This document shows, piece after piece, positions 1 to 47,828 of a DNA stretch of 47,828 nt (positions within the stretch are counted from its first letter, which is position 1; each line of letters opens with the position of its first letter). The translations under genes were made by a program, and so were the position numbers. Source of the DNA: a virus. Where the stretch lies: IMG/VR virus record IMGVR_UViG_3300044798_000079, positions 1 to 47,828 of that record. One strand, given 5' to 3'. The notes under the pieces are model-generated. The model saw only the letters and a list, made by a program, of their open reading frames with translations, had not been told where the DNA came from and searched no databases.

Positions 1-127
1 TAACGTTTTCCTTCTGCAATCGTATTCTCAGTTATGTTTTTCATAACTCCTCCATATACTTTGTTGAAAGTATTTGGATCTAAAACCTGAACGTACTGGT
101 AAACAGTAATCCCACCTCCACCTCCAC
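1..127. repeat. Terminal direct repeat (assembly overlap), copy 1
   Basis: Bases 1-127 are identical to 47702-47828. The tape-measure reading frame continues without a stop from base 1 into 47701 and ends at 47680, so the molecule is circular or circularly permuted with a unique length of 47,701 bp. The overlap length of 127 is typical of an assembly k-mer, so this is probably not a real terminal redundancy. Confidence 0.95.
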
Positions 128-2045
128 CTTCAACTGGTATCTTTCCATTCTTTAGAGGGACAAAGGCTTCTCCACTTCCACCGCCTTCTCCAAAAATTCC
201 AATTTGGGGAGAGGTAGCTATACCCCCCATTGCATAGGAATGGAGAGGATAGCGAGCAAGTAAGTCTGGAGTGATTCCGCCTTCTGCTCCAAACCAACCA
301 ACTGCAGTTGTAAAAAGCCCACCGATCCCACTTCCTTTGCCTAAGAAGCCCTTTCCTCCACCCTCAGAGGATTCAAATAAGGAGTTCATCAACATCTGTC
401 TCACAATTATTTGCATAAGAGTCTGGATAATGCTTTCGCCAACTTTTCTAAATTTCTCACCCCATGATTCCGTAGCGGACATCAGATTTACCATATTGGA
501 AGAGAGTACACTCATAGTATCCCTACCTATGGAATCCCAAATTTCTTGTGCTTTTATTGCTTGTGCGGCAGCAGCTTCATTCGCTATTGCCATTTTATTC
601 ATTGCTCTCTCTCCGGCAGAGGAAGCTTCCAAAGCACCAGAAGCATAATCCTCCCATCCAAAATCGCCTACTAAAATTTGCACTTCAACCAACTTTACTC
701 TTAACTTCTCCGCACCCTCAGTCATCTGTTCTTGGATTTTCGTAACCTTATCCATAGAGGGAAACATATCATCGGCTAACTGTTGCGCCCGATCGCCCTC
801 TATTGCGATTATTTTATTTTCAATCTCCCATGTTTTATGTTGAGCCTCCCAATATTCCTTTTCACCCTGTATTCTTTCCTCTCCCATGATTGAACGCCAT
901 TCTGGATATTCTGCTTTCCCTGGAAGTCCAGGAGCTTGTGGTTTGGGTTTGGCAATGGGAGGAGTCCAACCAGCGACCCATTCTTTTGTCCATGCAGCAG
1001 CCGGGAGATGTTCGATCCTCGCTTTTTCTTGACCTGCGATAATTTCCTTATAGATTCCCATAATGCCACTTTCACCCCATGCCCTTTTCAGGGCCATTAC
1101 TCTTTCGAGCATACTCCCCAAAATTTCAACCATAGGAGCGAAGGTCTCCAGACGGGCAACTTTAAAAGTAGATTCCCAACGTTTGAAAGCATTTCCCGAT
1201 TCAGATAGAGATTTAATGACATCTTTTCCAAGAACAAGATTCAATCTTTCAGCCTCTAATCTATTTTCTTCAATGGCCTTCGTCCCTTGATCTACCAATG
1301 GCTTGATAGACATCCAACCACGCCCGAATATGGCGAGCATCAAGGCATCGCGATCAACTCCATCGGCATATTTTTCAAGAGTTCCGATGGTTTCCATCAT
1401 GATGGTCTGTTGATCTTTGGTTTTGCCTGTTGTGTCTTTAAGATTTATTCCGAGAAGATTGAAAGCTTTCGCTGCATCTCCCGATCCTTGAAGTGCCTCA
1501 CTCATCGAACGAGTGAGAAATTTGAAGCCCTGTCCGAATCCTTCGATATCTACATCGGCCATCCTTGCGACGTAAGACCATTTCTGAAAATCATCTGTCG
1601 CCATATTGAAAACACGGGACATTCTCTGGATATCATTCCCTGCTGAGGCAATAGAACGGATGAAGTTATACATTTTTTCTGTCGCATAATAAGTAGCAAT
1701 AACAGCCGCAGAAACGGCTATCCAATTCTTTTTAAGGGAATCAAGAAATGAAATTTGGGCTCCGAATTGTTGTTCATTGAGGGCCTTGATCTTGGCATTT
1801 TTGGCCTCTTCAGCACGGACGATTTCAGCGGCAGAACTTGTGGCCCTACTTTTGATCCCCTCATAGGCATTGATGGCCTGCTGACGCATGGCGTTATACA
1901 TCACATCGGATTTCTGTCCGAGAACTTTCCAACTATCCTCTACATTGATGGCCATCGTCTTGGCATCATAGAGAATACGTTTTTGAGTCGCATCAAATTT
2001 TCTACTGTCTAAATCAATTTCTGTATAAATGATTCCGGCTGCCAT
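1..2045 (-). CDS. Tail tape-measure protein (5' part; continues across the circular junction)
   Basis: Tape measure of a siphovirus tail; it sets tail length and is threaded through the tail tube. The ATG is at 2045. The frame is open to base 1 and continues at 47701 to a TAA at 47680-47682, giving 688 residues on the closed circle. It has a helical N-terminal half and a hydrophobic stretch near residue 100. The C-terminus is rich in glycine and aromatic residues, with the motif GGIATSPQIGIFGEGG, typical of the C-terminal region of lambda gpH-like tape measures. It follows the tail chaperones and a gp10-like protein and precedes the distal-tail genes. The length is modest, predicting a short-to-medium tail. 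The window start cuts the gene in two. Confidence 0.92.
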   Translation of the reverse strand, partial: MAAGIIYTEIDLDSRKFDATQKRILYDAKTMAINVEDSWKVLGQKSDVMYNAMRQQAINAYEGIKSRATSSAAEIVRAEEAKNAKIKALNEQQFGAQISFLDSLKKNWIAVSAAVIATYYATEKMYNFIRSIASAGNDIQRMSRVFNMATDDFQKWSYVARMADVDIEGFGQGFKFLTRSMSEALQGSGDAAKAFNLLGINLKDTTGKTKDQQTIMMETIGTLEKYADGVDRDALMLAIFGRGWMSIKPLVDQGTKAIEENRLEAERLNLVLGKDVIKSLSESGNAFKRWESTFKVARLETFAPMVEILGSMLERVMALKRAWGESGIMGIYKEIIAGQEKARIEHLPAAAWTKEWVAGWTPPIAKPKPQAPGLPGKAEYPEWRSIMGEERIQGEKEYWEAQHKTWEIENKIIAIEGDRAQQLADDMFPSMDKVTKIQEQMTEGAEKLRVKLVEVQILVGDFGWEDYASGALEASSAGERAMNKMAIANEAAAAQAIKAQEIWDSIGRDTMSVLSSNMVNLMSATESWGEKFRKVGESIIQTLMQIIVRQMLMNSLFESSEGGGKGFLGKGSGIGGLFTTAVGWFGAEGGITPDLLARYPLHSYAMGGIATSPQIGIFGEGGGSGEAFVPLKNGKIPVEGGGGGGITVYQYVQVLDPNTFNKVYGGVMKNITENTIAEGKR

Positions 2046-2056
2046 TCAATTCCCCC

Positions 2057-2542
2057 TTATTTAACGTCAGGACATTCTCTGATCATTTGTTCAATCTTCG
2101 GTTTGACTTTATTCTTTATCGTTTGGAATCCTGGCCTCATAAATGATTGCCTCTTCATTTTCACCGTGCCATACTCAACGAAATAGGCATAATGAACTTT
2201 TTTATTCCCTGCATAAACTCGAATATTGCCAGGACGTGACGGTTTATTTACCCGCCTGATTGTATCCCTTAACTGGCCAGGATAATCCCCTGTCCATCTT
2301 TGAGCCTCGAATGAAACCTGCTTTCGTTTTTCTAATGGTATTATCTTACGTCTGCCGTATTTGGTTGTAGGAGTAAAGGTAACGGTAACAGTTTTAAATT
2401 TACCTTCTCTTGTTATTGTTCCAACTGGACATAAAGATTTTGATATTTGGACATGCTCATCCATGACCTCATTGACAGCTTCAATGGCTTTACCTTTTAT
2501 TTCATCACATATTTCAGGCAATCTCCATCCAACAATTCTCAT
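2057..2542 (-). CDS. HK97 gp10-like tail completion / head-tail protein
   Basis: 161 residues. The C-terminal half carries the pattern YAYFVEYGTVKMKRQSFMRPGF, the hallmark of the HK97 gp10-like family (a minor protein acting at the head-tail junction or tail terminator). The N-terminal part includes an alpha-helical segment and a basic stretch. It lies between the tail chaperones and the tape measure. That is later in the gene order than usual, since most relatives sit beside the head-closure gene. The family call comes from the motif; the exact joint it occupies is inferred. Confidence 0.75.
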   Translation of the reverse strand: MRIVGWRLPEICDEIKGKAIEAVNEVMDEHVQISKSLCPVGTITREGKFKTVTVTFTPTTKYGRRKIIPLEKRKQVSFEAQRWTGDYPGQLRDTIRRVNKPSRPGNIRVYAGNKKVHYAYFVEYGTVKMKRQSFMRPGFQTIKNKVKPKIEQMIRECPDVK

Positions 2543-2598
2543 AACTTTACCTTACTTATTATTTCTCGAATCCATTATTTCAAGAGAATCGAAACTTT

Positions 2599-2931
2599 TT
2601 ATCTTTTTCCCTTATTTCTTTCCTTAATTAATTCTATGGCGATTTTTCGACTTGCCATCTTTACTTGATCGAAAATCCTTGTCCGTTCCATCTGATCGAA
2701 TATTCCAGATATATTCATTGCAGTTTCAATTGACGGTCCCGAAATTGCGATCTGTATTCCTTCCATCCCTGCCGTGATCCATTCATCTCCACAACGATCA
2801 AGCACTTCCATAGCAGTGAAATTATCGGGATGCAAATCCTCTGGTTTACAAGTTTCGCAAGGAGGCAATAATTGGATAACCTCCCCTTTTTCAAATGGTA
2901 ATTTTGTATTCTGTGCTCTATACGTTTCCAT
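2599..2931 (-). CDS. Tail assembly chaperone, downstream (T) frame, made by -1 frameshift
   Basis: An ATG is at 2931, but the frame is open without a stop back to the slippery heptamer at 2988-2994 inside the preceding gene. The natural product is therefore probably a fusion: 139 residues of the upstream chaperone plus 129 residues from this frame (268 in total). The region translated between the slip site and 2931 adds C-x5-C-x2-C cysteines, and CETC follows, suggesting a metal-binding module. The family role (lambda G/GT-like) is to hold the tape measure before tube assembly. Position between tail tube and tape measure is canonical. Independent initiation at 2931 is possible but has no clear ribosome site. 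Confidence 0.8.
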   Translation of the reverse strand: METYRAQNTKLPFEKGEVIQLLPPCETCKPEDLHPDNFTAMEVLDRCGDEWITAGMEGIQIAISGPSIETAMNISGIFDQMERTRIFDQVKMASRKIAIELIKERNKGKR

Positions 2932-2954
2932 GCAACCTTCGCAATCTTGACGCC

Positions 2955-3404
2955 CTATGCAAAATCTCCAGATTGCGAAGGTGGTAAGTTTTTTCTTAAT
3001 TTCTCATCCTGTTCAACCTTTGCATCCATGAGTATCTTCATCTTCTCATTATAAAAATCACGGAATGAAGAGTCATCCATAAACATGAGCCTTATTTTCC
3101 ATTCCTTTGTGCATGGGATTGGTTTCTGGTTTTTATCCATCAGGCCTTCCCAGGAAATGATGGTCTTATCCCAAGTCATCTCTATCTGAAGATCATTATT
3201 AATAATCTCCGGTTGGAACCGAATATGCTTAGCGGGGCTCTTTTCATCTGTTTTTAATAGAGGATATTCAGGTGGACCTTTCGTTATGGTGGCTTTTGCA
3301 ATCTCCTTCCATTCCACATAACTGAGAATTTTCAATTGAACTCGACCGCCACCATTAATATCAAACCAGACTCCCTGGTTCTCTTCGATATCAAATGTCG
3401 TCAT
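2955..3404 (-). CDS. Tail assembly chaperone (G-like)
   Basis: 149 residues, directly after the tail-tube gene. Acidic and helical, of the size and position of lambda gpG-like chaperones. Codons 138-139 (AAA AAC), preceded by an A, form the classic A AAA AAC slippery heptamer. A -1 shift leads into the downstream open frame. Most ribosomes would finish here, 10 codons past the slip site, giving the short form. The sequence itself does not match a named family that I recognise; the call rests on position and the frameshift architecture. Confidence 0.8.
   Translation of the reverse strand: MTTFDIEENQGVWFDINGGGRVQLKILSYVEWKEIAKATITKGPPEYPLLKTDEKSPAKHIRFQPEIINNDLQIEMTWDKTIISWEGLMDKNQKPIPCTKEWKIRLMFMDDSSFRDFYNEKMKILMDAKVEQDEKLRKNLPPSQSGDFA
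2988..2994 (-). other. Programmed -1 frameshift slippery site A AAA AAC
   Basis: On the minus strand the sequence reads AGA AAA AAC TTA in the zero frame of the chaperone gene. This gives X XXY YYZ as A AAA AAC. The -1 frame from here has no stop and joins the downstream frame (2599-2931). The same element type drives gpG/gpGT production in lambda-like phages. No downstream pseudoknot was modelled. Confidence 0.85.
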
Positions 3405-3416
3405 AAATCTCCTTTC

Positions 3417-4151
3417 TTATAGACTTCCACCGTGTAGTATGCAGGCTGCCCCAGGTGATGCTTCTGTTACCAATTGACCTCCATTGGTCCCTGCAACCTC
3501 TAAAGTAAGTACGCCAGCGATTGCGGTCCTGATCAGGTATGTTCCGTCACAACTGGTAGATCCTTCAACGATCAAGGTCTGGTCCGCCAGGAAACCATTA
3601 ATCAAAAATTGATTCGTCGAATCTGTAATGGTGCCGCCGACAGTTAGGGGAGCATCAGATGCTACAAAGTCTAATTTTATAGCGGCTATATCGGGACGAT
3701 GCACGAAGAAATAGGCATAGAGCCCATTCACGGCCCATGATCCAGATATGGGGAATGTCCCATTTTTATTTGTCTGACCAGGGGTATGACTGAGTACCTG
3801 AAAACCGGCTTCTGAATCGCTCGCTATATCGGCCATGAGAAAATCTCCGACCACAATGTTAACATATACTCGCGCATCCGTGAATTTTGTGTTGTTCTTG
3901 AGATAGGTCAGGAGTTGAACCTGTCCCAAGACATCTGCAAAAACCAAATTGCCACTATATAAAAGTGGACCATGCTTCCCACCCCCTGCGTCAATTACGG
4001 CAAAATCAACGCCGAATTCCTCACTCACAATCTCCGATCTTGTGAGTGACGGAAGGGTAAGTTGATTAAGACCCTTGATTGTGGCCTGATTAGGATCTCC
4101 ATACTTCAATACAATCGCCGCGTTTACTCCAAGTGTTCTGTTTACAGCCAT
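3417..4151 (-). CDS. Major tail tube protein (putative)
   Basis: 244 residues, beginning MAVNRTLGVNAAIVLKYG. It is beta-rich with a two-part look: residues 1-150 resemble a tail-tube fold. The C-terminal 90 residues are rich in G, T and V and resemble an appended Ig-like or decoration domain. It sits between the tail terminator candidate and the chaperones, exactly where the tube protein is expected. A good ribosome site (GGAGAAA) precedes the ATG. The call comes from position and composition, with no diagnostic motif seen. Confidence 0.65.
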   Translation of the reverse strand: MAVNRTLGVNAAIVLKYGDPNQATIKGLNQLTLPSLTRSEIVSEEFGVDFAVIDAGGGKHGPLLYSGNLVFADVLGQVQLLTYLKNNTKFTDARVYVNIVVGDFLMADIASDSEAGFQVLSHTPGQTNKNGTFPISGSWAVNGLYAYFFVHRPDIAAIKLDFVASDAPLTVGGTITDSTNQFLINGFLADQTLIVEGSTSCDGTYLIRTAIAGVLTLEVAGTNGGQLVTEASPGAACILHGGSL

Positions 4152-4180
4152 GACTTTTCTCCTTCCTTAAATTATTTTTA

Positions 4181-4588
4181 CTAACTCTTCTCGATTAATA
4201 TCGAGTAATCCACCGCCCAATGACGCACTCCCTTCCCTTCAGGTGTTATGATATCTTCGAACATTGTAGTTAGATTTTCCCGCGTCATTCTCAACAAAAT
4301 ATTGTTTGTGATCGTTAAGGAACATTCGTCAAAAAGCGTATTTAAATGGGTGTAAATGTTAGTTATTTCGTCCATTGCCTTCGATGCAGAGAAGAGAGAA
4401 AATTGAATAAGAATATCTTCAAAGTTCTCCGTGAAAGTTTTGTCGGGCACACTTGATACAATGGAAAAAACGACATAAGGAAACCCCGTCTTTTGTGGAG
4501 CCTCATCCAGATAAATCCGCCCACCCACGGCAGTTGAAAGGGCCGAACTTATAGTTTTCCCATATATTGCTGTGAGCAAATTATTCAA
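4181..4588 (-). CDS. Tail completion/terminator-like protein (DUF3168 type)
   Basis: 135 residues. The pattern GRIYLDEAPQKTGFPYVVFSIVS, followed by a strand-rich half, is typical of DUF3168-like minor tail proteins, which cap the tail tube and mediate head-tail joining. The start is a TTG at 4588, just downstream of the purine-rich end of the lipoprotein gene; no ATG gives a full-length product. It precedes the tail-tube gene, fitting the role. Confidence 0.65.
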   Translation of the reverse strand: MNNLLTAIYGKTISSALSTAVGGRIYLDEAPQKTGFPYVVFSIVSSVPDKTFTENFEDILIQFSLFSASKAMDEITNIYTHLNTLFDECSLTITNNILLRMTRENLTTMFEDIITPEGKGVRHWAVDYSILIEKS

Positions 4589-4591
4589 CCT

Positions 4592-4816
4592 CTATTTCCT
4601 CTCCCTCTCCAGACAATCCAGAAGTAGTTGCTTCTGATAAATAGCCTCTCCCATTAACTTCCTTAATGTCTCCTTTTTAACCACCATGCAATCAGAAGGG
4701 ACATCTTTATAAACTGTCTGGATGGTGGGAGTACAACTACAGATTATGTAGAGCAGAGATAAAATTGAGAAGAAGATTATCAAGCTCTTCCATTTCTTTT
4801 GCTTCAAGGATTCCAT
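4592..4816 (-). CDS. Small lipoprotein, candidate outer-membrane spanin (Rz1-like)
   Basis: 74 residues. A basic N-terminus (residues 5-10) is followed by a hydrophobic core (12-25) and the lipobox-like I-C-S-C with the lipidated cysteine at 28. The mature part is 46 residues and begins TPTIQTVYKD, reminiscent of Rz1-type proteins. The gene overlaps the preceding small gene (4737-4946) by 80 bp in another frame, the arrangement seen for nested Rz/Rz1 pairs. The site GGAG lies 8 bases before the ATG. The location in the lysis cassette supports the spanin reading. The inner-membrane partner is uncertain. Confidence 0.55.
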   Translation of the reverse strand: MESLKQKKWKSLIIFFSILSLLYIICSCTPTIQTVYKDVPSDCMVVKKETLRKLMGEAIYQKQLLLDCLERERK

Positions 4817-4946
4817 CCATTTTCTCCTTTATTTTATCGATCATTTCCTGTCGAGCAGCAAGTCTCCTTACAGGATCATCGATATATTTATCCACCATCT
4901 GTAATCCTACTCCAACAACTGTAGCTATAGCTCCCACTGTTCCCAT
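4737..4946 (-). CDS. Small protein of the lysis cassette, possible inner-membrane partner
   Basis: 69 residues from the ATG at 4946, chosen because TGGAGGC lies 6 bases upstream; an upstream ATG at 5024 would overlap the holin. The N-terminus is moderately hydrophobic (GAIATVVGVGLQMV, about residues 4-17) and could insert in the membrane. The rest is charged and helical and may form a coiled coil. Its 3' end overlaps the lipoprotein gene. The role as an i-spanin-like partner is only an inference from this layout. Confidence 0.6.
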   Translation of the reverse strand: MGTVGAIATVVGVGLQMVDKYIDDPVRRLAARQEMIDKIKEKMDGILEAKEMEELDNLLLNFISALHNL

Positions 4947-4960
4947 CTGACGCCTCCAGT

Positions 4961-5140
4961 TTACTTCCCAACAATCAATGTACTCTTGCTGGTAAAGTAG
5001 GCAATCACCGCTCCGCCCACGCACACTGCAAAAGTCATCCAGTTAAAGGGTTGAGATGATAGATAGGCTCTTAATGGCTCCAGGATGAATAACAAAGCAC
5101 CTATCACATTCGTAATGATGTTAATTAATTTAGGGGTCAT
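4961..5140 (-). CDS. Two-TM holin (putative)
   Basis: 59 residues. Two hydrophobic segments, about residues 5-20 (INIITNVIGALLFIL region) and 34-50 (WMTFAVCVGGAVIAYF region), are separated by a short hydrophilic turn, with a short basic tail (SK..GK). This is the size and topology of small class II or III holins. A strong ribosome site (GGAGGTGA) lies 5 bases before the ATG. It sits in the lysis region between the phosphatase and the lipoprotein pair. Confidence 0.7.
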   Translation of the reverse strand: MTPKLINIITNVIGALLFILEPLRAYLSSQPFNWMTFAVCVGGAVIAYFTSKSTLIVGK

Positions 5141-5145
5141 TTATA

Positions 5146-5559
5146 TCACCTCCTCTCCGAAAGATTTTCAAGATAATTCCTAAATACTGGATTCACCAGT
5201 GCTCCTGGCCTTTTCTTTTGAATCAGTTTGACTGCCTCGATTCCACTCATTTCATCCAGCCAGAGGATACACCCATTAACCAAACCCGATCTGTTCCTTC
5301 CCATCGAGCAATGGACTAAAACTGTCTGACCTGCCTTCCACGCATTAAACCCATAGCGAGCCACGTTCCACAGATTTCTTTCATCTGGCAACCAAGGCAT
5401 ATCGAGAATATGCCAGTAGAGATAAGACTTGATATTCAATTCATATAGCGTATCAAATCCGCCTTCTAAATCAATGACTGTATCCATCTCTTTCACAGCA
5501 TTAGGATCATCTATCTTTGTACTCTGAAAGAGATTTGGTTTGATTTCAAAGATTTCCAT
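5146..5559 (-). CDS. Dual-specificity/tyrosine phosphatase-like protein
   Basis: Contains the complete cysteine-phosphatase signature HCSMGRNRSG (HC-x5-R), with the nucleophile Cys followed six residues later by Arg. The upstream strand-loop (DTVIDLEGG) and the aspartate loop (HILDMPWLPDE) are those of dual-specificity phosphatases and could supply the general acid. The start at 5559 (137 residues) is preferred, with AGGT 5 bases upstream and no overlap. An ATG at 5595 would abut its own GGAG. A phosphatase inside a phage lysis region is unusual. It might dephosphorylate a host protein or an RNA 5' end; the substrate cannot be told. Confidence 0.8.
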   Translation of the reverse strand: MEIFEIKPNLFQSTKIDDPNAVKEMDTVIDLEGGFDTLYELNIKSYLYWHILDMPWLPDERNLWNVARYGFNAWKAGQTVLVHCSMGRNRSGLVNGCILWLDEMSGIEAVKLIQKKRPGALVNPVFRNYLENLSERR

Positions 5560-5560
5560 A

Positions 5561-5755
5561 TTACCTAAAATTATCTCCCGGACAATTGATTTCATCTCCT
5601 TTCTGTTTTGATTTTTCCTTTAAATATCCAATCGCCATTAAAATCGCCTCACTTTCTTGTTTATTATATCCAATTTTTCTGAGGTCACGATTGAATGCCA
5701 TTCTCTGAACATTACCAAGAATTTTTTGAATATCCTGATTTGAAATTAGATTCAT
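5561..5755 (-). CDS. Small hypothetical protein
   Basis: 64 residues, charged and helical, not recognised. It ends two bases before the preferred start of the phosphatase gene and is probably co-transcribed with it. The nearest ribosome-like site (AGAAGGAA) is some 15 bases before the ATG, so the start or the gene itself is less certain. Confidence 0.5.
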   Translation of the reverse strand: MNLISNQDIQKILGNVQRMAFNRDLRKIGYNKQESEAILMAIGYLKEKSKQKGDEINCPGDNFR

Positions 5756-5800
5756 TTCAATTTTAATTCCTTCTAAAAATAATGGGCAACGGTCAAAATA

Positions 5801-6319
5801 TTAAACTCCGCCCGATCCAGGACCGGATACCACATTGCGGGGAGAGCTCTCCGGAATATCCAGTGGTTGAACTTTCTGGATATAATCCACCAAGAAAGCC
5901 CGCATCTTCTCGATATAATCGGTTATACGTTTCTCGTCGTAACTGATCAATCGGCAAGGCATTCTTGCACTCTGAGAATTAGAAAGTTCCTCCATCGTAT
6001 CGTCAAGTTGTCGAAGCAGATCATTGATGTCATCACTTTCCACCCTTGTCCACGGACACTTGGGTGGGAGATCGTAGTTCTTAGGTGCTGTTTCTGGGAG
6101 ATCGAGTTCTGGTTGTGCCTGTACCCAAACACGATAGGTATCTACCGAATCCAGATATTTCGCCAATCTGGTCTGATCCGCCACACTCATATACGGCACA
6201 CTTGAGGATGCACATTTCCAAAGTTCCTCAAGAAACCGATTGAGTCTCATCCAAATTCCGAAAACGTCACCGTTGTAAACCAATCCTTTAATTCCTGCAC
6301 CTGTCGTCATTGTGGCCAT
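5801..6319 (-). CDS. Hypothetical protein with an internal duplication
   Basis: 172 residues, with a good ribosome site (AGGAGGTGATAT). Two similar halves are visible. A helical segment ending in PELDLPETAPKN (about residues 90-101) is echoed near the C-terminus by a segment ending in PLDIPESSPRN (about 151-162). The tail ends in a Gly/Ser-rich stretch. It lies between lysis-region genes, possibly a minor structural protein. No family is recognised. Confidence 0.7.
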   Translation of the reverse strand: MATMTTGAGIKGLVYNGDVFGIWMRLNRFLEELWKCASSSVPYMSVADQTRLAKYLDSVDTYRVWVQAQPELDLPETAPKNYDLPPKCPWTRVESDDINDLLRQLDDTMEELSNSQSARMPCRLISYDEKRITDYIEKMRAFLVDYIQKVQPLDIPESSPRNVVSGPGSGGV

Positions 6320-6356
6320 AATATCACCTCCTTTCTTTTTTGAATGTTAATCATGA

Positions 6357-6632
6357 TTATTGACCGTTGCCCAATATCATCTCCTTTATCCTCATCATGT
6401 GCTCAACTTGCCTCTTGCAATTATCCGGGATGACGGTCAGTCTTCCATGACTTCCCCACCCCTTGAACTTTCCACACTTGAGACATATCTCAACTGAATG
6501 TGGACAGAAACCTTCTGGATATCTGACTCTCAATTCTGCGCCAATAAGATTAGGCATCACAAAACATTGACCACACTTATTGTTATTTTTAGTTACTTTC
6601 TGATATTTGTGAAAAATGCACATTTCAATCAC
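6357..6632 (-). CDS. Cysteine-rich small protein (putative zinc binding)
   Basis: 91 residues with paired cysteines (CGQC near residue 20, then C..H and CLKC near 43-53), suggesting one zinc site. The start codon overlaps the stop of the endolysin gene (ATGA, 6629-6632), so translation is coupled. Function is unknown; similar short zinc-ribbon proteins are common in phage lysis and early regions. Confidence 0.7.
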   Translation of the reverse strand: MIEMCIFHKYQKVTKNNNKCGQCFVMPNLIGAELRVRYPEGFCPHSVEICLKCGKFKGWGSHGRLTVIPDNCKRQVEHMMRIKEMILGNGQ

Positions 6633-7102
6633 GCCAATTCGAAATGAGGTCTATCCGGGTGGGAAAACCTACCTCCCCATTTGAGTCCCACGGATTCCCC
6701 GATTATTCCCGCTTCATCATAGTCAGGAATATCATTATCATTAACGCTGATCTTAATATCCCACACGGCCTGTCCCTGTTTATTCAGAATGGCAATGTCA
6801 AACGCTTTGGATTTATCGTTATTTAAATCCTTATCGAACATATTGGTTACGTGCTTAGAATCAAGCGTCCATGTGACCATATTATTGTCAGTATTCTCGA
6901 TTGGACGAAGCCCTGCATGGAAGCGAAAAGTATTTACCGTCACTAAGGGTAATCTCCCCTGAACAAATAAGGCCATTTGCTCAAGGATAGAACGGGAAGT
7001 GGAAGTAATAACATGAATCAATCCTGCTTCTCCCATTTTGAGGTTGAATTCTTGATAAAGGATGATAAGTTTTGGATCAAGATCTTCTAAATTTCTGCTC
7101 AA
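6629..7102 (-). CDS. Endolysin, M15 (VanY/L-alanyl-D-glutamate peptidase) type
   Basis: 157 residues, a single catalytic domain. Zinc and active-site residues of the M15 family are visible: S-x-H at 82-84 (DSKH), the Asp of SKAFDIAI (Asp102), and HPDRPHFE with His153 at the C-terminus. This family cuts peptide cross-bridges of peptidoglycan, as in T5 and A500 endolysins. No signal peptide is seen, so export would depend on the holin. It lies downstream of a one-TM protein and upstream of the other lysis genes. Confidence 0.85.
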   Translation of the reverse strand: MSRNLEDLDPKLIILYQEFNLKMGEAGLIHVITSTSRSILEQMALFVQGRLPLVTVNTFRFHAGLRPIENTDNNMVTWTLDSKHVTNMFDKDLNNDKSKAFDIAILNKQGQAVWDIKISVNDNDIPDYDEAGIIGESVGLKWGGRFSHPDRPHFELA

Positions 7103-7105
7103 TTT

Positions 7106-7459
7106 TTATTTCCTCTCAATATTAAAATCTTTCTCCTGAATGCCATTCTTCCACATTAGTAGATTAACCTTACCTGTTATCTTTTCTCTGTACGCTTCAC
7201 TTTTCTCTTCATTCGCTTTAATAATGCCAACAATCTCTTTCTGATTTAAGTCTACCTTACCTCCAATAGCTGATTGACCATTCCACAGAAACCCAATAAC
7301 AGCCAAAAAAAGGACAATAAAGATAGAAAGGAATGTCCAGAGAGTTTTAGCCCTAATACATTCTGGTAAGGTTTTAAGAATGTCCTCTTGATTTTCTTTG
7401 AGAATACTAAGAACTTCTTCAACACCGGAATGTTGTTTACAAAAGTTATTTTCAACCAT
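7106..7459 (-). CDS. One-TM membrane protein of the lysis region (holin/i-spanin-like)
   Basis: 117 residues. One strong transmembrane segment sits at about residues 43-60 (LWTFLSIFIVLFLAVIGFLW), after a charged N-terminal segment. A C-terminal helical region predicts a coiled coil. The gene lies 3 bp before the endolysin and directly abuts the head-closure gene. It could be an accessory holin (XhlA-like) or the inner-membrane spanin; topology alone cannot decide. Confidence 0.65.
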   Translation of the reverse strand: MVENNFCKQHSGVEEVLSILKENQEDILKTLPECIRAKTLWTFLSIFIVLFLAVIGFLWNGQSAIGGKVDLNQKEIVGIIKANEEKSEAYREKITGKVNLLMWKNGIQEKDFNIERK

Positions 7460-7783
7460 TTATGTTGCCTCCGTGCAAAACAAGACTAACTCTCGATTTT
7501 TTTCGTCAGTATTTATTATGGCGTTAATGTCAAATGTTCTATCACCCCACATGATCCTATGATAAGGTTTGATCCCCGCCTGATATCGCATCTTCATCTT
7601 ATGCGATATCGAAGCCTGGGCTTGCTGAGCGGCGAAATATTCACGGCCAGATAAGGGTTCGATTGAGGCCCAAGAATAACAATATGGTTCCCATGTCACC
7701 ATCTCCCCGCCCATCGAATCTCTCAATGTCACCTTTTCCTGAAACTCAATTTTGTGACGAAGTAATCCAGACCTCATGTCCAC
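7460..7783 (-). CDS. Head-closure (head-tail adaptor) protein
   Basis: 107 residues. The N-terminus MRSGLLRHKIEFQEK and the following W-x-PY-x-W-A-x-I-EPLSGREYFAA-Q pattern are diagnostic of the SPP1 gp16 / TIGR01563 head-tail joining family. It plugs the connector after packaging. It overlaps no neighbour and is followed directly by the lysis-region membrane gene. Confidence 0.9.
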   Translation of the reverse strand: MDMRSGLLRHKIEFQEKVTLRDSMGGEMVTWEPYCYSWASIEPLSGREYFAAQQAQASISHKMKMRYQAGIKPYHRIMWGDRTFDINAIINTDEKNRELVLFCTEAT

Positions 7784-7795
7784 AATCCTTCTTTA

Positions 7796-9550
7796 TCAAG
7801 GAGTGAATCTATATTGATATTCATAAGCCCCTATATCTGGTTTCCTAACCGCTCTATGCTTTGCTGGTACTGGATTCCCCTCATAGTCTTTGGTCAGCCC
7901 CACATCCACTCCAGCATTGATGGCAGGGGAAGTAGATTGGAGATGGAAGTCGGAGGTGGAGATGAAAAGGGGATCGGCGTTTACACCCACGGTATCAAAC
8001 CCATATCCCTGCCAAGTTGCCCATGTTCGTTCATCCGCATTATAATAAACAGGTTTAACGTTTGCCTTGTAAATGAGATTATTATCTATAGTCGCTGCTG
8101 TTTGGGTAACCATAGATAATGCGTATCTGGTGGCGGTTGTATTAATGATATTGTTCTTCATTGTCAAAGCAGTTAAGTCCTGGTCGATTTTAACTTCGCT
8201 CCCCCCGGCTGCACTTGTATTTTGATAGATGGTGTTGTTATACAATGTGAGACTCATCTGGCCTGCTTCTTTAACTACCCCAATACCTTTGCTGGCAGCA
8301 GAAGCAATGAGGCCATTCCCATAAATAAGATTATAATATATCACATGGGCGACATTTATAGCTCCATTGGTATTTATATCTACTCCAGAACCACTGTTCC
8401 CATAAAGTTTATTTTGATAAATATTGGAACTTCCTCTAACTTGAATGGCCCCACCATTTGGATGATTATAAACCGTATTTCTATAAATATTTACTACCGC
8501 TGCACTAGCAGTTGAATAATAAATGCCACTGCATTCGTTTACGGCCCTACAGATTGTTCCATTATCATGCACAATATTATCGTATATACTTGCACCATCA
8601 ATTTTACCGTGTATCCCATCATACTGTTGGTTGTTAATAACGGAATCGAATCCATTCCCAGAAATCGTATTGCCATTTATGATTAGTGTTCCTGTAAATG
8701 GAAAAGCTGCGTGGACACCCCACCTCGCATTGTTCTGGATTGTGTTATTGCTTATAGTTGCATTTGTAGGGGCTACAGCTCCATTTATGTAAACTCCAAC
8801 TCCATACCCCTTCTCTATGATGCAGTTTTGGAAAGTGACATCTGCAATCGTGTTATAACCAAGGCTAACAACTCCATCTGATCCATCATTATTATTACGG
8901 AAGGTTATACCAATAAAGGTAAGGGAAACCTTATTATTATTTCGCATGGCATAACTTAATTTACTTAATTCCATCAGGTGTGTGTCGGGGTCTGCTCCAT
9001 CGGAAGCCCAAACATATACTAAATCTCCAGTAGTATCTAAGGTCCATTGGTTTACTGCAAGATCGGTAGTAGCAATATTGGTATTCCATGCTTTTTTTGT
9101 CCTCTTAACACCATCCTCATACAAACTATTGGCTGTCCAATCACAAGCTGCCTGATAAACATTTGTAGCCCCTACTTGTGTCCAACCAGTGATGGCACTC
9201 GCCCCACTAACAATAGGAGTTCCACTGGCATTATAGGTTATTATGCTTGCCCCTGTTCCTGAACCAGAGGTAGGGGGAAGCAAAGCAGCGGCATCCCTAA
9301 ATACTCCTCCAGTATCGCACAGGGTTATCGTGTCCCCTGCTGCAAAGGTGGCCGCATTGTGTTGGGTGATGTTCATGGCAGTATTGGCTGCACCACACCC
9401 TGTCGCATTGGCTTTATTTGCAGCTGTTACTGTGCCATCGGCCCGGAGATAATAAGTGGCAGCATGGCTAATCCCAAGGAGGATCAGACCCCACATCAAC
9501 AACCCGATTGGTACCCCAAAAACTAAATCTTTCCAGAATTTCTTAGGCAT
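7796..9550 (-). CDS. Secreted right-handed beta-helix protein
   Basis: 584 residues. The N-terminal signal peptide has basic PKKFWK, a hydrophobic core (about residues 9-28) and a likely cleavage after SHA (about 31). The middle (about 200-490) has many NxI-x-NN-x-I repeats of a parallel beta-helix, as in pectate-lyase-like folds. The C-terminal ADPLF ... DFHLQSTSPAINAG ... DIGAYEY block is the common end of bacterial secreted beta-helix proteins. A Sec signal on a protein in a virion operon is odd. It could be a lysogenic-conversion (moron) gene, a secreted polysaccharide-active protein, or a virion protein whose hydrophobic start has another job. No catalytic residues could be assigned. Confidence 0.75.
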   Translation of the reverse strand: MPKKFWKDLVFGVPIGLLMWGLILLGISHAATYYLRADGTVTAANKANATGCGAANTAMNITQHNAATFAAGDTITLCDTGGVFRDAAALLPPTSGSGTGASIITYNASGTPIVSGASAITGWTQVGATNVYQAACDWTANSLYEDGVKRTKKAWNTNIATTDLAVNQWTLDTTGDLVYVWASDGADPDTHLMELSKLSYAMRNNNKVSLTFIGITFRNNNDGSDGVVSLGYNTIADVTFQNCIIEKGYGVGVYINGAVAPTNATISNNTIQNNARWGVHAAFPFTGTLIINGNTISGNGFDSVINNQQYDGIHGKIDGASIYDNIVHDNGTICRAVNECSGIYYSTASAAVVNIYRNTVYNHPNGGAIQVRGSSNIYQNKLYGNSGSGVDINTNGAINVAHVIYYNLIYGNGLIASAASKGIGVVKEAGQMSLTLYNNTIYQNTSAAGGSEVKIDQDLTALTMKNNIINTTATRYALSMVTQTAATIDNNLIYKANVKPVYYNADERTWATWQGYGFDTVGVNADPLFISTSDFHLQSTSPAINAGVDVGLTKDYEGNPVPAKHRAVRKPDIGAYEYQYRFTP

Positions 9551-9560
9551 GTTTTACTCC

Positions 9561-10007
9561 TTAATCCCGCCGGAATCCAAAAATTAATTTCAGGTCGGTG
9601 GCGGCGGCGTAAGTTGGGGCCCCAGTCGTTTTCATGACCGCATATAATGTGGTCAAAATTGTGGCCCTGCATAAAACCCCCAGATTGGTCACACAGGCAA
9701 TGCTATTGTCCTTTGCACTCAAATAATCCCCTGCCAAAACATTAAAACAACCAATGCAAAGGGCTATATCAGTATCATGGATGTCCAATTCAGCGTCATT
9801 TGTATAAGTCCCTGCCGCTGGATCTTCTTTAAAAAGATAGACCGACATTGCCGCATTTTGCATTGCCAGATCTACTATGGTGAATGATTGGAGCAATGAT
9901 TCTCCCCCAGGTCTCCTGATCGCCCCCGCCAGAGTTAATTTCCCTCCCACACAATCATTTGCCGTGTAAAGTCCCGCTGTAACTGTTGGAGTCAAAGTGA
10001 TTAACAT
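9561..10007 (-). CDS. Hypothetical structural protein
   Basis: 148 residues, beta-rich, with few charged residues. It begins MLITLTPTVTAGLYTANDCVGGKLTL. Similar-looking proteins sit among head and decoration genes of many phages. It lies between the connector and the beta-helix gene, with a ribosome site AGGAGGATAAAAAA. I do not recognise a named family; a role in the capsid or head-tail region is an inference from position. Confidence 0.65.
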   Translation of the reverse strand: MLITLTPTVTAGLYTANDCVGGKLTLAGAIRRPGGESLLQSFTIVDLAMQNAAMSVYLFKEDPAAGTYTNDAELDIHDTDIALCIGCFNVLAGDYLSAKDNSIACVTNLGVLCRATILTTLYAVMKTTGAPTYAAATDLKLIFGFRRD

Positions 10008-10028
10008 TTTTTTATCCTCCTCCTGTTT

Positions 10029-10628
10029 TCATATCCATATTTTAAACGGCCAAAGTAATTTTTCTATCGTATCGAGTTTGATGACACCGGTTGGTTGGCC
10101 GACGATCACCGACTCCCTATTTTCATAGAGATCGGCCACGCCTATCAATAAAGCCTGAATAATCCTCTTAGGAACGTCCTCGGCCAGATCCCCATAGCCA
10201 CAAACGAATTCAATTTGAATAGGATTCATGGGATAAAGAGTATTGGTGGGCCAGGATTCATCTTCAGCCAATATCATCCTTCCCCGATTTGAAACGGTAT
10301 CCACCAGGTAATAAATTGGATCTAATACCGCTGAGACTGCATCGGCCGTTAGAACAGTAACGGAAGTAATGGACTGAAGCGGTGGCTTTGGTATTTCGAT
10401 ATAATCCCTATTTGGCCATTCATTGAGATAATATTTCCAAGTTTGAGTGATCAGGGCTCGATTGAGAAAACTCTCCACATCGCCACGAACCGCTGTAATG
10501 AGTGTTTCAATATAGGAAATAGAACCTTCATCGATCTCTTCGTCATAGGGGTTAATTTTCAAGTGATCGATCACCTGCTGATAAGTTATAGGTTCGATTG
10601 AAGCATCGGTGATTAATTCAAGTGCCAT
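10029..10628 (-). CDS. Head-tail connector, gp6-like
   Basis: 199 residues. The N-terminus LKINPYDEE ... SYIETLITAVRGDVESFLNRALITQTW and the later VPKRIIQALLIGVADLYENRE are the signature helices of HK97 gp6-like connectors (TIGR02215 type), which form a ring below the portal. It starts 3 bp after the preceding gene ends. Confidence 0.9.
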   Translation of the reverse strand: MALELITDASIEPITYQQVIDHLKINPYDEEIDEGSISYIETLITAVRGDVESFLNRALITQTWKYYLNEWPNRDYIEIPKPPLQSITSVTVLTADAVSAVLDPIYYLVDTVSNRGRMILAEDESWPTNTLYPMNPIQIEFVCGYGDLAEDVPKRIIQALLIGVADLYENRESVIVGQPTGVIKLDTIEKLLWPFKIWI

Positions 10629-10631
10629 CTA

Positions 10632-11933
10632 TCATCCCTCCTCAATTATCATTTCATTAAGAGGATGTGTTCCATGGATAAGATTAAGAGAACTCAGGGG
10701 TATTCCACCCTCTACTATCGTCATTGAAACGGGGGCATGGGTTCCATCTGCCACAGCCATCACTTGTGAACGTTTGAGTTTGACTGTTTTACCAGTTAAG
10801 ACAAAGAGACCTTCATCACAAACTAAGACATATTCTGCCGCTCCTACTGGTATGAGGATTAAGGTGACGTCCTGACCAGTAAGAAGATAATTACCAATTT
10901 CCGCCACCAATATTTTTTGATGAAGCAGGTAACATGATTGACCATTTATTGCATAGTCTCCTAATTCAGCCTGAACCACTCTATGATAAAGAAGAGGAGC
11001 GAGCGAACCAGTTAAAATGAAAGTTCCGGCATCTGCTCCAATCACCCTACTGTAAAATAAGGAAGCAACCTGTCCTGTAATATTGAAGGTTCCGGCATCG
11101 CAGGTTAAGGCATAGATTCCTACACCGGTAAAGGTTAAAGTAACATCTTGGCCGGTAAGGATAAAACTTCCAATTCCCGCCGAGAGAAGGTAACTTCGAA
11201 GGAAGGAAACATCGGCTCCCGTTATGGCATATCCACCCGACTCAGTAATAAGACTTCTTGAAGCGAGGAGGGCAACGGCTGTTCCGGTGAGATTATATGT
11301 TCCGGGGCTTGCATTAATCAGACTACTTTTGAGAAGGGAAACGGGTTGGCCTGTTTCTACAAAACTTCCGGCATCACAGGTGAGAAGGTATCCAGATGCC
11401 GGCATATCCCCACCTTCCCAATCGTCTAAATACACACCAGAACCATAAGTTGAATAGATCATCATCCCAGCGGAACCGCTTGCAAGAGATGAATCTGTTC
11501 TGGTTGAAAGATCGGAACCACCTACATTTGGAGTTAATGTTGTTCCCGATACACTCAGTTTCCAAATTTCATTATCCGCATTTGTCCGAGAAATTTCTGA
11601 ACCTAATTGAGTATTTACACCATCAACAACCTTAAACACACAAACCCCATTGGGAGGAGTAGCACCAGCAAATATATAGTACCCATTTCCTGTTCCAGCC
11701 GATGCAATCCTAACTGCTGGCCCGCACCATTCTGGTTTTAAAACCAGACACAATGAGTATTGATCGTTACCAAAAGTGTCAGCGTTCCAATAGGTAGAGG
11801 ACCATATGGTGGTTTGGGTACAAACAGCATTATTATATCCGGTTAATGCACCGAATCCAGGTGAAGTCGTCCAATTCCCAGCCAGAGGGTATTGAAAAGC
11901 TCTATTAAAATTATCAGTTTGGGGTAAACTCAT
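10632..11933 (-). CDS. Structural protein: concanavalin-like domain plus tandem beta repeats
   Basis: 433 residues. Residues 1-175 look like a LamG/concanavalin-type jelly roll (DNFNRA.. W... YY.F.., ending DDWEGGD). Residues about 180-390 hold roughly nine short repeats built on the pattern Y-x-L-T-x-DAG-x-F-x-x-TGQ-x-V-x-L, period about 22-23 residues, each predicted to be two beta strands. This is probably a virion decoration or fibre-like protein binding sugars or the host surface. The next gene starts one base after this one's ATG on the other side, a tight operon. Confidence 0.7.
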   Translation of the reverse strand: MSLPQTDNFNRAFQYPLAGNWTTSPGFGALTGYNNAVCTQTTIWSSTYWNADTFGNDQYSLCLVLKPEWCGPAVRIASAGTGNGYYIFAGATPPNGVCVFKVVDGVNTQLGSEISRTNADNEIWKLSVSGTTLTPNVGGSDLSTRTDSSLASGSAGMMIYSTYGSGVYLDDWEGGDMPASGYLLTCDAGSFVETGQPVSLLKSSLINASPGTYNLTGTAVALLASRSLITESGGYAITGADVSFLRSYLLSAGIGSFILTGQDVTLTFTGVGIYALTCDAGTFNITGQVASLFYSRVIGADAGTFILTGSLAPLLYHRVVQAELGDYAINGQSCYLLHQKILVAEIGNYLLTGQDVTLILIPVGAAEYVLVCDEGLFVLTGKTVKLKRSQVMAVADGTHAPVSMTIVEGGIPLSSLNLIHGTHPLNEMIIEEG

Positions 11934-12467
11934 TTAAAACTCTTCTCCACTCATTTTAATCTTGCCTATCTTTAAATCCTTTACTTTTTCGTCAATGGCT
12001 TCCTTTACGGTCTTTTCTCCAGATATGGCAGATAAATCACTTGCAATAAGGTTCTTCGTGATTTGATCTCCCTTACCATCTGCAATTTGGGCAATGGTGA
12101 AAATCTTAATCAGATAGGAAAGAAAATCCTTCACCGTTGTTCCCACCACCATGTTCTTATCAATGCCATTTGCTATAAGAGCAGTATGGATAGTGTCCAA
12201 CAGGGCCTGTTCCTTCATGCCTTGTTTTAGTTCTTTTTCGTCTTTATAGAATAAGGAAACAGGGATAACTTTTAAATCCTTTTCGATGGCCGTATGTGCA
12301 CTATCCGAAGCGTGGACACAACAAATCGAGATATGTCTTGCAGGATTATCGATTTCATCAAACCAATCTCCTGCCTGAATATCAATGAGATCGTTCAGAA
12401 TAGATCGATAGGGATCAAGAAATGTTCCGGTTCCTTTTTGTGGTGCGAGATAGAATCTAACTTTCAT
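11934..12467 (-). CDS. Hypothetical protein
   Basis: 177 residues, mixed alpha/beta. Similar N-terminal text (KVRFYLAPQKGTGTFLDPYRS) occurs in phage structural regions, but I recognise no function. The C-terminal half is charged and helical. It is co-transcribed with the repeat protein, whose start follows its stop directly. Confidence 0.65.
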   Translation of the reverse strand: MKVRFYLAPQKGTGTFLDPYRSILNDLIDIQAGDWFDEIDNPARHISICCVHASDSAHTAIEKDLKVIPVSLFYKDEKELKQGMKEQALLDTIHTALIANGIDKNMVVGTTVKDFLSYLIKIFTIAQIADGKGDQITKNLIASDLSAISGEKTVKEAIDEKVKDLKIGKIKMSGEEF

Positions 12468-12488
12468 AATTAACTTCCCTAATTTCAG

Positions 12489-12899
12489 TTATGCTATGGT
12501 TAGAATTGAGGCGCCAAAGTCTACTTTAAATTTCTCCCCGACCGCACAACTTATGGATGAGCCATAATCCCAGTAACAAATGAGACGATCAGCAACGGTT
12601 GCATTCTTAATTACTGCATATCGGAATGGACCGAATCCACCTGCCCCAGCAGTCCATTCCACATCCACTCCGGTCATTGTCCCAGTACCGGCCGTCTCTG
12701 TGTAATCATTTGCAATGTCCGCCTCAGCATATCCATTCTCTTCAGTGATGCCAAGAAGATCACCCTGTACTGCGTCAAGGGATACACTTGGAGCGTTGTT
12801 AGTAAGATAAACTTCGAGGGTATCACCTGCCGCATGAAGATGGTGAACACCTTTCCCAAGTTGCTCTACAAAATCCTCAAATTTTACAAAAGTTGCCAT
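12489..12899 (-). CDS. Putative structural/decoration protein
   Basis: 136 residues, beta-rich. It begins MATFVKFEDFVEQLGKGVHHL and ends in a hydrophobic strand (KVDFGASILTIA). The motif NTAPS-like YLTNNAPSVSLDAV and a Thr/Gly-rich middle suggest a small beta-barrel virion protein common in metagenomic siphoviruses. The site GAAAGGAGAA precedes the ATG, immediately after a terminator-like hairpin. Confidence 0.65.
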   Translation of the reverse strand: MATFVKFEDFVEQLGKGVHHLHAAGDTLEVYLTNNAPSVSLDAVQGDLLGITEENGYAEADIANDYTETAGTGTMTGVDVEWTAGAGGFGPFRYAVIKNATVADRLICYWDYGSSISCAVGEKFKVDFGASILTIA

Positions 12900-12920
12900 G
12901 ATTTATATTCTCCTTTCAAG

Positions 12921-12973
12921 AAAAAGGGGCGATCCACAGGGGGAAAGGAGGAAAAATCCCTGCTTCACGCCCC
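12921..12973 (-). terminator. Terminator-like intercistronic hairpin
   Basis: On the minus strand GGGGCG (12973-12968) pairs with CGCCCC (12931-12926), with an inner CAGGG/CCCTG stem, and is followed by TTTTT. It lies after the concanavalin-like gene and before the 136-residue gene, so it may be a partial terminator or stability element. Confidence 0.5.
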
Positions 12974-12980
12974 GAATGAA

Positions 12981-13700
12981 TTACCTCGTTGCCTGCCAAA
13001 TCTTGATGTAGTCCAACTTCAGGGTTCCAAGACCCGCATCTGCTCCGGTCTTTGTCATATTGACATAAGGTTGAACAAGGTTGCCTATATCGTGAACGAT
13101 AAAGGTCGTTCCCGTTCCCACAGCCACTCCATCAATGAAAAACCTGACATCCACATTATTCGTGAAGTCAATTCGGTAAACATGATATGCGGTATTGAGC
13201 ACAGTCACCCCAGTAGCGATCGCATCATTGTCATGTGAACTATCATCGGTATAGATTACAACGGTCCCGTTTCCGTCAAGCACAAAGCAGGCATATTTAG
13301 CATAGTCATTTGCCGCTGCAATCTGCTTGTCATCCACCTGGGCTTCCCCAAGAACACCGATGTGGGCCTCAGTGCCAACAGTGGGAAGAACAGAAAAAAT
13401 GATTCTGTACTCCACCACCAATCCCTTGGCTGTGTCCCAACTCAGGACATTACCTTGATTTACAATCCCTGCCTCCTGATTTGCTGCGGTGGCATCAAAG
13501 GTAAAAACTGCATTGCCCAAACCATCAAGGGCCTGCGTACCTGCGCCAGCGGCAGTATATAACCATTGAAGAGTATTGTACGTCACCGTTTCAAAGTCAT
13601 CAAACAATTTTCTCCCCGCAAAAGATTCAGTTGTTTCATGAGTAGCTGAATCAAAAAACCCTCCTACACCACCCCTGCTTCTCCATTTTGTTTGTCCCAT
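12981..13700 (-). CDS. Concanavalin-like lectin-fold structural protein
   Basis: 239 residues. From about residue 30 it reads like a LamG/concanavalin jelly roll: FDDFETVTYNTLQW, VEYRIIFSVLP, YHVYRIDFTNNVDVRFFIDGVAVG, then a C-terminal LDYIKIWQA strand. Residues 1-25 form a basic, flexible N-terminal arm. It lies two genes after the capsid, so a capsid decoration protein that binds glycans is likely. Confidence 0.7.
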   Translation of the reverse strand: MGQTKWRSRGGVGGFFDSATHETTESFAGRKLFDDFETVTYNTLQWLYTAAGAGTQALDGLGNAVFTFDATAANQEAGIVNQGNVLSWDTAKGLVVEYRIIFSVLPTVGTEAHIGVLGEAQVDDKQIAAANDYAKYACFVLDGNGTVVIYTDDSSHDNDAIATGVTVLNTAYHVYRIDFTNNVDVRFFIDGVAVGTGTTFIVHDIGNLVQPYVNMTKTGADAGLGTLKLDYIKIWQATR

Positions 13701-13777
13701 TTTAAATCTCCCGTTTCACAGTCTTTCGATCTGTGCTGCCATCGCTGAGGCAGATCGCCTAAAGATTAAAAGATTAA

Positions 13778-13799
13778 GGGAGAGGCCGAAACCCCTCCC
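13778..13799 (-). other. Intercistronic hairpin
   Basis: GGGAG-A-GG pairs with CC-C-CTCCC (one mismatch) around a 6-base loop, in the gap between two structural genes. On the minus strand it is followed by TTAATCTTTT, a poor T tract. It may slow decay or weakly terminate. Confidence 0.45.
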
Positions 13800-13806
13800 C
13801 GTTAAA

Positions 13807-14274
13807 TTACACTACAGACACTGCGATCCCTGGTTCCTTGTATCTTGCATCGCTGAGAATGTAGATAACCGAATGGACACCGGCTACCGCACTCAGGGCC
13901 AGCCTCACGAATGGATAATCTGCTGTCAACTCAATGGCATCCAGTTCGATGACCGAATAATTACCATCATTGGTTCCCATCGTAAAACCACCGGCACCAA
14001 CGATTAAAGTTGGGACGCCTAAAGTATTGCCACCCGCAGTCAGATAAGCTACATTGCAATCCCTATGAGTAAATGCGATTGCTGTTCCGGCACCAACTCC
14101 TGTGGCACTTTTTTCCACCGTAACAACAGCAGGATCACCCACACCACTCTGAATAACAGCGGTAAGATGGGAATAGTTTTCCATATTGACATAGGCACAA
14201 ACCCCTCCTAAACCAGCACCTGTAGAATGAGGAGGCATGGCATTAACGATGTTGCAAATTTCGCTTAAATACAT
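13807..14274 (-). CDS. Hypothetical capsid-region protein (possible decoration or capsid accessory)
   Basis: 155 residues, beta-rich. It begins MYLSEICNIVNAMPPHSTGAG and has the motif FVRLALSAVAGVHSVIYILSDARYK near the C-terminus. Its place directly after the major capsid gene is where decoration proteins usually sit. The ribosome site (AAGGAGAAAAG) follows an intercistronic hairpin. No named family is recognised. Confidence 0.65.
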   Translation of the reverse strand: MYLSEICNIVNAMPPHSTGAGLGGVCAYVNMENYSHLTAVIQSGVGDPAVVTVEKSATGVGAGTAIAFTHRDCNVAYLTAGGNTLGVPTLIVGAGGFTMGTNDGNYSVIELDAIELTADYPFVRLALSAVAGVHSVIYILSDARYKEPGIAVSVV

Positions 14275-14291
14275 GATCTTTTCTCCTTGTT

Positions 14292-14323
14292 AGGCAGGAG
14301 GCCGTTTTGTGGCGCCTCCGCCT
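14292..14323 (-). other. Intercistronic hairpin after the capsid gene
   Basis: AGGC-A-GGAGGC pairs with GCCTCC-G-CCT... as a 10-bp stem with a single bulged A and an 11-base loop. No T tract follows, so mRNA stabilisation or processing is more likely than termination. Confidence 0.5.
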
Positions 14324-14339
14324 GTCAAAAGGTTAAATA

Positions 14340-15674
14340 TTATCTTGCGGCCAGAGAAATAAAGGGACTGACCGTCGCACTTCCATCTTTCGGTGTCAAA
14401 GCAGCAACCCAGATGGGCTGTCCATCCGTCCGATAGACCATCCTAAAGGCTGTCTCATCATAAAGAAATTTCACGTGGATGGAACTTGCCACCTGAGCTC
14501 CACCCTTGTCGATCATCAAATACTGGGAAAGATCAACGAACATAATATCTCCCAAATCTCCAATGGCGGAACAGTTCTCAATTGCGAAAACTGGCCGACC
14601 CATCAGGGTTCCGTATGGGCCAACTGACAACCCACCAGGAGGCATATAAAGAGGAATGGTTGGAAGTCCAGGCATCGTCATAAACATCAACTGCGGGAGG
14701 ATACTCTGAGAAATCAACCACACTGCATTGCCAGTCCCACGTGGCCACATCCGAGAAAACATATTGACGATGTTTTCAGCCACGATCGTATCTGGAAGCT
14801 GTCCACCTTCTGCTGGAACAGCGATCAACGCACCACTGGATAAAATTCCCAGCGGCTGTCCAACCCCGGTGCCCCGGATGATGACTCTTTCCATCTCAAC
14901 ATCGAGAGCTTCCGTAAATCCATCATTCGCGACGGCAGAAAGCGCCGTGGCATCTTGAAGAAGTTCATCGGTTGCATACCAAAGACCTGCAATCTTCTTC
15001 AATTTGAGACCGATCTGACGTAATTCAGGATGGGCAGGAGTCTTTTGTTCCCCTTCGCCCAGCCAATACATGATAATTCCACCCCAAATCGATGACACAC
15101 GGGATGTCTCTTTCACGGCGTTCATGGTCAAGCCATTAGCATTGGGGCCAATGGGAATTCGACGAACCCTTGAGGGAACAGGACTCATCGCATAGACCTT
15201 GGTGATCAATTCCGCACTGTAATCTGTCTGAAGCATGAATCCACCATCAGAGGGAATCCCTTCATTCATGCCCAGGGCACGGAGTTGGCCTTCGATGTAT
15301 CCAAGCCTCCGGTCCTGCCCACCACCCACGTTTGCCGTCTTGATCGCCATAAGATTCTCCCCAAAAGAAGAGAACCGCAATTCTTTAGGTGGCATTCCAG
15401 GATATTTCCTCGTCATCTCATCTTCGGTCAATTCTGGCTTGATAATCCGATTATTCACACTCTTGCTGAGATCGTCCCTAAATGATGCCTCCCGCTTGAG
15501 TCCTTCCAATGTGGCCTTATAATTCTCGGCATCATCAATCAGTTCAATGGCTTTTTTCTGTTCTTCTTCGGTATATTTTCGTTTTTCTCCTTCTACTTGA
15601 TTCCTCATGGCCTCCACTTCGGCCATCCTGCTCTGAATGAGTTTTGTAAGTTCAATGATTTTGTCAGCTAACAT
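14340..15674 (-). CDS. Major capsid protein, HK97 fold
   Basis: 444 residues from the ATG at 15674, chosen because GGAGGTAAC lies 7 bases upstream; an ATG at 15704 lies inside the hairpin flank. Residues 1-100 form a charged coiled-coil delta domain, normally removed by the prohead protease. The rest is HK97-like: VRRIPIG, ATDELLQDA, the E-loop and G-P-rich A-domain (MPGLPTIPLYMPPGGLSVGPYGTLMGRPVFAIENCSAIG), and a C-terminal DETAFRMVYRTDGQ. It follows the protease gene with a terminator-like hairpin between. Confidence 0.93.
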   Translation of the reverse strand: MLADKIIELTKLIQSRMAEVEAMRNQVEGEKRKYTEEEQKKAIELIDDAENYKATLEGLKREASFRDDLSKSVNNRIIKPELTEDEMTRKYPGMPPKELRFSSFGENLMAIKTANVGGGQDRRLGYIEGQLRALGMNEGIPSDGGFMLQTDYSAELITKVYAMSPVPSRVRRIPIGPNANGLTMNAVKETSRVSSIWGGIIMYWLGEGEQKTPAHPELRQIGLKLKKIAGLWYATDELLQDATALSAVANDGFTEALDVEMERVIIRGTGVGQPLGILSSGALIAVPAEGGQLPDTIVAENIVNMFSRMWPRGTGNAVWLISQSILPQLMFMTMPGLPTIPLYMPPGGLSVGPYGTLMGRPVFAIENCSAIGDLGDIMFVDLSQYLMIDKGGAQVASSIHVKFLYDETAFRMVYRTDGQPIWVAALTPKDGSATVSPFISLAAR

Positions 15675-15702
15675 TTTAGTTACCTCCAATTTAGGTTCAC
15701 CC

Positions 15703-15744
15703 AAAAAAAGAAGCGCCTAACCGCCGTATACGGTTGGCGCTTCT
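15703..15744 (-). terminator. Strong terminator-like hairpin upstream of the capsid gene
   Basis: AGAAGCGCC-T-AACCG pairs with CGGTT-GGCGCTTCT (14 bp, one bulge, loop CCGTATA). On the minus strand a run of seven Ts follows (15709-15703). It sits only about 30 bases before the capsid ATG, so full termination would silence the capsid unless antiterminated. It may instead set a processed 5' end. Confidence 0.7.
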
Positions 15745-15800
15745 CTTATATTGGGGACCTGGCTGCAGACCAGGATTTTTATGTCAGTTTAAATTGATTT

Positions 15801-16670
15801 TTATATCCAAATCTTTTTGAGAGATTCAAATTTATCCATCGCATTCTTAAATCTCTCGTCTTTAGCCTTCATTTGCTCGGCTATCTTCTCCTCAGAAGCA
15901 CAGTCGAGTACTATGCCATCCACGATCATGAGTTCCGCATTTCTTGCATAAACAGAGGTCGATTCATAGACAGGAAAGGTCACAACGCTTATCTCATACA
16001 GCGTTGCGTCTTTCACATTCCGAACATACCCACCTTCTTCTTTTGTCCATGAAGGTTCCACATTGTCGGCAAACTTGAAACTCATATTAGAAACGTCTCT
16101 CCTTTTTATGGAGTAGACAAGATCTTTGGCCCATTGAGAGGAAGGTGGTACATTCTCAAACATGACTCCACTCGGATCGTCTTTCAATTTTAGTGTTCCA
16201 GCCGACGTGCGACCAAAGACATACTTCATTTCATGATTCCAAAGCATGAAAATATCGGAGCCACTTCCTACAGAACTTCTAAAAGCTCCTGGTAAAATTC
16301 TTTCTTTAATATTCGGCAAGCCCTCTATCGGATTGACCGACAAACGATTATAAGGAATAGCAATACCTGAGAGGGTTACACCCATTTGATCACCCGTAAC
16401 TCGAAATTCTACATCAAATGATCGTTTCTCCATTCCAGAATGTCTTTTGTGATCTGAAACCCATTTCTCGGCCTCAGCCATCGACCACTTATCAACATCG
16501 AAGAGATATTTCTGGATGTGAGTCGAACCATTGGGATCGCTTGTCAATTTTCCAATTACCGCTTTTATTCCTTGCTCTTCGGAAATGGTGATGGTGGAAA
16601 AAGAAGTATCAACAAAGTCGTTTTTGTCTTTAATCGGAATGTGATGATAATTGTCAGTTGTTTCTGGCAT
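15801..16670 (-). CDS. Prohead maturation protease (HK97 family, U35)
   Basis: 289 residues. The protease core begins near residue 80 (KRSFDVEFR ... GVTLSGIAIPYNRLS). Catalytic candidates are His146 (LWNHE) and the serine in RRDVSNMSFKF (194-197), followed by LYEISVVTFPVYESTSV. The first 75 residues are an extra domain (HIQKYLFDVDKWSMAEAEKWVSDH) seen fused to some phage proteases. It matures the capsid by removing the delta domain. Confidence 0.92.
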   Translation of the reverse strand: MPETTDNYHHIPIKDKNDFVDTSFSTITISEEQGIKAVIGKLTSDPNGSTHIQKYLFDVDKWSMAEAEKWVSDHKRHSGMEKRSFDVEFRVTGDQMGVTLSGIAIPYNRLSVNPIEGLPNIKERILPGAFRSSVGSGSDIFMLWNHEMKYVFGRTSAGTLKLKDDPSGVMFENVPPSSQWAKDLVYSIKRRDVSNMSFKFADNVEPSWTKEEGGYVRNVKDATLYEISVVTFPVYESTSVYARNAELMIVDGIVLDCASEEKIAEQMKAKDERFKNAMDKFESLKKIWI

Positions 16671-16681
16671 TTTAAATCTCC

Positions 16682-18013
16682 TTATGTTTGAACTTCAGAC
16701 TCTTTCTTCTTCTTCAACTGCTCAAGAAGAATCTTTTCGGCCTGTTGATCCTTTCCGTTGATCGGAGGGGCCCCGATTTCCTGCATGTTCATTGGGGTAA
16801 GGTATTCATCCCCATCATCAATCTTTTCCATATTCTCCAAATCTCGGATGTCATTCGCCGAGAGCCACCCCCACTGCCTGCCGGCGGTATAATAAGCCGT
16901 TCTGGTGGCCGTATCGCCTCTTAAAAGGCCCTCTACGCGGTGTTCTACGGAGATATTATCCTCAATAACTAATTTTGCCTGAATTGCCTGCTCAATTCTC
17001 ACCAACCAGGGCCTCAAGGTATAGATGACAAACTCCAGGGACTGTTGCTCAATGTTATTGTTGGTCGAGCGCTCCAAGTCAAAGATCATGTGGGGAGGAA
17101 TGTTGAACCACCGAGCTATTTCTGAAACCTGAAATTTTCTTGATTCCAGGAATTGAGCATCCCGTGCTTGTACCGACACGGGATTAAACTTCATTCCCTG
17201 TCCAATTATCCCAATGAGTTGTGATTTGCTAACTCCGCCATACATTCCATACCAGTCTGCCCTGATCGCATCCCTCTCATCTTTTCCTACTATGCCAGGC
17301 ACTTCCAAGAATCCAGAAGGAGTGGCATTGTTGGAGAAAAATCTTGAAGAGTATTCCTCATAGGCAAGGCCACAGGCAATTCCTTCCCTGGCCAAGGAGA
17401 TAATGGAGTAGCCCATCAGACCATTGAACCCAATGCCCGCAATATGTAGGATTTCCCATGGCGGAAAGTTCACGGTTTGTCCATTTTGAGCCAAACTATA
17501 CTCATAAACCAATAATCCATTAGGATCTGGACGCTTAACCTTCATTCGAGACGGATCAAGAGGCCAAATGGCTGATACCTGCCCCATCAAGTTTTGTGGA
17601 ATGTGAGCATAGCAGTTACCCCACAGGAGAAGGTGAGCCATGAGAGCTTCCCACATTTGCACCCGGGTCTGCTCTGGATTGGGACGATGATGAAGGATGG
17701 GATAAAGGGGATGATTGGTTGCCCTAACCTTCCCTTTTTGGGTCTCCCGATAGACATGAAGGGGCAAAGAGGCCACAGTCTCACTGATTTTCCTCACCGC
17801 CGCAAAGACTGGAGAAAATTTCAGCGCCGTATTCTCATTGACCTCTACTCCCGCCGCTGTCGTGTAGCCTGGCCTTGAAAACCAAAAATCGTCCCAGTCA
17901 TTCGGGCGAGGCAATTTGCTTGCTCTATACTCCTGAACAATATTGGCTCCAACTTCAGAAGAAGACCTTTTTAAAATCTGAATTAAATCGTTGAAATGGT
18001 CATCAGGCCGCAA
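16682..18013 (-). CDS. Portal protein (HK97 family)
   Basis: 443 residues. Typical features: ALKFSPVFAAVRKISETVASLPLHVYRE, HPLYPILHHRPNPEQT, LLLWGNCYAHI, PWEILHIAGIGFNGLMGYS and FNIPPHMIFDLERSTNNNIEQQSLEFVIYTLRPWL. It forms the dodecameric vertex channel for DNA. It overlaps the end of the terminase gene by 11 bp. Confidence 0.95.
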   Translation of the reverse strand: MRPDDHFNDLIQILKRSSSEVGANIVQEYRASKLPRPNDWDDFWFSRPGYTTAAGVEVNENTALKFSPVFAAVRKISETVASLPLHVYRETQKGKVRATNHPLYPILHHRPNPEQTRVQMWEALMAHLLLWGNCYAHIPQNLMGQVSAIWPLDPSRMKVKRPDPNGLLVYEYSLAQNGQTVNFPPWEILHIAGIGFNGLMGYSIISLAREGIACGLAYEEYSSRFFSNNATPSGFLEVPGIVGKDERDAIRADWYGMYGGVSKSQLIGIIGQGMKFNPVSVQARDAQFLESRKFQVSEIARWFNIPPHMIFDLERSTNNNIEQQSLEFVIYTLRPWLVRIEQAIQAKLVIEDNISVEHRVEGLLRGDTATRTAYYTAGRQWGWLSANDIRDLENMEKIDDGDEYLTPMNMQEIGAPPINGKDQQAEKILLEQLKKKKESEVQT

Positions 18014-19919
18014 TTCTCACCTCAATTCCAATTTGTTTACCGCAAGTTTGGCAAGATACCAGTGATTCCGTGTCATGATGACACCGCTCGCATTCAATCC
18101 CACTCTTCAAACTCATGGGTTTAATTTCTTCTTTAATAGTTTCAGTCTTAACTTCATCCTGACCAAGAGACGAAATACTTCCCGGCTGATAGACAAACTT
18201 TTCCAATTCGGGATGCCTCATAAGACGATCATAGGCCATGATTGCTGCGGTAATTCCATCAATTCGGCTGTTGGATTTCAATTTTTCCGGCCTTATTTGC
18301 TCAACATGATTCGTTGATACCCTCAATGCGTCGAGTTGAGCACGGAGTACTGGATTCCCCCCATGACGAATCTTTCCATTAATGATCTTTGTTAAAAATT
18401 CATTCATCGGGGGATTGTAATATTGGTATCCAGTTTGGTTAAATTTGACCATTACAAGGCCTTCTTTCTCCAAATCGAGGGCTAACTGAGCGGCAAACTG
18501 TGGATCAAAAGAAATTTCAGAAAAGTTATATGTCTCACGAAGCTCAAGGATTTTGGCTTTGACGTAACCATAATCAATGACTTTCCCTGGAATACTTTCA
18601 ATTAATCCTCTTTTAATCCAAACGTCATAAGGGAGATGATCGCGTTGAATTCGCTTTTCCATACCTTCTTCAGGAAGCCAAAAATGGGGAATAATATCAA
18701 TTGTTCCATCACCATTTAGAGGAGAGAAGATAAGAACAAAGGCCGTAAGATCAATACTGCTACTTAAATCTAAACCTCCATAGGCTGGTCTTTTCGAAAG
18801 AGTCTCGATGAGAAGAGGCACCCCGCATTTATCCCATTCGCTAAGAGAGACCCACTTCGTCTCCTGAGAAGTCCATTGACAAAGCCTCAATCGCTTAAAA
18901 ACATTCTCAGCTGCCGGAGTTTCTTTGGCATCCCTAAAATCTTCTCTCATCTTTTCCATATCGAGAATAGTACCCAGAGATGGATTCGCAAGTTTCCAAT
19001 TCTCTTCATCTTCCCAATTTAATTCTTCGGGAACGGAATAGATAATTGGAAGAAAAGTAGGATCGATTTCTGGGTTTGCTTTCACTTTAAGGGCTTTTTG
19101 ATGGACTTCATAGCAAATAGAAGTTCTATCCCAGCCGCTTGTAGTTAAGAAAATATGTAAATATTGCTGCCGTGCTGCTCCACTTCCTTGTGTTAGAATA
19201 TCGTATAAATCCCGGCCCTGTTGGGTATGGAGTTCATCGAAAACCAACGTACTAATATTTCGACCATGCTGAGATCCACTATCCTTACTAACCACCTCCA
19301 AGAATCCGCCCTCTACCACATAAGATATTTTTTTCTGGCTAACTAGAACTTTGAGATATTTTGGAAGATTCCTGTTTTGCCTAACCATTTTCTCGGCTGC
19401 TTCGAAGCATTTCTTGGCTTGTCCCCGGTCCTTAGCGGCCAAAATTACCTCTGGGGAACCTTCACCATCTGCAAGAAGACAAAAAAGACAAAGACCAGCC
19501 GCAAGTTCAGTTTTCCCATTCTTCTTCCCGATCTCAAGATAAGCTTTCTTGTATTGCCGTAAACCATCAGATTTCAAAGTTCCAAATAATTTATCAATAA
19601 AATCAATCTGCCAATCTATCCATTGCCATTTCTTTCCCTTCCATCGACGATCCTCTGTATGGGTAATAAATTTGCCAAAGAACTCCTTCACAAGATCAGC
19701 ACCGATAAGTTCCCGGCCTGTTTTCTTTAAAAAGGCATCCTTATCTCTCTTTTTGGGCCAATCAAATTTCTTAAACCCCCGGGGAGTTCTATCAATCTTC
19801 TCACCACGGAGATGCTGCCCAGCCTGCTTCTTCGTATATCCGGGAAGGCCTATTTGGCGGATTACTTCACGAGTCTTTCGCTTACGTCCACGAGTTTCAA
19901 TTTTTATAGGTTCATCCAT
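18003..19919 (-). CDS. Terminase large subunit
   Basis: 638 residues from the ATG at 19919. An in-frame upstream start at 20015 would add 32 hydrophobic residues of low plausibility. Walker A-like GKKNGKT is at about residue 131; Walker B VFDE (STLVFDELH) is at about 226. The nuclease begins at YGGLDLSS (Asp near 384). It cuts and pumps DNA into the prohead. The C-terminus bears an unusual CxxC...CxxC zinc-ribbon-like tail (CERCHHDTESLVSCQTCGK). No separate small subunit is clear. The HNH gene upstream suggests a cos-type packaging strategy. Confidence 0.95.
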   Translation of the reverse strand: MDEPIKIETRGRKRKTREVIRQIGLPGYTKKQAGQHLRGEKIDRTPRGFKKFDWPKKRDKDAFLKKTGRELIGADLVKEFFGKFITHTEDRRWKGKKWQWIDWQIDFIDKLFGTLKSDGLRQYKKAYLEIGKKNGKTELAAGLCLFCLLADGEGSPEVILAAKDRGQAKKCFEAAEKMVRQNRNLPKYLKVLVSQKKISYVVEGGFLEVVSKDSGSQHGRNISTLVFDELHTQQGRDLYDILTQGSGAARQQYLHIFLTTSGWDRTSICYEVHQKALKVKANPEIDPTFLPIIYSVPEELNWEDEENWKLANPSLGTILDMEKMREDFRDAKETPAAENVFKRLRLCQWTSQETKWVSLSEWDKCGVPLLIETLSKRPAYGGLDLSSSIDLTAFVLIFSPLNGDGTIDIIPHFWLPEEGMEKRIQRDHLPYDVWIKRGLIESIPGKVIDYGYVKAKILELRETYNFSEISFDPQFAAQLALDLEKEGLVMVKFNQTGYQYYNPPMNEFLTKIINGKIRHGGNPVLRAQLDALRVSTNHVEQIRPEKLKSNSRIDGITAAIMAYDRLMRHPELEKFVYQPGSISSLGQDEVKTETIKEEIKPMSLKSGIECERCHHDTESLVSCQTCGKQIGIEVRIAA

Positions 19920-20101
19920 ATTCTCACTAAATGATTCTTTATAAATACCTAAGATTATTATCTTTAAAATAAAAACTTGCGCCTTGCTGGCCAGCCGATA
20001 TAATACAAACGACACTCAAGGATTTATATCCCCCCTACCCTACACTTTAATTGGACCACATCACTTAAATTGAAGTAGTTGAAGTGACCTATCTAAAGCA
20101 A

Positions 20102-20974
20102 TCACTGACATATCTCACATGGCACGGCAGGGATAAGGGCTATCTTCCCCATCAAATCACATTGCCAGATGATATCCCTCATCCTTGTCATAGACTTATG
20201 TAAAAATATATTGTTATTTTTTTTCTCAATTTCGTTATCCATTTCTACAATCCTTTGATAGTCTTCTGGATACTCACTCTTCATTAATTCATATTCATCA
20301 TCATGTTGTAATGGACACATGATACAGGATGACCTAGCAGGATCGGGCCAACCAAGAGAGCGGATAAGGAATAGACATTGATAACGAGAGAAATTCATAT
20401 CAATCAAAGGATAATGATTCGATATCCAATCAAGATTTGATTGTTTCTGCCTTTGACTTTCGTCTGTTGAAATGCCTATCCAACTCTTAGCCCTTTTAAC
20501 CCCGATTGAACGCAGGTATTGACGCATGAGTGCAACCTTCCATGTCCCACTGCACATCGTGTAGAGCCGTTGGATATTACCATCTTCTGTTTTTTTAAAA
20601 GCAGGGATAACAATCATCCCAGATTCATTGAACAATTTATTGTCGGGTGTATTGAGCGTTTTAAAATCAACTCCAACTTTATTACATGCCGGAATCAATA
20701 CCCTTCGAGCATAATCAAGCGTTCCGTGCTTTTCGTAACCAGTATCAACCATAAGAACTAAATCTGGCTTTGGTAATTCTCCCTTATATACCATCGCAAT
20801 CATGGCTGTTGATTGAACACCTCCACCGCAAGAGAGGACATTGAATTCCTTAACTCCGTCCATTCTAATTCGTTGTTTATCTTTGTTGCTGCAAGCACGA
20901 GAGCAATAATTAACAATAGATCTCTCCGTGTTAAATTCTTTAGAGCATTCTGGATTTAGGCATATTTTTTTCAT
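20102..20974 (-). CDS. PAPS-reductase-like PP-loop ATP pyrophosphatase with N-terminal zinc finger
   Basis: 290 residues from the ATG at 20974. The N-terminus (CLNPECSKEF ... YCSRACSNKD) is a four-Cys finger. Then comes the PP-loop SCGGGVQSTAM and the family pattern MVDTGYEKHGT. Later cysteines (SSCIMCP; CEICQ at the end) may bind a metal. Such proteins are frequent in phages and activate a substrate by adenylation. A sulfur-transfer or DNA/RNA-modification role, by analogy with DndC, is possible but unproven. It overlaps the HNH gene start-to-stop and precedes the terminase. Confidence 0.8.
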   Translation of the reverse strand: MKKICLNPECSKEFNTERSIVNYCSRACSNKDKQRIRMDGVKEFNVLSCGGGVQSTAMIAMVYKGELPKPDLVLMVDTGYEKHGTLDYARRVLIPACNKVGVDFKTLNTPDNKLFNESGMIVIPAFKKTEDGNIQRLYTMCSGTWKVALMRQYLRSIGVKRAKSWIGISTDESQRQKQSNLDWISNHYPLIDMNFSRYQCLFLIRSLGWPDPARSSCIMCPLQHDDEYELMKSEYPEDYQRIVEMDNEIEKKNNNIFLHKSMTRMRDIIWQCDLMGKIALIPAVPCEICQ

Positions 20975-21305
20975 CTGGTTCAATTAAATCCTGGTGAAAA
21001 TTAGGTGTATGACATGAAGCGCACACACCCTCGCCATTGTTTAGATCGATGTTCTTCCAGTTATTATCTTTGTGATGTGCTACTGTTGCGGGGGTGAGAA
21101 TTCCTTTTCTTAAACAGGACTGACACAGGGGATCACGATGTAGAATTGCTTCTCTCCAACGCTTGTGACCATTGGATAGATAGTGCTTTTGCTGTTCCTT
21201 TTCTTCAGGTATGTAGAGTCTAATATGCTTGGGTCTATGGGTAGGACACCACTTTCCTTCGGTGAGTAGTTCAGGACAACGAGGTGAAGCACATTGCTTA
21301 TACAA
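20940..21305 (-). CDS. HNH endonuclease (packaging-associated)
   Basis: 121 residues. The ββα-metal core reads CQSCLRKGILTPATVAHHKDNNW ... NGEGVCASCHTPNFH, with the HH pair and two CxxC metal knuckles. An extra N-terminal finger (C-x4-C ... CPTH) is present. The only full-length start is TTG at 21305. HNH proteins next to the large terminase act with it in cutting at cos in HK97-like phages, which fits here. Confidence 0.88.
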   Translation of the reverse strand: MYKQCASPRCPELLTEGKWCPTHRPKHIRLYIPEEKEQQKHYLSNGHKRWREAILHRDPLCQSCLRKGILTPATVAHHKDNNWKNIDLNNGEGVCASCHTPNFHQDLIEPDEKNMPKSRML

Positions 21306-21369
21306 TCATAATACCACGCTTTATCTAAAGTTTAGTATTTCTAAACAAAGAATATGATATAGAAGTACC

Positions 21370-21396
21370 GTTATATTAAACAGAAAATAATGTCAA
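21370..21396 (-). promoter_or_regulatory. Possible promoter upstream of the packaging/late genes
   Basis: On the minus strand TTGACA (21396-21391) is followed after 15 bp by TATAAC (21375-21370). The spacing is short of the optimum. A small hairpin GTTTAG-TATTT-CTAAAC (21330-21346) lies between it and the HNH start. The 155-bp gap before the HNH gene is otherwise empty. Confidence 0.3.
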
Positions 21397-21460
21397 GGTA
21401 GGAATCAACGGATAGGATGGTTGTAGATGGGAATAAAAGGGAATAGAAAGGAAAGATTGA

Positions 21461-21649
21461 CTAATTTTTATTTTTGTTTCGTGTTCTCATCCAATTATCA
21501 ATTTCGGAAGGATCTGCGGCAGGCTTATTCTTGGGCAATCTAACAATAGGAAGGTGATGTTTTGTCGCATAATACTGGGCCTGTTTATCGGAACAACCGA
21601 TATAATTACCTATTTCTTTCCAACCATAAAGCCAGCCGCTTTCTGTCAT
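21461..21649 (-). CDS. Small winged-HTH protein (excisionase / Nu1-like DNA binder)
   Basis: 62 residues: a Y/G-W-KEIGNYIGCSDKQAQYY HTH followed by a LPIVRLPKNKPAADPSEIDNWM wing, the MerR/excisionase helix-turn-helix pattern also used by the DNA-binding domain of lambda-type small terminases. It is directly upstream of the HNH and terminase genes, so a small-terminase-like cos binder is possible. An excisionase is the alternative. The site AAGGAGGACC precedes the ATG. Confidence 0.7.
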   Translation of the reverse strand: MTESGWLYGWKEIGNYIGCSDKQAQYYATKHHLPIVRLPKNKPAADPSEIDNWMRTRNKNKN

Positions 21650-21667
21650 TGGTCCTCCTTAAAAAGT

Positions 21668-21779
21668 GCGGGGTACAGATGGGCCACGCTATCCATCACT
21701 GTTCTCAGCAAGACTTTAGCTTCTGATATTTTAGAACTTGGGTAAATGATTCCAAGGAATCAAACACTTGCGACCCCGC
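21668..21779. repeat. Inverted-repeat intergenic region (possible cos or regulatory site)
   Basis: A 130-bp gap holds GCGGGGT (21668-21674) matched by ACCCCGC (21773-21779), plus a local dyad TGATTCC-AA-GGAATCA (21747-21762). The location just upstream of the small DNA-binding gene and the packaging genes makes it a reasonable cos candidate. Nothing shows cutting directly. Confidence 0.4.
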
Positions 21780-21782
21780 TTA

Positions 21783-21983
21783 TTATTTTCTTTTAGATGA
21801 TTCCTTTCTTAGGGCATTGTTAATACAATATTTTATATATTCATATTCTTCTGTGTTCATATTTTTTTTTAATATGCACATTAAAGATATTATCGGAAGC
21901 ATTTTATCGACAAATTTCAACATTCTTTTTTCATCCGAGGGAGTGATAAAAATACCGTTTAGAATAATTTGATCTTCGGGCAT
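21783..21983 (-). CDS. Small hypothetical protein
   Basis: 66 residues, helical, beginning MPEDQIILNGIFITPSDEKRM. The ribosome site AAAGGATAATC supports the start. It follows TIGR array A in the same direction. No family is recognised. Confidence 0.6.
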   Translation of the reverse strand: MPEDQIILNGIFITPSDEKRMLKFVDKMLPIISLMCILKKNMNTEEYEYIKYCINNALRKESSKRK

Positions 21984-22048
21984 TGATTATCCTTTCATGA
22001 GTAGAGGTTTAACCTAATCCACCCCCAAAGGTATAATATGTTAAGTTA

Positions 22049-22156
22049 CGCATGTTGACCCTGGGTTTCAAATGGGAACTCGCTCGCACAACCCGACTGG
22101 GTTTCAGTTCAACCTTCGCTCGCACCTATACCTTGGGTTTCATGGGGGTAATCGCT
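22049..22156 (-). repeat. TIGR array A: three 36-bp guide-RNA units
   Basis: Exactly 108 bp = 3 x 36. Read on the minus strand each unit is AGCGA - 9 variable - TGAAACCCA - 9 variable - TGCG, where TGCG|AGCGA joins consecutive units. Variable pairs in order: TTACCCCCA/AGGTATAGG, AGGTTGAAC/GTCGGGTTG, GTTCCCATT/GGGTCAACA. The conserved blocks are perfect in all three units apart from the outer edges, while the 9-mers are unrelated. This is the two-spacer architecture of TIGR arrays, whose RNAs are 36 nt. It starts 8 bp after the stop of the coiled-coil gene and is probably on the same transcript as array B and the tas gene. That these are guide RNAs is inferred from the architecture and the adjacent Tas-like gene. 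Confidence 0.88.
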
Positions 22157-22164
22157 TTATCCCA

Positions 22165-22815
22165 TTACAACGTAGCAGAACGTTGTATCGTGTTATTATG
22201 TTTATCAAATAGCTTCCTGATGCTGGTAACTGTTTGAGCTGTTACCTTGAGCTTTTCGATCTGCTCATTGAGTTCATTGATCTTTTTCATGGCTACCCGT
22301 AGAGCTTCTTTCGTCTTGTCATGTGTTGCCTTTTCATGTTCATACATGGCCTTCCAGTCGGTAATTTCCCTTTTTACCTTTGGCGTTTTCCGGTACTTCT
22401 CGATAATGGTCTCCATGTTTTTTCTCGACATTGGTGTTTTATGTGCAGCAGCCTCATGTTGAATTTCAGAAATAACTTTGTCAACCTTCATCCCTCCGCA
22501 CACCCTATCAATCTTTGCTACCATTCCTACTCCATATTCGATGGCATAAGTGGGGAACTTAGAAAATGCCCTTACATTTTCTCGATATGTTCCTTCCCGA
22601 ATAGTAAACCGATCTTCAAGGTAAGCCCAGAATGAGGACTTTTTGTAATGTGGATTTTCCTTGTAGCGGTAGCTTGTTCTCAAATATTCAAGGCATTCGT
22701 ACATTTCCTTCTGATGTTCCCTTGATAGAATGTGCAACTTCTCAATCTTGGTTTCGAGTTCTGTGATACTTACACCATCATACTTTGTTACTTTTTTTTC
22801 TTCTTGCTTTTCCAT
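22165..22815 (-). CDS. Coiled-coil protein encoded between the two TIGR arrays
   Basis: 216 residues. The N-terminal half has a helix-rich domain with SFWAYLEDRFTIREGTYRENVRAFSKFP, loosely like the HTH-type segment (EEYCKERWDLKRQRAYELIGA) of the plus-strand gene at 29126. Residues about 145-200 form a long charged coiled coil. A strong ribosome site (GAGGAGAACTC) follows the end of array B, and the stop is 8 bp before array A. Position makes it a candidate accessory of the TIGR locus, or simply a phage DNA-binding protein into whose flanks arrays were placed. No family is recognised with certainty. Confidence 0.75.
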   Translation of the reverse strand: MEKQEEKKVTKYDGVSITELETKIEKLHILSREHQKEMYECLEYLRTSYRYKENPHYKKSSFWAYLEDRFTIREGTYRENVRAFSKFPTYAIEYGVGMVAKIDRVCGGMKVDKVISEIQHEAAAHKTPMSRKNMETIIEKYRKTPKVKREITDWKAMYEHEKATHDKTKEALRVAMKKINELNEQIEKLKVTAQTVTSIRKLFDKHNNTIQRSATL

Positions 22816-22842
22816 TTGAGTTCTCCTCTCTTATTTTAAGTT

Positions 22843-23130
22843 CGCAAACTCATCATGGGTTTCATCTTTTCTCTCGCTCGCATCCCAATACTGGGTTTCA
22901 AACGTGGAGTCGCTCGCAGAATTTATTTAGGTTTCACGTCAACTTTCGCTCGCATTCTTTTATTGGGTTTCAAGAAGTCCGTCGCTCGCACACGTTCTTT
23001 GGATTTCAGCATTTCAATCGCTCATCTTTTACGGCCTCGCCTCAATATTGGGAGGGGACGCAAGGCGGTAATGGGTTTTATGGGCCTCCTCGCTCGCATT
23101 ATTCACCTGGATTTTAAACGGTTTTTCGCT
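22843..23130 (-). repeat. TIGR array B: eight 36-bp units, one degenerate
   Basis: 288 bp = 8 x 36 in strict register. From the 5' end (minus strand) units 1-2 (23130-23059) have loops TAAAATCCA and TAAAACCCA and lie inside the tas coding region. Unit 3 (23058-23023) is degenerate but exactly 36 bp, with TGAGGCGAG at the loop position; it contains the tas stop codon. Units 4-8 (23022-22843) have the edge TGCGAGCGA and the loop TGAAACCCA, with single changes in two loops. Variable pairs: AAAACCGTT/GGTGAATAA, GGAGGCCCA/TTACCGCCT, then TTGAAATGC/AAGAACGTG, CGGACTTCT/ATAAAAGAA, AAGTTGACG/AATAAATTC, CTCCACGTT/GTATTGGGA, GAGAAAAGA/TGATGAGTT. The geometry is edge 9, spacer 9, loop 9, spacer 9. Confidence 0.9.
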
Positions 23131-23973
23131 CTCTTCCTCCCAGTAAAAAGGCTGAATTATATTGGTATGTCCCATCAATGCTCCCGCATAGGGCTCTGAT
23201 ACTGGCTTCCCATCAAGAGTCCTTGCCACTGTCCACCAATGAGCAAGAAATATTTTAACCACTTCATTCTTTGCCGCATTATGGACATGACCCTTTGACC
23301 ATTCAGGATGATTCTTTGCATGCTTTGCCTTTCTCAAAAGAAGCAGGGCTTTATACGGATGATCATCTTGTTGCCTATTGAATTGATCTCCGATATGAAA
23401 ACCCAATGTTCTGCCAACTGTTGACCAATTAGACAAAACACCCTTTTTTCGCTTCGGCATAACGCCATCGATTGTATGCCTTCCCATATAAGCCCACCAT
23501 TTCGATATTGTTGGGAAGTCCTTATATTCGAGGCGATGCACCAAAAGACCCTCTTTTGCTACCTTCTTACAATCAACACAAGCCAATGTCTTTATTGTTT
23601 TCCCTGTTTCGGTTTGCTTTTCTTTTTTCTCCAATTTCCCTCCGCAATCTTTACAGACAGGGATAAATCGATAATAAAACAGGATGATCATCTGGGCCGC
23701 TATGAACGGGCCAATCCCTGATATTTTCTTTGCCCAGGTTTCCCATACATCCCACTGTTTCAATTCTTTTTCGATCTCTCTGGTAATCCGTCCCTTTACT
23801 GTTTCCAATCCTTCCGTCTTATCTTGTCCCTTTAAAAGTGTATCAAATTCCTCATTCCTTTCTTCCCCTGGCAGAGATTGAAGTCTCTGTTTCGTTGATG
23901 CAATTAATTGGGTTATACCTGCATACGTTCTCACCAGAAAATTCAAATACTTGATCCCTGCTTCGTTTGTCAT
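23029..23973 (-). CDS. tasA: Tas-like protein (TasA type; IS110/Nop-related, no nuclease)
   Basis: 314 residues, ribosome site AAAGGAGGAG 6 bases before the ATG. Residues 1-80 are a long helical segment. KISGIGPFIAAQMI (83-96) and DFPTISKWWAYMGR (152-165) are the helix-hairpin elements of the C-terminal domain of IS110-type transposases, which is structurally close to the Nop domain. A zinc-ribbon insert (Cys107, 110, 132, 135) separates them. Residues 175-255 continue as the basic helical core (SNWSTVGRTLGFHIGDQFNR; HVHNAAKNEVVKIFLAHWW). There is no DEDD/RuvC or HNH domain. With two 36-bp dual-spacer arrays alongside, the best reading is the guide-RNA-binding Tas protein of a TIGR system, TasA type. 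The last 33 residues (282-314) are translated from array units 1-3. An IS110 transposase is the likely automatic annotation but lacks catalytic domain and element ends. Confidence 0.82.
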   Translation of the reverse strand: MTNEAGIKYLNFLVRTYAGITQLIASTKQRLQSLPGEERNEEFDTLLKGQDKTEGLETVKGRITREIEKELKQWDVWETWAKKISGIGPFIAAQMIILFYYRFIPVCKDCGGKLEKKEKQTETGKTIKTLACVDCKKVAKEGLLVHRLEYKDFPTISKWWAYMGRHTIDGVMPKRKKGVLSNWSTVGRTLGFHIGDQFNRQQDDHPYKALLLLRKAKHAKNHPEWSKGHVHNAAKNEVVKIFLAHWWTVARTLDGKPVSEPYAGALMGHTNIIQPFYWEEESEKPFKIQVNNASEEAHKTHYRLASPPNIEARP

Positions 23974-24019
23974 CTCGACTCCTCCTTTATTTGGTTAGTT
24001 GTTTGGATTACCTTCTTTT

Positions 24020-24202
24020 TCACCTCCCTTTTGGATTCCGACATATCACCACACTGACCGTCTCATCTGCGGGCCACTTACCCAAATCCATAATGGACAG
24101 ATCTTCAGTCTCCAGAATAATCCTTGCCGATTTATCTAAAGAAACAAGCGCCTTAGATGAGACCTGTTTAATTACTCCAATAAATTCGATTCTTTCATCC
24201 AT
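24020..24202 (-). CDS. Small hypothetical protein
   Basis: 60 residues, beta-rich with the run VIKQVSSKALVSLDKSARIIL, resembling small OB-like or DUF folds but not assignable. The start overlaps the previous stop (ATGA). The site AGAAAGGAAAA supports it. It lies directly upstream of the tas gene. Confidence 0.65.
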   Translation of the reverse strand: MDERIEFIGVIKQVSSKALVSLDKSARIILETEDLSIMDLGKWPADETVSVVICRNPKGR

Positions 24203-24396
24203 TATTTTTCCTTTCTTCCAATAGTAAAATCATTAGGATTTCCTTTTTTATGTCTTTTTAAGTAAATCAATAAATTTGACAAAAATACTGGAATTGGAAT
24301 AATCGCACCATAAGTTTGTAGAGATGTCTTGACCCTTATTCCGATAGAGGGACCTTCCCATCGATAAAGCAAAAGATGTTTAATAGATAGTTTCAT
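24202..24396 (-). CDS. Small hypothetical protein
   Basis: 64 residues, with one hydrophobic stretch (about residues 30-45, IIPIPVFLSNLLIYL) and a basic tail. The ribosome site AAGGAGGGAAGG precedes the ATG, within a leader repeated before the next gene upstream. Possibly membrane-associated. No family is recognised. Confidence 0.6.
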   Translation of the reverse strand: MKLSIKHLLLYRWEGPSIGIRVKTSLQTYGAIIPIPVFLSNLLIYLKRHKKGNPNDFTIGRKEK

Positions 24397-24421
24397 TATT
24401 CCTTCCCTCCTTACCCCGTTA

Positions 24422-24787
24422 TTACTCCGCGGGTTTCAAATTATTGTCCTGTTTATGCATTTTTTCAATCATTAATTCCAGTGTGGTCGGGTGAGTTGCT
24501 TGTATCCATCCTCCCGGCAATTTTCTCACATCAACATCAAAATCAATGATCTTTCCATCTTCATAATGATTGGTCACACCTATCTCGTACGGCGGAATAT
24601 TACAATTGAGGTCGATTTCATCAAATAGTGGTGAATACATGATATATTCAAACACATCTCTGTCAAAAAAATGCTCACAACGGAGAATGATAGCACCCAT
24701 TTTAGAAAGGAGCTTTGCTATAATTTCTGTATCCATTTGAATAAGATCGCCACTTACCATTACTTTTCCAAGTTTTCTTTTCATCAT
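24422..24787 (-). CDS. Hypothetical protein
   Basis: 121 residues (120 if the second of two tandem ATGs at 24784 is used, which has the better spacing to AAGGAGG). Mixed alpha/beta and acidic in the middle. No motif is recognised. It belongs to a run of small early genes sharing near-identical ribosome-site leaders. Confidence 0.65.
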   Translation of the reverse strand: MMKRKLGKVMVSGDLIQMDTEIIAKLLSKMGAIILRCEHFFDRDVFEYIMYSPLFDEIDLNCNIPPYEIGVTNHYEDGKIIDFDVDVRKLPGGWIQATHPTTLELMIEKMHKQDNNLKPAE

Positions 24788-24802
24788 CCCCTCCTTACCC
24801 CG

Positions 24803-25084
24803 TTATCCCTCCACGGGTTTTATGAGCTCCTTGTTTTTCAACAACGCCTTGCACTCCATACAGACCAGCACCGGCTGTTGTGCGGTCAATTCCTGGCCTG
24901 TCGGGGAGAGGAGGGCCGATACGGTAAAGACCTGAACGACTGGAATAAAATACTTGCAGCCGCATTCACATTGCCTCGGCATTGCATTTTTTAAATCAAC
25001 CTGAATCTGCTGACCTGGTCGTAATGGCCTCAGACCTCCCATTTCCTTACTGAACCAGTCCTTGCGTCGATTATTTTCTCCCAT
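24803..25084 (-). CDS. Zinc-ribbon small protein
   Basis: 93 residues with a CxCxC cluster (QCECGCKYF, about 38-45) and a distant CMEC (about 75-78), a four-Cys ribbon with a Gln/Thr-rich strand pair between. Similar small ribbons occur near phage replication genes; function is unknown. The leader TTGAAAGGAGAAACCA before the ATG is duplicated before the next gene upstream. Confidence 0.7.
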   Translation of the reverse strand: MGENNRRKDWFSKEMGGLRPLRPGQQIQVDLKNAMPRQCECGCKYFIPVVQVFTVSALLSPTGQELTAQQPVLVCMECKALLKNKELIKPVEG

Positions 25085-25096
25085 TGGTTTCTCCTT

Positions 25097-25270
25097 TCAA
25101 ATTGACCTTCTTTTGCAGAATTTCCCATCATATATTCCGATAAACCATCCTATTCCTTGTGAATCAGTTACCGTTGTCGGTCCATCATCATCCTGCCAGA
25201 GGACCACATTTTCTACTTCTGGAAGATTCGCTAATTCTGATTCTGTGATGCCCTTCCCATTTGCTTCCAT
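25097..25270 (-). CDS. Small hypothetical protein
   Basis: 57 residues from ATG 25270, with AAAGGAG 6 bases upstream. Acidic, with VVLWQDDDGPTT and a C-terminal GWFIGIYDG strand. Function unknown. It shares a 20-bp leader, identical including the ATG, with the following gene, evidence that this initiation region was duplicated. Confidence 0.6.
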   Translation of the reverse strand: MEANGKGITESELANLPEVENVVLWQDDDGPTTVTDSQGIGWFIGIYDGKFCKRRSI

Positions 25271-25282
25271 TGGTTTCTCCTT

Positions 25283-25393
25283 TCAATATGCAATATTGAT
25301 ATATTTTTTAAAGGCTGCACAACCCGTATTCTCATTGACCTTGACCTTTGAACACCCCAATATCTTTTTGTCAGAACATTTGAGACATGGCAA
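25283..25393 (-). CDS. Tiny four-cysteine protein (tentative)
   Basis: 36 residues, TTG start with AAGGGGG upstream. The pattern PCLKCSDKKILGCSKV...GC suggests a small zinc knuckle. The start codon is non-ATG, so the call is tentative. Confidence 0.4.
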   Translation of the reverse strand: MPCLKCSDKKILGCSKVKVNENTGCAAFKKYINIAY

Positions 25394-25455
25394 TTTACGA
25401 TCCCCCTTAAATTCTTCTCAATACCAAAAAATAAAGCCTTTCTCCTGGTTAGTAT

Positions 25456-25725
25456 TCACACCCCATCCCTCGCGGGTTTTCTTATGGGGGGCCTTTCGAG
25501 TTTTATTATTTCTTTTAAGGATATAAATGACTTTTTTATTAATTTATTGTAGTTTGATGGCATCATCAGATTCCCAATCATCCTGATCTCCACGATTCGG
25601 TCTGGAGTCAATCTAATGGCCGCCTGTTCGAAAGCTACATTGGCATTTCCCGCCGAGACTTCCTTTGTGTAAAGCCATTTCCTTTTACTCTTCTTCTCTT
25701 CATAGACCGTGATTCCGTAAAGCAT
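25456..25725 (-). CDS. Hypothetical protein
   Basis: 89 residues from ATG 25725 (GGAGG 8 bases upstream), beginning MLYGITVYEEKKSKRKWLYTKEV. Beta-rich then helical with a basic tail. It overlaps the end of the VRR-NUC gene by 26 bp. Function is not recognised. Confidence 0.6.
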   Translation of the reverse strand: MLYGITVYEEKKSKRKWLYTKEVSAGNANVAFEQAAIRLTPDRIVEIRMIGNLMMPSNYNKLIKKSFISLKEIIKLERPPIRKPARDGV

Positions 25726-26050
25726 CTTCTTTCCCTCCATCAAGATTTTTAATCACATCATTAACTGACTGCGCAACAAAGGCCAAACCTCCTTCTTCAT
25801 TGATCCTTTCGATGAATGCCTTTTGGTCCTGCCAATGATCGCTTTTCTCGTTCGGCTTCCATCCTGGTTTTTTTACTTCTATCGCAAGGATTCTGCCTTT
25901 TGGTAATATTCCGATTAAGTCTGGAACTCCTCGAACTGAGAATTGACCCTGCCATTGATTCCAGTTGAAGATACCCATAATTTTAAGATAACGTCGGATC
26001 TCTTTTTTGATCTCTGATTCGGTTGGTTTATAGAATGGGAAACGATCCAT
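25700..26050 (-). CDS. VRR-NUC domain nuclease
   Basis: 116 residues, the size of stand-alone phage VRR-NUC proteins. PD-(D/E)xK-type residues are visible: Glu in TESEIKKEI, VRGVPDLIG (Asp), AIEVKKPG (Glu-x-Lys), and DQKAFIE with the Gln. Family members cut Holliday junctions or act in replication and repair. It lies in the replication block after the DUF1376 gene. Confidence 0.85.
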   Translation of the reverse strand: MDRFPFYKPTESEIKKEIRRYLKIMGIFNWNQWQGQFSVRGVPDLIGILPKGRILAIEVKKPGWKPNEKSDHWQDQKAFIERINEEGGLAFVAQSVNDVIKNLDGGKEDALRNHGL

Positions 26051-26071
26051 TATGGTTTTTCTCCTGCTTAT

Positions 26072-26395
26072 TTAGAATACTCCTTGATCGGCCATATAAA
26101 TTTTCTTCTGTTTAATCTTATTTCCTTCAATCCAATATTCAATATCGTAAATCATGGCCGTTTCAATCCGTCCATGTTTCTTTCCATCCTCTTCCCTTAC
26201 CTCAATCTTTTCGAAAGGACACAATCTTTTCTCTCTTTGATCTTTAATTAGGTTGAAAAACCTCACAATCTCCCCTTTGTTTTCAGAATGCTTCTTGTAA
26301 AATTTATCCTGGGCATAAGATAATTCCTGACCGGACAGGCCATGAATGTAGCAGCGGTAGGCAATATAGCTTTTAGGTGGGTTTAGGATTTCCAT
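26072..26395 (-). CDS. Hypothetical protein
   Basis: 107 residues from ATG 26395, chosen for AGGAGAATTAG just upstream. Mixed, with charged helices and a basic C-terminal strand (EYWIEGNKIKQKKIYM). No family recognised. Part of the replication-region operon. Confidence 0.65.
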   Translation of the reverse strand: MEILNPPKSYIAYRCYIHGLSGQELSYAQDKFYKKHSENKGEIVRFFNLIKDQREKRLCPFEKIEVREEDGKKHGRIETAMIYDIEYWIEGNKIKQKKIYMADQGVF

Positions 26396-26592
26396 TCTAA
26401 TTCTCCTGTGTGATCCAAACACTCTTTAATTGTATAAAGAGAAAGAAATTTCTTTTTACATTCTTTACATCTATGGATTTCCCTTAAAAGGGCTTTATTA
26501 TAACCATGAGAATATGATTTATCGGCATTATTAGCATCCCAAATCCCAAAAGCAGGGTTATCTTTGCCTTCACTTTTAAATCCGCCCATCAT
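26383..26592 (-). CDS. Small zinc-finger-like protein
   Basis: 69 residues with CKECKKKF and a later C-L-D-H, suggestive of a CCCH-type zinc site. The N-terminal half (GKDNPAFGIWDANNADKSYSHGYNKALLREIH) includes a possible HTH. The start overlaps the end of the DUF1376 gene, so it is translationally coupled. Confidence 0.55.
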   Translation of the reverse strand: MMGGFKSEGKDNPAFGIWDANNADKSYSHGYNKALLREIHRCKECKKKFLSLYTIKECLDHTGELEWKS

Positions 26593-27280
26593 TTTTTCTC
26601 ATTTCTTCTATTTCCCACATTCGGCGGTCCATAGGATCAGTTGGGGGGCCTTGTTGGGAATCTAAGGGTTTTGAGTTGTACCTTGGGTTATTGAGCCAGT
26701 TTAGAAATCTCTGTCTACTAACCGTTATCCCTTTAGCTTTAAACCAGGTTATACACTTCTGGAGTTGCTCTTTTATATTTAGATGAGAATAGCATTCGGT
26801 TTCTTGAAGTTCTTTTATCCAGTCTTCATCTGGAAGCAAAACTTTTCTTTTATATATTTTCTTTTGTATTAAAGATGAAGATGAAGATGAAGATGAAGAG
26901 TTATCTTCCGGTTGTAACCGAGTTTTAACCGTGGTTATATGTCCATCCCACCTTTTTTTAGCACTTGCTTTACCCTTTTTTGATTGTGATTCCGAATATT
27001 TAAGTTGGTTTTGTCTAACCTCTTCCATGCGTCTATTTATTAACATTCCGTGACCATTTTCTTGAAACTTTCTTGAAACATTTTTAATCCATTTTTGTTC
27101 AAATTTGATTTTTTTTTCTCTGGCGATCCTAGCAAGGTCCTGAATGTCATTTGGCAATCCACCATTAACCCATTCGTAATTTAGAAGTCTTACATATATT
27201 CCAACTTCATCATTAGACCATGCTGCGGTATCCATATCGAAATCTTGAGCATACATTTGAAACGCAGGAGCCTTACCCAT
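26576..27280 (-). CDS. Phage replication initiation protein, DUF1376 type
   Basis: 234 residues. The N-terminus (PAFQMYAQDFDMDTAAWSNDEVGIYVRLLNYEWVNGGLP) is diagnostic of DUF1376, a winged-HTH-like domain in phage replisome organisers. The C-terminal part (LNWLNNPRYNS) is typical as well. A run of nine serines (encoded by a 6-bp microsatellite) links the halves. ATG 27280 overlaps the previous stop as ATGA, with GAGGAGG upstream. Expected to load the host helicase at the phage origin. Confidence 0.85.
   Translation of the reverse strand: MGKAPAFQMYAQDFDMDTAAWSNDEVGIYVRLLNYEWVNGGLPNDIQDLARIAREKKIKFEQKWIKNVSRKFQENGHGMLINRRMEEVRQNQLKYSESQSKKGKASAKKRWDGHITTVKTRLQPEDNSSSSSSSSSLIQKKIYKRKVLLPDEDWIKELQETECYSHLNIKEQLQKCITWFKAKGITVSRQRFLNWLNNPRYNSKPLDSQQGPPTDPMDRRMWEIEEMRKNDGRI
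26874..26897. repeat. 6-bp microsatellite GATGAA x4 (poly-serine linker)
   Basis: Four perfect copies of GATGAA on the plus strand encode alternating TCT/TCA serines in the replication protein. It is a slip-prone tract whose length changes add or remove serine pairs without frameshift. Confidence 0.85.
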
Positions 27281-27678
27281 CACGCGAAGGCCTCCTCGAT
27301 GATTCGAATGATTTGGTTTGCGACCGATTTCTTAATAGCTTTTAATATCTGTTGGTCGAGAAGGATGGCGTCATTGATCTTGGGTATAGGGGAAGGTAAT
27401 ACTGATTTTTGAATGATTTTCTTTCGCTTTCTATGACCCTGGATACGATTGCCCTTATACCATTTATCCCCACATGGCTTTGAACAGAATCTCGATTTTT
27501 TTATTTTGGGCTCAAACTCATTTCCGCATTGGATACATTCTCTTTTCTCTTTTTCTTCCATAATCTTCTCCTCCTTTCCTTTCGGTTCTCTTCCACAGGC
27601 CATACAGACATATATGGCCGGTTCAATAGAGTTTCCTGGTTGATAAATCATTGCCCCATTGCAGTGTTCACACTTCAT
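27280..27678 (-). CDS. Double zinc-ribbon protein
   Basis: 132 residues from ATG 27678. Two modules: CEHCNGAM...CMACGRE near the start and CIQCGNEFEPKIKKSRFCSKPCGDKW in the middle, then a basic linker and a helical tail. Probably a nucleic-acid or protein-binding ribbon protein in the replication block. It overlaps the next upstream gene end. Confidence 0.65.
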   Translation of the reverse strand: MKCEHCNGAMIYQPGNSIEPAIYVCMACGREPKGKEEKIMEEKEKRECIQCGNEFEPKIKKSRFCSKPCGDKWYKGNRIQGHRKRKKIIQKSVLPSPIPKINDAILLDQQILKAIKKSVANQIIRIIEEAFA

Positions 27679-28027
27679 TGATGTTACTTTCCCACTCACT
27701 TGCAAAGCAAGAATGTGCTTTCGGATTAGTCACATGAATGGTCCCTACCCTTCTAATCCATCCCTTCCGGGCTCCCTGGAGGAGGACCGCTCCCCATACT
27801 CTTAGTGACGGCGGATCAGGTACAACCCCCTTGGCTTCCATTCTCACCATCTCACCGGAGAATCGGTGATGGTCCCTCGCATAGATGTAAAGAAAATCCA
27901 ATGCCTTAGCCTGCCAATCGTTGTGGATTTCCTCTGCATGCTGGACAGCTCGTTTAATTCCTCGATCTCGAAGGAATTCGCCGGTAGGTTTAGGTTTCTC
28001 AATATCCAGAAAAGAGAGTTGGTTCAT
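27668..28027 (-). CDS. Conserved phage protein of unknown function (winged-helix-like)
   Basis: 119 residues. Layout: a short N-terminal LSFLDIEKP motif, then WQAKALDFLYIYARDH, then a GVVPDPPSLRVWGAVLLQGARKGWIRRVG segment followed by a basic strand ending in W. This pattern recurs in many phages beside replication genes and looks like a winged helix. Function is unknown. The ATG overlaps the stop of the preceding microprotein (TAATG). Confidence 0.65.
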   Translation of the reverse strand: MNQLSFLDIEKPKPTGEFLRDRGIKRAVQHAEEIHNDWQAKALDFLYIYARDHHRFSGEMVRMEAKGVVPDPPSLRVWGAVLLQGARKGWIRRVGTIHVTNPKAHSCFASEWESNINEV

Positions 28028-28116
28028 TATCCAATCATCTTAATCAGCAAATAGATTACTACAAACACCGCAAACTCAATCGTCAAAGCATTTCTCACAC
28101 CTATAAAGAATTCCAT
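28027..28116 (-). CDS. 29-residue membrane microprotein
   Basis: A short ORF with a very strong ribosome site (GAGGAGGTAAATC) and one transmembrane segment (about residues 11-27, TIEFAVFVVIYLLIKM). The stop overlaps the next ATG (TAATG), so it is translationally coupled. Too small to assign; perhaps a regulator or leader peptide. Confidence 0.6.
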   Translation of the reverse strand: MEFFIGVRNALTIEFAVFVVIYLLIKMIG

Positions 28117-28271
28117 GATTTACCTCCTCTTTCACCAATACAGAAGATCCCAGAGAGAAGGGGGACGGTTGATGAAACCGATCAAACTCTCCAGGGCTCC
28201 TGTATTGGTATATCCTTGTTGTAAAACTGTGTCATATTCTATCAAGTGGACATTGTAGGCTATTGAATACC

Positions 28272-28448
28272 TTAATCTTCTTGACTCAAATAGTCTCTCA
28301 TGCGAAAATTGGAGGCATGAAGAGACTGAAAAACCCATTTCCTGATAAGGTCAGATAAATCCATTCCCTCTTCGAGGGCCTTGTCATGGAGCATGATTTT
28401 GATACGAGGTGAAACCTTGAAGCTGATAGGTTCGGATAATTTGTCCAT
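28272..28448 (-). CDS. Ribbon-helix-helix-like regulator (putative)
   Basis: 58 residues. EPISFKVSPRIKIML forms the beta-strand and first helix, and EEGMDLSDLIRKWVFQSL the second helix: the Arc/CopG pattern. A ribosome site AGGGGGGAC lies 7 bases upstream. It is second in the leftward early operon and could repress it or a host gene. Confidence 0.6.
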   Translation of the reverse strand: MDKLSEPISFKVSPRIKIMLHDKALEEGMDLSDLIRKWVFQSLHASNFRMRDYLSQED

Positions 28449-28516
28449 TATGAGTCCCCCCTTCTTTAAAAATTATGGTGAAACTGAGAAAACGATATGG
28501 TAAAATATCTAAATTG

Positions 28517-28563
28517 CCACGGAGCCGGTTGTACCCTGCCCAGAGCTCTTACCGACCCCGTGG
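28517..28563 (-). other. Structured intergenic RNA element
   Basis: On the minus strand CCACGG...CCGTGG closes an inner GTCGGT/ACCGGC stem with one internal loop (47 bases). It lies between the first HTH gene and the RHH gene and has no T tract. An attenuator or protein-binding site is possible. A smaller hairpin GGCCA-TTAC-TGGCC (28569-28582) covers the HTH stop codon. Confidence 0.45.
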
Positions 28564-28573
28564 TTACCGGCCA

Positions 28574-28765
28574 TTACTGGCCTGTTCTTTTTGAATTGAT
28601 GCGTGGATAAAGGAAATCAAGGATTTGTTGGGTGTAACGTCTGCCTTCCCTTCTGCCCTTTATCGCATCGTTAATTCGATTCCTTGGAATATTGATTTGC
28701 TGGCTGAGTTCGGTTTGAGATAAACCGAGGTCGATTAATCGTTTTTTGATTTTCTTTTCGTTCAT
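28574..28765 (-). CDS. Cro/CI-type HTH regulator, near-leaderless
   Basis: 63 residues from ATG 28765: an HTH_XRE core (IKKRLIDLGLSQTELSQQINIPRNRINDAIKG). No ribosome site precedes the ATG. The -10 of the leftward promoter ends 8 bp upstream, so the mRNA probably begins at or next to the ATG. It would be the first gene of the leftward early operon and is Cro-like by size and position. Confidence 0.75.
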   Translation of the reverse strand: MNEKKIKKRLIDLGLSQTELSQQINIPRNRINDAIKGRREGRRYTQQILDFLYPRINSKRTGQ

Positions 28766-28772
28766 GGTGGGG

Positions 28773-28801
28773 ATATTACCACTTGGTGTTAAATATGTCA
28801 A
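28773..28801 (-). promoter_or_regulatory. Leftward early promoter with internal operator O-L
   Basis: Minus strand: TTGACA (28801-28796), 17-bp spacer, TAATAT (28778-28773). The operator, read on the plus strand, is TTACCACTTGGTGTTAA (28776-28792), a 17-bp near-perfect dyad lying in the spacer and over the -10. It is the twin of the rightward site. The plus-strand HTH start codon lies within the -35. Confidence 0.85.
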
Positions 28802-29061
28802 GAGATTCTTTTGAGATTTTTTTACAAGGAATAGGAAGTCGCCTAAAATATTATCGGAAAAAGGTTAAAGGAATGTCTCAAACCAATTTCGGATTGCCAT
28901 TAAAGAAATCAGCAAATGCCGTTAAAAATTACGAAAAAGGCCCAAAAGGGGATAGAAATTTTCAGATTCCGCTTGAATATTTATTTGAAGTTTCAAAGCA
29001 TTACGAAGTCCGCCTCGAATGGTTGTTGTTTGAACAACCCCCCATCGAAAAGAAATCTTAA
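28795..29061 (+). CDS. HTH_XRE repressor (candidate CI-like)
   Basis: 88 residues from ATG 28795. HTH core: LKYYRKKVKGMSQTNFGLPLKKSANAVKNYEKG. The rest is LEYLFEVSKHYEVRLEWLLF, the common dimer-helix end of XRE repressors. No C-terminal cleavage domain is present, so RecA-type induction is not evident. Flanked by operators on both sides; no convincing promoter or ribosome site of its own was found, so its expression is unclear. It may be the protein that binds the two operators. Confidence 0.75.
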   Translation: MSRDSFEIFLQGIGSRLKYYRKKVKGMSQTNFGLPLKKSANAVKNYEKGPKGDRNFQIPLEYLFEVSKHYEVRLEWLLFEQPPIEKKS

Positions 29062-29069
29062 AAAAAGAC

Positions 29070-29098
29070 TTGACAAGATTAACACCTTGTGGTAATCT
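29070..29098 (+). promoter_or_regulatory. Rightward early promoter with internal operator O-R
   Basis: TTGACA (29070-29075), 17-bp spacer, TAATCT (29093-29098). The operator TTAACACCTTGTGGTAA (29079-29095) lies between and overlaps the -10. It fits the same consensus TTAnCAC-N3-GTGnTAA as the leftward site. It drives the plus-strand early operon starting at 29126. Confidence 0.88.
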
Positions 29099-29125
29099 TT
29101 CCATCGACAATCAAGGAGGTTGCTG

Positions 29126-29707
29126 ATGGAACTCGCCATAGATCATCAATTTAAATTATCTACCGATACTGAGAAACGACTTAATCAATTAGAAAAAATC
29201 ATCGAAAAGGGAATGGCTCATTTCGTAGAAGTTGGGACTGCTCTCTTAATTATTCAAAAAGAGAAACTTTATAAACTTATATTCCAAACCTTTGAGGAAT
29301 ACTGCAAAGAGAGATGGGATTTAAAAAGACAAAGAGCCTATGAGTTAATTGGAGCCGCACAGATTTCACAGAATTTGTCGGAAATTTACGACAATCTTCC
29401 TAAAAAAGAATCACATGCCGCAGCCCTTGCATCTCTCGAACCCGAACAACAAAAAGAAGCGTGGAAGAAAACCATAGAAACTGCACCGGAAGGTAGGGTA
29501 ACGGCTCGCCATGTTGAGAAGGTCGTTCAGGAAATGACACCCGAAACCAAAACGGAAATTGTTTCCGATTTAGATGAAGAACCAGAGGAAATTGAAGATA
29601 CACCCGTTCTAAAACAACTCAAGAAATATTGGGAAATGGCGGATTTATATGAAAAAGAAACATTTTTAGATTGGATCGGAGCAATTTATCAAAGGAGGAT
29701 AAAATGA
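29126..29707 (+). CDS. Early DNA-binding-like protein (KorB/ParB-type HTH region)
   Basis: 193 residues from ATG 29126 with AAGGAGGT 5 bases upstream. Pattern: a helical N-terminus, then FEEYCKERWDLKRQRAYELIGAAQISQNL (HTH-like), KKESHAAALASLEPEQQKEAWKKTI, and an acidic linker. Similar proteins occur as first early genes in phages, often annotated as nuclease inhibitors or ParB-like factors. The next gene overlaps by ATGA. Confidence 0.65.
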   Translation: MELAIDHQFKLSTDTEKRLNQLEKIIEKGMAHFVEVGTALLIIQKEKLYKLIFQTFEEYCKERWDLKRQRAYELIGAAQISQNLSEIYDNLPKKESHAAALASLEPEQQKEAWKKTIETAPEGRVTARHVEKVVQEMTPETKTEIVSDLDEEPEEIEDTPVLKQLKKYWEMADLYEKETFLDWIGAIYQRRIK

Positions 29708-30480
29708 AAAAAATCGTTCAGGTTAAATTATCAGACTTAAAGGATTCATTTTATATCAGAACAAAACTCAATGATGATCGACTTCAATACTTATGGTCGT
29801 TAAGGGAAGGTGGAGTAAAATTACCACCAATACTTATAACAAAAGACAATAAGATTGTTTGGGGAAGGCATAGAGTCTATGTAGAAAAAGAACTTATGAA
29901 TAACGATACGATTGAAGCCGAAATAACAGAGGAAGAGGATTTTCTTACTTTAGTAAAAATGTCATATGAAGAGAATTCTGAAGGCCCATTACCACCCACT
30001 AAAGACGATTTATTTCACACAATGACCCCCTTAGTTCAAAAAGGAATTCCATTAAAAAAAGTTGCAAATGCCTTTTCTTTTCTACCTTATGGGATGGTGA
30101 AAATGGCTTATCATCATGCCCAATGGAGAGAAGAAAATAAGAAATTACTTAAAGCACAGCAATTAGTAATTGAACAAAATTTTACAGTAAAAAAAGCAGC
30201 AGAAATCCTTGGAGTCAAAGAGGAAAAACTCAAAGAATTTATGAATAGGAAAAAACCAAATGGTGCAAGTGTAACAGCCTGTAAAAAAGAGATTGGTCAA
30301 AGATTCAATCATTTCAATAGGGTTAATGGTCAAAAAATAGGCGATCTATTTAAATGGTGGGATGATGGAATAATGATTAGAGAAGATGCAAATTCAGTAT
30401 TTCGTTATCTCGGAAAACTTATAATTAATCAAAATAAAATGTATGCCGATTGGCAGAAAAGATGGGATTCTAAAAAATGA
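29704..30480 (+). CDS. ParB/Srx-domain protein
   Basis: 258 residues from ATG 29704 (AAGGAGGATAAA upstream). The N-terminal ParB-like domain shows VKLSDLKDSFYIR and PPILITKDNKIVWGRHRVYVEKEL (the GRHR box). The C-terminal half has an HTH (FTVKKAAEILGVKEEKLKEFM). Likely a phage DNA-binding regulator in the early operon rather than a partition protein, as no ParA is present. Confidence 0.75.
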   Translation: MKKIVQVKLSDLKDSFYIRTKLNDDRLQYLWSLREGGVKLPPILITKDNKIVWGRHRVYVEKELMNNDTIEAEITEEEDFLTLVKMSYEENSEGPLPPTKDDLFHTMTPLVQKGIPLKKVANAFSFLPYGMVKMAYHHAQWREENKKLLKAQQLVIEQNFTVKKAAEILGVKEEKLKEFMNRKKPNGASVTACKKEIGQRFNHFNRVNGQKIGDLFKWWDDGIMIREDANSVFRYLGKLIINQNKMYADWQKRWDSKK

Positions 30481-30505
30481 GTCAAGTTAAAGGTGCTTCT
30501 GAGTA

Positions 30506-30796
30506 ATGAGCAAATCAGCCTATCTTAAATTCAAAAAAGGTGAGCAGTTAAGTAGAAAACAGGCAATGGCTGCGCAGTGTTACAAATGCAATGGATATGA
30601 CGTGGAATCATCCCATGATTGTTTGGGGGTTACCTGCCCCCTCTATCCTTGGTCACCTTGGGGTAAAAGTCACGGCCTACGACCTGCAAAGTGCTCTAAG
30701 AACAATCTAAAACCTAAAGACAAGCCCTTTCCGAAGTCAAAAAGCATAAAAACAGAAAAGGAGGCTCAAAAAAGGGTAGAAGGGAAGGAGGGGTAA
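30506..30796 (+). CDS. Cys-rich small phage protein
   Basis: 96 residues. CYKCNGYD ... DCLGVTCPLYPWSP with a C-terminal basic tail: a four-cysteine zinc motif seen in a family of small phage proteins. Function unknown. It follows the ParB-like gene in the operon. Confidence 0.65.
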   Translation: MSKSAYLKFKKGEQLSRKQAMAAQCYKCNGYDVESSHDCLGVTCPLYPWSPWGKSHGLRPAKCSKNNLKPKDKPFPKSKSIKTEKEAQKRVEGKEG

Positions 30797-30798
30797 GA

Positions 30799-31014
30799 AT
30801 GTTAGTTAGAATTTTACATAAATTGGGTTTAGTAAAGGGGATATGGTTAGAAGATTGTGAAGGAGAAATATATACAACCATTAAGCATAAAAATCCGTTT
30901 GGAAAAAAATGGGCTTACGTTTATCCCTTTACGAAAATAGGGTGTGTAAAACTGAACGAAGACGGAACCTGTACGGGGAAATCATCCTATATTAAGAGAT
31001 GGATAGATTTCTAA
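30799..31014 (+). CDS. Small hypothetical protein
   Basis: 71 residues with a strong ribosome site (GAAGGAGGGG), beta-rich. No function recognised. Confidence 0.6.
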   Translation: MLVRILHKLGLVKGIWLEDCEGEIYTTIKHKNPFGKKWAYVYPFTKIGCVKLNEDGTCTGKSSYIKRWIDF

Positions 31015-31025
31015 AGAGGGTCAAC

Positions 31026-31094
31026 ATGGAAAAGAAAAAGATAGAGAAGAAGAAGCCCAAGATGGAGATTCAGGTCAAGAAAATGGTGAAATAA
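31026..31094 (+). CDS. 22-residue highly basic microprotein (tentative)
   Basis: About half lysine. The stop abuts the next ATG directly (TAAATG). A weak AGAGGG is upstream. It could be a leader peptide or a nucleic-acid-binding micropeptide, or non-coding. Confidence 0.35.
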   Translation: MEKKKIEKKKPKMEIQVKKMVK

Positions 31095-31277
31095 ATGAGG
31101 GTAGTCTGCTCATATTGTCAAATTCTCTATGACCTCAAAGAATCCCTTGAGGATGATTCGGTAAGCCATGGCATATTTGAGGAATGTTTTCCGGCTGTCA
31201 TGAAAAATATTGAAATTGAACTTGCTCAAATAGAGGAGTCCCAAACCATTCCTGAAGGATCGCATGATTCAATCTGA
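31095..31277 (+). CDS. Small CxxC protein
   Basis: 60 residues, MRVVCSYCQILYDLK with an acidic rest. Similar CSYC-starting phage proteins are common. The end overlaps the start of the HNH gene by 14 bp, possibly a scar of the endonuclease insertion. Confidence 0.55.
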   Translation: MRVVCSYCQILYDLKESLEDDSVSHGIFEECFPAVMKNIEIELAQIEESQTIPEGSHDSI

Positions 31278-31902
31278 AGAAACTAAAAGGAAAAAATCCG
31301 AATCAGTGAAAGGTGAGAAAAATCCCTTCTTTGGAAGACATCACTCAGAAGAGGCAAAAATAAAAATATCTGAATTTGCAAAAGGAAGACATTTTACCGA
31401 AGAACATAAAAGAAAATTATCAGAAGTTCAAAAAGGTAGAAAAGGTTTAAACTTGGGAATTCCTCGCTCGGAAGAAACTAAACGTAGAATATCGAAGGGA
31501 TTAAAAGGTTCAAAAAATCCTCATTGGAAAGGAGGAATTTCGCCAATTGTGGAATTAATAAGAGGGTCCTCAAAATCTAAACAATGGCGAACAGATTGTC
31601 TTATTAGAGATAAATTTACCTGCCGAAAGTGTGGATATAAAGGAGAAAATTTAGAGGTTCATCATAGAAAATCTTTTTATAAATTTCTGGTTGAAATTAA
31701 AAATTATTTGCCTTTATTTGATCTCTATGAAGGAGCAATGCTCTATATTCCTTTATGGGATATTTCTAACGGAATTACATTATGTAAAAAGTGCCATAAA
31801 AACAAGAGATTTCCTAAACCAAATGGCCGAAAGGCTCGTATCCCCTCTGACCTCGAAAGAGACGATCGGAAGGGGATCAATGCCGAGCTGGCATCAAAAT
31901 AG
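31264..31902 (+). CDS. Free-standing HNH homing endonuclease with NUMOD3 repeats
   Basis: 212 residues. Four NUMOD3-type DNA-binding motifs (SEETKRKKSESVKGEKNPFFG and related) come first. Then an HNH core: CRKCGYKGENLEVHHRKSF ... NGITLCKKCHKNKRF. It is a mobile, selfish endonuclease that cuts intron- or insertion-less alleles. It sits at the end of a small gene. No intron is visible. Confidence 0.85.
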   Translation: MIQSEETKRKKSESVKGEKNPFFGRHHSEEAKIKISEFAKGRHFTEEHKRKLSEVQKGRKGLNLGIPRSEETKRRISKGLKGSKNPHWKGGISPIVELIRGSSKSKQWRTDCLIRDKFTCRKCGYKGENLEVHHRKSFYKFLVEIKNYLPLFDLYEGAMLYIPLWDISNGITLCKKCHKNKRFPKPNGRKARIPSDLERDDRKGINAELASK

Positions 31903-31994
31903 CCCAGCGTAAGCCACACTAACTCTGTATAGGAAGGGGATAGGGGAACTCAAATCACAGAAAAGGTATCGATTGATACCGGAAAGGAGGGAAT

Positions 31995-32102
31995 ATGGCG
32001 AATCACAGATTAAGGAAAAAAGATCGAATAAGGTTAGCTGGCAAGGGGAATCACAAAGCCCAATATATCAGAGGGAGACCAAAGCCAAAATTCCAAAAAT
32101 AG
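31995..32102 (+). CDS. 35-residue very basic protein
   Basis: Strong ribosome site (AAAGGAGGGAAT), ATG at 31995. About 40% basic residues. The initiation region is copied almost exactly before the next gene (17 identical bases). Possibly nucleic-acid binding. Function unknown. Confidence 0.5.
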   Translation: MANHRLRKKDRIRLAGKGNHKAQYIRGRPKPKFQK

Positions 32103-32134
32103 GAGGTAAGGTCAATCCCCAGAAAGGAGGGAAT

Positions 32135-32323
32135 ATGGGTGTCGTCAATATAAAAGAGATCAATAAATATTACCGAATCGCTAAATGGAATTTCAACCAT
32201 GCCATTGAACTGGCAAAGAAGAACATCGTTGTAGGGGAAATCCATTTCGCGGGATCTGCAATGAAGGTCAGAACGAAAAAGGTGAAGGTTATATCGGCGC
32301 CGGAAGGGAAGGAGGAAACATGA
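32135..32323 (+). CDS. Small hypothetical protein
   Basis: 62 residues from ATG 32135 (AAAGGAGGGAAT upstream). Basic, with NKYYRIAKWNFNHAIELAKKN. The ATGA overlap couples it to the next gene. Confidence 0.6.
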   Translation: MGVVNIKEINKYYRIAKWNFNHAIELAKKNIVVGEIHFAGSAMKVRTKKVKVISAPEGKEET

Positions 32324-32727
32324 GCATCAAAGGTGCTTTAGTAATTATTCCGTCTAAAATTAACGTGATGTTGAAAGATTATGCTGAGGATTTGGAGCAA
32401 GCCTGGACAAATGCAGGAGAAGAACCATTGACTATTTCTTTCTCTGCGAAGATCGGCGTCGCTAAGGGGAAATGCATCTGTGAGGTCTCCATTTCCTTCA
32501 CCAAGGAGAAAATCAAAGATACCGTGACGTTTGAATGGAATCCCCTTCAAGGTCAACTTTTTGACACCATCGAGAAGATGGACACCGATCTAAAAAAAGA
32601 CGGAACGACGATGGAAATCAGCAGTGGAGGGAAATCTGTCACTTTAGGGGAAACAGGGGAAACGGATGATTCGATTCTTCCCGATCTCGATAAAGATGGG
32701 TACATGAGTAGCCGGAATAGAACCTGA
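32320..32727 (+). CDS. Hypothetical protein
   Basis: 135 residues with a beta-rich central region (LTISFSAKIGVAKGKCICEVSISFTKEKIKDTVTFEW) and an acidic C-terminal tail. No family recognised. Overlaps the preceding gene by ATGA, so it is coupled. Confidence 0.65.
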   Translation: MSIKGALVIIPSKINVMLKDYAEDLEQAWTNAGEEPLTISFSAKIGVAKGKCICEVSISFTKEKIKDTVTFEWNPLQGQLFDTIEKMDTDLKKDGTTMEISSGGKSVTLGETGETDDSILPDLDKDGYMSSRNRT

Positions 32728-32766
32728 AACCGCAGATAACGTCTAATTGGATCGGGAGGATAAATA

Positions 32767-33057
32767 ATGGAAAAGACTTTCGCACTCACAGATCATCACC
32801 CAAATGAAGGAAAGGTAGCCGTTTTTAATACTTTCGATCAACGGGTTGTTTATCTGATCTTCCTCAATAAAGTTGATTGGCCTGATCGGGATAAGGAAGA
32901 GGTAACAAGGTGTCCAAGGTGCAAGTCTTTTGTCTTTAGTAAGTCCATTGCTCGATCAAGAGGATGGGGACATATCTGTTCGATGGCGAGGAAAGAAAAA
33001 CCAATAGAAAAGGAGAAGGAGACTCCCAATGTGGAAAACGGAAATATCGCTAATTAA
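32767..33057 (+). CDS. Small zinc-ribbon-like protein
   Basis: 96 residues with CPRCKSF and a later H-x2-C, and a charged tail. Its 3' end overlaps the TM microprotein by 29 bp. Function unknown. Confidence 0.6.
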   Translation: MEKTFALTDHHPNEGKVAVFNTFDQRVVYLIFLNKVDWPDRDKEEVTRCPRCKSFVFSKSIARSRGWGHICSMARKEKPIEKEKETPNVENGNIAN

Positions 33058-33163
33058 CGGTTTACCTTTAAACGAATGGCTATGGTTGGGTGCAGTTTTA
33101 ATCGTAACCCTGCTATCCATTTTTGTTGTAGGTCAATTTATAAAGATCGTCTGGAGGGATTGA
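33029..33163 (+). CDS. 44-residue membrane microprotein
   Basis: Contains one strong transmembrane segment (about residues 17-36, WLWLGAVLIVTLLSIFVVG), a short N-terminus and a basic end. AAGGAG is upstream. It overlaps the preceding gene. Possible superinfection or membrane-associated early protein. Confidence 0.55.
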   Translation: MWKTEISLINGLPLNEWLWLGAVLIVTLLSIFVVGQFIKIVWRD

Positions 33164-33199
33164 TGAAGAGTGGTTATTGCCAATGTGAAGGAGAGAATG

Positions 33200-33430
33200 A
33201 TGGAATGTCCAAATATTGATAAGAATATTTTGCAAAATATTTATAATGTGCGAATCAATTACAAGGATTTGGGAGGACCAACAGATTATATTTTTTATGA
33301 TCATATAGATCCCGATGGAGTAATTACCAGGGTTCAATTTTGCAAAAAGATTGGTAGAAAGAAAGATATTTTTGAATGTTTGAACGAGAATGAATGGAAA
33401 GAATGTCCTTATTATAGAATTAAAATATAA
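33200..33430 (+). CDS. Small hypothetical Cys-containing protein
   Basis: 76 residues from ATG 33200 (AAGGAG 6 bases upstream). A tiny competing frame (33163-33219, 18 residues with C-x-C) overlaps its start. No family recognised. Confidence 0.5.
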   Translation: MECPNIDKNILQNIYNVRINYKDLGGPTDYIFYDHIDPDGVITRVQFCKKIGRKKDIFECLNENEWKECPYYRIKI

Positions 33431-33442
33431 TGGAGATACGAA

Positions 33443-33637
33443 ATGTTTCTGTTATGCGAGAATTTCGAGAAGTGCAGGAATCTGGAATGTTCCCACCAAT
33501 ATCCACATAAAATAAGTGATTATTGCGGAATGGAATGTGATATGGCCGACGGGAAAGTCGAATGTCTTGAAATAGTCTTGAAGAAGAAAGGAGGAGAAGA
33601 TGGAAGAGAAAAACTTACCAGAAATATCGATAGCTGA
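33443..33637 (+). CDS. Cys-rich small protein
   Basis: 64 residues with six cysteines (CENFEKCRNLECSHQ.. CGMECDM..C), probably zinc-binding. Overlaps the start of the recombination gene. Confidence 0.55.
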   Translation: MFLLCENFEKCRNLECSHQYPHKISDYCGMECDMADGKVECLEIVLKKKGGEDGREKLTRNIDS

Positions 33638-34475
33638 TGATTTTTTGATTCAAATGGCGGAACAGGCGGAGCGCCGCATTGATGCGGTGATCAAAATCAA
33701 GAAGATTGCCCTGAAAGTTTGTAACCCCAGAGACTGGACGGACCAAGCGGGTAATCCGTATCTTCAAACTTCTGGAGCGGAAAAAATCGCCAATCTCTTC
33801 AATATTTCGTGGCGCATAGATGAGCCAATATATGAAGAGGATTCAGATGGCCACTATACATATTCCTATAAAGGTTTTTTTTCATTAGGTTCACGTACCA
33901 CGGAGGCTGAGGGATCAAGATCGAGTCGGGACGGGTTTTTTAAACAATATCTTTATGAGGAGAAAGAGAGGAAGGAAGTCTCAATCTCTGAGCGAACAAA
34001 TAAGCGTGACGTGAAGATGGCTGCCCTAACCAATCTTCTTGGTAACGGGATTACCCGAATATTAGGAATCCGGAACCTCACATGGGATGACTTGAAAGAG
34101 TTCGCTGGGATTACCAAAGAGCAGGTGACATCGATCCAGTATAAAAAGGGTGGAGAAAAGGCTCCCGTCACCATGCCACAAGAAAAGAAGGCCAATGGAG
34201 AACAATCAAAAGAGCAAGGGAAAATCATTGTCTCTCTCGTAGATTCAGTCACCCAGTCCTCTGGAAAGAAGAAAGACGGAAAAGAATGGGTCAAGTATGC
34301 CGTCCATATCGGGGACAAGAAGTATTCCACGTTCAGCAAAACCATTGCGGAAGATGCAAAACAGGCAGGTCAATCAGGCGTGAAAGCGACCATCGAATAT
34401 AAAAATACTGAATTCGGCCCAGAGATCGTTACTCTGAAATTAGAGGAAACGAGAGAACCTGGAAGCGAAGGATAA
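33600..34475 (+). CDS. Putative single-strand annealing/recombination-associated protein
   Basis: 291 residues. The segment RIDAVIKIKKIALKVCNPRDWTDQAGNPYLQTSGAEKIANLFNISW is a recurrent phage sequence found next to RecB-type exonucleases. The C-terminal 90 residues (KIIVSLVDSVTQSSGKKKDGKEWVKYAVHIGDKKYSTF) look like an OB-type fold. It likely acts in single-strand DNA handling, paired with the following nuclease (TAATG overlap). The precise family was not confirmed. Confidence 0.65.
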   Translation: MEEKNLPEISIADDFLIQMAEQAERRIDAVIKIKKIALKVCNPRDWTDQAGNPYLQTSGAEKIANLFNISWRIDEPIYEEDSDGHYTYSYKGFFSLGSRTTEAEGSRSSRDGFFKQYLYEEKERKEVSISERTNKRDVKMAALTNLLGNGITRILGIRNLTWDDLKEFAGITKEQVTSIQYKKGGEKAPVTMPQEKKANGEQSKEQGKIIVSLVDSVTQSSGKKKDGKEWVKYAVHIGDKKYSTFSKTIAEDAKQAGQSGVKATIEYKNTEFGPEIVTLKLEETREPGSEG

Positions 34476-35062
34476 TGCCTGAACTACTCTTAGATGAAAA
34501 TCATATTTACCATTTAGATGGTCGCCAGATTGATGGCCTAACATCCACAATCGCCGAGGCTGGTCTGGGGTGGAAAGCTGATCCGTGGTATATGGGCAGG
34601 GGGACGGCTGTCCATTTGGCAACAGAATTTTATGATAAAGGAACTCTTGACGAGGATTCTGTGGCTGACGAAATCAAGGGTTATTTGGAATCTTGGAAAC
34701 AATTGAGACGGGATCAGAATTTTACTTCTATTCCCATTCCTACTTACACTGAGTTTAAAACTTACCATCCAGAACTCCTCGTAGGATGTAAGATTGATCG
34801 ATTACCGGGCCCCATTGATCTCAAGTCGGGGAGTCCTGAGGCCTGGCATATCCTGCAGATCGCCGTCCAGTGGTCAGCCCTAATTTGTCATGGGATGCAC
34901 GATCTGGCGAGATCACCAATGGATATTTATTTAGACCCCACTGGGGGGCCACCGAAAGTAAAGGCTTATAAAACATCTGAGCTCAGGGAAGCATTTAAGG
35001 CCTATTGTTCGATGTTGCATTTTTTGAGATGGAGGAGAGAAAAATATGGGAACTCAAATTGA
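34475..35062 (+). CDS. PD-(D/E)xK exonuclease (RecB/Cas4-like)
   Basis: 195 residues. GRGTAVHLATEFYDKG (motif I His/Glu), VGCKIDRLPGPIDLKSG (Asp ... Asp-x-Lys) and EAWHILQIAVQW (Gln motif) mark the catalytic core. Coupled to the preceding recombination protein, so it probably makes single-stranded tails for annealing. Confidence 0.8.
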   Translation: MPELLLDENHIYHLDGRQIDGLTSTIAEAGLGWKADPWYMGRGTAVHLATEFYDKGTLDEDSVADEIKGYLESWKQLRRDQNFTSIPIPTYTEFKTYHPELLVGCKIDRLPGPIDLKSGSPEAWHILQIAVQWSALICHGMHDLARSPMDIYLDPTGGPPKVKAYKTSELREAFKAYCSMLHFLRWRREKYGNSN

Positions 35063-35774
35063 AATCGTAACCCCAGAAATCCAGAAAGAGACAGAAACAG
35101 CACTTACCATTATCAATTCAGCCAATTCGCTGATCATCCAGAACGTTACAGACTATAAATATGCCCAAGTGACCATGCGGGAGCTCAAGGATCGGATCAG
35201 CGAACTAACTGATACCAGGATGGCACAGACACGGCCATTGGATGAATCGAAGGCAAAGATAATCGCCTTTTTTGCCCCTACTCTTCAGAAATTGGAGAAA
35301 GCCAAAAATTATCTGAATACTATCATGGTCAAATTCGCTGAAGAACAGGAGACTGAACGGAGAGAAGAGGAATATAAATTGAATGCGGCCAAAAATAAAC
35401 GGGAAGAGGAAGATGCTCTTGCCCGTGCAATTGAAGCGGAAGAGGCAGGAGAGAAGGAAGAGGCCGAACAGATCCTAAAAGAACCGTCCACCAGTGCACC
35501 AATAAAAGTAATGTCAGAGATCCCTAAATCGAAAGGGAGTTATATTCGAGAGAATTGGAGTGCAGAGATATTTGACCTTGCAATTCTAATAAAAGCTATT
35601 GCTAATAATGAAGTCTCATTGGAAGCAGCATCAGGAGTGATTTATTCTAATGCCGATGATCTAAAAAAATGGGCAGGACAATATATGACCTTTCTCAATG
35701 GAAAGGCTCGATCTTATAAACAGACATTGAATATTCCAGGTGTCAGGGCGGTTTCCGAAAAAAAACAGATTTGA
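35046..35774 (+). CDS. Coiled-coil protein, early recombination region
   Basis: 242 residues, with a long helical coiled coil (residues about 40-150, very rich in E/K/A) and a C-terminal helical domain (ADDLKKWAGQYMTFLNGKARSYKQTLNIPGVRAVSEKK). Such proteins are common beside phage exonucleases. Start overlaps the nuclease end. Role unknown. Confidence 0.65.
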   Translation: MGTQIEIVTPEIQKETETALTIINSANSLIIQNVTDYKYAQVTMRELKDRISELTDTRMAQTRPLDESKAKIIAFFAPTLQKLEKAKNYLNTIMVKFAEEQETERREEEYKLNAAKNKREEEDALARAIEAEEAGEKEEAEQILKEPSTSAPIKVMSEIPKSKGSYIRENWSAEIFDLAILIKAIANNEVSLEAASGVIYSNADDLKKWAGQYMTFLNGKARSYKQTLNIPGVRAVSEKKQI

Positions 35775-35790
35775 GTTGGTGGAGGAAAGA

Positions 35791-35988
35791 ATGGAAAAAC
35801 TTTGGGTAGTTGAATGTCAGTATGATAGAAAATGGGGAATTTGTAATTTTACCACTTATCAATTCGCTTTTACCAATTATTATAATGCCCATAGGGTAAA
35901 AAGGGAAATTCAAAAACATCTTCACGAGGTAGGTTCTAAACTTTGGACAAAGAAAAGGTTTAGGGTCAGGGAATATATCCAGAAGTAA
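35791..35988 (+). CDS. Small hypothetical protein
   Basis: 65 residues from ATG 35791 (GGAGGAAAG upstream), aromatic-rich and basic at the C-terminus. No function recognised. Confidence 0.55.
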   Translation: MEKLWVVECQYDRKWGICNFTTYQFAFTNYYNAHRVKREIQKHLHEVGSKLWTKKRFRVREYIQK

Positions 35989-36081
35989 GGATCTGGAGAA
36001 ATTTCTATGATGATTAACCCTTTGACATCTTCTTTTGAACATGATACTTTTCCCTTCATTCCATTCTGGAGGAGGGACGCC

Positions 36082-37086
36082 ATGAAGGGGGGATACTATC
36101 TGCCGAAGGGGAGGCAAAGATATCGTGTATGGGTCAATTATCGGGGCAAGAAGTTACAAATCAATAAAGACCGCAATGGTAAGCCTTTTTATCATCCCAA
36201 TCAATGTGAGGACTTCCTTGAAGAGGTGGCCATTGAGATCCGGAGAGGTAGATTTGACCCTTCCATGTGGGGTAAGAATAAACCCAACCTTTTTGAAAGG
36301 GCATGGATCACCTATTCCACAAATAATCCCTGCAAGGAAGGGACAGATTATAATAGGGAGATGATCTGTAAATACTATCTTTTGCCTTATTTCAAGGGAA
36401 AATTCCTATCAGAGATTACGGAACTATCAATCAATGAATGGTGGGCTCAGCTACCGGAAAAGAAACCATCCTACAAAAGATTGATAAGGGCAAGACTGAG
36501 GGCCTTTTTAAACTACAACAAGAAGGTGCTCCCCGAAGAAATCACCATGCCCAAGGTCAAAGTGCCGAGACGAGATCAACCCTGGCTGTCCCGTGAAGAA
36601 CAGGAAAAGGTCTTGAATCATTTAGGTAAGGAAAAGGATATTATCAGATTTATGATGATTTATGGTTGCCGATCCTCTGAGGCTTGCAATCTTAGAAAGA
36701 CAGACATTGACTTTGAGAAAAAACTTATCACATTCAGGGACCGGAAAAACGAAATGGATAATACCCTTCCCTTGCTACCCGAAGCGGAGGCCATAATCAA
36801 AGGCTCCCATAGGGTAGAAAGCCTTGAATACGTATTCTGCGATGACAGAGGAGAGAAGTTTAATCGGTATGATGTCTACGGGGCATGGAAGAAAGCCAAC
36901 CGGCTATCCGGTGTCAAGATGGTAAGCCTCAAGAATGGAACTCGCCATTCCCTGGCCTCACAACTAAGCAATCGGGGAACATCCCTTTCGGATATTGCAA
37001 GGATACTGGGCAACACAGAGAGGGTGGTTGATGAGAATTATAGGAGGGTCAATATCCAGAGGATTGAGGAGGTGTTAGGGAGATGA
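36082..37086 (+). CDS. int: Tyrosine recombinase integrase
   Basis: 334 residues from ATG 36082 (GGAGGAGGGA upstream). An earlier in-frame ATG at 36007 would add 25 residues. A core-binding domain is at about 70-150. The catalytic set: Arg197 (YGCRSSEACNL), Lys222 (DRKNEMDNTLPL), Arg288-His289 (NGTRHSLAS), Asn311 in place of the usual His/Trp, and Tyr320 (DENYRRV). The usual first His of H-x-x-R is not obvious. It integrates and excises the phage genome. attP is probably in or near the non-coding region after 37490. Confidence 0.9.
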   Translation: MKGGYYLPKGRQRYRVWVNYRGKKLQINKDRNGKPFYHPNQCEDFLEEVAIEIRRGRFDPSMWGKNKPNLFERAWITYSTNNPCKEGTDYNREMICKYYLLPYFKGKFLSEITELSINEWWAQLPEKKPSYKRLIRARLRAFLNYNKKVLPEEITMPKVKVPRRDQPWLSREEQEKVLNHLGKEKDIIRFMMIYGCRSSEACNLRKTDIDFEKKLITFRDRKNEMDNTLPLLPEAEAIIKGSHRVESLEYVFCDDRGEKFNRYDVYGAWKKANRLSGVKMVSLKNGTRHSLASQLSNRGTSLSDIARILGNTERVVDENYRRVNIQRIEEVLGR

Positions 37087-37490
37087 TGGATACTTCAAAA
37101 CAATATATTGAGATGTGTGAGCAGGCTCTACCTGATATCGGGTGTCATTCTTGGTCAGATGGAGATTTTGCTTATAGAAATGGAAAGGTAGAGGTATTCC
37201 ACCAGAAAGCAGCAGACAACATGGGTTGGCAAACCGGAGACCAATGTATTCCTATTTACCGTCAGGATCAATTACAGGAGATGGTCAAAGACATTTTCCC
37301 ATTAAATAATGACGGAAAATATTATTGGCATAAACTTTTTATCACTTTCCTGACCGAATTAAATATTTACGATTGGTCTTGGTCTCCAGAGCAACTCTGG
37401 CTTGTCTTTGTGCTGAAGAAAAAATTTAATAAAATTTGGAATGGTGAAAATTGGATAGAAGAATCCATATCACAAACATATCACAAATAG
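37083..37490 (+). CDS. Hypothetical protein, coupled to integrase
   Basis: 135 residues. It overlaps the integrase stop by ATGA. Aromatic-rich (W, Y, F) with WSWSPEQLWLVFVLKKKFNKIWNGENW near the end. No family recognised. Confidence 0.6.
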   Translation: MMDTSKQYIEMCEQALPDIGCHSWSDGDFAYRNGKVEVFHQKAADNMGWQTGDQCIPIYRQDQLQEMVKDIFPLNNDGKYYWHKLFITFLTELNIYDWSWSPEQLWLVFVLKKKFNKIWNGENWIEESISQTYHK

Positions 37491-37840
37491 GGTTAACCCA
37501 TGAAATTATTAGCCCTTATCAATATAGGTTGTATTGGAGATATAAAAACATCAATAATTTCAATGGTCAAAATGTATCGAATTTATACAGTTTTGGGGAA
37601 AGGTTAATGATTTTGAGAGGTACACAAACAGGACACATTTGGCGGCCGAGGAGTGGTGTGGTAGGTGGAATCTGTTGGAGATTGTGTAGGCCGCCAGAAA
37701 GGAGAACGCTGGCGGCCAATGGTGGCGAAAGAAGGTGTTTCGCACAGAGTATGGACTGATCATCCAAAAATGTCTGTCGGTGAGTGGCCCTACAACAGAT
37801 CCGCAACTGCCCATTGGCTGTCAACTATTAGGAGGAAAAG
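37491..37840. other. 350-bp gene-free region after integrase (attP candidate)
   Basis: No supported gene. It contains a perfect 9-bp inverted repeat GGCCGCCAG (37689-37697) / CTGGCGGCC (37709-37717) and an earlier copy TTGGCGGCC (37639-37647). A strong AGGAGG lies at the right edge for the next gene. Short ORFs here have no ribosome site. Proximity to int makes it a candidate attachment or recombinase-binding site. Confidence 0.45.
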
Positions 37841-38161
37841 ATGGATGAGAAGATAAAAGAGATTGAAGAACGAAGATCGGATGATCTCCGACTTTTACGT
37901 GAAAACCCATATCTGATAGATGAGAGAGCCTTGCAGACCATTAAAGATATTGCGACACTCCTCTCTCACATCAAGGAATTGGTAAGAGAAAAGAAACTCT
38001 GTGAAGTTTGTTTCCAATTATTAGAACCAGATGGAAGTTGCCTAACTTGTAGAATGACTGAAAGGGTGAAGGAGTTAAAAGCTATACTCGCCAAGATAAA
38101 ATCAGATCCCAACATTGGAAAATTAGAAGTTGAGGACTGGTCTGAAAGTCCAGATTATTAG
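37841..38161 (+). CDS. Coiled-coil zinc-ribbon protein
   Basis: 106 residues. Charged N-terminal and C-terminal helices flank CEVCFQLLEPDGSCLTC, a four-Cys site. AGGAGG upstream. Unknown function. Confidence 0.65.
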   Translation: MDEKIKEIEERRSDDLRLLRENPYLIDERALQTIKDIATLLSHIKELVREKKLCEVCFQLLEPDGSCLTCRMTERVKELKAILAKIKSDPNIGKLEVEDWSESPDY

Positions 38162-38178
38162 AGTGAAAGGAGAAGAAA

Positions 38179-38889
38179 ATGAAAAAATTGATTATTGCAA
38201 TGTTATTGCCTACGGTGATATTATTAACAGGTTGCGGGATCGGAACGGTCGCTTGGTCCCTGAAAGATCCTGAATTTCAAGCTGAGAATCAGCCAATCAG
38301 AACGGTCAAACTTGTGATACTCTCAGACGGATCAAATAACAAGGCTGGAGTTGAGAGTATTATTGAGAGTGTTTCAGATGATCTAACTCAGGAAGTGGGT
38401 ATAAGATTAGAGATTATAAAATGGATTGAAACCAGATGGGAATCTAAATCAAGATTCAAAATTCTACCTGAAATGAAGGAGAATCAAGAGATCAAATCAA
38501 TTGATTGGGATATTGCTATTGCTCCAACCAGAAATGATCCTATGAGCGTTTTTCTTACTCAAACATTTTGGGGAATATTGGCAGTGGTTGATGATTTTTA
38601 CCGTCGGTACATCATCAGTTATGAACTATCTCTACACATCCTAAAACATGAACTTATCCACTGTTTTACTTTTAAAGATGGTCACTCTCTATCTGGTATA
38701 GAATTTCCAGTAATGTTAAGGCTTCTTCCTTTTACCCCGACCATTCCAATCGCGGGATCGAGTCTAACATTTAGGATGAGAAAGGAAGTGTTGGCTAATA
38801 AATGGAGAAACTTTGAAGAACTTCCAATGGGTATCCCGAAGAGACATCAGAAAGATATCCCAATGGAATGGAAGGAGGTAGAGAGATGA
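38179..38889 (+). CDS. Lipoprotein with HExxH metallopeptidase-like motif
   Basis: 236 residues. The signal is MKKLIIAMLLPTVILLTGC with lipidation at Cys19 (L-T-G-C). KHELIHCFTFKDGH gives His157-Glu158, His161 and a third His169, a plausible zinc site. A surface lipoprotein with a protease-like motif in an early operon suggests a lysogenic-conversion or envelope-modifying function. Activity is unproven. Confidence 0.65.
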   Translation: MKKLIIAMLLPTVILLTGCGIGTVAWSLKDPEFQAENQPIRTVKLVILSDGSNNKAGVESIIESVSDDLTQEVGIRLEIIKWIETRWESKSRFKILPEMKENQEIKSIDWDIAIAPTRNDPMSVFLTQTFWGILAVVDDFYRRYIISYELSLHILKHELIHCFTFKDGHSLSGIEFPVMLRLLPFTPTIPIAGSSLTFRMRKEVLANKWRNFEELPMGIPKRHQKDIPMEWKEVER

Positions 38890-39302
38890 AAATTGAAGCC
38901 GATATTAGAATCACCCATGCAAATGAAGAAGAAAAGAATAGAATTGAAAAACTTTTCATGGATTCACAGGGCCGAACCTTGCCATTTTTTTCTTCAATCT
39001 TATTCCCCCCACGGTTGAGATTTTATACGGATTTAGTAATTGAGAAACTTTTCGCCGTTGAGCCGTATAATCTTAGATTTGGAATTTTCAATATTGCTTC
39101 AGATAAGCCACTAATAAAAAATGAAATGGATTATAGAGCCTTGCTGAAAAAGTATATGGCCTTCATCATGTATGAGGAAAGCATAGATTACATCTCCAAA
39201 ATAGGAGATGTTTGGGACGGATCAGGTATGTCTCTTACCGAGGAAGAGAAATTTGAATTAACTACCATCTCACAAGAGATAATAAGGGAGAGACAAGAAT
39301 GA
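38886..39302 (+). CDS. Hypothetical protein
   Basis: 138 residues from ATG 38886 (GGAGGTAGAG upstream), coupled by ATGA to the lipoprotein gene and to the next gene. Mixed alpha/beta with no recognised motif. Confidence 0.6.
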   Translation: MKIEADIRITHANEEEKNRIEKLFMDSQGRTLPFFSSILFPPRLRFYTDLVIEKLFAVEPYNLRFGIFNIASDKPLIKNEMDYRALLKKYMAFIMYEESIDYISKIGDVWDGSGMSLTEEEKFELTTISQEIIRERQE

Positions 39303-39628
39303 AAGACTCTGATGGTGGTATTTATAAGAAACCATTATGGATACAGGGAGAGATTGAAGAAATAAAAAAGGATGAAAGAGGCCCTATGATTTATATTGAT
39401 GGGAAGAGGATTCAAGATTACGATATCAATCAAACTCATATTAAAACTGATGACGTAATCAAATTATGGTCAGAGATGAGGAAACCACCTGTCACCTGGG
39501 CTTGTTTCTATTCCACCCGACATAATCATAAATGGTGTACGACTGCTTGGCTCTGTGGGAAATTTCAGCAATTAATCTTAAATCCAATCAACCAAATAAG
39601 GGAAGGGTGGAGAAATGGAAAAAGATGA
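39299..39628 (+). CDS. Hypothetical protein
   Basis: 109 residues, ATGA overlap with the preceding gene. Rich in W, K and D, with TWACFYSTRHNHKWCTTAWLCGKFQQL. No function recognised. Confidence 0.55.
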   Translation: MKDSDGGIYKKPLWIQGEIEEIKKDERGPMIYIDGKRIQDYDINQTHIKTDDVIKLWSEMRKPPVTWACFYSTRHNHKWCTTAWLCGKFQQLILNPINQIREGWRNGKR

Positions 39629-39731
39629 ATTGCGGATGAAGGAAGTCCTCTTGGAGTATGTAAAAGATATGGAATTTTATTATGGCTATGCCATATTTGA
39701 CGGTGGATATTGGCGACTGACAACTGCCTAA
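39615..39731 (+). CDS. 38-residue hypothetical protein
   Basis: GGTGGAG is close upstream. MEKDELRMKEVLLEYVKDM then aromatic residues. It overlaps the preceding gene end by 14 bp. Unknown. Confidence 0.45.
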   Translation: MEKDELRMKEVLLEYVKDMEFYYGYAIFDGGYWRLTTA

Positions 39732-39742
39732 AGGAGATTGAG

Positions 39743-39931
39743 ATGAATCAAAACTGGACAGAGGAGAAACCAACAAAGGACGGATATTACTGGTATAGAA
39801 TAGATAGACAAGATTTGGATGCTGCTATGGTATATATTTCTTACGGATGGGTTGAGTGGCCCGATCATAGCTCAAGCAAGATTGAAACTGTCAATGGTCT
39901 CTGGTATGGTCCACTGGAGCCACCAGAATAA
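39743..39931 (+). CDS. Small W/Y-rich protein, end of the rightward operon
   Basis: 62 residues from ATG 39743 (AAAGGAG upstream). KDGYYWYRI ... YGWVEWPDH ... GLWYGPLEPPE resembles small DUF551-like phage proteins. It converges on the tail genes 15 bp away. No clear terminator is seen between. Confidence 0.55.
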   Translation: MNQNWTEEKPTKDGYYWYRIDRQDLDAAMVYISYGWVEWPDHSSSKIETVNGLWYGPLEPPE

Positions 39932-39945
39932 TTGCCTTAAATTCC

Positions 39946-40263
39946 TTAACCAAACGAAATAGTTTTGGGACCTATCATCTTCTTCATCAAAACTTTTAAA
40001 TCCTCAATATCCTTACAGTCATCAATGTCTTTTTCAGTAATTATGGATTTAGGATCGATCACGATCACTGGTTTTACCGGCTCAATAACATCCTGCTTTA
40101 CAACTTTCCCATCAATGATTTTATGAGAATTTGATTTAACCTCAGAATCTACTTTAATATATTGCAAACCTTTGAGATTTAGTTTAATAAAATCTAAACC
40201 TTTAGTGGTGGAAATAATCTTTTGAATCTTTCCGGTTTCATCAAATAGGGCGAAATTCTTCAT
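39946..40263 (-). CDS. Last late gene, small hypothetical protein
   Basis: 105 residues, MKNFALFDETGKIQKI with a proline/valine-rich middle (VIEPVKPVIVID) and a helical end. This position and pattern are common for small tail-fibre-associated or assembly proteins. Its ATG coincides with the stop of the previous gene. No family certain. Confidence 0.55.
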   Translation of the reverse strand: MKNFALFDETGKIQKIISTTKGLDFIKLNLKGLQYIKVDSEVKSNSHKIIDGKVVKQDVIEPVKPVIVIDPKSIITEKDIDDCKDIEDLKVLMKKMIGPKTISFG

Positions 40264-40781
40264 TATCTTTTGACCTCTTGGGCAATCAAAATCCTATTGG
40301 ATGATGTACCTGAAATTGTACTCGTTCCCGTTCTGAATTTTTGGAAAGATATAGACCAAGAGTATTCATGGTTATTTGTCAAAATTTGGATTATCCTAAA
40401 GGATGGCATATCAGCCCGATATGTAATCGGAATCCCACTATAAGAAATCAAATAAAAATAATTTATACTATAACTAATTACTAATCCTGGCGCTGTATTG
40501 TCATAAAGTTTTAAAAGATATCCTATTGCAACCTGTTCATTGCTATTCAAAGTCCATGATTGATCAAAAATATCACTGGCAGTAAAAATCACTGGGTAAT
40601 CATTCCCAATAATAATTATTTCATCAAGCAATAGATATTCATCATAATTCGTTGGAGTATTCACTGAATTTGTGTCTTCTAAGATGGTTACATCATTCAC
40701 CGTTGCCAAGGTCAAATCTGGGGTGAATATCAGATTTGGATATTGTGGAGTGGATTTTGGGGATATGATCTTGGTTGTCAT
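40263..40781 (-). CDS. Hypothetical tail-end protein
   Basis: 172 residues, beta-rich, with NSVNTPTNYDEYLLLDEIIIIGNDYPVIF and a Ser/Thr-rich end. Follows the preceding tail gene with an ATGA overlap. Probably a tail-fibre-like or accessory surface protein. Confidence 0.55.
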   Translation of the reverse strand: MTTKIISPKSTPQYPNLIFTPDLTLATVNDVTILEDTNSVNTPTNYDEYLLLDEIIIIGNDYPVIFTASDIFDQSWTLNSNEQVAIGYLLKLYDNTAPGLVISYSINYFYLISYSGIPITYRADMPSFRIIQILTNNHEYSWSISFQKFRTGTSTISGTSSNRILIAQEVKR

Positions 40782-41548
40782 GGCGCCACCACCGTTATTG
40801 AAACCGTATAATCTTTGTACCCTGCCGCACGTGCAGTCACCAAGTACGTCCCTATTATCAGACTTTTCAGAACCAAAGAACCTGTCGTGGCATTGAATGG
40901 AGCGATCGTTTCGGCTCCCTCAGCCGTTATGATCTGAATCGAGATCTCGGTTGGATTTGGTAATCCTGCCCCTAAGGTCGCCGCATCTATCCCATCGGCG
41001 TCAATGGTTGTCACATCCCAGGTCGCCACAGTCGTTATTAAGGGCTTCGTAGTAAGCACCACATCAATTCCCGATGTCGTCCCGCCAAGATGTCCGCTTC
41101 CGTTCATCGTCATATTAGTGGATACCTCAGAAAAATCAATGGCATTGCCTACTACTCCCGCATGGACAGACGTGACCACTACGGTATCCCCGGCGCCGTC
41201 TGTGGCAATGATGGTGGTCAAATCGGCCGTGACCGCCGCGACTATATTCGTCACCGCTGCTGGTGCATCAGCCCCTATCGTTACTTCACCTCTTTGAGTC
41301 CTCAATGTCTTCCACGTGAATGTCTGAGTGTCAATGATAAAGGTTTCGTCTTCAATGGCAATCCCTGCCATCGTGATTGTTCCAACGGAGGTGATAGCGG
41401 CGGTTGTCACAAGAGAATTGGAATCTATGGCAACGCCTTCCGTCACGACCTCCCCAGTAAAGGCCTGAATTGTCAACATATCATCAGGGCAAACTCCTGT
41501 CCTTACTATTTCCCCACTTGCAGATATGTAAACTATGTAGAATTTCAT
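40778..41548 (-). CDS. Tail-region protein with beta-rich repeats
   Basis: 256 residues, almost all small residues and strands. DGAGDTVVVTSVHAGVVGNAIDFSEV resembles the GxxGN motif found in phage tail proteins with sheath-like domains. The C-terminus (LVLKSLIIGTYLVTARAAGYKDYTVSITV) is Ig-like. A role in the tail tip or fibre is likely. Confidence 0.6.
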   Translation of the reverse strand: MKFYIVYISASGEIVRTGVCPDDMLTIQAFTGEVVTEGVAIDSNSLVTTAAITSVGTITMAGIAIEDETFIIDTQTFTWKTLRTQRGEVTIGADAPAAVTNIVAAVTADLTTIIATDGAGDTVVVTSVHAGVVGNAIDFSEVSTNMTMNGSGHLGGTTSGIDVVLTTKPLITTVATWDVTTIDADGIDAATLGAGLPNPTEISIQIITAEGAETIAPFNATTGSLVLKSLIIGTYLVTARAAGYKDYTVSITVVAP

Positions 41549-41554
41549 TCTAAA

Positions 41555-44500
41555 TCACTTTTTTATACACTGGGCCATCAATGATCTATTCATTGCAGAT
41601 GAATTGACATAACGACTTCTTGCCCAAAAATAATAATGATATGATCCAGTAAGTGGCTGATCAGAAATGTTAAAACTCAAGAGAGTTCCGTATGCTGATA
41701 GAGAATAAATACTATCTGCTTCCCAAACCAGTATTGTAGAGACCCCATATACTTCCTGTGTAATACATAAATCTATCCAATAATTACCAACCATAAAAAG
41801 TCCAGAAGCGGTGATAAAAACGGGTGATCCATCAGTTGTTATAAATAATTGCTGAACTGCGGTCCAAGTTTCAGCAGTGAGAATTGTTGATCCCGCAGTA
41901 TAAGCTGCCACCGGAACGCTGACTGCCTGATTCGCAATCTTTATTGTATTGACAGATAAATTCACGATATTTGCAGTATCCACAGACAAAATACCCATTT
42001 TGGAATTGAGAATTGAAGCATTCTCAACATATAAACTGCCAACAACTTGATTGGCGAGTGCGTTCCAAGCAAGATCATGAGCACCATTAATATTGACCGC
42101 TATGACAAAATCAGCATCGGTTAAAGTTGGATTCGTGTTTGATTTTGTATAGGATGTTCCTCCATTCAACCAGTAGATATATTTTAGATTTGTGTTACTT
42201 GCGACTATCGTATAGGCAACACCATTATAGTAAAGCGTGTGTTCATTCCACGCCACATATCCAGAGGATGGAGAATTGTTAGTCCATGCGTCTCCTGTGA
42301 TGATCGGGATTTTCGTATAAATCTGAGAAGCTAAAATAGCGAAAGTTCCAATATCGGATGAGACTATTTGTGCGGTGGTAGCTGTGACTCCACCAGTAGC
42401 GCTTGAAGGTAGCCAGGCAGAATAGGCACCATTGATATTCTTTGCCCTGATCCAGTAATATTTCGTTGTACCGACCGTCCCGATCAAGTCCCAGTAATTA
42501 TCAGCGTAAACTGTGGCAATCAATGATGCCGCGGCTCTGTTATTCGAATCCGATCGCCAGATCTCAATAAACTGAATATTTGAAGTTACTGGATTTACCC
42601 AATCCAAAATGATGTATTTGAAGGTGCTGGTCGCGGTGAGATTTGTTAGTGCAATGCCGGCAATCCCCGTTATTGTGATATTTATGACAGGGGGACTGGC
42701 ACTCACAACGTCAAAGGGCGATAGACTGATTGCCTTAAAATTATAAGAACTATTAACCATCACATCGCGATAAATCATCGGGCCGATATCGTACATTATG
42801 CCGATGATTTCATAAGTTGCGCCCGCATCCCTCGAAATATAGATGTTGGCTTTCGTCCAGTTTGTTGTGGTCGCCGGTCTAACAAAGGTAAGACTCACAC
42901 CTGTTTTATCCGTTGTCTCAACCACGGCAAACCCTGTGACATCGGGCGGAGCCAGCAATGGATTTGACACATCAGGTCCATCGGGCCATGTTGAATCAGG
43001 AGGTAAACCGGAATAAACTGGTTGAGCTAAAATGATATCGGTATCGGTATAAACCGATTCGGAATATTCAGTTGCGACCACTTCGATCTCGTTCTCTGGA
43101 GTCTTGGAAATCTTCATGATCCTGAAAGGTTTTGCTTCAATGCTTGTCAAACCTAAGGCATATAAACTATAAATAGGAGGGGGTGTTGTGAAAGCCGCAC
43201 AATGAACCGTGGTGTACGTCCCTGCTCCATCACTTATCCCTCTGGTCTCAAGGGTATCGTCTGCTAATTTGCAGGTGATTACATAAGTCCCTGCTCCGAT
43301 CACGACAGGTTGATCCAGGGTGATCACTGTGGTCGTTGCCGAAACAATCCTTCCGCCCTGTCCCCAGGCAAAGACATCATGCTGGAATTTAACAATATCC
43401 CCTGGGAGCATATGGATCGCATCTATTGCACCCTTGAAGGATATTTGTTCATCCTGGTATTTTGGAGAGTAAAGATGGAATCTCCCTTCTCTGTAGACCT
43501 GAGATTGACGGGATGCTCCTAATAAAGATAGTCTTCTGGTTCTTTTGGGGACTCCTCCGGTGATGGTAGGAAAGTCGGTTACATCTACCGTTTTTTTCTG
43601 AAATTTTCCGTCCCTGTCTGCATAGTCAACTTGGACACAATTGGGTTTGCTTTTCTCTGATTGAAATGAATGTTTAAAGGAACCCTCAAGTATATTCCCC
43701 ATATTGAATATATAAGAGGGAGATTCTTTCTTATCTATTAAAAGTTGAATTGCATCTTTATTCCAAATCGGTAGGGCTCTGAAAGAACCGCAGATTTGAT
43801 TGATCAAATCAAAAGCCGGATTCTGGGCATCTATAACCAAATCTAATTCGTTTCTTTTTTCTCCAAACTCCCAATACGCGGTTGGTGGAGTTCCCGCTGT
43901 CCAACCAGCCGTCCCATTAGCACAATGATTAGAATCTGAAAGTGAAGTTATCAATAATGTGGTAAATACCGTGGCATCGGTTGGACAATTACAACAGATA
44001 TATCTCCCAATATCCCCTGTCACAAAGGTATAATCTGAATCAGTCATCGATGTACCCGTGACTGAATTAACGCCTCTTTTTACCCCATCCCCAAGCATCT
44101 GATCGCAATGATCAGCCATTAGGATTAACTGGTCATTATTGATATTGGCCTGAGTGATATAACGACCTGTGCCATATCTTGAATTAACCATCAAATCGTT
44201 AACATTATAAATTGGGTTCCGGGTCCATTCGATAACAGAAGTATCGAGATTTAAAACTTTTCTACCCCTAATTCTGGTTAAGACATTGGGGAGTCCTCCT
44301 GAAAGTTGCTCAGTAGCAAGAATCTTGATCGCAAGGAGAGCCGTAAGAGGATAGGTCAATGTATCGTATTTCACTTCGATAATGTTGTCTAAATATATTG
44401 CACCATTTATACCGGGAGGAACATCCCAACCTGTAAATGTAATTCGAATATCATACTGATTAGGAGCCAAATCATCTATTCTAAAGAAACGTCTTAGTGG

Positions 44501-45490
44501 GTCTTGCCGATATTCTGTAATAGAAAATACCCCGCCCTCTGTCCATGTCGTAGGTTCTGAATGTAGTTTATATTCTATATGAGCAGAGGTGCTATTCGGA
44601 TAATAATTGCCTTTGTTTGTCTGGAATAATAGGGGGATTCTAAATCTAAGTTCAAATGCTTCTACGTCTGAGTCAACCGTGGTGTAAACATAAGGGATAA
44701 CACTTAACTTTACCCCGGCCATAGAGTAAGTCTGACAGATATCCCCAAATCCATCAATCTGGGTCTGATTATGAGTCCCAAGCCTATAATCCCATGTCAT
44801 TCCCAGAAAATTGCTGAGCAAATTATCATTGATTAAAATATAAGGTTTATCGGTAGCAGGATTCGTGCAAACTCCAGATAAATCCTCCTTCATTATTCCT
44901 TCGATTGGTCCTTCACCTAAAGCAATCAAAAGGTTCAAATAATTCTTATCTGCATCAGAAGAGATATAAGCTTCAATTAAATTGCCACCGAGAAGATGCT
45001 CGCCGGAAACGATCGGAACGGGGACTCCTTGGCGGACCTGCATCTGGAGTCCATCCCATCCGTAGGTAGGACTACTATTAAGACCTTGACCTGTACTGGG
45101 TGGTTTAGGTGCGGTGGCATAGGAATAGATGGTATAGGCAATAGAAGCAACTACCAACATGGCCGGAATTGTCAAACCATAGACTGTTCCCCCAATCGCA
45201 ATTCCCCAAACCGTTGTGGTCAATGCTCCCCATATGGCAACTATTTCCGCAATTCCAACCTCCTGAACAATAAGAACTTCATCCCCATCATTTAAAAGAT
45301 TTCTCCATTTGAGAGGATGCAATATTTTACCATTTACCCGAACAGTTAAATTGGGTGAATCTTCTCTTACTTCGGGAAATTTCTGTAACATCGAAATGAA
45401 GATAGAGATAATCGTCTCATTATGAGACTCAAACTTTTTCCAAGTGGAATCATCAAAAAGGACAGGAATATAGGTTACTTTAATCTTCAT
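41555..45490 (-). CDS. Tail tip / host-specificity protein (gpI-like plus gpJ-like)
   Basis: 1,311 residues. N-terminal region (1-79) is a MoaD/ThiS-like beta-grasp domain. Next come hydrophobic segments (about 80-130, VAIWGALTTTVWGIAIGGTVYGLTIPAMLVVASIAYTIY). Both features are those of lambda gpI-like tail assembly proteins. Then the gpJ core (GQGLNSSPTYGWDGLQMQVRQGVPVPIVSGEHLLGG ...). Later domains include FN3-like modules (about 900-1,070) and a distal beta-rich C-terminus that probably contacts the host. It assembles the central tail spike or hub. Confidence 0.85.
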   Translation of the reverse strand: MKIKVTYIPVLFDDSTWKKFESHNETIISIFISMLQKFPEVREDSPNLTVRVNGKILHPLKWRNLLNDGDEVLIVQEVGIAEIVAIWGALTTTVWGIAIGGTVYGLTIPAMLVVASIAYTIYSYATAPKPPSTGQGLNSSPTYGWDGLQMQVRQGVPVPIVSGEHLLGGNLIEAYISSDADKNYLNLLIALGEGPIEGIMKEDLSGVCTNPATDKPYILINDNLLSNFLGMTWDYRLGTHNQTQIDGFGDICQTYSMAGVKLSVIPYVYTTVDSDVEAFELRFRIPLLFQTNKGNYYPNSTSAHIEYKLHSEPTTWTEGGVFSITEYRQDPLRRFFRIDDLAPNQYDIRITFTGWDVPPGINGAIYLDNIIEVKYDTLTYPLTALLAIKILATEQLSGGLPNVLTRIRGRKVLNLDTSVIEWTRNPIYNVNDLMVNSRYGTGRYITQANINNDQLILMADHCDQMLGDGVKRGVNSVTGTSMTDSDYTFVTGDIGRYICCNCPTDATVFTTLLITSLSDSNHCANGTAGWTAGTPPTAYWEFGEKRNELDLVIDAQNPAFDLINQICGSFRALPIWNKDAIQLLIDKKESPSYIFNMGNILEGSFKHSFQSEKSKPNCVQVDYADRDGKFQKKTVDVTDFPTITGGVPKRTRRLSLLGASRQSQVYREGRFHLYSPKYQDEQISFKGAIDAIHMLPGDIVKFQHDVFAWGQGGRIVSATTTVITLDQPVVIGAGTYVITCKLADDTLETRGISDGAGTYTTVHCAAFTTPPPIYSLYALGLTSIEAKPFRIMKISKTPENEIEVVATEYSESVYTDTDIILAQPVYSGLPPDSTWPDGPDVSNPLLAPPDVTGFAVVETTDKTGVSLTFVRPATTTNWTKANIYISRDAGATYEIIGIMYDIGPMIYRDVMVNSSYNFKAISLSPFDVVSASPPVINITITGIAGIALTNLTATSTFKYIILDWVNPVTSNIQFIEIWRSDSNNRAAASLIATVYADNYWDLIGTVGTTKYYWIRAKNINGAYSAWLPSSATGGVTATTAQIVSSDIGTFAILASQIYTKIPIITGDAWTNNSPSSGYVAWNEHTLYYNGVAYTIVASNTNLKYIYWLNGGTSYTKSNTNPTLTDADFVIAVNINGAHDLAWNALANQVVGSLYVENASILNSKMGILSVDTANIVNLSVNTIKIANQAVSVPVAAYTAGSTILTAETWTAVQQLFITTDGSPVFITASGLFMVGNYWIDLCITQEVYGVSTILVWEADSIYSLSAYGTLLSFNISDQPLTGSYHYYFWARSRYVNSSAMNRSLMAQCIKK

Positions 45491-45935
45491 TAGTTATCCT
45501 GAAAAATCCATAAATCTTTTTCTTCCATGCGGGATTTGTTAAAGAATCTATCCGTGTCCCTGCCTTGTCATAGGCATGAATAAACCGACTTTCACCTAAA
45601 TAGATTCCTGCATGACTTGTATTTTCCTCTTTAAGATATATTCCTGCATGACTTGTATTTTCCTCTTCACTAAATAAGATCATATCTCCAATTTCTAACT
45701 CTTCATCTTTATCAAGTTTTCTAAAAAACTTGGCATACTCCTGAAGATAAAGTTCTGTCTTTCCAGACCAATCATCTACATAAGAATAGTCGGGAAGTTT
45801 AAGGCCGAATCCGTTATAAAAATATTTAAGGACACCGTAGCAATCGATCTTCTCTGGGCCACGACCTCCAATTTCAAAAGACATTCCGAGAAGTGCTTGT
45901 GAGATTTCATCAGATTTTTTCTTATTAAACAACAT
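45480..45935 (-). CDS. NlpC/P60 peptidase, tail-associated, with a duplicated catalytic-His segment
   Basis: 151 residues. Catalytic Cys32 (KIDCYGVLKYFY) is present. The His segment SHAGIYL occurs twice (His96 and His108) through an in-frame 36-bp tandem duplication. A third His lies at 120 (RFIHAY). NlpC/P60 proteins beside gpJ-like genes (lambda gpK) digest peptidoglycan during entry and help tail assembly. The duplication would change the active-site geometry, so activity needs checking. Confidence 0.85.
   Translation of the reverse strand: MLFNKKKSDEISQALLGMSFEIGGRGPEKIDCYGVLKYFYNGFGLKLPDYSYVDDWSGKTELYLQEYAKFFRKLDKDEELEIGDMILFSEEENTSHAGIYLKEENTSHAGIYLGESRFIHAYDKAGTRIDSLTNPAWKKKIYGFFRITNED
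45604..45667. repeat. 36-bp tandem duplication in the NlpC/P60 gene
   Basis: A 28-bp exact copy at 45604-45631 and 45640-45667, period 36 bp, inserts 12 codons and keeps frame. It duplicates the catalytic His region. Confidence 0.9.
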
Positions 45936-46593
45936 ACAATCCTCTCATCGGAATAGCAGGAAAACCGCCAAATCTGCCCGAATTTATATGATACTTGCAA
46001 CCCACCGGCCCTACGCGGGTATGGTCACATTCCACATCAGAATGAAGAAAACCACCCGGAGGCGTATAAACACCAGCATCACCGAGATAACATCCCTCAC
46101 TTAGGAAATGCCATTGACAATGATCCCTCTCAAACATTCTCCCGGGGATTTGAACTTCGTATAAGTCCAATTTGGATGTAAGATTAAAAACGGCTTCTTG
46201 TTCTGTGGTCTCGACAGAGTCAATGTAGAATGTGGAAGAGATATTAGCTAAAGCATCAGCCAGTTGATCCAGAAAGACTAATTTCATCACGACCTTGGAA
46301 CCGATTAAACCATTATTGGTTGCCAAAGTTGAAATGATGGTCCGATCAACTGCGGATAGTTTAACCTTAACAGAATCTATCTCACCTAATGCGTTGGCTC
46401 CAATTCCCTGATGGGTCAAAGGGAAGGGTAAATAGTCATATCCACCTGCCGTTGGATAATGGATAATGGTATCCCATTCACATAGTCTTAGAGTAGAGGC
46501 GGGCGTAGGAATTGTGATTTCGTAGCACATTACAGGGGCATTCGCGGCCTTGTTCTTTTCAGTAATATAATTAGGACTGGTTATTTCTGGCAC
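45925..46593 (-). CDS. Tail hub protein, DUF2163/BR0599 family (gpL-like)
   Basis: 222 residues. The C-terminal cysteine set (HCQWHFLSEGCYLG ... VECDHTRVGPVGCKYHIN..FGGFP) is that of the phage BR0599/TIGR02218 family and of lambda gpL, where cysteines bind an iron-sulfur cluster. Located in the order DUF2460-like, DUF2163, NlpC/P60, tip protein, as in many siphoviruses. Confidence 0.9.
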   Translation of the reverse strand: MPEITSPNYITEKNKAANAPVMCYEITIPTPASTLRLCEWDTIIHYPTAGGYDYLPFPLTHQGIGANALGEIDSVKVKLSAVDRTIISTLATNNGLIGSKVVMKLVFLDQLADALANISSTFYIDSVETTEQEAVFNLTSKLDLYEVQIPGRMFERDHCQWHFLSEGCYLGDAGVYTPPGGFLHSDVECDHTRVGPVGCKYHINSGRFGGFPAIPMRGLYVV

Positions 46594-46601
46594 CAGATCT
46601 C

Positions 46602-47675
46602 CTATAAAACTTGAATAAGTTTCAATCCCGTCCTTATGATAGCGGCAGTGAAGTTCTCATAACTCATTTTATCCTCAAGAAATCTCACTGTATAAGCGTT
46701 GGTAACATCGTAAATACCCCAACTTGTGATCGTGTTCGGATCAAACCCACTCTCTATTGAGGCCCAATTCCTTATTGTACCATTGAGAGAGGAGACGATG
46801 TGGACAGCGGTCACTGGAGGATCGGTGACTTGCTGAAATACAATATCGTCAATTTCATAAACTCCATCGCCACCATAACCCGCGTCAGTTATTCTAATAC
46901 CTGTATAAGTATCACCAGTTTTATACACCGTAGGACTTTGCGTTTCTGTTCCAGTAGGTGTAAAACTATAAGCATACAATGGAGGTGTTCTAACTTGAAT
47001 AATTTGTGCAGTACCACTTTGTAATCTATGTTTTAATGAAAATTTATTAAGTCGGCCCCAGACACTATCAGAGAGATGAATCATTCCAGCATATGAACCA
47101 TTGGGAGTAAGAATCCCTTTCCCTCCAGCAGCCGTTATTGTTCCAACTCCTTCGGGCACCCAATTACCCACACCACCAGTAAAAGTGCTTGAATCTCCTG
47201 TTACTTTATCAATAACTGTCTCCCCTGCCCCGACTGCTCCAATGTAGCCAGTGGCTTTCAAGCCGGTACCGTCTAAGACTTCGATATAGAAGGGGGTAGA
47301 GCCAACATCTGTGCCGTGATAAGCAGACAGATCAAGAGAGGACCAGAAGAAAGCCCCTGTAACGGTGAAGTCGCCACGGTTGAACGTGGAGCCACCATTG
47401 GTTAGGATAAGACTACCAATATCTCCAGGAATTACAGCAGGGTCAATAAAATTAAATGATTCGTAAGAACCTTTCCGAGCCATATAGAAATTCCAAAGAA
47501 TGGCTGCTTCTGCTACGGTCAAGGCATTATAAACCAATGTGAACAATCTTTTCCCTTGTGATAATTTCCTTCTCCGTTGCTCGGCTCCATTCTCAAATTG
47601 AGAGATTAGAGTTTTGAATCCAATTTCTTTTGTAAAAGACAATTGAGGTATAGGTGAAGTCGGATAGTCGGCCAT
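46602..47675 (-). CDS. Distal tail protein, DUF2460-like, with an inserted carbohydrate-binding-like region
   Basis: 357 residues. The N-terminal (about 1-80, IGFKTLISQFENGAEQRRRKLS...) and C-terminal (about 315-357, YTVRFLEDKMSYENF) parts are DUF2460/TIGR02217-like, a family of about 200 residues. The middle (about 80-310) is an insertion rich in G/S/T, ending with GDGVYEIDDIVF, resembling carbohydrate-binding modules. It starts 4 bp after the tape-measure stop, across the junction. Confidence 0.8.
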   Translation of the reverse strand: MADYPTSPIPQLSFTKEIGFKTLISQFENGAEQRRRKLSQGKRLFTLVYNALTVAEAAILWNFYMARKGSYESFNFIDPAVIPGDIGSLILTNGGSTFNRGDFTVTGAFFWSSLDLSAYHGTDVGSTPFYIEVLDGTGLKATGYIGAVGAGETVIDKVTGDSSTFTGGVGNWVPEGVGTITAAGGKGILTPNGSYAGMIHLSDSVWGRLNKFSLKHRLQSGTAQIIQVRTPPLYAYSFTPTGTETQSPTVYKTGDTYTGIRITDAGYGGDGVYEIDDIVFQQVTDPPVTAVHIVSSLNGTIRNWASIESGFDPNTITSWGIYDVTNAYTVRFLEDKMSYENFTAAIIRTGLKLIQVL

Positions 47676-47679
47676 TTTC

Positions 47680-47828
47680 TTACCTCATTCCCCTCTTGCT
47701 ATAACGTTTTCCTTCTGCAATCGTATTCTCAGTTATGTTTTTCATAACTCCTCCATATACTTTGTTGAAAGTATTTGGATCTAAAACCTGAACGTACTGG
47801 TAAACAGTAATCCCACCTCCACCTCCAC
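47680..47828 (-). CDS. Tail tape-measure protein, 3' end (duplicate of the left-edge part)
   Basis: The tape-measure frame enters at 47828 and ends with TAA at 47680-47682. Bases 47702-47828 repeat 1-127; bases 47680-47701 complete the gene. Treat as one gene with the left-edge entry. Confidence 0.92.
   Translation of the reverse strand, partial: GGGGGITVYQYVQVLDPNTFNKVYGGVMKNITENTIAEGKRYSKRGMR
47702..47828. repeat. Terminal direct repeat (assembly overlap), copy 2
   Basis: Exact copy of 1-127. Supports circular closure of the assembly. Confidence 0.95.

What the first reader, a model, noticed from the sequence alone, without database searches (positions are those of the whole stretch)
22049..22156. 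A second, separate TIGR array (3 x 36 bp) with the same conserved blocks
108 bp in exact register, with edge and loop blocks identical to array B and different spacers. It lies 8 bp after the stop of the gene that separates the two arrays. Two arrays sharing one set of repeats point to a single Tas protein serving both, or to array duplication and divergence.
Basis: seen in the sequence. Interest (0 to 1): 0.88.

Follow-up and report, generated by a model that had tools for sequence, protein, structure and literature searches.

The report
Second guide-RNA array beside phage TasA
A virus genome carries a small second cluster of three guide-RNA units next to the gene for an RNA-guided DNA-binding protein (TasA); it belongs to the recently described TIGR-Tas family, and near-identical virus contigs show that the guide sequences in such arrays are swapped out while the repeats around them stay the same.

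Summary
Window 22049-22156 (minus strand) holds three 36-bp units, AGCGA-9 nt-TGAAACCCA-9 nt-TGCG, in the register of mature tigRNAs. Shuffled sequence gives almost no such units. The TIGR reading is supported: the window encodes one Nop-domain protein, TasA (23029-23973, no nuclease), whose model matches solved TasR and TasH. Array B has five units, and two more lie inside the tasA reading frame. The 216-aa gene between arrays A and B is a conserved helical, coiled-coil partner, possibly the published TasParB. An array in array A's slot, after that gene, occurs in eight other loci, so A is not a recent copy of B. Over 285 units, spacers carry about 0 bits per column, repeats mostly 1-2. New evidence on turnover: two contigs 98.9% identical over 4.5 kb differ in the spacers of three of four units in this slot, while repeats and flanks match. 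One guide is shared with the closest syntenic relative with spacers A and B exchanged, as the two-strand targeting model predicts. No natural target was found. It is a new member of a known kind.

The parts
22049..22156 (-). Array A: three 36-bp TIGR units in tigRNA register (AGCGA-spacer A-TGAAACCCA-spacer B-TGCG)
   Evidence: Sequence, unit scan and shuffles
22843..23022 (-). Array B: five TIGR units between tasA and the partner gene
   Evidence: Unit scan; repeats found
23059..23130 (-). Array B0: two TIGR units inside the 3' end of the tasA reading frame, separated from array B by a short linker that is also present in L005/G003
   Evidence: Unit scan; alignment with G003
23029..23973 (-). 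tasA: 314-aa Nop-domain Tas protein without nuclease domain, with an invariant CxxC...CxxC insertion
   Evidence: phmmer to TasR 9mty 8.5e-27 and TasH 8e-5; alignment of 13 homologues; AF2 model matches TasR 1.2e-9, TasH and IS621
22165..22815 (-). Conserved partner gene (216 aa, helical domain plus long C-terminal coiled coil; possible TasParB)
   Evidence: Homologues beside tasA in most close relatives; AF2 model; weak ParB-like structural match

Best explanation
Array A is the downstream guide cluster of one viral TIGR-TasA locus. The order is tasA with array B0 in its 3' end, array B, the 216-aa partner gene, array A, all on the minus strand and closely packed. Inferred steps: the locus is transcribed as one long RNA; TasA, with a host RNase, turns all arrays into 36-nt tigRNAs, each starting at about AGCGA and ending at about TGCG; a TasA dimer loaded with one tigRNA opens an 18-bp DNA site, spacer A pairing with one strand and spacer B with the other (site = spacer A + 0-2 bp + reverse complement of spacer B). 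As TasA has no nuclease it would bind and bend the site rather than cut it, and so block transcription or replication of foreign or host DNA, alone or with the partner protein. Arrays A and B thus form one guide set. Shown here: array anatomy, the Tas gene and its fold, the conserved layout, spacer variability and turnover. Inferred from the published system: processing, pairing and binding. Not known: the targets and the biological effect.
For: Exact unit structure and near absence from shuffles. Tas protein by sequence and fold. Arrays of 36 bp (37 bp in one group) by tasA in essentially all relatives. Spacer columns 0-0.14 bits, edge and loop columns mostly 1-2 bits over 285 units. An array in the same slot after the partner gene in G001, G002, G003, G006, G010, G015, G017 and L135. 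Spacers replaced with repeats kept between G006 and L131. Same guide with A and B exchanged between window and G003, 16 of 18 identical, never reached in 400 shuffles over all loci and once in 5000 for this pair of genomes. tigRNA binding is published for TasA, TasR and TasH, two-strand targeting for TasR and TasH (PMC12045711).
Against: No target: spacer pairs do not match their own or related contigs above shuffled pairs, and neither the conserved guide nor one array A guide gave convincing hits. No expression data. The edge box C here is CGA while the loop has CCA, although the paper says these motifs almost always covary. No minus-strand terminator-like site was found after array A.
Confidence: 0.8

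Rival explanations
1. Array A is a decayed or orphan remnant, no longer used; only array B supplies guides.
For: It is short: three units, where 5 to 15 is most common in the paper.
Against: All three loops and both complete edges are perfect consensus, better kept than in array B; the slot is occupied in several relatives.
Confidence: 0.1
2. Array A arose in this virus by recent duplication of array B, followed by divergence of spacers.
For: Identical repeat consensus.
Against: No guide of A resembles one of B and the same slot is occupied in eight other loci.
Confidence: 0.05
3. The guides serve regulation of the virus's own or its host's genes rather than action against other mobile elements.
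For: TasA has no nuclease; arrays sit directly in front of the start codons of tasA and the partner gene in several loci.
Against: Own-genome matches are not above shuffled spacer pairs; spacer replacement between near-identical contigs fits moving targets better than fixed regulatory sites.
Confidence: 0.25

Closest known systems
TIGR-TasA dual-repeat systems (Faure et al. 2025, PMC12045711)
   Same: Nop-only Tas protein, alternating edge and loop repeats, 9-nt spacers, 36-nt units, truncated edges at array ends
   Different: Arrays split over three places, one inside the tasA frame; edge box C is CGA against loop CCA; invariant CxxC...CxxC insertion in the Tas protein (not checked against the paper's TasA set)
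TasA-TasParB operons with arrays upstream, downstream or between (same paper)
   Same: Two-gene layout with arrays around and between the genes; partner is helical with a C-terminal coiled coil
   Different: Repeats are 9 nt here, 10 nt in the paper; ParB kinship of the partner could not be shown by profile comparison
TasR and TasH RNA-guided nucleases
   Same: Same Nop fold and guide architecture
   Different: No RuvC or HNH domain in this Tas protein
CRISPR arrays
   Same: Repeats conserved, spacers variable and replaced
   Different: Two repeats and two short spacers per unit; no adaptation genes are known for TIGR systems

Membership tests
TIGR dual-repeat array | Two alternating 8-12-nt repeats separated by about 9-nt spacers | tested here: met
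   Repeats 9 nt, spacers 9 nt, all three units
TIGR dual-repeat array | 36-nt unit with 5'- and 3'-truncated edges at array ends | tested here: met
   AGCGA at the start and TGCG at the end of arrays A, B and B0
TIGR dual-repeat array | Adjacent gene for a Nop-domain Tas protein | tested here: met
[quoted passage not shown]
   Box D UG in both; box C is CCA in the loop, CGA in the edge; other groups have edge/loop CCA/CTA, CTA/CTA or CCA/CCA
TIGR dual-repeat array | Transcribed and processed into 36-nt tigRNAs | not testable with these tools
   No RNA data
TasA | Nop domain without HNH or RuvC nuclease | tested here: met
   314 aa, starts with the coiled-coil part; no nuclease family match
TasParB | Operon with tasA, arrays between and around | tested here: met
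TasParB | Homology to ParB | tested here: inconclusive
   VIA-align best row is ParB 6sdk, Z 6.4, rmsd 3.2 over 97 residues, SopB Z 4.3, within the range helical bundles reach by chance; hhalign against five ParB proteins probability 0.1%; no Pfam ParB match

The most novel reading that the evidence does not exclude
TIGR arrays take up new guides as 18-bp pieces of double-stranded DNA in either orientation, and replace spacers in place while keeping the repeats, so this locus is an actively updated guide store without a known adaptation machinery.
Probability: 0.3. Interest if true: 0.85.

Novelty: new member of a known kind. Interest (0 to 1): 0.5.

Why it matters
The source and upkeep of TIGR spacers is named as an enigma in the discovery paper. 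The array family found here, with near-identical contigs that differ in spacers but not in repeats, and one guide kept with its halves exchanged between related viruses, gives a way to study spacer turnover and to infer targets.

Tried and rejected
Targets: spacer A + 0-2 bp + reverse complement of spacer B, up to three mismatches, in own and related contigs was no better than shuffled pairs or wrong geometries. The conserved guide as a pattern gave three viral hits, two of them the same stretch, and none in 34 genomes of the Methanoperedens family or 395 of the Smithella phylum. An array A guide (unit 2) gave seven viral hits in five unrelated contexts, mostly GC-rich, taken as chance. ParB origin of the partner: not supported by Pfam, PHROGs, NCBIfam, PDB sequence search or hhalign; Foldseek against PDB gave nothing significant, and against viral models only weak matches, some to DUF3102 proteins. 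Pattern hit L024 was read from its ORFs as a chance match in a tail-gene region. A swapped pair at four mismatches (G006 with L144) is at chance level.

Full report
Observation. The block at 22049-22156 is real and in exact 36-bp register on the minus strand. Each unit is AGCGA, nine variable bases, TGAAACCCA, nine variable bases, TGCG. The array starts 8 bp after the stop of the neighbouring gene. A scan of the window finds 10 such units on this strand and none on the other; 19 of 20 shuffled sequences give none and one gives one.

Layout. Reading along the minus strand: tasA (23973-23029), two units inside its 3' end (23130-23059), a linker, array B with five units (23022-22843), the 216-aa gene (22815-22165), array A (22156-22049). 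No minus-strand terminator-like site was found in 21300-24900, and promoter-like sites are no more frequent than in shuffles, so a single transcript is an inference from spacing.

Tas protein. The 314-aa product matches the solved TasR chain 9mty (8.5e-27) and TasH (8e-5) by sequence (profile 5.2e-42 and 6.6e-14). All 13 aligned homologues match PHROG 4285, labelled transposase. The AF2 model (mean pLDDT 77) matches TasR and TasH, then the IS621 recombinase. No nuclease domain was found. Four cysteines (C107, C110, C132, C135) are invariant in the alignment and look like a zinc ribbon.

Partner gene. Homologues of the 216-aa protein lie in 11 of the 13 related contigs, in 10 of 11 further contigs and in all four cellular contigs examined, beside tasA. 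A wider set of contigs found by array pattern has a recognisable partner in only six of 36 loci, with 21 holding a Tas match alone; some of these loci are short, so the partner may belong to one Tas clade. Its model is helical with a long C-terminal coiled coil. ParB is the best row of the structural second look (Z 6.4, rmsd 3.2, 97 residues), but this is within the range of chance for helical proteins and profile comparison is negative. The published TasA-TasParB operons have arrays upstream, downstream and between the genes (PMC12045711), which fits; the identity of the partner with TasParB stays open.

Relatives. Arrays of 36 bp accompany essentially every related tasA; one group has 37 bp. 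Over 285 units, spacer columns carry 0-0.14 bits and repeat columns mostly 1-2 bits. An array after the partner gene, the slot of array A, is present in G001, G002, G003, G006, G010, G015, G017 and L135 besides the window. Array A therefore belongs to the common layout and is not a recent copy of array B.

Turnover. Contigs G006 and L131 are 98.9% identical over about 4.5 kb. In the array after the partner gene each has four units; the spacers of the first three are unrelated, the fourth unit's spacers are identical, repeats match at 70 of 72 positions and flanks are nearly identical. In L169 and L172 (88.7% over 5.1 kb) the arrays are colinear, with two blocks of two whole units present in one and absent in the other, and different first and last units. 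L181 and L189 (99.9% identical) differ by one spacer base.

A shared guide with exchanged halves. The second unit of B0 in the window has spacers GGAGGCCCA and TTACCGCCT; the first unit of the corresponding array in G003 (L005) has TTACCGTCT and GGAGGCCCC. Under the published rule these name the same 18-bp site read from opposite strands, 16 of 18 positions identical. The orientation of the rule (spacer A followed by the reverse complement of spacer B) was derived here from the reported 3' overhangs. No swapped pair this close arose in 400 shuffles of spacer B over all units; for the window and G003 alone, one of 5000 shuffles reached it. With 571 unique units it remains the only swapped pair at two mismatches, expected 0.00 in 100 shuffles. 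It is one case, and common descent through an unknown rearrangement cannot be excluded.

Targets. None found.

Hosts. The nearest cellular match is a contig assigned to a Candidatus Methanoperedens MAG (L120, TasA 80% identical), others to Smithella, Desulfobacula and Desulfobacteraceae. L120 carries terminase- and portal-like frames around the locus (read from the translations), so it may be a virus binned with that genome.

Function. TasA without a nuclease is expected to bind rather than cut. The paper reports 36-nt tigRNAs bound by TasA and DNA targeting by TasR and TasH, and proposes blocking of transcription or replication for TasA. Which of these applies here is unknown.

Noticed in passing
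23059-23130 and L003, L004, L005, L013, L027: The tasA reading frame runs into the array without a stop, so that TIGR units encode a variable C-terminal tail (12 residues per unit) in several relatives but not in others.
   Followed up: partly
L122:2300 and L153 (loop at about 4650): A guide differing at two of 18 positions is shared by two loci for which no long near-identical stretch was found.
   Followed up: no
20940-21305 and 20102-20983: HNH-endonuclease-like gene and PAPS-reductase-like gene between the locus and the terminase gene.
   Followed up: no
L014 (10860-11290) and L088/L089 (4900-5490): Relatives with quite different repeats (TATAAATCA/TTAAAATCA) or 37-bp units.
   Followed up: no
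L120:5001-6888: A close relative of this locus sits in a contig assigned to a Candidatus Methanoperedens MAG, with edge repeat mostly TGTGAACGA.
   Followed up: partly

What the first reader, a model, noticed from the sequence alone, without database searches (positions are those of the whole stretch)
22843..23130. TIGR guide-RNA array (8 x 36 bp) in a phage early region
The sequence has a strictly periodic array: TGCGAGCGA, 9 variable bases, TGAAACCCA, 9 variable bases, repeated every 36 bp for 288 bp with no slip. The two alternating conserved blocks and two unrelated 9-base spacers per unit are not CRISPR (one repeat, about 30-base spacers) but match TIGR arrays, described as processed into 36-nt tigRNAs with two guides. 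A Tas-like gene lies at the 5' end on the same strand. This is likely a working RNA-guided DNA-binding system of the phage.
Basis: partly seen in the sequence, partly recalled or inferred. Interest (0 to 1): 0.96.

Follow-up and report, generated by a model that had tools for sequence, protein, structure and literature searches.

The report
Phage dual-guide RNA array with TasA
A temperate phage carries a TIGR-Tas system, a recently described RNA-guided DNA-binding system with two short guides per RNA, in its nuclease-free (TasA) form; it is a genuine new member of a known kind, with an odd layout in which the first guides lie inside the end of the tas gene.

Summary
The array is real and is a TIGR array. 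On the minus strand, edge (TGCGAGCGA), 9 variable bases, loop (TGAAACCCA) and 9 variable bases repeat every 36 nt. It is two sub-arrays (2 and 5 guide units) kept in phase by one decayed unit, and a third array of 3 units was missed at 22044-22160. The neighbouring gene (23029-23973, minus) is a Tas protein. Its profile matches solved TasR at E 4e-52, and its model superposes on TasR at Z 22 but lacks the nuclease domain, so it is TasA. A conserved helix-turn-helix/coiled-coil gene between the arrays is a probable TasParB. In 376 units from 31 loci the repeats are conserved and the box C/D pairs covary, while spacers are essentially all different. Two phages 87-89% identical in both flanking genes share only one recognisable guide unit. 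The tas reading frame runs through the first units here and in several relatives (at least four changes on the tree), at one unit per 12 codons. That looks tolerated rather than selected. No target was found. RNA processing and DNA binding are inferred from TasR, TasH and TasA and were not tested.

The parts
23029..23973 (-). tasA gene, 314 aa; Nop-domain Tas protein without nuclease domain; residues ~280-314 are encoded by TIGR array I and the decayed unit
   Evidence: PHROG 4285 E 1.6e-24; profile vs TasR 9mty E 3.7e-52 and TasH 3.6e-23; AF2 pLDDT 85, tail below 50; Foldseek 4e-10 and VIA Z 22.2 to TasR
23058..23134 (-). TIGR array I: 2 units, inside the 3' end of tasA, in frame (12 codons per unit); both loop repeats have box D TA instead of TG
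23027..23062 (-). decayed 36-nt unit between arrays I and II, carrying the tasA stop codon (23029-23031); shared in place with relatives L006 and L005
22838..23026 (-). TIGR array II: 5 intact guide units between tasA and gene 2, starting with a 5'-truncated edge (GATGAGCGA) and ending with a 3'-truncated edge (TGCGAACTT) just before the ribosome-binding site of gene 2
22165..22815 (-). gene 2, 216 aa, helical helix-turn-helix region plus C-terminal coiled coil; probable TasParB
   Evidence: homologue beside tas in 33 of 37 near loci; AF2 pLDDT 92.6; VIA best match ParB 6sdk Z 6.3 over 98 residues, SopB 3mkz Z 4.0
22044..22160 (-).

Best explanation
A phage-borne TIGR-TasA system in a tasA - array - tasParB-like - array operon. 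Shown by sequence: three arrays of one repeat type, a Tas protein without nuclease, a ParB-like partner, conserved repeats with hypervariable guides. Inferred from the characterised TasR, TasH and TasA: the operon transcript is cut in the middle of each edge repeat by a host RNase, with TasA required, giving 36-nt tigRNAs; a TasA dimer holds one tigRNA through box C/D contacts; spacer A pairs with one strand and spacer B with the other at an 18-20 bp site, opening and sharply bending the DNA without cutting it. The most likely use is to block transcription, replication or maintenance of competing mobile elements at the guided site, possibly with the ParB-like protein bridging or spreading from it. 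The biological role is the least certain step (about 40%).
For: Repeat architecture and truncated end edges. Tas identity by profile, Foldseek and VIA, where model residues 4-279 align with TasR 110-322, i.e. without the RuvC part. Covariation in 376 units: edge pair 2-7 GC 357, GT 10, AT 5; edge pair 3-6 CG 341, TA 20; loop pair 2-7 GC 342 with a TA form in 7 units (the consensus of L028). Pairing of the two edge halves of one predicted tigRNA (98.9%) exceeds pairing within one repeat copy (90%). Spacers diverse across relatives, and nearly all different between L034 and L036, whose tas and gene 2 are 89% and 87% identical. Gene 2 conserved beside tas. Published mechanism: PMC12045711.
Against: No target was found in the phage itself, in about 1.4 Mb of relatives, or coherently in the viral collection. 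The edge repeat ends CGA while the loop ends CCA, although the paper says these motifs almost always covary between the two. There is no clear terminator after the arrays. Expression and RNA processing are untested. The ParB resemblance of gene 2 is weak (Z 6.3).
Confidence: 0.9

Rival explanations
1. The repeat is a protein-coding tandem repeat: the units are 12-codon repeats of the Tas tail, and the intergenic copies are remnants.
For: In this phage and several relatives the tas frame runs through 1-5 units without a stop, always in the same frame.
Against: 141 of 376 units have a stop in that frame, 355 in frame 0 and 94 in frame 2. Most arrays are intergenic. The tail is predicted disordered (pLDDT below 50). 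In four relatives the TGA of the first loop repeat is itself the tas stop. Run lengths (mean about 2.3 units) are near what a 39% stop rate per unit gives (about 1.6). Covarying pairs fit an RNA.
Confidence: 0.03
2. The same TIGR-TasA machinery, used to regulate the phage's own or its host's genes rather than to act on rivals.
For: TasA lacks a nuclease, the system sits in a temperate phage operon (integrase at 36007-37086), and gene 2 looks like a DNA-binding protein.
Against: No excess of matches in the phage's own DNA over swapped spacer pairs. Spacers turn over fast, which is unlike fixed regulatory targets. Host genomes were hardly testable (one search covers six MAGs; one search is not informative).
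Confidence: 0.25
3. CRISPR or another single-repeat array.
For: Periodic repeats with variable spacers.
Against: Two alternating 9-nt repeats, 9-nt spacers, no Cas proteins nearby, and a Tas protein alongside.
Confidence: 0.01
4. A decaying, no longer functional TIGR locus.
For: One decayed unit, and both in-ORF loop repeats with a broken box D pair.
Against: Eight of ten units are intact, tasA and gene 2 are full-length and conserved, and the Tas core is confidently modelled.
Confidence: 0.07

Closest known systems
TIGR-TasA dual-repeat systems, including those with tasParB (Faure et al. 2025, PMC12045711)
   Same: Alternating edge and loop repeats with 9-nt spacers, 36-nt unit, truncated end edges, solo Nop-domain Tas protein, arrays upstream, downstream and between tasA and a ParB-like gene
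   Different: Repeats of 9 nt rather than the 10 nt reported for tasParB loci; edge box C is CGA; the first units lie inside the tas reading frame, which the main text of the paper does not mention; no terminator seen; the gene 2 model is all-helical, with no counterpart of the ParB CTPase domain
TasR (PDB 9mty) and TasH (9vzx, 9w02-9w04, 21kl)
   Same: Nop-domain core and tigRNA type (profile E 3.7e-52 and 3.6e-23, VIA Z 22.2 and 21.6)
   Different: No N-terminal RuvC or HNH nuclease here
IS110 family transposases (IS621, ISCro4)
   Same: Related Nop-like RNA-binding fold (VIA Z about 15)
   Different: No DEDD catalytic domain here, weak sequence similarity (E 0.06-0.07), arrays instead of a single bridge RNA

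Membership tests
TIGR-Tas (dual-repeat type) | Two distinct alternating 8-12 nt repeats with ~9-nt variable spacers | tested here: met
   9-nt edge and loop, 9-nt spacers, 10 units in three arrays; chance expectation 0.04 vs 7 pattern hits
[quoted passage not shown]
   AGAGAGCGA, GATGAGCGA and ATAAAGCGA at starts; TGCGTCCCC, TGCGAACTT and TGCGTAACT at ends
TIGR-Tas (dual-repeat type) | Adjacent Nop-domain protein of the Tas family | tested here: met
TIGR-Tas (dual-repeat type) | Box D (UG) and box C (CCA) in both repeats, with the supporting base pairs kept or covarying | tested here: met
   Pairs kept in 94-99% of 376 units, with compensatory forms; edge box C is CGA in this subclade, so the motif itself is only partly kept
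TIGR-Tas (dual-repeat type) | Predicted rho-independent terminator after the array (reported as typical, not defining) | tested here: inconclusive
   Simple scan shows none at the minus-strand array ends; array II is followed by the ribosome-binding site of gene 2
TIGR-Tas (dual-repeat type) | Processing into Tas-bound 36-nt tigRNAs | not testable with these tools
   Needs RNA sequencing
TIGR-Tas (dual-repeat type) | tigRNA-guided DNA binding with spacers A and B on opposite strands | not testable with these tools
   No natural target found
TasA subtype | Solo Nop protein without HNH or RuvC domain | tested here: met
   Model residues 4-279 cover TasR 110-322 only; no nuclease family in Pfam
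TasParB | ParB-like protein operonic with tasA, dimerising by its C-terminus | tested here: inconclusive
   Operonic and conserved; best fold match ParB Z 6.3, below a safe level; C-terminal long helix
CRISPR array | One repeat of about 25-36 nt with spacers of similar size | tested here: not met
   Two 9-nt repeats, 9-nt spacers
IS110 transposase | N-terminal DEDD (RuvC-like) catalytic domain | tested here: not met
   Model residues 1-279 align with IS621/ISCro4 chains only from residue ~122 on

The most novel reading that the evidence does not exclude
Guide maturation doubles as feedback on the operon. TIGR units fill each gap of the tasA - tasParB mRNA, and the first lie inside the tasA reading frame, so cutting out tigRNAs would remove the tasA stop codon or split the mRNA, tying TasA supply to guide processing.
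Probability: 0.12. Interest if true: 0.7.

Novelty: new member of a known kind. Interest (0 to 1): 0.45.

Why it matters
TasA is described as the commonest TIGR effector, and what it does in nature is unknown. This locus and its relatives (about 37 near loci, 376 guide units) show a coherent phage lineage in which guides turn over between otherwise similar phages. That gives material for finding how guides are gained and what they aim at. The in-ORF units and the ParB-like partner are concrete handles for experiments.

Tried and rejected
Self-targeting: best matches of guide pairs in their own loci equal those of swapped pairs in four geometries. Targets among relatives: a 0.65 Mb pool and a 1.49 Mb pool including whole contigs. 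In the geometry inferred from the paper (A + 0-2 bp + rc(B)) there were 9 matches at 17/18 against 3 for one set of swapped pairs, mostly AT-rich and four from one unit; no 18/18. Two 18/18 events in other geometries (L083 guide in L051/L052; L085 guide in L058) are noted but not trusted. Exact scans of the viral collection for two window guides gave 3 and 7 hits against 2 for a swapped control, in unrelated phages. The BLAST search of 155 genomes of the order of the Smithella record had no positive control and shows nothing. Spacer A/B similarity within or between neighbouring units: none beyond control. Selection for an open frame in the in-ORF units: not supported. Foldseek found no match for gene 2. 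Rfam: no match at gathering thresholds. An exact-pattern scan for more arrays of this type returned only known relatives. TRF missed the array.

Full report
What is there. The window is a complete virus-collection record of 47,828 bases from a temperate tailed phage: terminase, portal, head protease, major head protein and tail J protein on the minus strand, integrase on the plus strand. On the minus strand, between replication-type genes and the terminase, lies the reported array. Read in that direction the unit is TGCGAGCGA (edge), 9 variable bases, TGAAACCCA (loop), 9 variable bases, 36 nt in all. Seven two-block matches with at most three mismatches occur in the window, against a mean of 0.04 in 100 shuffles.

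Corrections to the observation. The stretch is not eight intact units. From the 5' end: two units (array I, 23134-23058) whose loops read TAAAATCCA and TAAAACCCA; one decayed unit (23062-23027); five intact units (array II, 23026-22838). After a 216-aa gene there is a further three-unit array (array III, 22160-22044) with the same repeats. Each array starts with an edge that keeps only its 3' half and ends with one that keeps only its 5' half, as described for TIGR arrays (PMC12045711).

The protein. The ORF at 23973-23029 gives no Pfam family but matches PHROG 4285, annotated transposase. A profile of 38 sequences (the window's and 37 relatives) matches the solved TasR sequence (9mty) at 3.7e-52 and TasH (21kl) at 3.6e-23, with IS621 and ISCro4 far weaker (0.07 and 0.06). 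The AlphaFold2 model (pLDDT 85) is confident over the Nop core and below 50 over most of 280-305. Foldseek ranks TasR and TasH first. VIA gives Z 22.2 to TasR over 200 residues, aligning model residues 4-279 with TasR 110-322. TasR's N-terminal RuvC part has no counterpart, so this is TasA.

The RNA. In 376 units from 31 loci the edge pair 2-7 is standard in 98.9% when the two half-edges of one predicted tigRNA are paired (GC 357, GT 10, AT 5), and the edge pair 3-6 in 96.8% (CG 341, TA 20, the TA form being the consensus in L033 and L083). The loop pair 2-7 is standard in 94%, including a T-A form that is the consensus of L028. Pairing inside one repeat copy is lower (90%), because the truncated end edges keep only the half needed by their own tigRNA. 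This is what the published TasR structure and processing site predict. The edge ends CGA while the loop ends CCA in the window's subclade, a departure from the near-universal agreement stated in the paper.

Relatives and turnover. Scans gave tas relatives in viral contigs and a few genome records: Methanoperedens, Smithella, Desulfobacula, Desulfobacterales, Deltaproteobacteria and others. Of 37 near loci (the window included), 33 carry a homologue of the 216-aa gene in the fetched stretch. Among cross-locus pairs of units the best match is 15 of 18 guide bases, one pair between L034 and L036; the rest follow a chance-like distribution. L034 and L036 are 89% identical across tas and 87% across gene 2, with the array start in the same place and the same end sequence, but their guides are otherwise different. 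L069 and L072, more distant relatives, are 99% identical over 4,664 bases up to the end of tas and then diverge in the array region. L010, L011 and L014 are near-identical phages with one base difference in their arrays.

Gene 2. It is modelled at pLDDT 92.6 as a helical bundle with a helix-turn-helix-like middle and a 62-residue C-terminal helix. Foldseek finds nothing. VIA's top row is ParB (Z 6.3, 98 residues) and another is SopB (Z 4.0). With its place beside tasA and between arrays this fits the published tasParB operons, but the fold evidence alone is weak.

Arrays inside the tas frame. In the window, L004, L005, L006, L013, L024, L025 and L032 the tas reading frame continues into the array, always in the frame that reads T-GCG-AGC-GA. 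In L007, L008, L021 and L033 the TGA of the first loop is the tas stop. On the tree the overlap needs five changes, at least four forced by well supported branches. Outside the ORFs 140 of 361 units carry a stop in this frame, so runs of one to five open units are about what chance gives, and the tail is predicted disordered. I read the overlap as tolerated. It does mean that ribosomes run through the first guides and that each added unit adds exactly 12 residues.

Targets. From the paper's cut pattern (8-nt 3' overhangs, cleavage 5' to the nucleotide paired with spacer base 5) I inferred the target as spacer A followed by the reverse complement of spacer B with 0-2 bp between. The paper also says '3' to' in one place, so all four orientations were tested. 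True pairs did no better than swapped pairs in own loci or in 1.49 Mb of related DNA, and exact scans of the viral collection gave scattered hits near control level. The natural target remains unknown.

Judgement. TIGR-TasA membership is well supported on each defining feature testable by sequence and structure. Function (36-nt RNAs, two-strand DNA binding, no cleavage) is inferred from characterised relatives. In the open-access library searched, the TIGR-Tas papers are the 2025 discovery paper and reviews or passing mentions. Unpublished or subscription work could not be checked, nor the paper's supplementary loci.

Noticed in passing
L034 and L036, about 4818-5290: Two phages with tas and tasParB-like genes 87-89% identical have almost wholly different guides between matching array boundaries; one unit is recognisably shared (TTGCTAGCG/TCGCTGCCG vs TTGCTCGCG/TCGCTAACG).
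   Followed up: partly
L069, L072, L070 from about 4660: More distant tas phages, 99% identical up to the tas stop (L069/L072), diverge right there: L069 has about 470 extra bases before its array, and the array contents differ.
   Followed up: partly
L083: A contig binned as Candidatus Methanoperedens (archaeon) carries a tas 80% identical to the window's amid relatives from bacteria-linked phages; mis-binning or an unusual host.
   Followed up: no
L012:1145-1965: The tas gene is split into two reading frames (68 aa and 185 aa from the first start codons) with the middle part missing or shifted; disrupted copy or assembly error.
   Followed up: no
L006:475-766: A separate 36-bp-periodic tandem repeat that encodes a protein repeat (SIEAGG...), not a TIGR array.
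   Followed up: no
L051:2459, L052:1831, L061:2819: rc(B)-1 bp-A of one L083 guide unit (18/18, or 17/18 in L061) in three related contigs that carry their own tas; orientation opposite to the inferred target geometry, may be chance.
   Followed up: partly
L038, L039:4880-5520: Near tas relatives without recognisable edge/loop motifs; the region after tas has other direct repeats, so possibly another array type.
   Followed up: no
window 20102-20983: PAPS-reductase-like gene (PHROG 424) next to an HNH gene and the terminase.
   Followed up: no

What the first reader, a model, noticed from the sequence alone, without database searches (positions are those of the whole stretch)
23029..23973. IS110/Nop-like protein without a nuclease: a TasA-type effector
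The 314-residue protein shows the helix-hairpin core of the IS110 C-terminal domain (KISGIGPFIAAQM, FPTISKWWAYMGR) but lacks the DEDD catalytic domain of IS110 and any HNH or RuvC domain. IS110 and Tas proteins are structurally related through the Nop-like fold. Automatic annotation would call it a transposase; the flanking arrays say otherwise. A nuclease-free effector suggests target binding or silencing rather than cutting.
Basis: partly seen in the sequence, partly recalled or inferred. Interest (0 to 1): 0.92.

Follow-up and report, generated by a model that had tools for sequence, protein, structure and literature searches.

The report
Phage RNA-guided DNA binder (TIGR-TasA)
A temperate phage carries a known but little-understood kind of RNA-guided DNA-binding protein that cannot cut, with its guide-RNA arrays and a partner gene; comparing its relatives shows that the two halves of each guide match each other at their last base, a rule reported absent that makes the unknown targets easier to look for.

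Summary
The ORF (minus strand, 23973..23029) is a nuclease-free Tas protein, TasA, of a TIGR-Tas system (Faure 2025, PMC12045711). Its closest solved sequence is TIGR-TasR (9mty, E 8.5e-27). Its model fits TasR at Z 21.2, rmsd 2.4 over 201 residues, starting where TasR's RuvC domain ends. Two 36-nt dual-repeat arrays (edge TGCGAGCGA, loop TGAAACCCA, 9-nt spacers) flank a second gene, a TasParB-like candidate found in 24 of 28 related virus records. So the locus is a new member of a known kind.

New beyond the known: (1) The last bases of spacers A and B in one unit are complementary in 198/372 units of this family (102 expected, p 8e-26; window 9/10), and in 40/64 units of six other TasA loci, but 2/12 in the one TasR locus. 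There is no G-U excess. This suggests the two spacers share one central base pair, giving 17-bp targets. Faure et al. reported no obvious covariation. (2) TasA here carries a zinc-ribbon insertion absent from TasR. (3) The first guide units lie in frame inside the tasA gene. (4) Spacers are fully replaced between loci whose tasA DNA is about 93% identical. No targets were found in the phage itself or its relatives.

The parts
23029..23973 (-). tasA: nuclease-free Nop-domain effector, 314 aa
23569..23655 (-). zinc-ribbon insertion (C107-x2-C110 ... C132-x2-C135) in the Nop domain, absent from TasR
   Evidence: four Cys invariant in 11/11 relatives; TasR has about 5 residues there
23063..23134 (-). 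two degenerate TIGR units inside the tasA reading frame (loop repeats TAAAATCCA and TAAAACCCA)
22838..23026 (-). TIGR array 1, five units, between tasA and the partner gene
22165..22815 (-). TasParB-like candidate partner gene, 216 aa, helical with coiled-coil C-terminus
   Evidence: homologs in 24 of 28 tasA-bearing virus records; weak structural match to ParB/SopB DNA-binding domains
22049..22160 (-). TIGR array 2, three units, after the partner gene

Best explanation
This is a TIGR-TasA system of a temperate tailed phage. The genes tasA, array 1, the TasParB-like gene and array 2 are probably read as one message; 36-nt tigRNAs are cut from the arrays, and a TasA dimer carrying one tigRNA binds double-stranded DNA. 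Spacer A pairs with one strand and spacer B with the other (shown in the literature for TasR and TasH, inferred here). With no nuclease it binds, and probably bends, rather than cuts, and may recruit the TasParB-like protein. From the covariation of the last spacer bases I infer that for TasA the two spacers often overlap by one base pair in the middle of the target (17 bp rather than 18). Targets are most likely rival mobile DNA: spacers turn over fast and none match the phage itself or the related viruses examined.
For: Family. Arrays next to tasA in all related contigs except one truncated record. Partner gene in 24 of 28 related records. Covariation: A9 and B9 of the same unit are complementary in 148/287 units against 76 expected (p 2e-19, Z 8.5, by far the largest of 81 position pairs). 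Replicated in 13 further loci, 92/161 against 46 (p 7e-14). 30 of 31 window-type loci are above chance; TasR locus 2/12 (TasR identity). G-U pairs are not in excess, which argues against RNA-RNA pairing. Spacer turnover: G023 and G024 have tasA DNA about 93% identical but share no spacer unit exactly. No self or co-virus target: 99 matches against 71-109 with shuffled spacers, and the same null result with overlap.
Against: No natural target was identified, so neither binding nor the 17-bp geometry is shown directly. Only about half the units are complementary. Some neighbour-unit control comparisons show slight excesses (73 against 57, p 0.012; 46 against 36.5, p 0.04). The TasR comparison is one locus with 12 units. 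The TasParB assignment rests on weak structural matches (best Z 6.3, below the noise mark of the tool).
Confidence: 0.85

Rival explanations
1. The A9/B9 complementarity is a Watson-Crick pair inside the tigRNA, closing the figure-eight where the two spacer ends meet, not an overlap in the target.
For: Complementarity is exactly what an RNA pair would show; both bases sit 5' of box D in pseudo-symmetric positions (PMC12045711).
Against: G-U combinations make up the share of non-Watson-Crick units expected by chance (29/139, 21%, against 19%; 12/69, 17%, against 17% in the replication set); wobble would be expected in an RNA pair. In the TasR structure all nine spacer bases pair with DNA.
Confidence: 0.25
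2. It is an IS110-type transposase remnant that lost its catalytic domain, with no guide function.
For: Shared Nop-like fold (IS621 Z about 15); old annotation as transposase.
Against: Fits TasR better (Z 21.2); intact and conserved with arrays in more than 40 diverse loci; single copy in the record; no flanking inverted ends seen.
Confidence: 0.02
3. The system acts on the phage's own genome or on its close relatives (gene regulation or integration aid) rather than on rivals.
For: The phage has a tyrosine integrase and TasR bends DNA about 180 degrees.
Against: No site with two or fewer mismatches in the phage itself for the A plus reverse-complement-B geometry, and no excess over shuffled spacers in 28 related contigs; fast spacer replacement.
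Confidence: 0.1

Closest known systems
TIGR-TasA with tasParB (Faure et al. 2025, PMC12045711)
   Same: Solo Nop-domain protein, dual-repeat 36-nt array, ParB-like partner gene with arrays upstream, downstream or between the genes
   Different: Here repeats are 9 nt (tasParB arrays there are described with 10-nt repeats), a zinc ribbon is present (not mentioned in the main text), guide units start inside the tasA ORF, and spacer ends covary
TIGR-TasR (PDB 9mty)
   Same: Nop core, box C/D-like edge and loop repeats, 9-nt spacers
   Different: TasR has an N-terminal RuvC nuclease and no zinc ribbon; its array shows no A9/B9 complementarity in the one locus tested
IS110/IS621 bridge-RNA recombinase
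   Same: Related RNA-binding fold (Z about 15)
   Different: No DEDD domain here; arrays instead of a bridge RNA; no transposon ends seen

Membership tests
TIGR-Tas | Nop-domain effector related to TasR/TasH | tested here: met
   9mty E 8.5e-27 and 2.8e-42; Z 21.2; NCBIfam NF052498 100.2 bits, cut-off 100
TIGR-Tas | Adjacent dual-repeat array, alternating 8-12 nt repeats with 9-nt spacers, truncated edge repeats at both ends | tested here: met
TIGR-Tas | Array processed into 36-nt RNAs bound by Tas | not testable with these tools
   needs RNA sequencing
TIGR-Tas | Tandem-spacer DNA targeting | tested here: inconclusive
   no target found; spacer-end covariation fits tandem targeting
TasA | No nuclease domain | tested here: met
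   model residue 4 aligns to TasR 110 and TasH 65; no Pfam domain
TasParB (partner gene) | ParB-like fold, operon with tasA | tested here: inconclusive
   gene conserved beside tasA; ParB/SopB chains among the best matches but Z only 4.3-6.3; no Pfam ParB hit
IS110 transposase | N-terminal DEDD catalytic domain | tested here: not met
   model residue 3 aligns to IS621 residue 124; only two residues precede it

The most novel reading that the evidence does not exclude
Nuclease-free TasA systems obey a hidden guide rule: the two spacers of one tigRNA are made from, or selected against, a 17-bp DNA site and share its central base pair. In addition, guides embedded in the tasA gene make guide maturation destroy the tasA message, a built-in brake.
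Probability: 0.5. Interest if true: 0.8.

Novelty: new member of a known kind. Interest (0 to 1): 0.6.

Why it matters
What TIGR arrays target and where their spacers come from is unknown. A covariation rule in TasA spacer pairs gives the register of the target (17 bp, shared centre), separates TasA from the TasR locus examined, and makes target searches and binding assays specific. It contradicts the published statement that the spacers do not covary. Complete spacer replacement between nearly identical loci points to an arms race without any known spacer-acquisition gene.

Tried and rejected
Self-targets in the window (best A-rcB match 3 mismatches, in the array itself; otherwise 4) and targets in 28 related contigs with gaps 0-2 (99 matches against 71-109 shuffled) or overlap -1 (63 two-mismatch matches against 40-69): none. 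IMG/VR scans for three window spacer pairs gave 7, 0 and 3 exact matches, about the chance number by my rough estimate, in contigs without any homolog of the window proteins tested. A spacer pair shared with swapped order between the window and its closest virus relative G003 (16/18 bases; within-locus shuffles 3/200) was searched as a consensus: one match, in an unrelated contig. Enrichment of palindromic targets (A similar to B): not found; the apparent depletion came largely from the A9/B9 rule. No Pfam or NCBIfam family for the partner gene. PADLOC: no hit for TasA. Loci G009 and G012 were left out of the statistics because their repeats were called ambiguously. A search of 395 genomes of the Smithella phylum with the NCBIfam Tas model returned mostly IS110-length proteins; beyond the locus already known, L134 and possibly L135 looked like new array-bearing Tas loci.

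Full report
Observation. The ORF at 23029-23973 is read on the minus strand. The window is a whole 47.8-kb virus record of a temperate tailed phage, with terminase, portal, prohead protease, major head protein and tyrosine integrase. On the same strand lie two arrays with a 36-nt period, built from edge TGCGAGCGA, a 9-nt spacer A, loop TGAAACCCA and a 9-nt spacer B. Eight loop-N9-edge matches were found against 0.01 expected.

Identity. Sequence search of solved structures returns TIGR-TasR (9mty) and TasH only (with a profile, adds two weak zinc-finger matches). NCBIfam's TIGR_Tas_endo is just above its cut-off. The predicted fold (pLDDT 77) matches TasR with Z 21.2, rmsd 2.4 over 201 residues, TasH about 20, and IS621 about 15. 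The protein starts where the nuclease domains of TasR and TasH end, so it is a solo-Nop TasA as defined in PMC12045711. Unlike TasR it has a zinc ribbon (four invariant cysteines). More distant Tas proteins recovered later (L199-L210) lack paired CxxC motifs.

Context. I collected 28 IMG/VR records and four MAG contigs (Smithella, Desulfobacula, Desulfobacteraceae, and a Methanoperedens bin) with tasA. All but one truncated record carry 36-nt arrays. The gene between the arrays (22165-22815) has homologs in 24 of the 28 virus records. Most of these viruses share no other tested gene with the window, while TasA stays 38-80% identical, so tasA and its partner appear to travel as a cassette. The partner's model has ParB and SopB DNA-binding domains among its best matches, but only at Z 4.3-6.3; it is probably the tasParB of PMC12045711.

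Guides inside the gene. In the window and in G001, G002, G003, G011, G018, G019/G020 and G022, one to five TIGR units lie before the tasA stop codon. In the five loci whose tails I read (window, G001, G002, G003, G011) the frame is one in which the repeats carry no stop (tail residues such as ASE..IETQ). Because Tas-dependent maturation cuts edge repeats, making a guide from these units would break the tasA message. This is inference.

Spacer rule. Over 287 units from 25 non-redundant loci, the last base of spacer A is the complement of the last base of spacer B of the same unit in 148, against 76 expected (p 2e-19). Among 81 complement position pairs it has Z 8.5, and no other exceeds 2.5. 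The window itself obeys it in 9 of 10 units (p 5e-5). Further loci fetched afterwards repeat it: 92/161 against 46 (p 7e-14), including L205 with different repeats, 22/31. By class: zinc-ribbon TasA 198/372 (102 expected), other TasA 40/64 (18 expected), TasR locus L206 2/12 (2.2 expected); TasA against TasR, Fisher p 0.015. Spacers of neighbouring units show at most a slight effect. G-U pairs are not in excess. In the A plus reverse-complement-B geometry, the rule is what a one-base-pair overlap at the target centre would produce. [quoted passage not shown] Taking chance agreement off, about a third of units carry the signal; re-assortment of half-spacers, visible in L205, could explain the exceptions.

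Turnover. G023 and G024 have tasA DNA 91-95% identical and the partner region 84-90% identical, but no identical spacer unit between them. No excess of targets was found in the phage or in relatives.

Conclusion. Membership is secure, the binding-without-cutting mechanism is inferred, and the spacer-end rule is the new, testable result. Its interpretation as target overlap rather than an RNA pair is my preferred but unproven reading.

Noticed in passing
L163 3459-4504 (Mycobacterium phage BPBiebs31 gp74): 76 Mycobacterium phage records match TasR by tblastn; in BPBiebs31 (gene annotated transposase) there is no dual-repeat array but a stem-loop-rich 338-nt gap upstream, near repressor and superinfection-immunity genes; possibly a stem-loop TIGR array in a laboratory phage.
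   Followed up: partly
L205 4527-5575: Array of about 31 units with other repeats (AGCGAGTCA/AGAAAACCA) in which the same half-spacer recurs with different partners, suggesting shuffling at repeats.
   Followed up: no
window 23063-23098 versus G003 unit at minus-strand 6646: The same spacer pair with A and B swapped (16/18 bases), as expected if the pair acts symmetrically on one conserved target.
   Followed up: partly
window 20102-20983 (-): PAPS-reductase-like gene near the HNH and terminase genes.
   Followed up: no
L166 and L169: TasH array of Salicola phage and the Microcystis phage array read as 10-nt repeats with 8-nt spacers and a mostly constant A at the ninth position.
   Followed up: partly

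What the first reader, a model, noticed from the sequence alone, without database searches (positions are those of the whole stretch)
23029..23130. Guide array overlaps the tas coding sequence: the last 33 residues are array DNA
Units 1-2 of array B lie wholly in the tas frame and unit 3 holds the tas stop codon. Unit 3 is degenerate yet exactly 36 bp, so the register was kept. Either the array grew into the gene, or the mRNA 3' end is itself a substrate for RNA processing, which would couple guide production to loss of tas mRNA (possible autoregulation).
Basis: partly seen in the sequence, partly recalled or inferred. Interest (0 to 1): 0.85.

Follow-up and report, generated by a model that had tools for sequence, protein, structure and literature searches.

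The report
Guide-RNA array inside its effector gene
In this phage the end of the gene for an RNA-guided DNA-binding protein is built from the guide-RNA array that programs the protein, and relatives do the same (one carries its only detected array wholly inside the gene), so messenger RNA and guide precursor are one molecule.

Summary
The window is a tailed-phage record with a TIGR-Tas system (TasA type; sequence and fold match TasR 9mty and TasH 21kl). Residues 282-314 of Tas are encoded by two 36-nt array units plus a linker with the stop codon. 'Unit 3' is better read as the 3' end of a mini-array inside the gene, a coding linker, and the 5' end of a second array; its 36-nt length is not general. 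The overlap is not private to this phage. In about 50 related tas loci the array abuts the gene; in 11 one or more repeats lie inside the tas frame, always in the same frame; in about 9 the loop repeat's own TGA/TAA is the tas stop. Locus L128 has its only detected array, 7 units, wholly inside tas. Repeats inside the gene change like array repeats outside it (1 synonymous to 18 nonsynonymous; outside 1:19; protein core 94:37), so the RNA is constrained there and the peptide apparently is not; the tail is predicted disordered. The closest precedent in design is omega-RNA overlapping tnpB. Autoregulation stays untested; run-on into non-tas genes argues against a tas-specific purpose, and this window's two in-gene units have altered loop motifs.

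The parts
23029..23973 (-). tas gene (TasA-like solo Nop protein with a CxxC...CxxC insert), 314 aa
   Evidence: ORF; profile match to TasR 9mty 2.6e-42 and TasH 21kl 4e-13; fold match to 9mty 6e-10; phrog_4285 covers residues 9-278 only
23029..23130 (-). array-derived 3' end of tas: residues 282-314 and stop codon; predicted disordered
   Evidence: frame and units; pLDDT below 50 for residues 277-314
23099..23134 (-). in-gene unit 1: 5'-truncated edge AGAGAGCGA, spacer AAAACCGTT, loop TAAAATCCA, spacer GGTGAATAA
   Evidence: 14/18 consensus bases; box D UG reads UA
23063..23098 (-). in-gene unit 2: full edge TGCGAGCGA, spacer GGAGGCCCA, loop TAAAACCCA, spacer TTACCGCCT
   Evidence: 17/18 consensus bases; box D of the loop reads UA
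23027..23062 (-). array boundary: 3'-truncated edge TGCG, coding linker (A)SPPNIEARP, tas stop TAA
   Evidence: 9/18; 47-nt stretch from 23062 is 79% identical to L004 and 70% to L003
22847..23026 (-). array B2: five units after the stop, opened by 5'-truncated edge GATGAGCGA
   Evidence: next edge TGCGAACTT (22846) is 3'-truncated and followed by a ribosome-binding site and ORF 22815-22165
22165..22815 (-). 216-aa ORF between arrays B and A; a similar start is visible after the array in L003
   Evidence: (L003 sequence)
22053..22160 (-). array A: three units, opened by 5'-truncated edge ATAAAGCGA, closed by TGCGTAACTT

Best explanation
The locus is a phage TIGR-TasA system in which tas mRNA and pre-tigRNA are one molecule and the array begins inside the tas coding sequence. 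Shown: the repeats sit in the tas frame; the same state recurs in related loci; in-gene repeats change like array repeats, not like codons; in-gene spacers differ between close relatives; the encoded tail is predicted disordered and lies beyond the Nop core. Inferred: the array sits directly behind tas, and because 36 nt is 12 codons and two of three frames through the repeats are free of fixed stops, the ORF reads through until a spacer, a loop TGA/TAA or an array boundary ends it. The tail is a tolerated passenger. The RNA of the in-gene units is processed like the rest of the array in relatives with intact repeats (L004, L002, L012, L128), perhaps weakly or not at all in the window. Cutting at a full in-gene edge (23098-23090 here) would detach the stop codon from that transcript, so a transcript that yields those guides cannot also give a normal full-length Tas; this is an incidental trade-off rather than an evolved switch.
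For: Two in-frame units, score 31 against at most 23 in 2000 shuffles. Eleven loci with in-gene repeats, including divergent tas (L096, L128) and a different array type (L150). The state needs at least 5 changes on starred branches of the core tree. L128: 7 units in tas, the only pattern matches in its 34.4-kb record. Codons at repeat positions are the array's (GCG 12/12 against 22% in the core, AGC 16/17 against 13%, ACC 12/12 against 18%). Changes within in-gene repeats 1 syn: 18 nonsyn, non-CDS units 1:19 (p=1), core WIN-L004 94:37 (p=2.5e-8). In-gene spacers of WIN and L004 differ while the boundary stretch is 79% and the core 79% nt identical. Tail pLDDT below 50. No promoter-like site on the minus strand between the tas 3' end and B2. 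Tas is required for, but does not catalyse, processing in TasR (PMC12045711).
Against: No RNA data. Both in-gene loops of the window carry TA instead of TG (0 of 8 other units do), so these two units may be decayed. Unit 1 has only a truncated edge, and the paper reports processing when full edges are present. In-gene repeats recently copied from the array would also show array codons without current selection; the syn:nonsyn test compares copies with a consensus, and the core test compares orthologues. L128's record may be a fragment, with another array elsewhere.
Confidence: 0.75

Rival explanations
1. Evolved autoregulation: Tas-dependent processing of the in-gene units cuts tas mRNA before its stop codon, giving non-stop mRNA and holding Tas low when free Tas exceeds guides.
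For: Tas is needed for processing in TasR (PMC12045711). In-gene full edges exist in WIN, L002, L004, L012, L030, L053, L096, L128. In about 9 further loci the stop codon is inside the first loop, so the first unit's start lies inside tas.
Against: Most tas loci lack whole in-gene units; the state is gained and lost; non-tas genes L094 and L113 also run into arrays; window loops are altered in both in-gene units.
Confidence: 0.15
2. In-gene units are fossils: the array once met tas, the ORF ran on, and the in-gene repeats no longer give guides.
For: Window loops TAAAATCCA and TAAAACCCA; weak boundary stretch; short in-gene stretch in L003 (1 unit).
Against: L004, L002, L012 and L128 keep UG in every in-gene loop, and L004 has three full in-gene edges; in L128 no other array was found; the change spectrum is the same as in non-CDS units.
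Confidence: 0.3
3. The tail peptide is selected (for example as an RNA- or partner-binding tail) and the array resemblance is kept for the protein.
For: All tails use one reading frame (A-S-x...E-T-[QH]) and none uses the other open frame, although that frame has fewer stops (14% against 38% of units).
Against: Synonymous positions in repeats are nearly invariant while nonsynonymous ones vary; spacer-encoded residues do not match between WIN and L004; tail length varies 0-7 units; predicted disordered; sister L041 at 80% identity lacks it.
Confidence: 0.07
4. Reading tas through the array serves translation: ribosomes cross the array and reach the next gene or protect the transcript, keeping array and operon coupled.
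For: In L128 the tas stop overlaps a downstream ATG (TGATG), and in L002 an ATG follows soon after the stop (sequence).
Against: In the window, L003 and L004 untranslated array units follow the stop and the next gene has its own ribosome-binding site.
Confidence: 0.1

Closest known systems
TIGR-Tas systems (Faure et al. 2025, PMC12045711), TasA type
   Same: Nop protein related to TasR and TasH, 36-nt edge/loop dual-repeat array with two 9-nt spacers per unit, truncated first and last edges, phage host
   Different: the paper's main text places arrays upstream and/or downstream of tas; here and in relatives the array lies partly or wholly inside tas. No terminator-like site found after these arrays on the minus strand
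TnpB omega-RNA (reRNA) overlapping the 3' end of tnpB (PMC10097598; processing of own mRNA PMC10278001)
   Same: guide RNA encoded in the 3' coding end of its effector gene; the overlapped protein C-terminus is disordered; mRNA is the guide precursor
   Different: unrelated effector and RNA; one guide per element there, a multi-unit array here; TnpB cleaves the RNA itself, whereas Tas does not appear to catalyse the cut
IS110 transposase and bridge RNA
   Same: Nop-type RNA-binding domain (fold match 8wt9 at E 0.02)
   Different: no transposase catalytic domain detected here; array rather than a single bridge RNA

Membership tests
TIGR-Tas | Nop-domain protein related to TasA/TasR/TasH | tested here: met
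   profile search 9mty 2.6e-42, 21kl 4e-13; fold 9mty 6e-10, 21kl 5e-7
[quoted passage not shown]
TIGR-Tas | box D UG opening each repeat and C-box motif closing it | tested here: inconclusive
   met in the complete units of arrays B2 and A; both in-gene loops of the window have UA for UG, although in-gene loops of the relatives keep UG
TIGR-Tas | array starts with 5'-truncated and ends with 3'-truncated edge | tested here: met
   AGAGAGCGA, GATGAGCGA, ATAAAGCGA at starts; TGCGTCC, TGCGAACTT, TGCGTAACTT at ends
TIGR-Tas | predicted rho-independent terminator after the array | tested here: not met
   none on the minus strand in 21900-24300; described as typical, not obligatory, in PMC12045711
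TIGR-Tas | 36-nt tigRNAs bound to Tas and RNA-guided DNA binding | not testable with these tools
   no RNA data; no target found in held sequence
TasA subtype | no HNH or RuvC domain | tested here: met
   no Pfam domain found; phrog_4285 covers residues 9-278 as one family
TnpB/omega-RNA | TnpB effector and omega-RNA fold | tested here: not met
   protein is a Tas homologue; no Rfam match in the window. Similar in design only

The most novel reading that the evidence does not exclude
In some phage TIGR systems (L128 type) the working guide array is wholly translated coding sequence of its own effector, so every guide is made at the cost of a full-length effector message: a built-in trade-off that sets the ratio of guides to Tas.
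Probability: 0.25. Interest if true: 0.82.

Novelty: new variant of a known kind. Interest (0 to 1): 0.62.

Why it matters
TIGR-Tas was described in 2025 with arrays beside the gene; how arrays grow and how tigRNAs mature are stated open questions. Loci in which the array is coding sequence let both be tested: each spacer change also changes the protein, and guide maturation must compete with translation. It is a second, unrelated case, after TnpB, of an effector gene whose 3' coding end encodes guide RNA over a disordered protein tail, and it warns that array finders which mask coding sequence will miss or trim arrays.

Tried and rejected
Chance similarity: rejected. A conserved independent Tas C-terminus: rejected. 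Long open tail as evidence of selection: inconclusive. In-gene units are almost all open where 72% of non-CDS units of the same loci are (P 0.003 for 18, but the script counted L053 unit 2, which holds a stop); after setting aside the first unit of each locus, which is open by the way loci were chosen, my hand calculation gives about 0.14. Spacer targets in the window and about 1.2 Mb of held loci, both orders, gaps 0-2, up to 2 mismatches: none in the window, 2 in all against 1-6 for shuffled spacers. Rfam: none. Promoter scan: nothing between the tas 3' end and B2 on the minus strand, count at chance level. Search of 155 genomes of the Smithella class: only the known hit. Automatic classification misplaced L003, L026 and L010 and listed a spurious second L011 entry; corrected by hand. 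In one search the L026 unit was one base out of register; left out of the 18:1 count.

Full report
What is in the sequence. The window is a 47.8-kb virus record with portal, terminase, protease and major head genes on the minus strand. tas occupies 23973-23029 (-). On the same strand, units of 36 nt (edge TGCGAGCGA, 9 nt, loop TGAAACCCA, 9 nt) run from 23134 to 22847 and again from 22160 to 22053. The first two units, 23134-23099 and 23098-23063, are entirely tas codons; tas stops at 23031-23029 in the next 36 nt. A two-unit score of 31 compares with a maximum of 23 in 2000 codon-shuffled copies of tas. So the last 33 residues (282-314) are array-derived, as reported.

A correction to the anatomy. 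The 36 nt that hold the stop are not simply a decayed unit. They begin with TGCG without the rest of the edge, which is how arrays B and A end (TGCGAACTT, TGCGTAACTT), and the next 36 nt begin with GATGAGCGA, a 5'-truncated edge like the one that opens array A (ATAAAGCGA). PMC12045711 describes truncated edges as the normal array ends. I therefore read a two-unit mini-array inside tas, a coding linker with the stop, and a second array. The boundary stretch is 79% identical in L004 and 70% in L003 over 47 nt. In L030 and L012, which have the same layout, the interval from 3'-truncated to 5'-truncated edge is 39 and 41 nt (positions), so 36 is shared history rather than a rule.

Relatives. Protein searches gave 34 distinct loci and array-pattern searches added more, about 50 tas-array junctions in all. 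The Nop core ends at PFYW/PFYF and the array follows at once. After hand correction, one or more loop repeats lie inside tas in 11 loci: window, L002, L003, L004, L012, L026, L030, L053, L096, L128, L150. In about 9 more (L005, L006, L017, L039, L040, L055, L070, L083, L135) the stop codon is TGA or TAA of the first loop repeat; in a further 9 it lies in the first, truncated edge (for example L041, AAGTAGCGA). So overlap at the stop codon is common and the window's case is a longer form of it. On the tree of cores the in-gene state needs at least 5 changes on starred branches; a close sister, L041 (80% identity), lacks in-gene units.

L128. In this 34.4-kb record a 416-aa frame that matches TasR (9.2e-17 for its core) contains seven consecutive units, ending at a truncated edge just before its stop. 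A pattern search of the whole record finds six matches, all inside tas. If the record is complete enough, all guides of that system must come from tas codons. Only this one copy was found.

Is the constraint on RNA or protein? At the four repeat codons, in-gene units use array codons (GCG 12/12, AGC 16/17, GAA 16/16, ACC 12/12 against 22, 13, 56 and 18% in the cores). Departures from the repeat consensus in in-gene units are 1 synonymous and 18 nonsynonymous (without the mis-registered L026); in 65 units outside genes the same positions give 1 and 19. Core codon differences between window and L004 are 94 synonymous to 37 nonsynonymous; Fisher p 2.5e-8. In-gene spacers of window and L004 do not correspond, although core and boundary are 79% nt identical. 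The peptide looks like a by-product. AlphaFold gives a confident core and pLDDT below 50 for 277-314; the PHROG family ends at residue 278. These tests compare array copies that may have been copied recently, so they show array-like evolution, not proof of present guide function.

Frames. Reading TGC-GAG-C.. stops at the loop TGA; the other two frames have no fixed stop. All 11 in-gene cases use the A-S-x/E-T-[QH] frame (with V for A in TGTGAACC-type edges) and none the third frame, although the third is more open (14% against 38% of non-CDS units contain a stop). I have no firm explanation; a basic tail in the third frame may be disfavoured.

Mechanism. Shown by sequence: co-directional array beginning inside tas, with no promoter-like site on that strand between the tas 3' end and B2. 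Known from the literature: arrays are cut to 36-nt tigRNAs in the middle of edges, Tas is needed but does not appear to do the cutting, and full edges are needed (PMC12045711). Inferred: a cut at the full in-gene edge 23098-23090 would separate the stop from that mRNA. Whether this matters for Tas level is open. For the window itself guide function of the two in-gene units is uncertain, because both loops read TA where the others read TG and unit 1 lacks a full edge; L004, L002, L012 and L128 are better test cases. Run-on into non-tas genes (L094, a 195-aa ORF ending ETRKRSASHTQSETRL; L113, a pentapeptide-repeat-like ORF, other frame) shows that overlap needs no tas-specific cause.

Comparison with known systems. 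It is a TIGR-TasA system by homology and array anatomy. The main text of PMC12045711 places arrays upstream or downstream of tas and a search of it for overlap found no mention of this arrangement; its supplements could not be read. In design it resembles TnpB, whose omega-RNA overlaps the 3' end of tnpB over a disordered, dispensable C-terminus (PMC10097598) and is cut from tnpB mRNA (PMC10278001). Novelty: a new variant of a known kind.

Noticed in passing
L128, minus strand (record IMGVR_UViG_3300044799_000414): Seven-unit array wholly inside tas, only array found in the record; the tas stop overlaps a downstream ATG (TGATG).
   Followed up: partly
L094, minus strand, about reverse-complement 6150-6224: A 195-aa ORF with no tas match ends in array units (SCDETRKRSASHTQSETRL) in the same frame as the tas tails.
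   Followed up: partly
L113:1848-2313: A pentapeptide-repeat-like ORF runs into an array in the third frame, giving a basic tail (KARVRAKGGMKSKN).
   Followed up: no
L053:4809-4845: Spacer B of the first unit is itself a copy of the loop repeat (TGAAACCCA), perhaps a trace of unit duplication.
   Followed up: no
IMGVR_UViG_3300036863_000086 (L082, L100, L116, L119): Many TIGR arrays spread over one 72-kb phage contig, with irregular spacing between units.
   Followed up: no
window 29671-30480 (+): By eye a ParB-like protein (KLSDLKDS...GRHRVYVEKE); tasParB genes are reported beside some tasA genes, this one is about 6 kb away on the other strand. PHROGs gave only a weak terminase small subunit match.
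   Followed up: no
window 22855-23199 (+) and 22785-23117 (+): Open frames antisense to array B of 110-114 codons, probably an effect of the 36-nt repeat on stops.
   Followed up: no
L041 (Candidatus Methanoperedens MAG contig JAHFDG010000025.1): Closest genome-collection relative of the window tas (80%) lies in an archaeal MAG, while another relative lies in a Smithella assembly; host or binning unclear.
   Followed up: no
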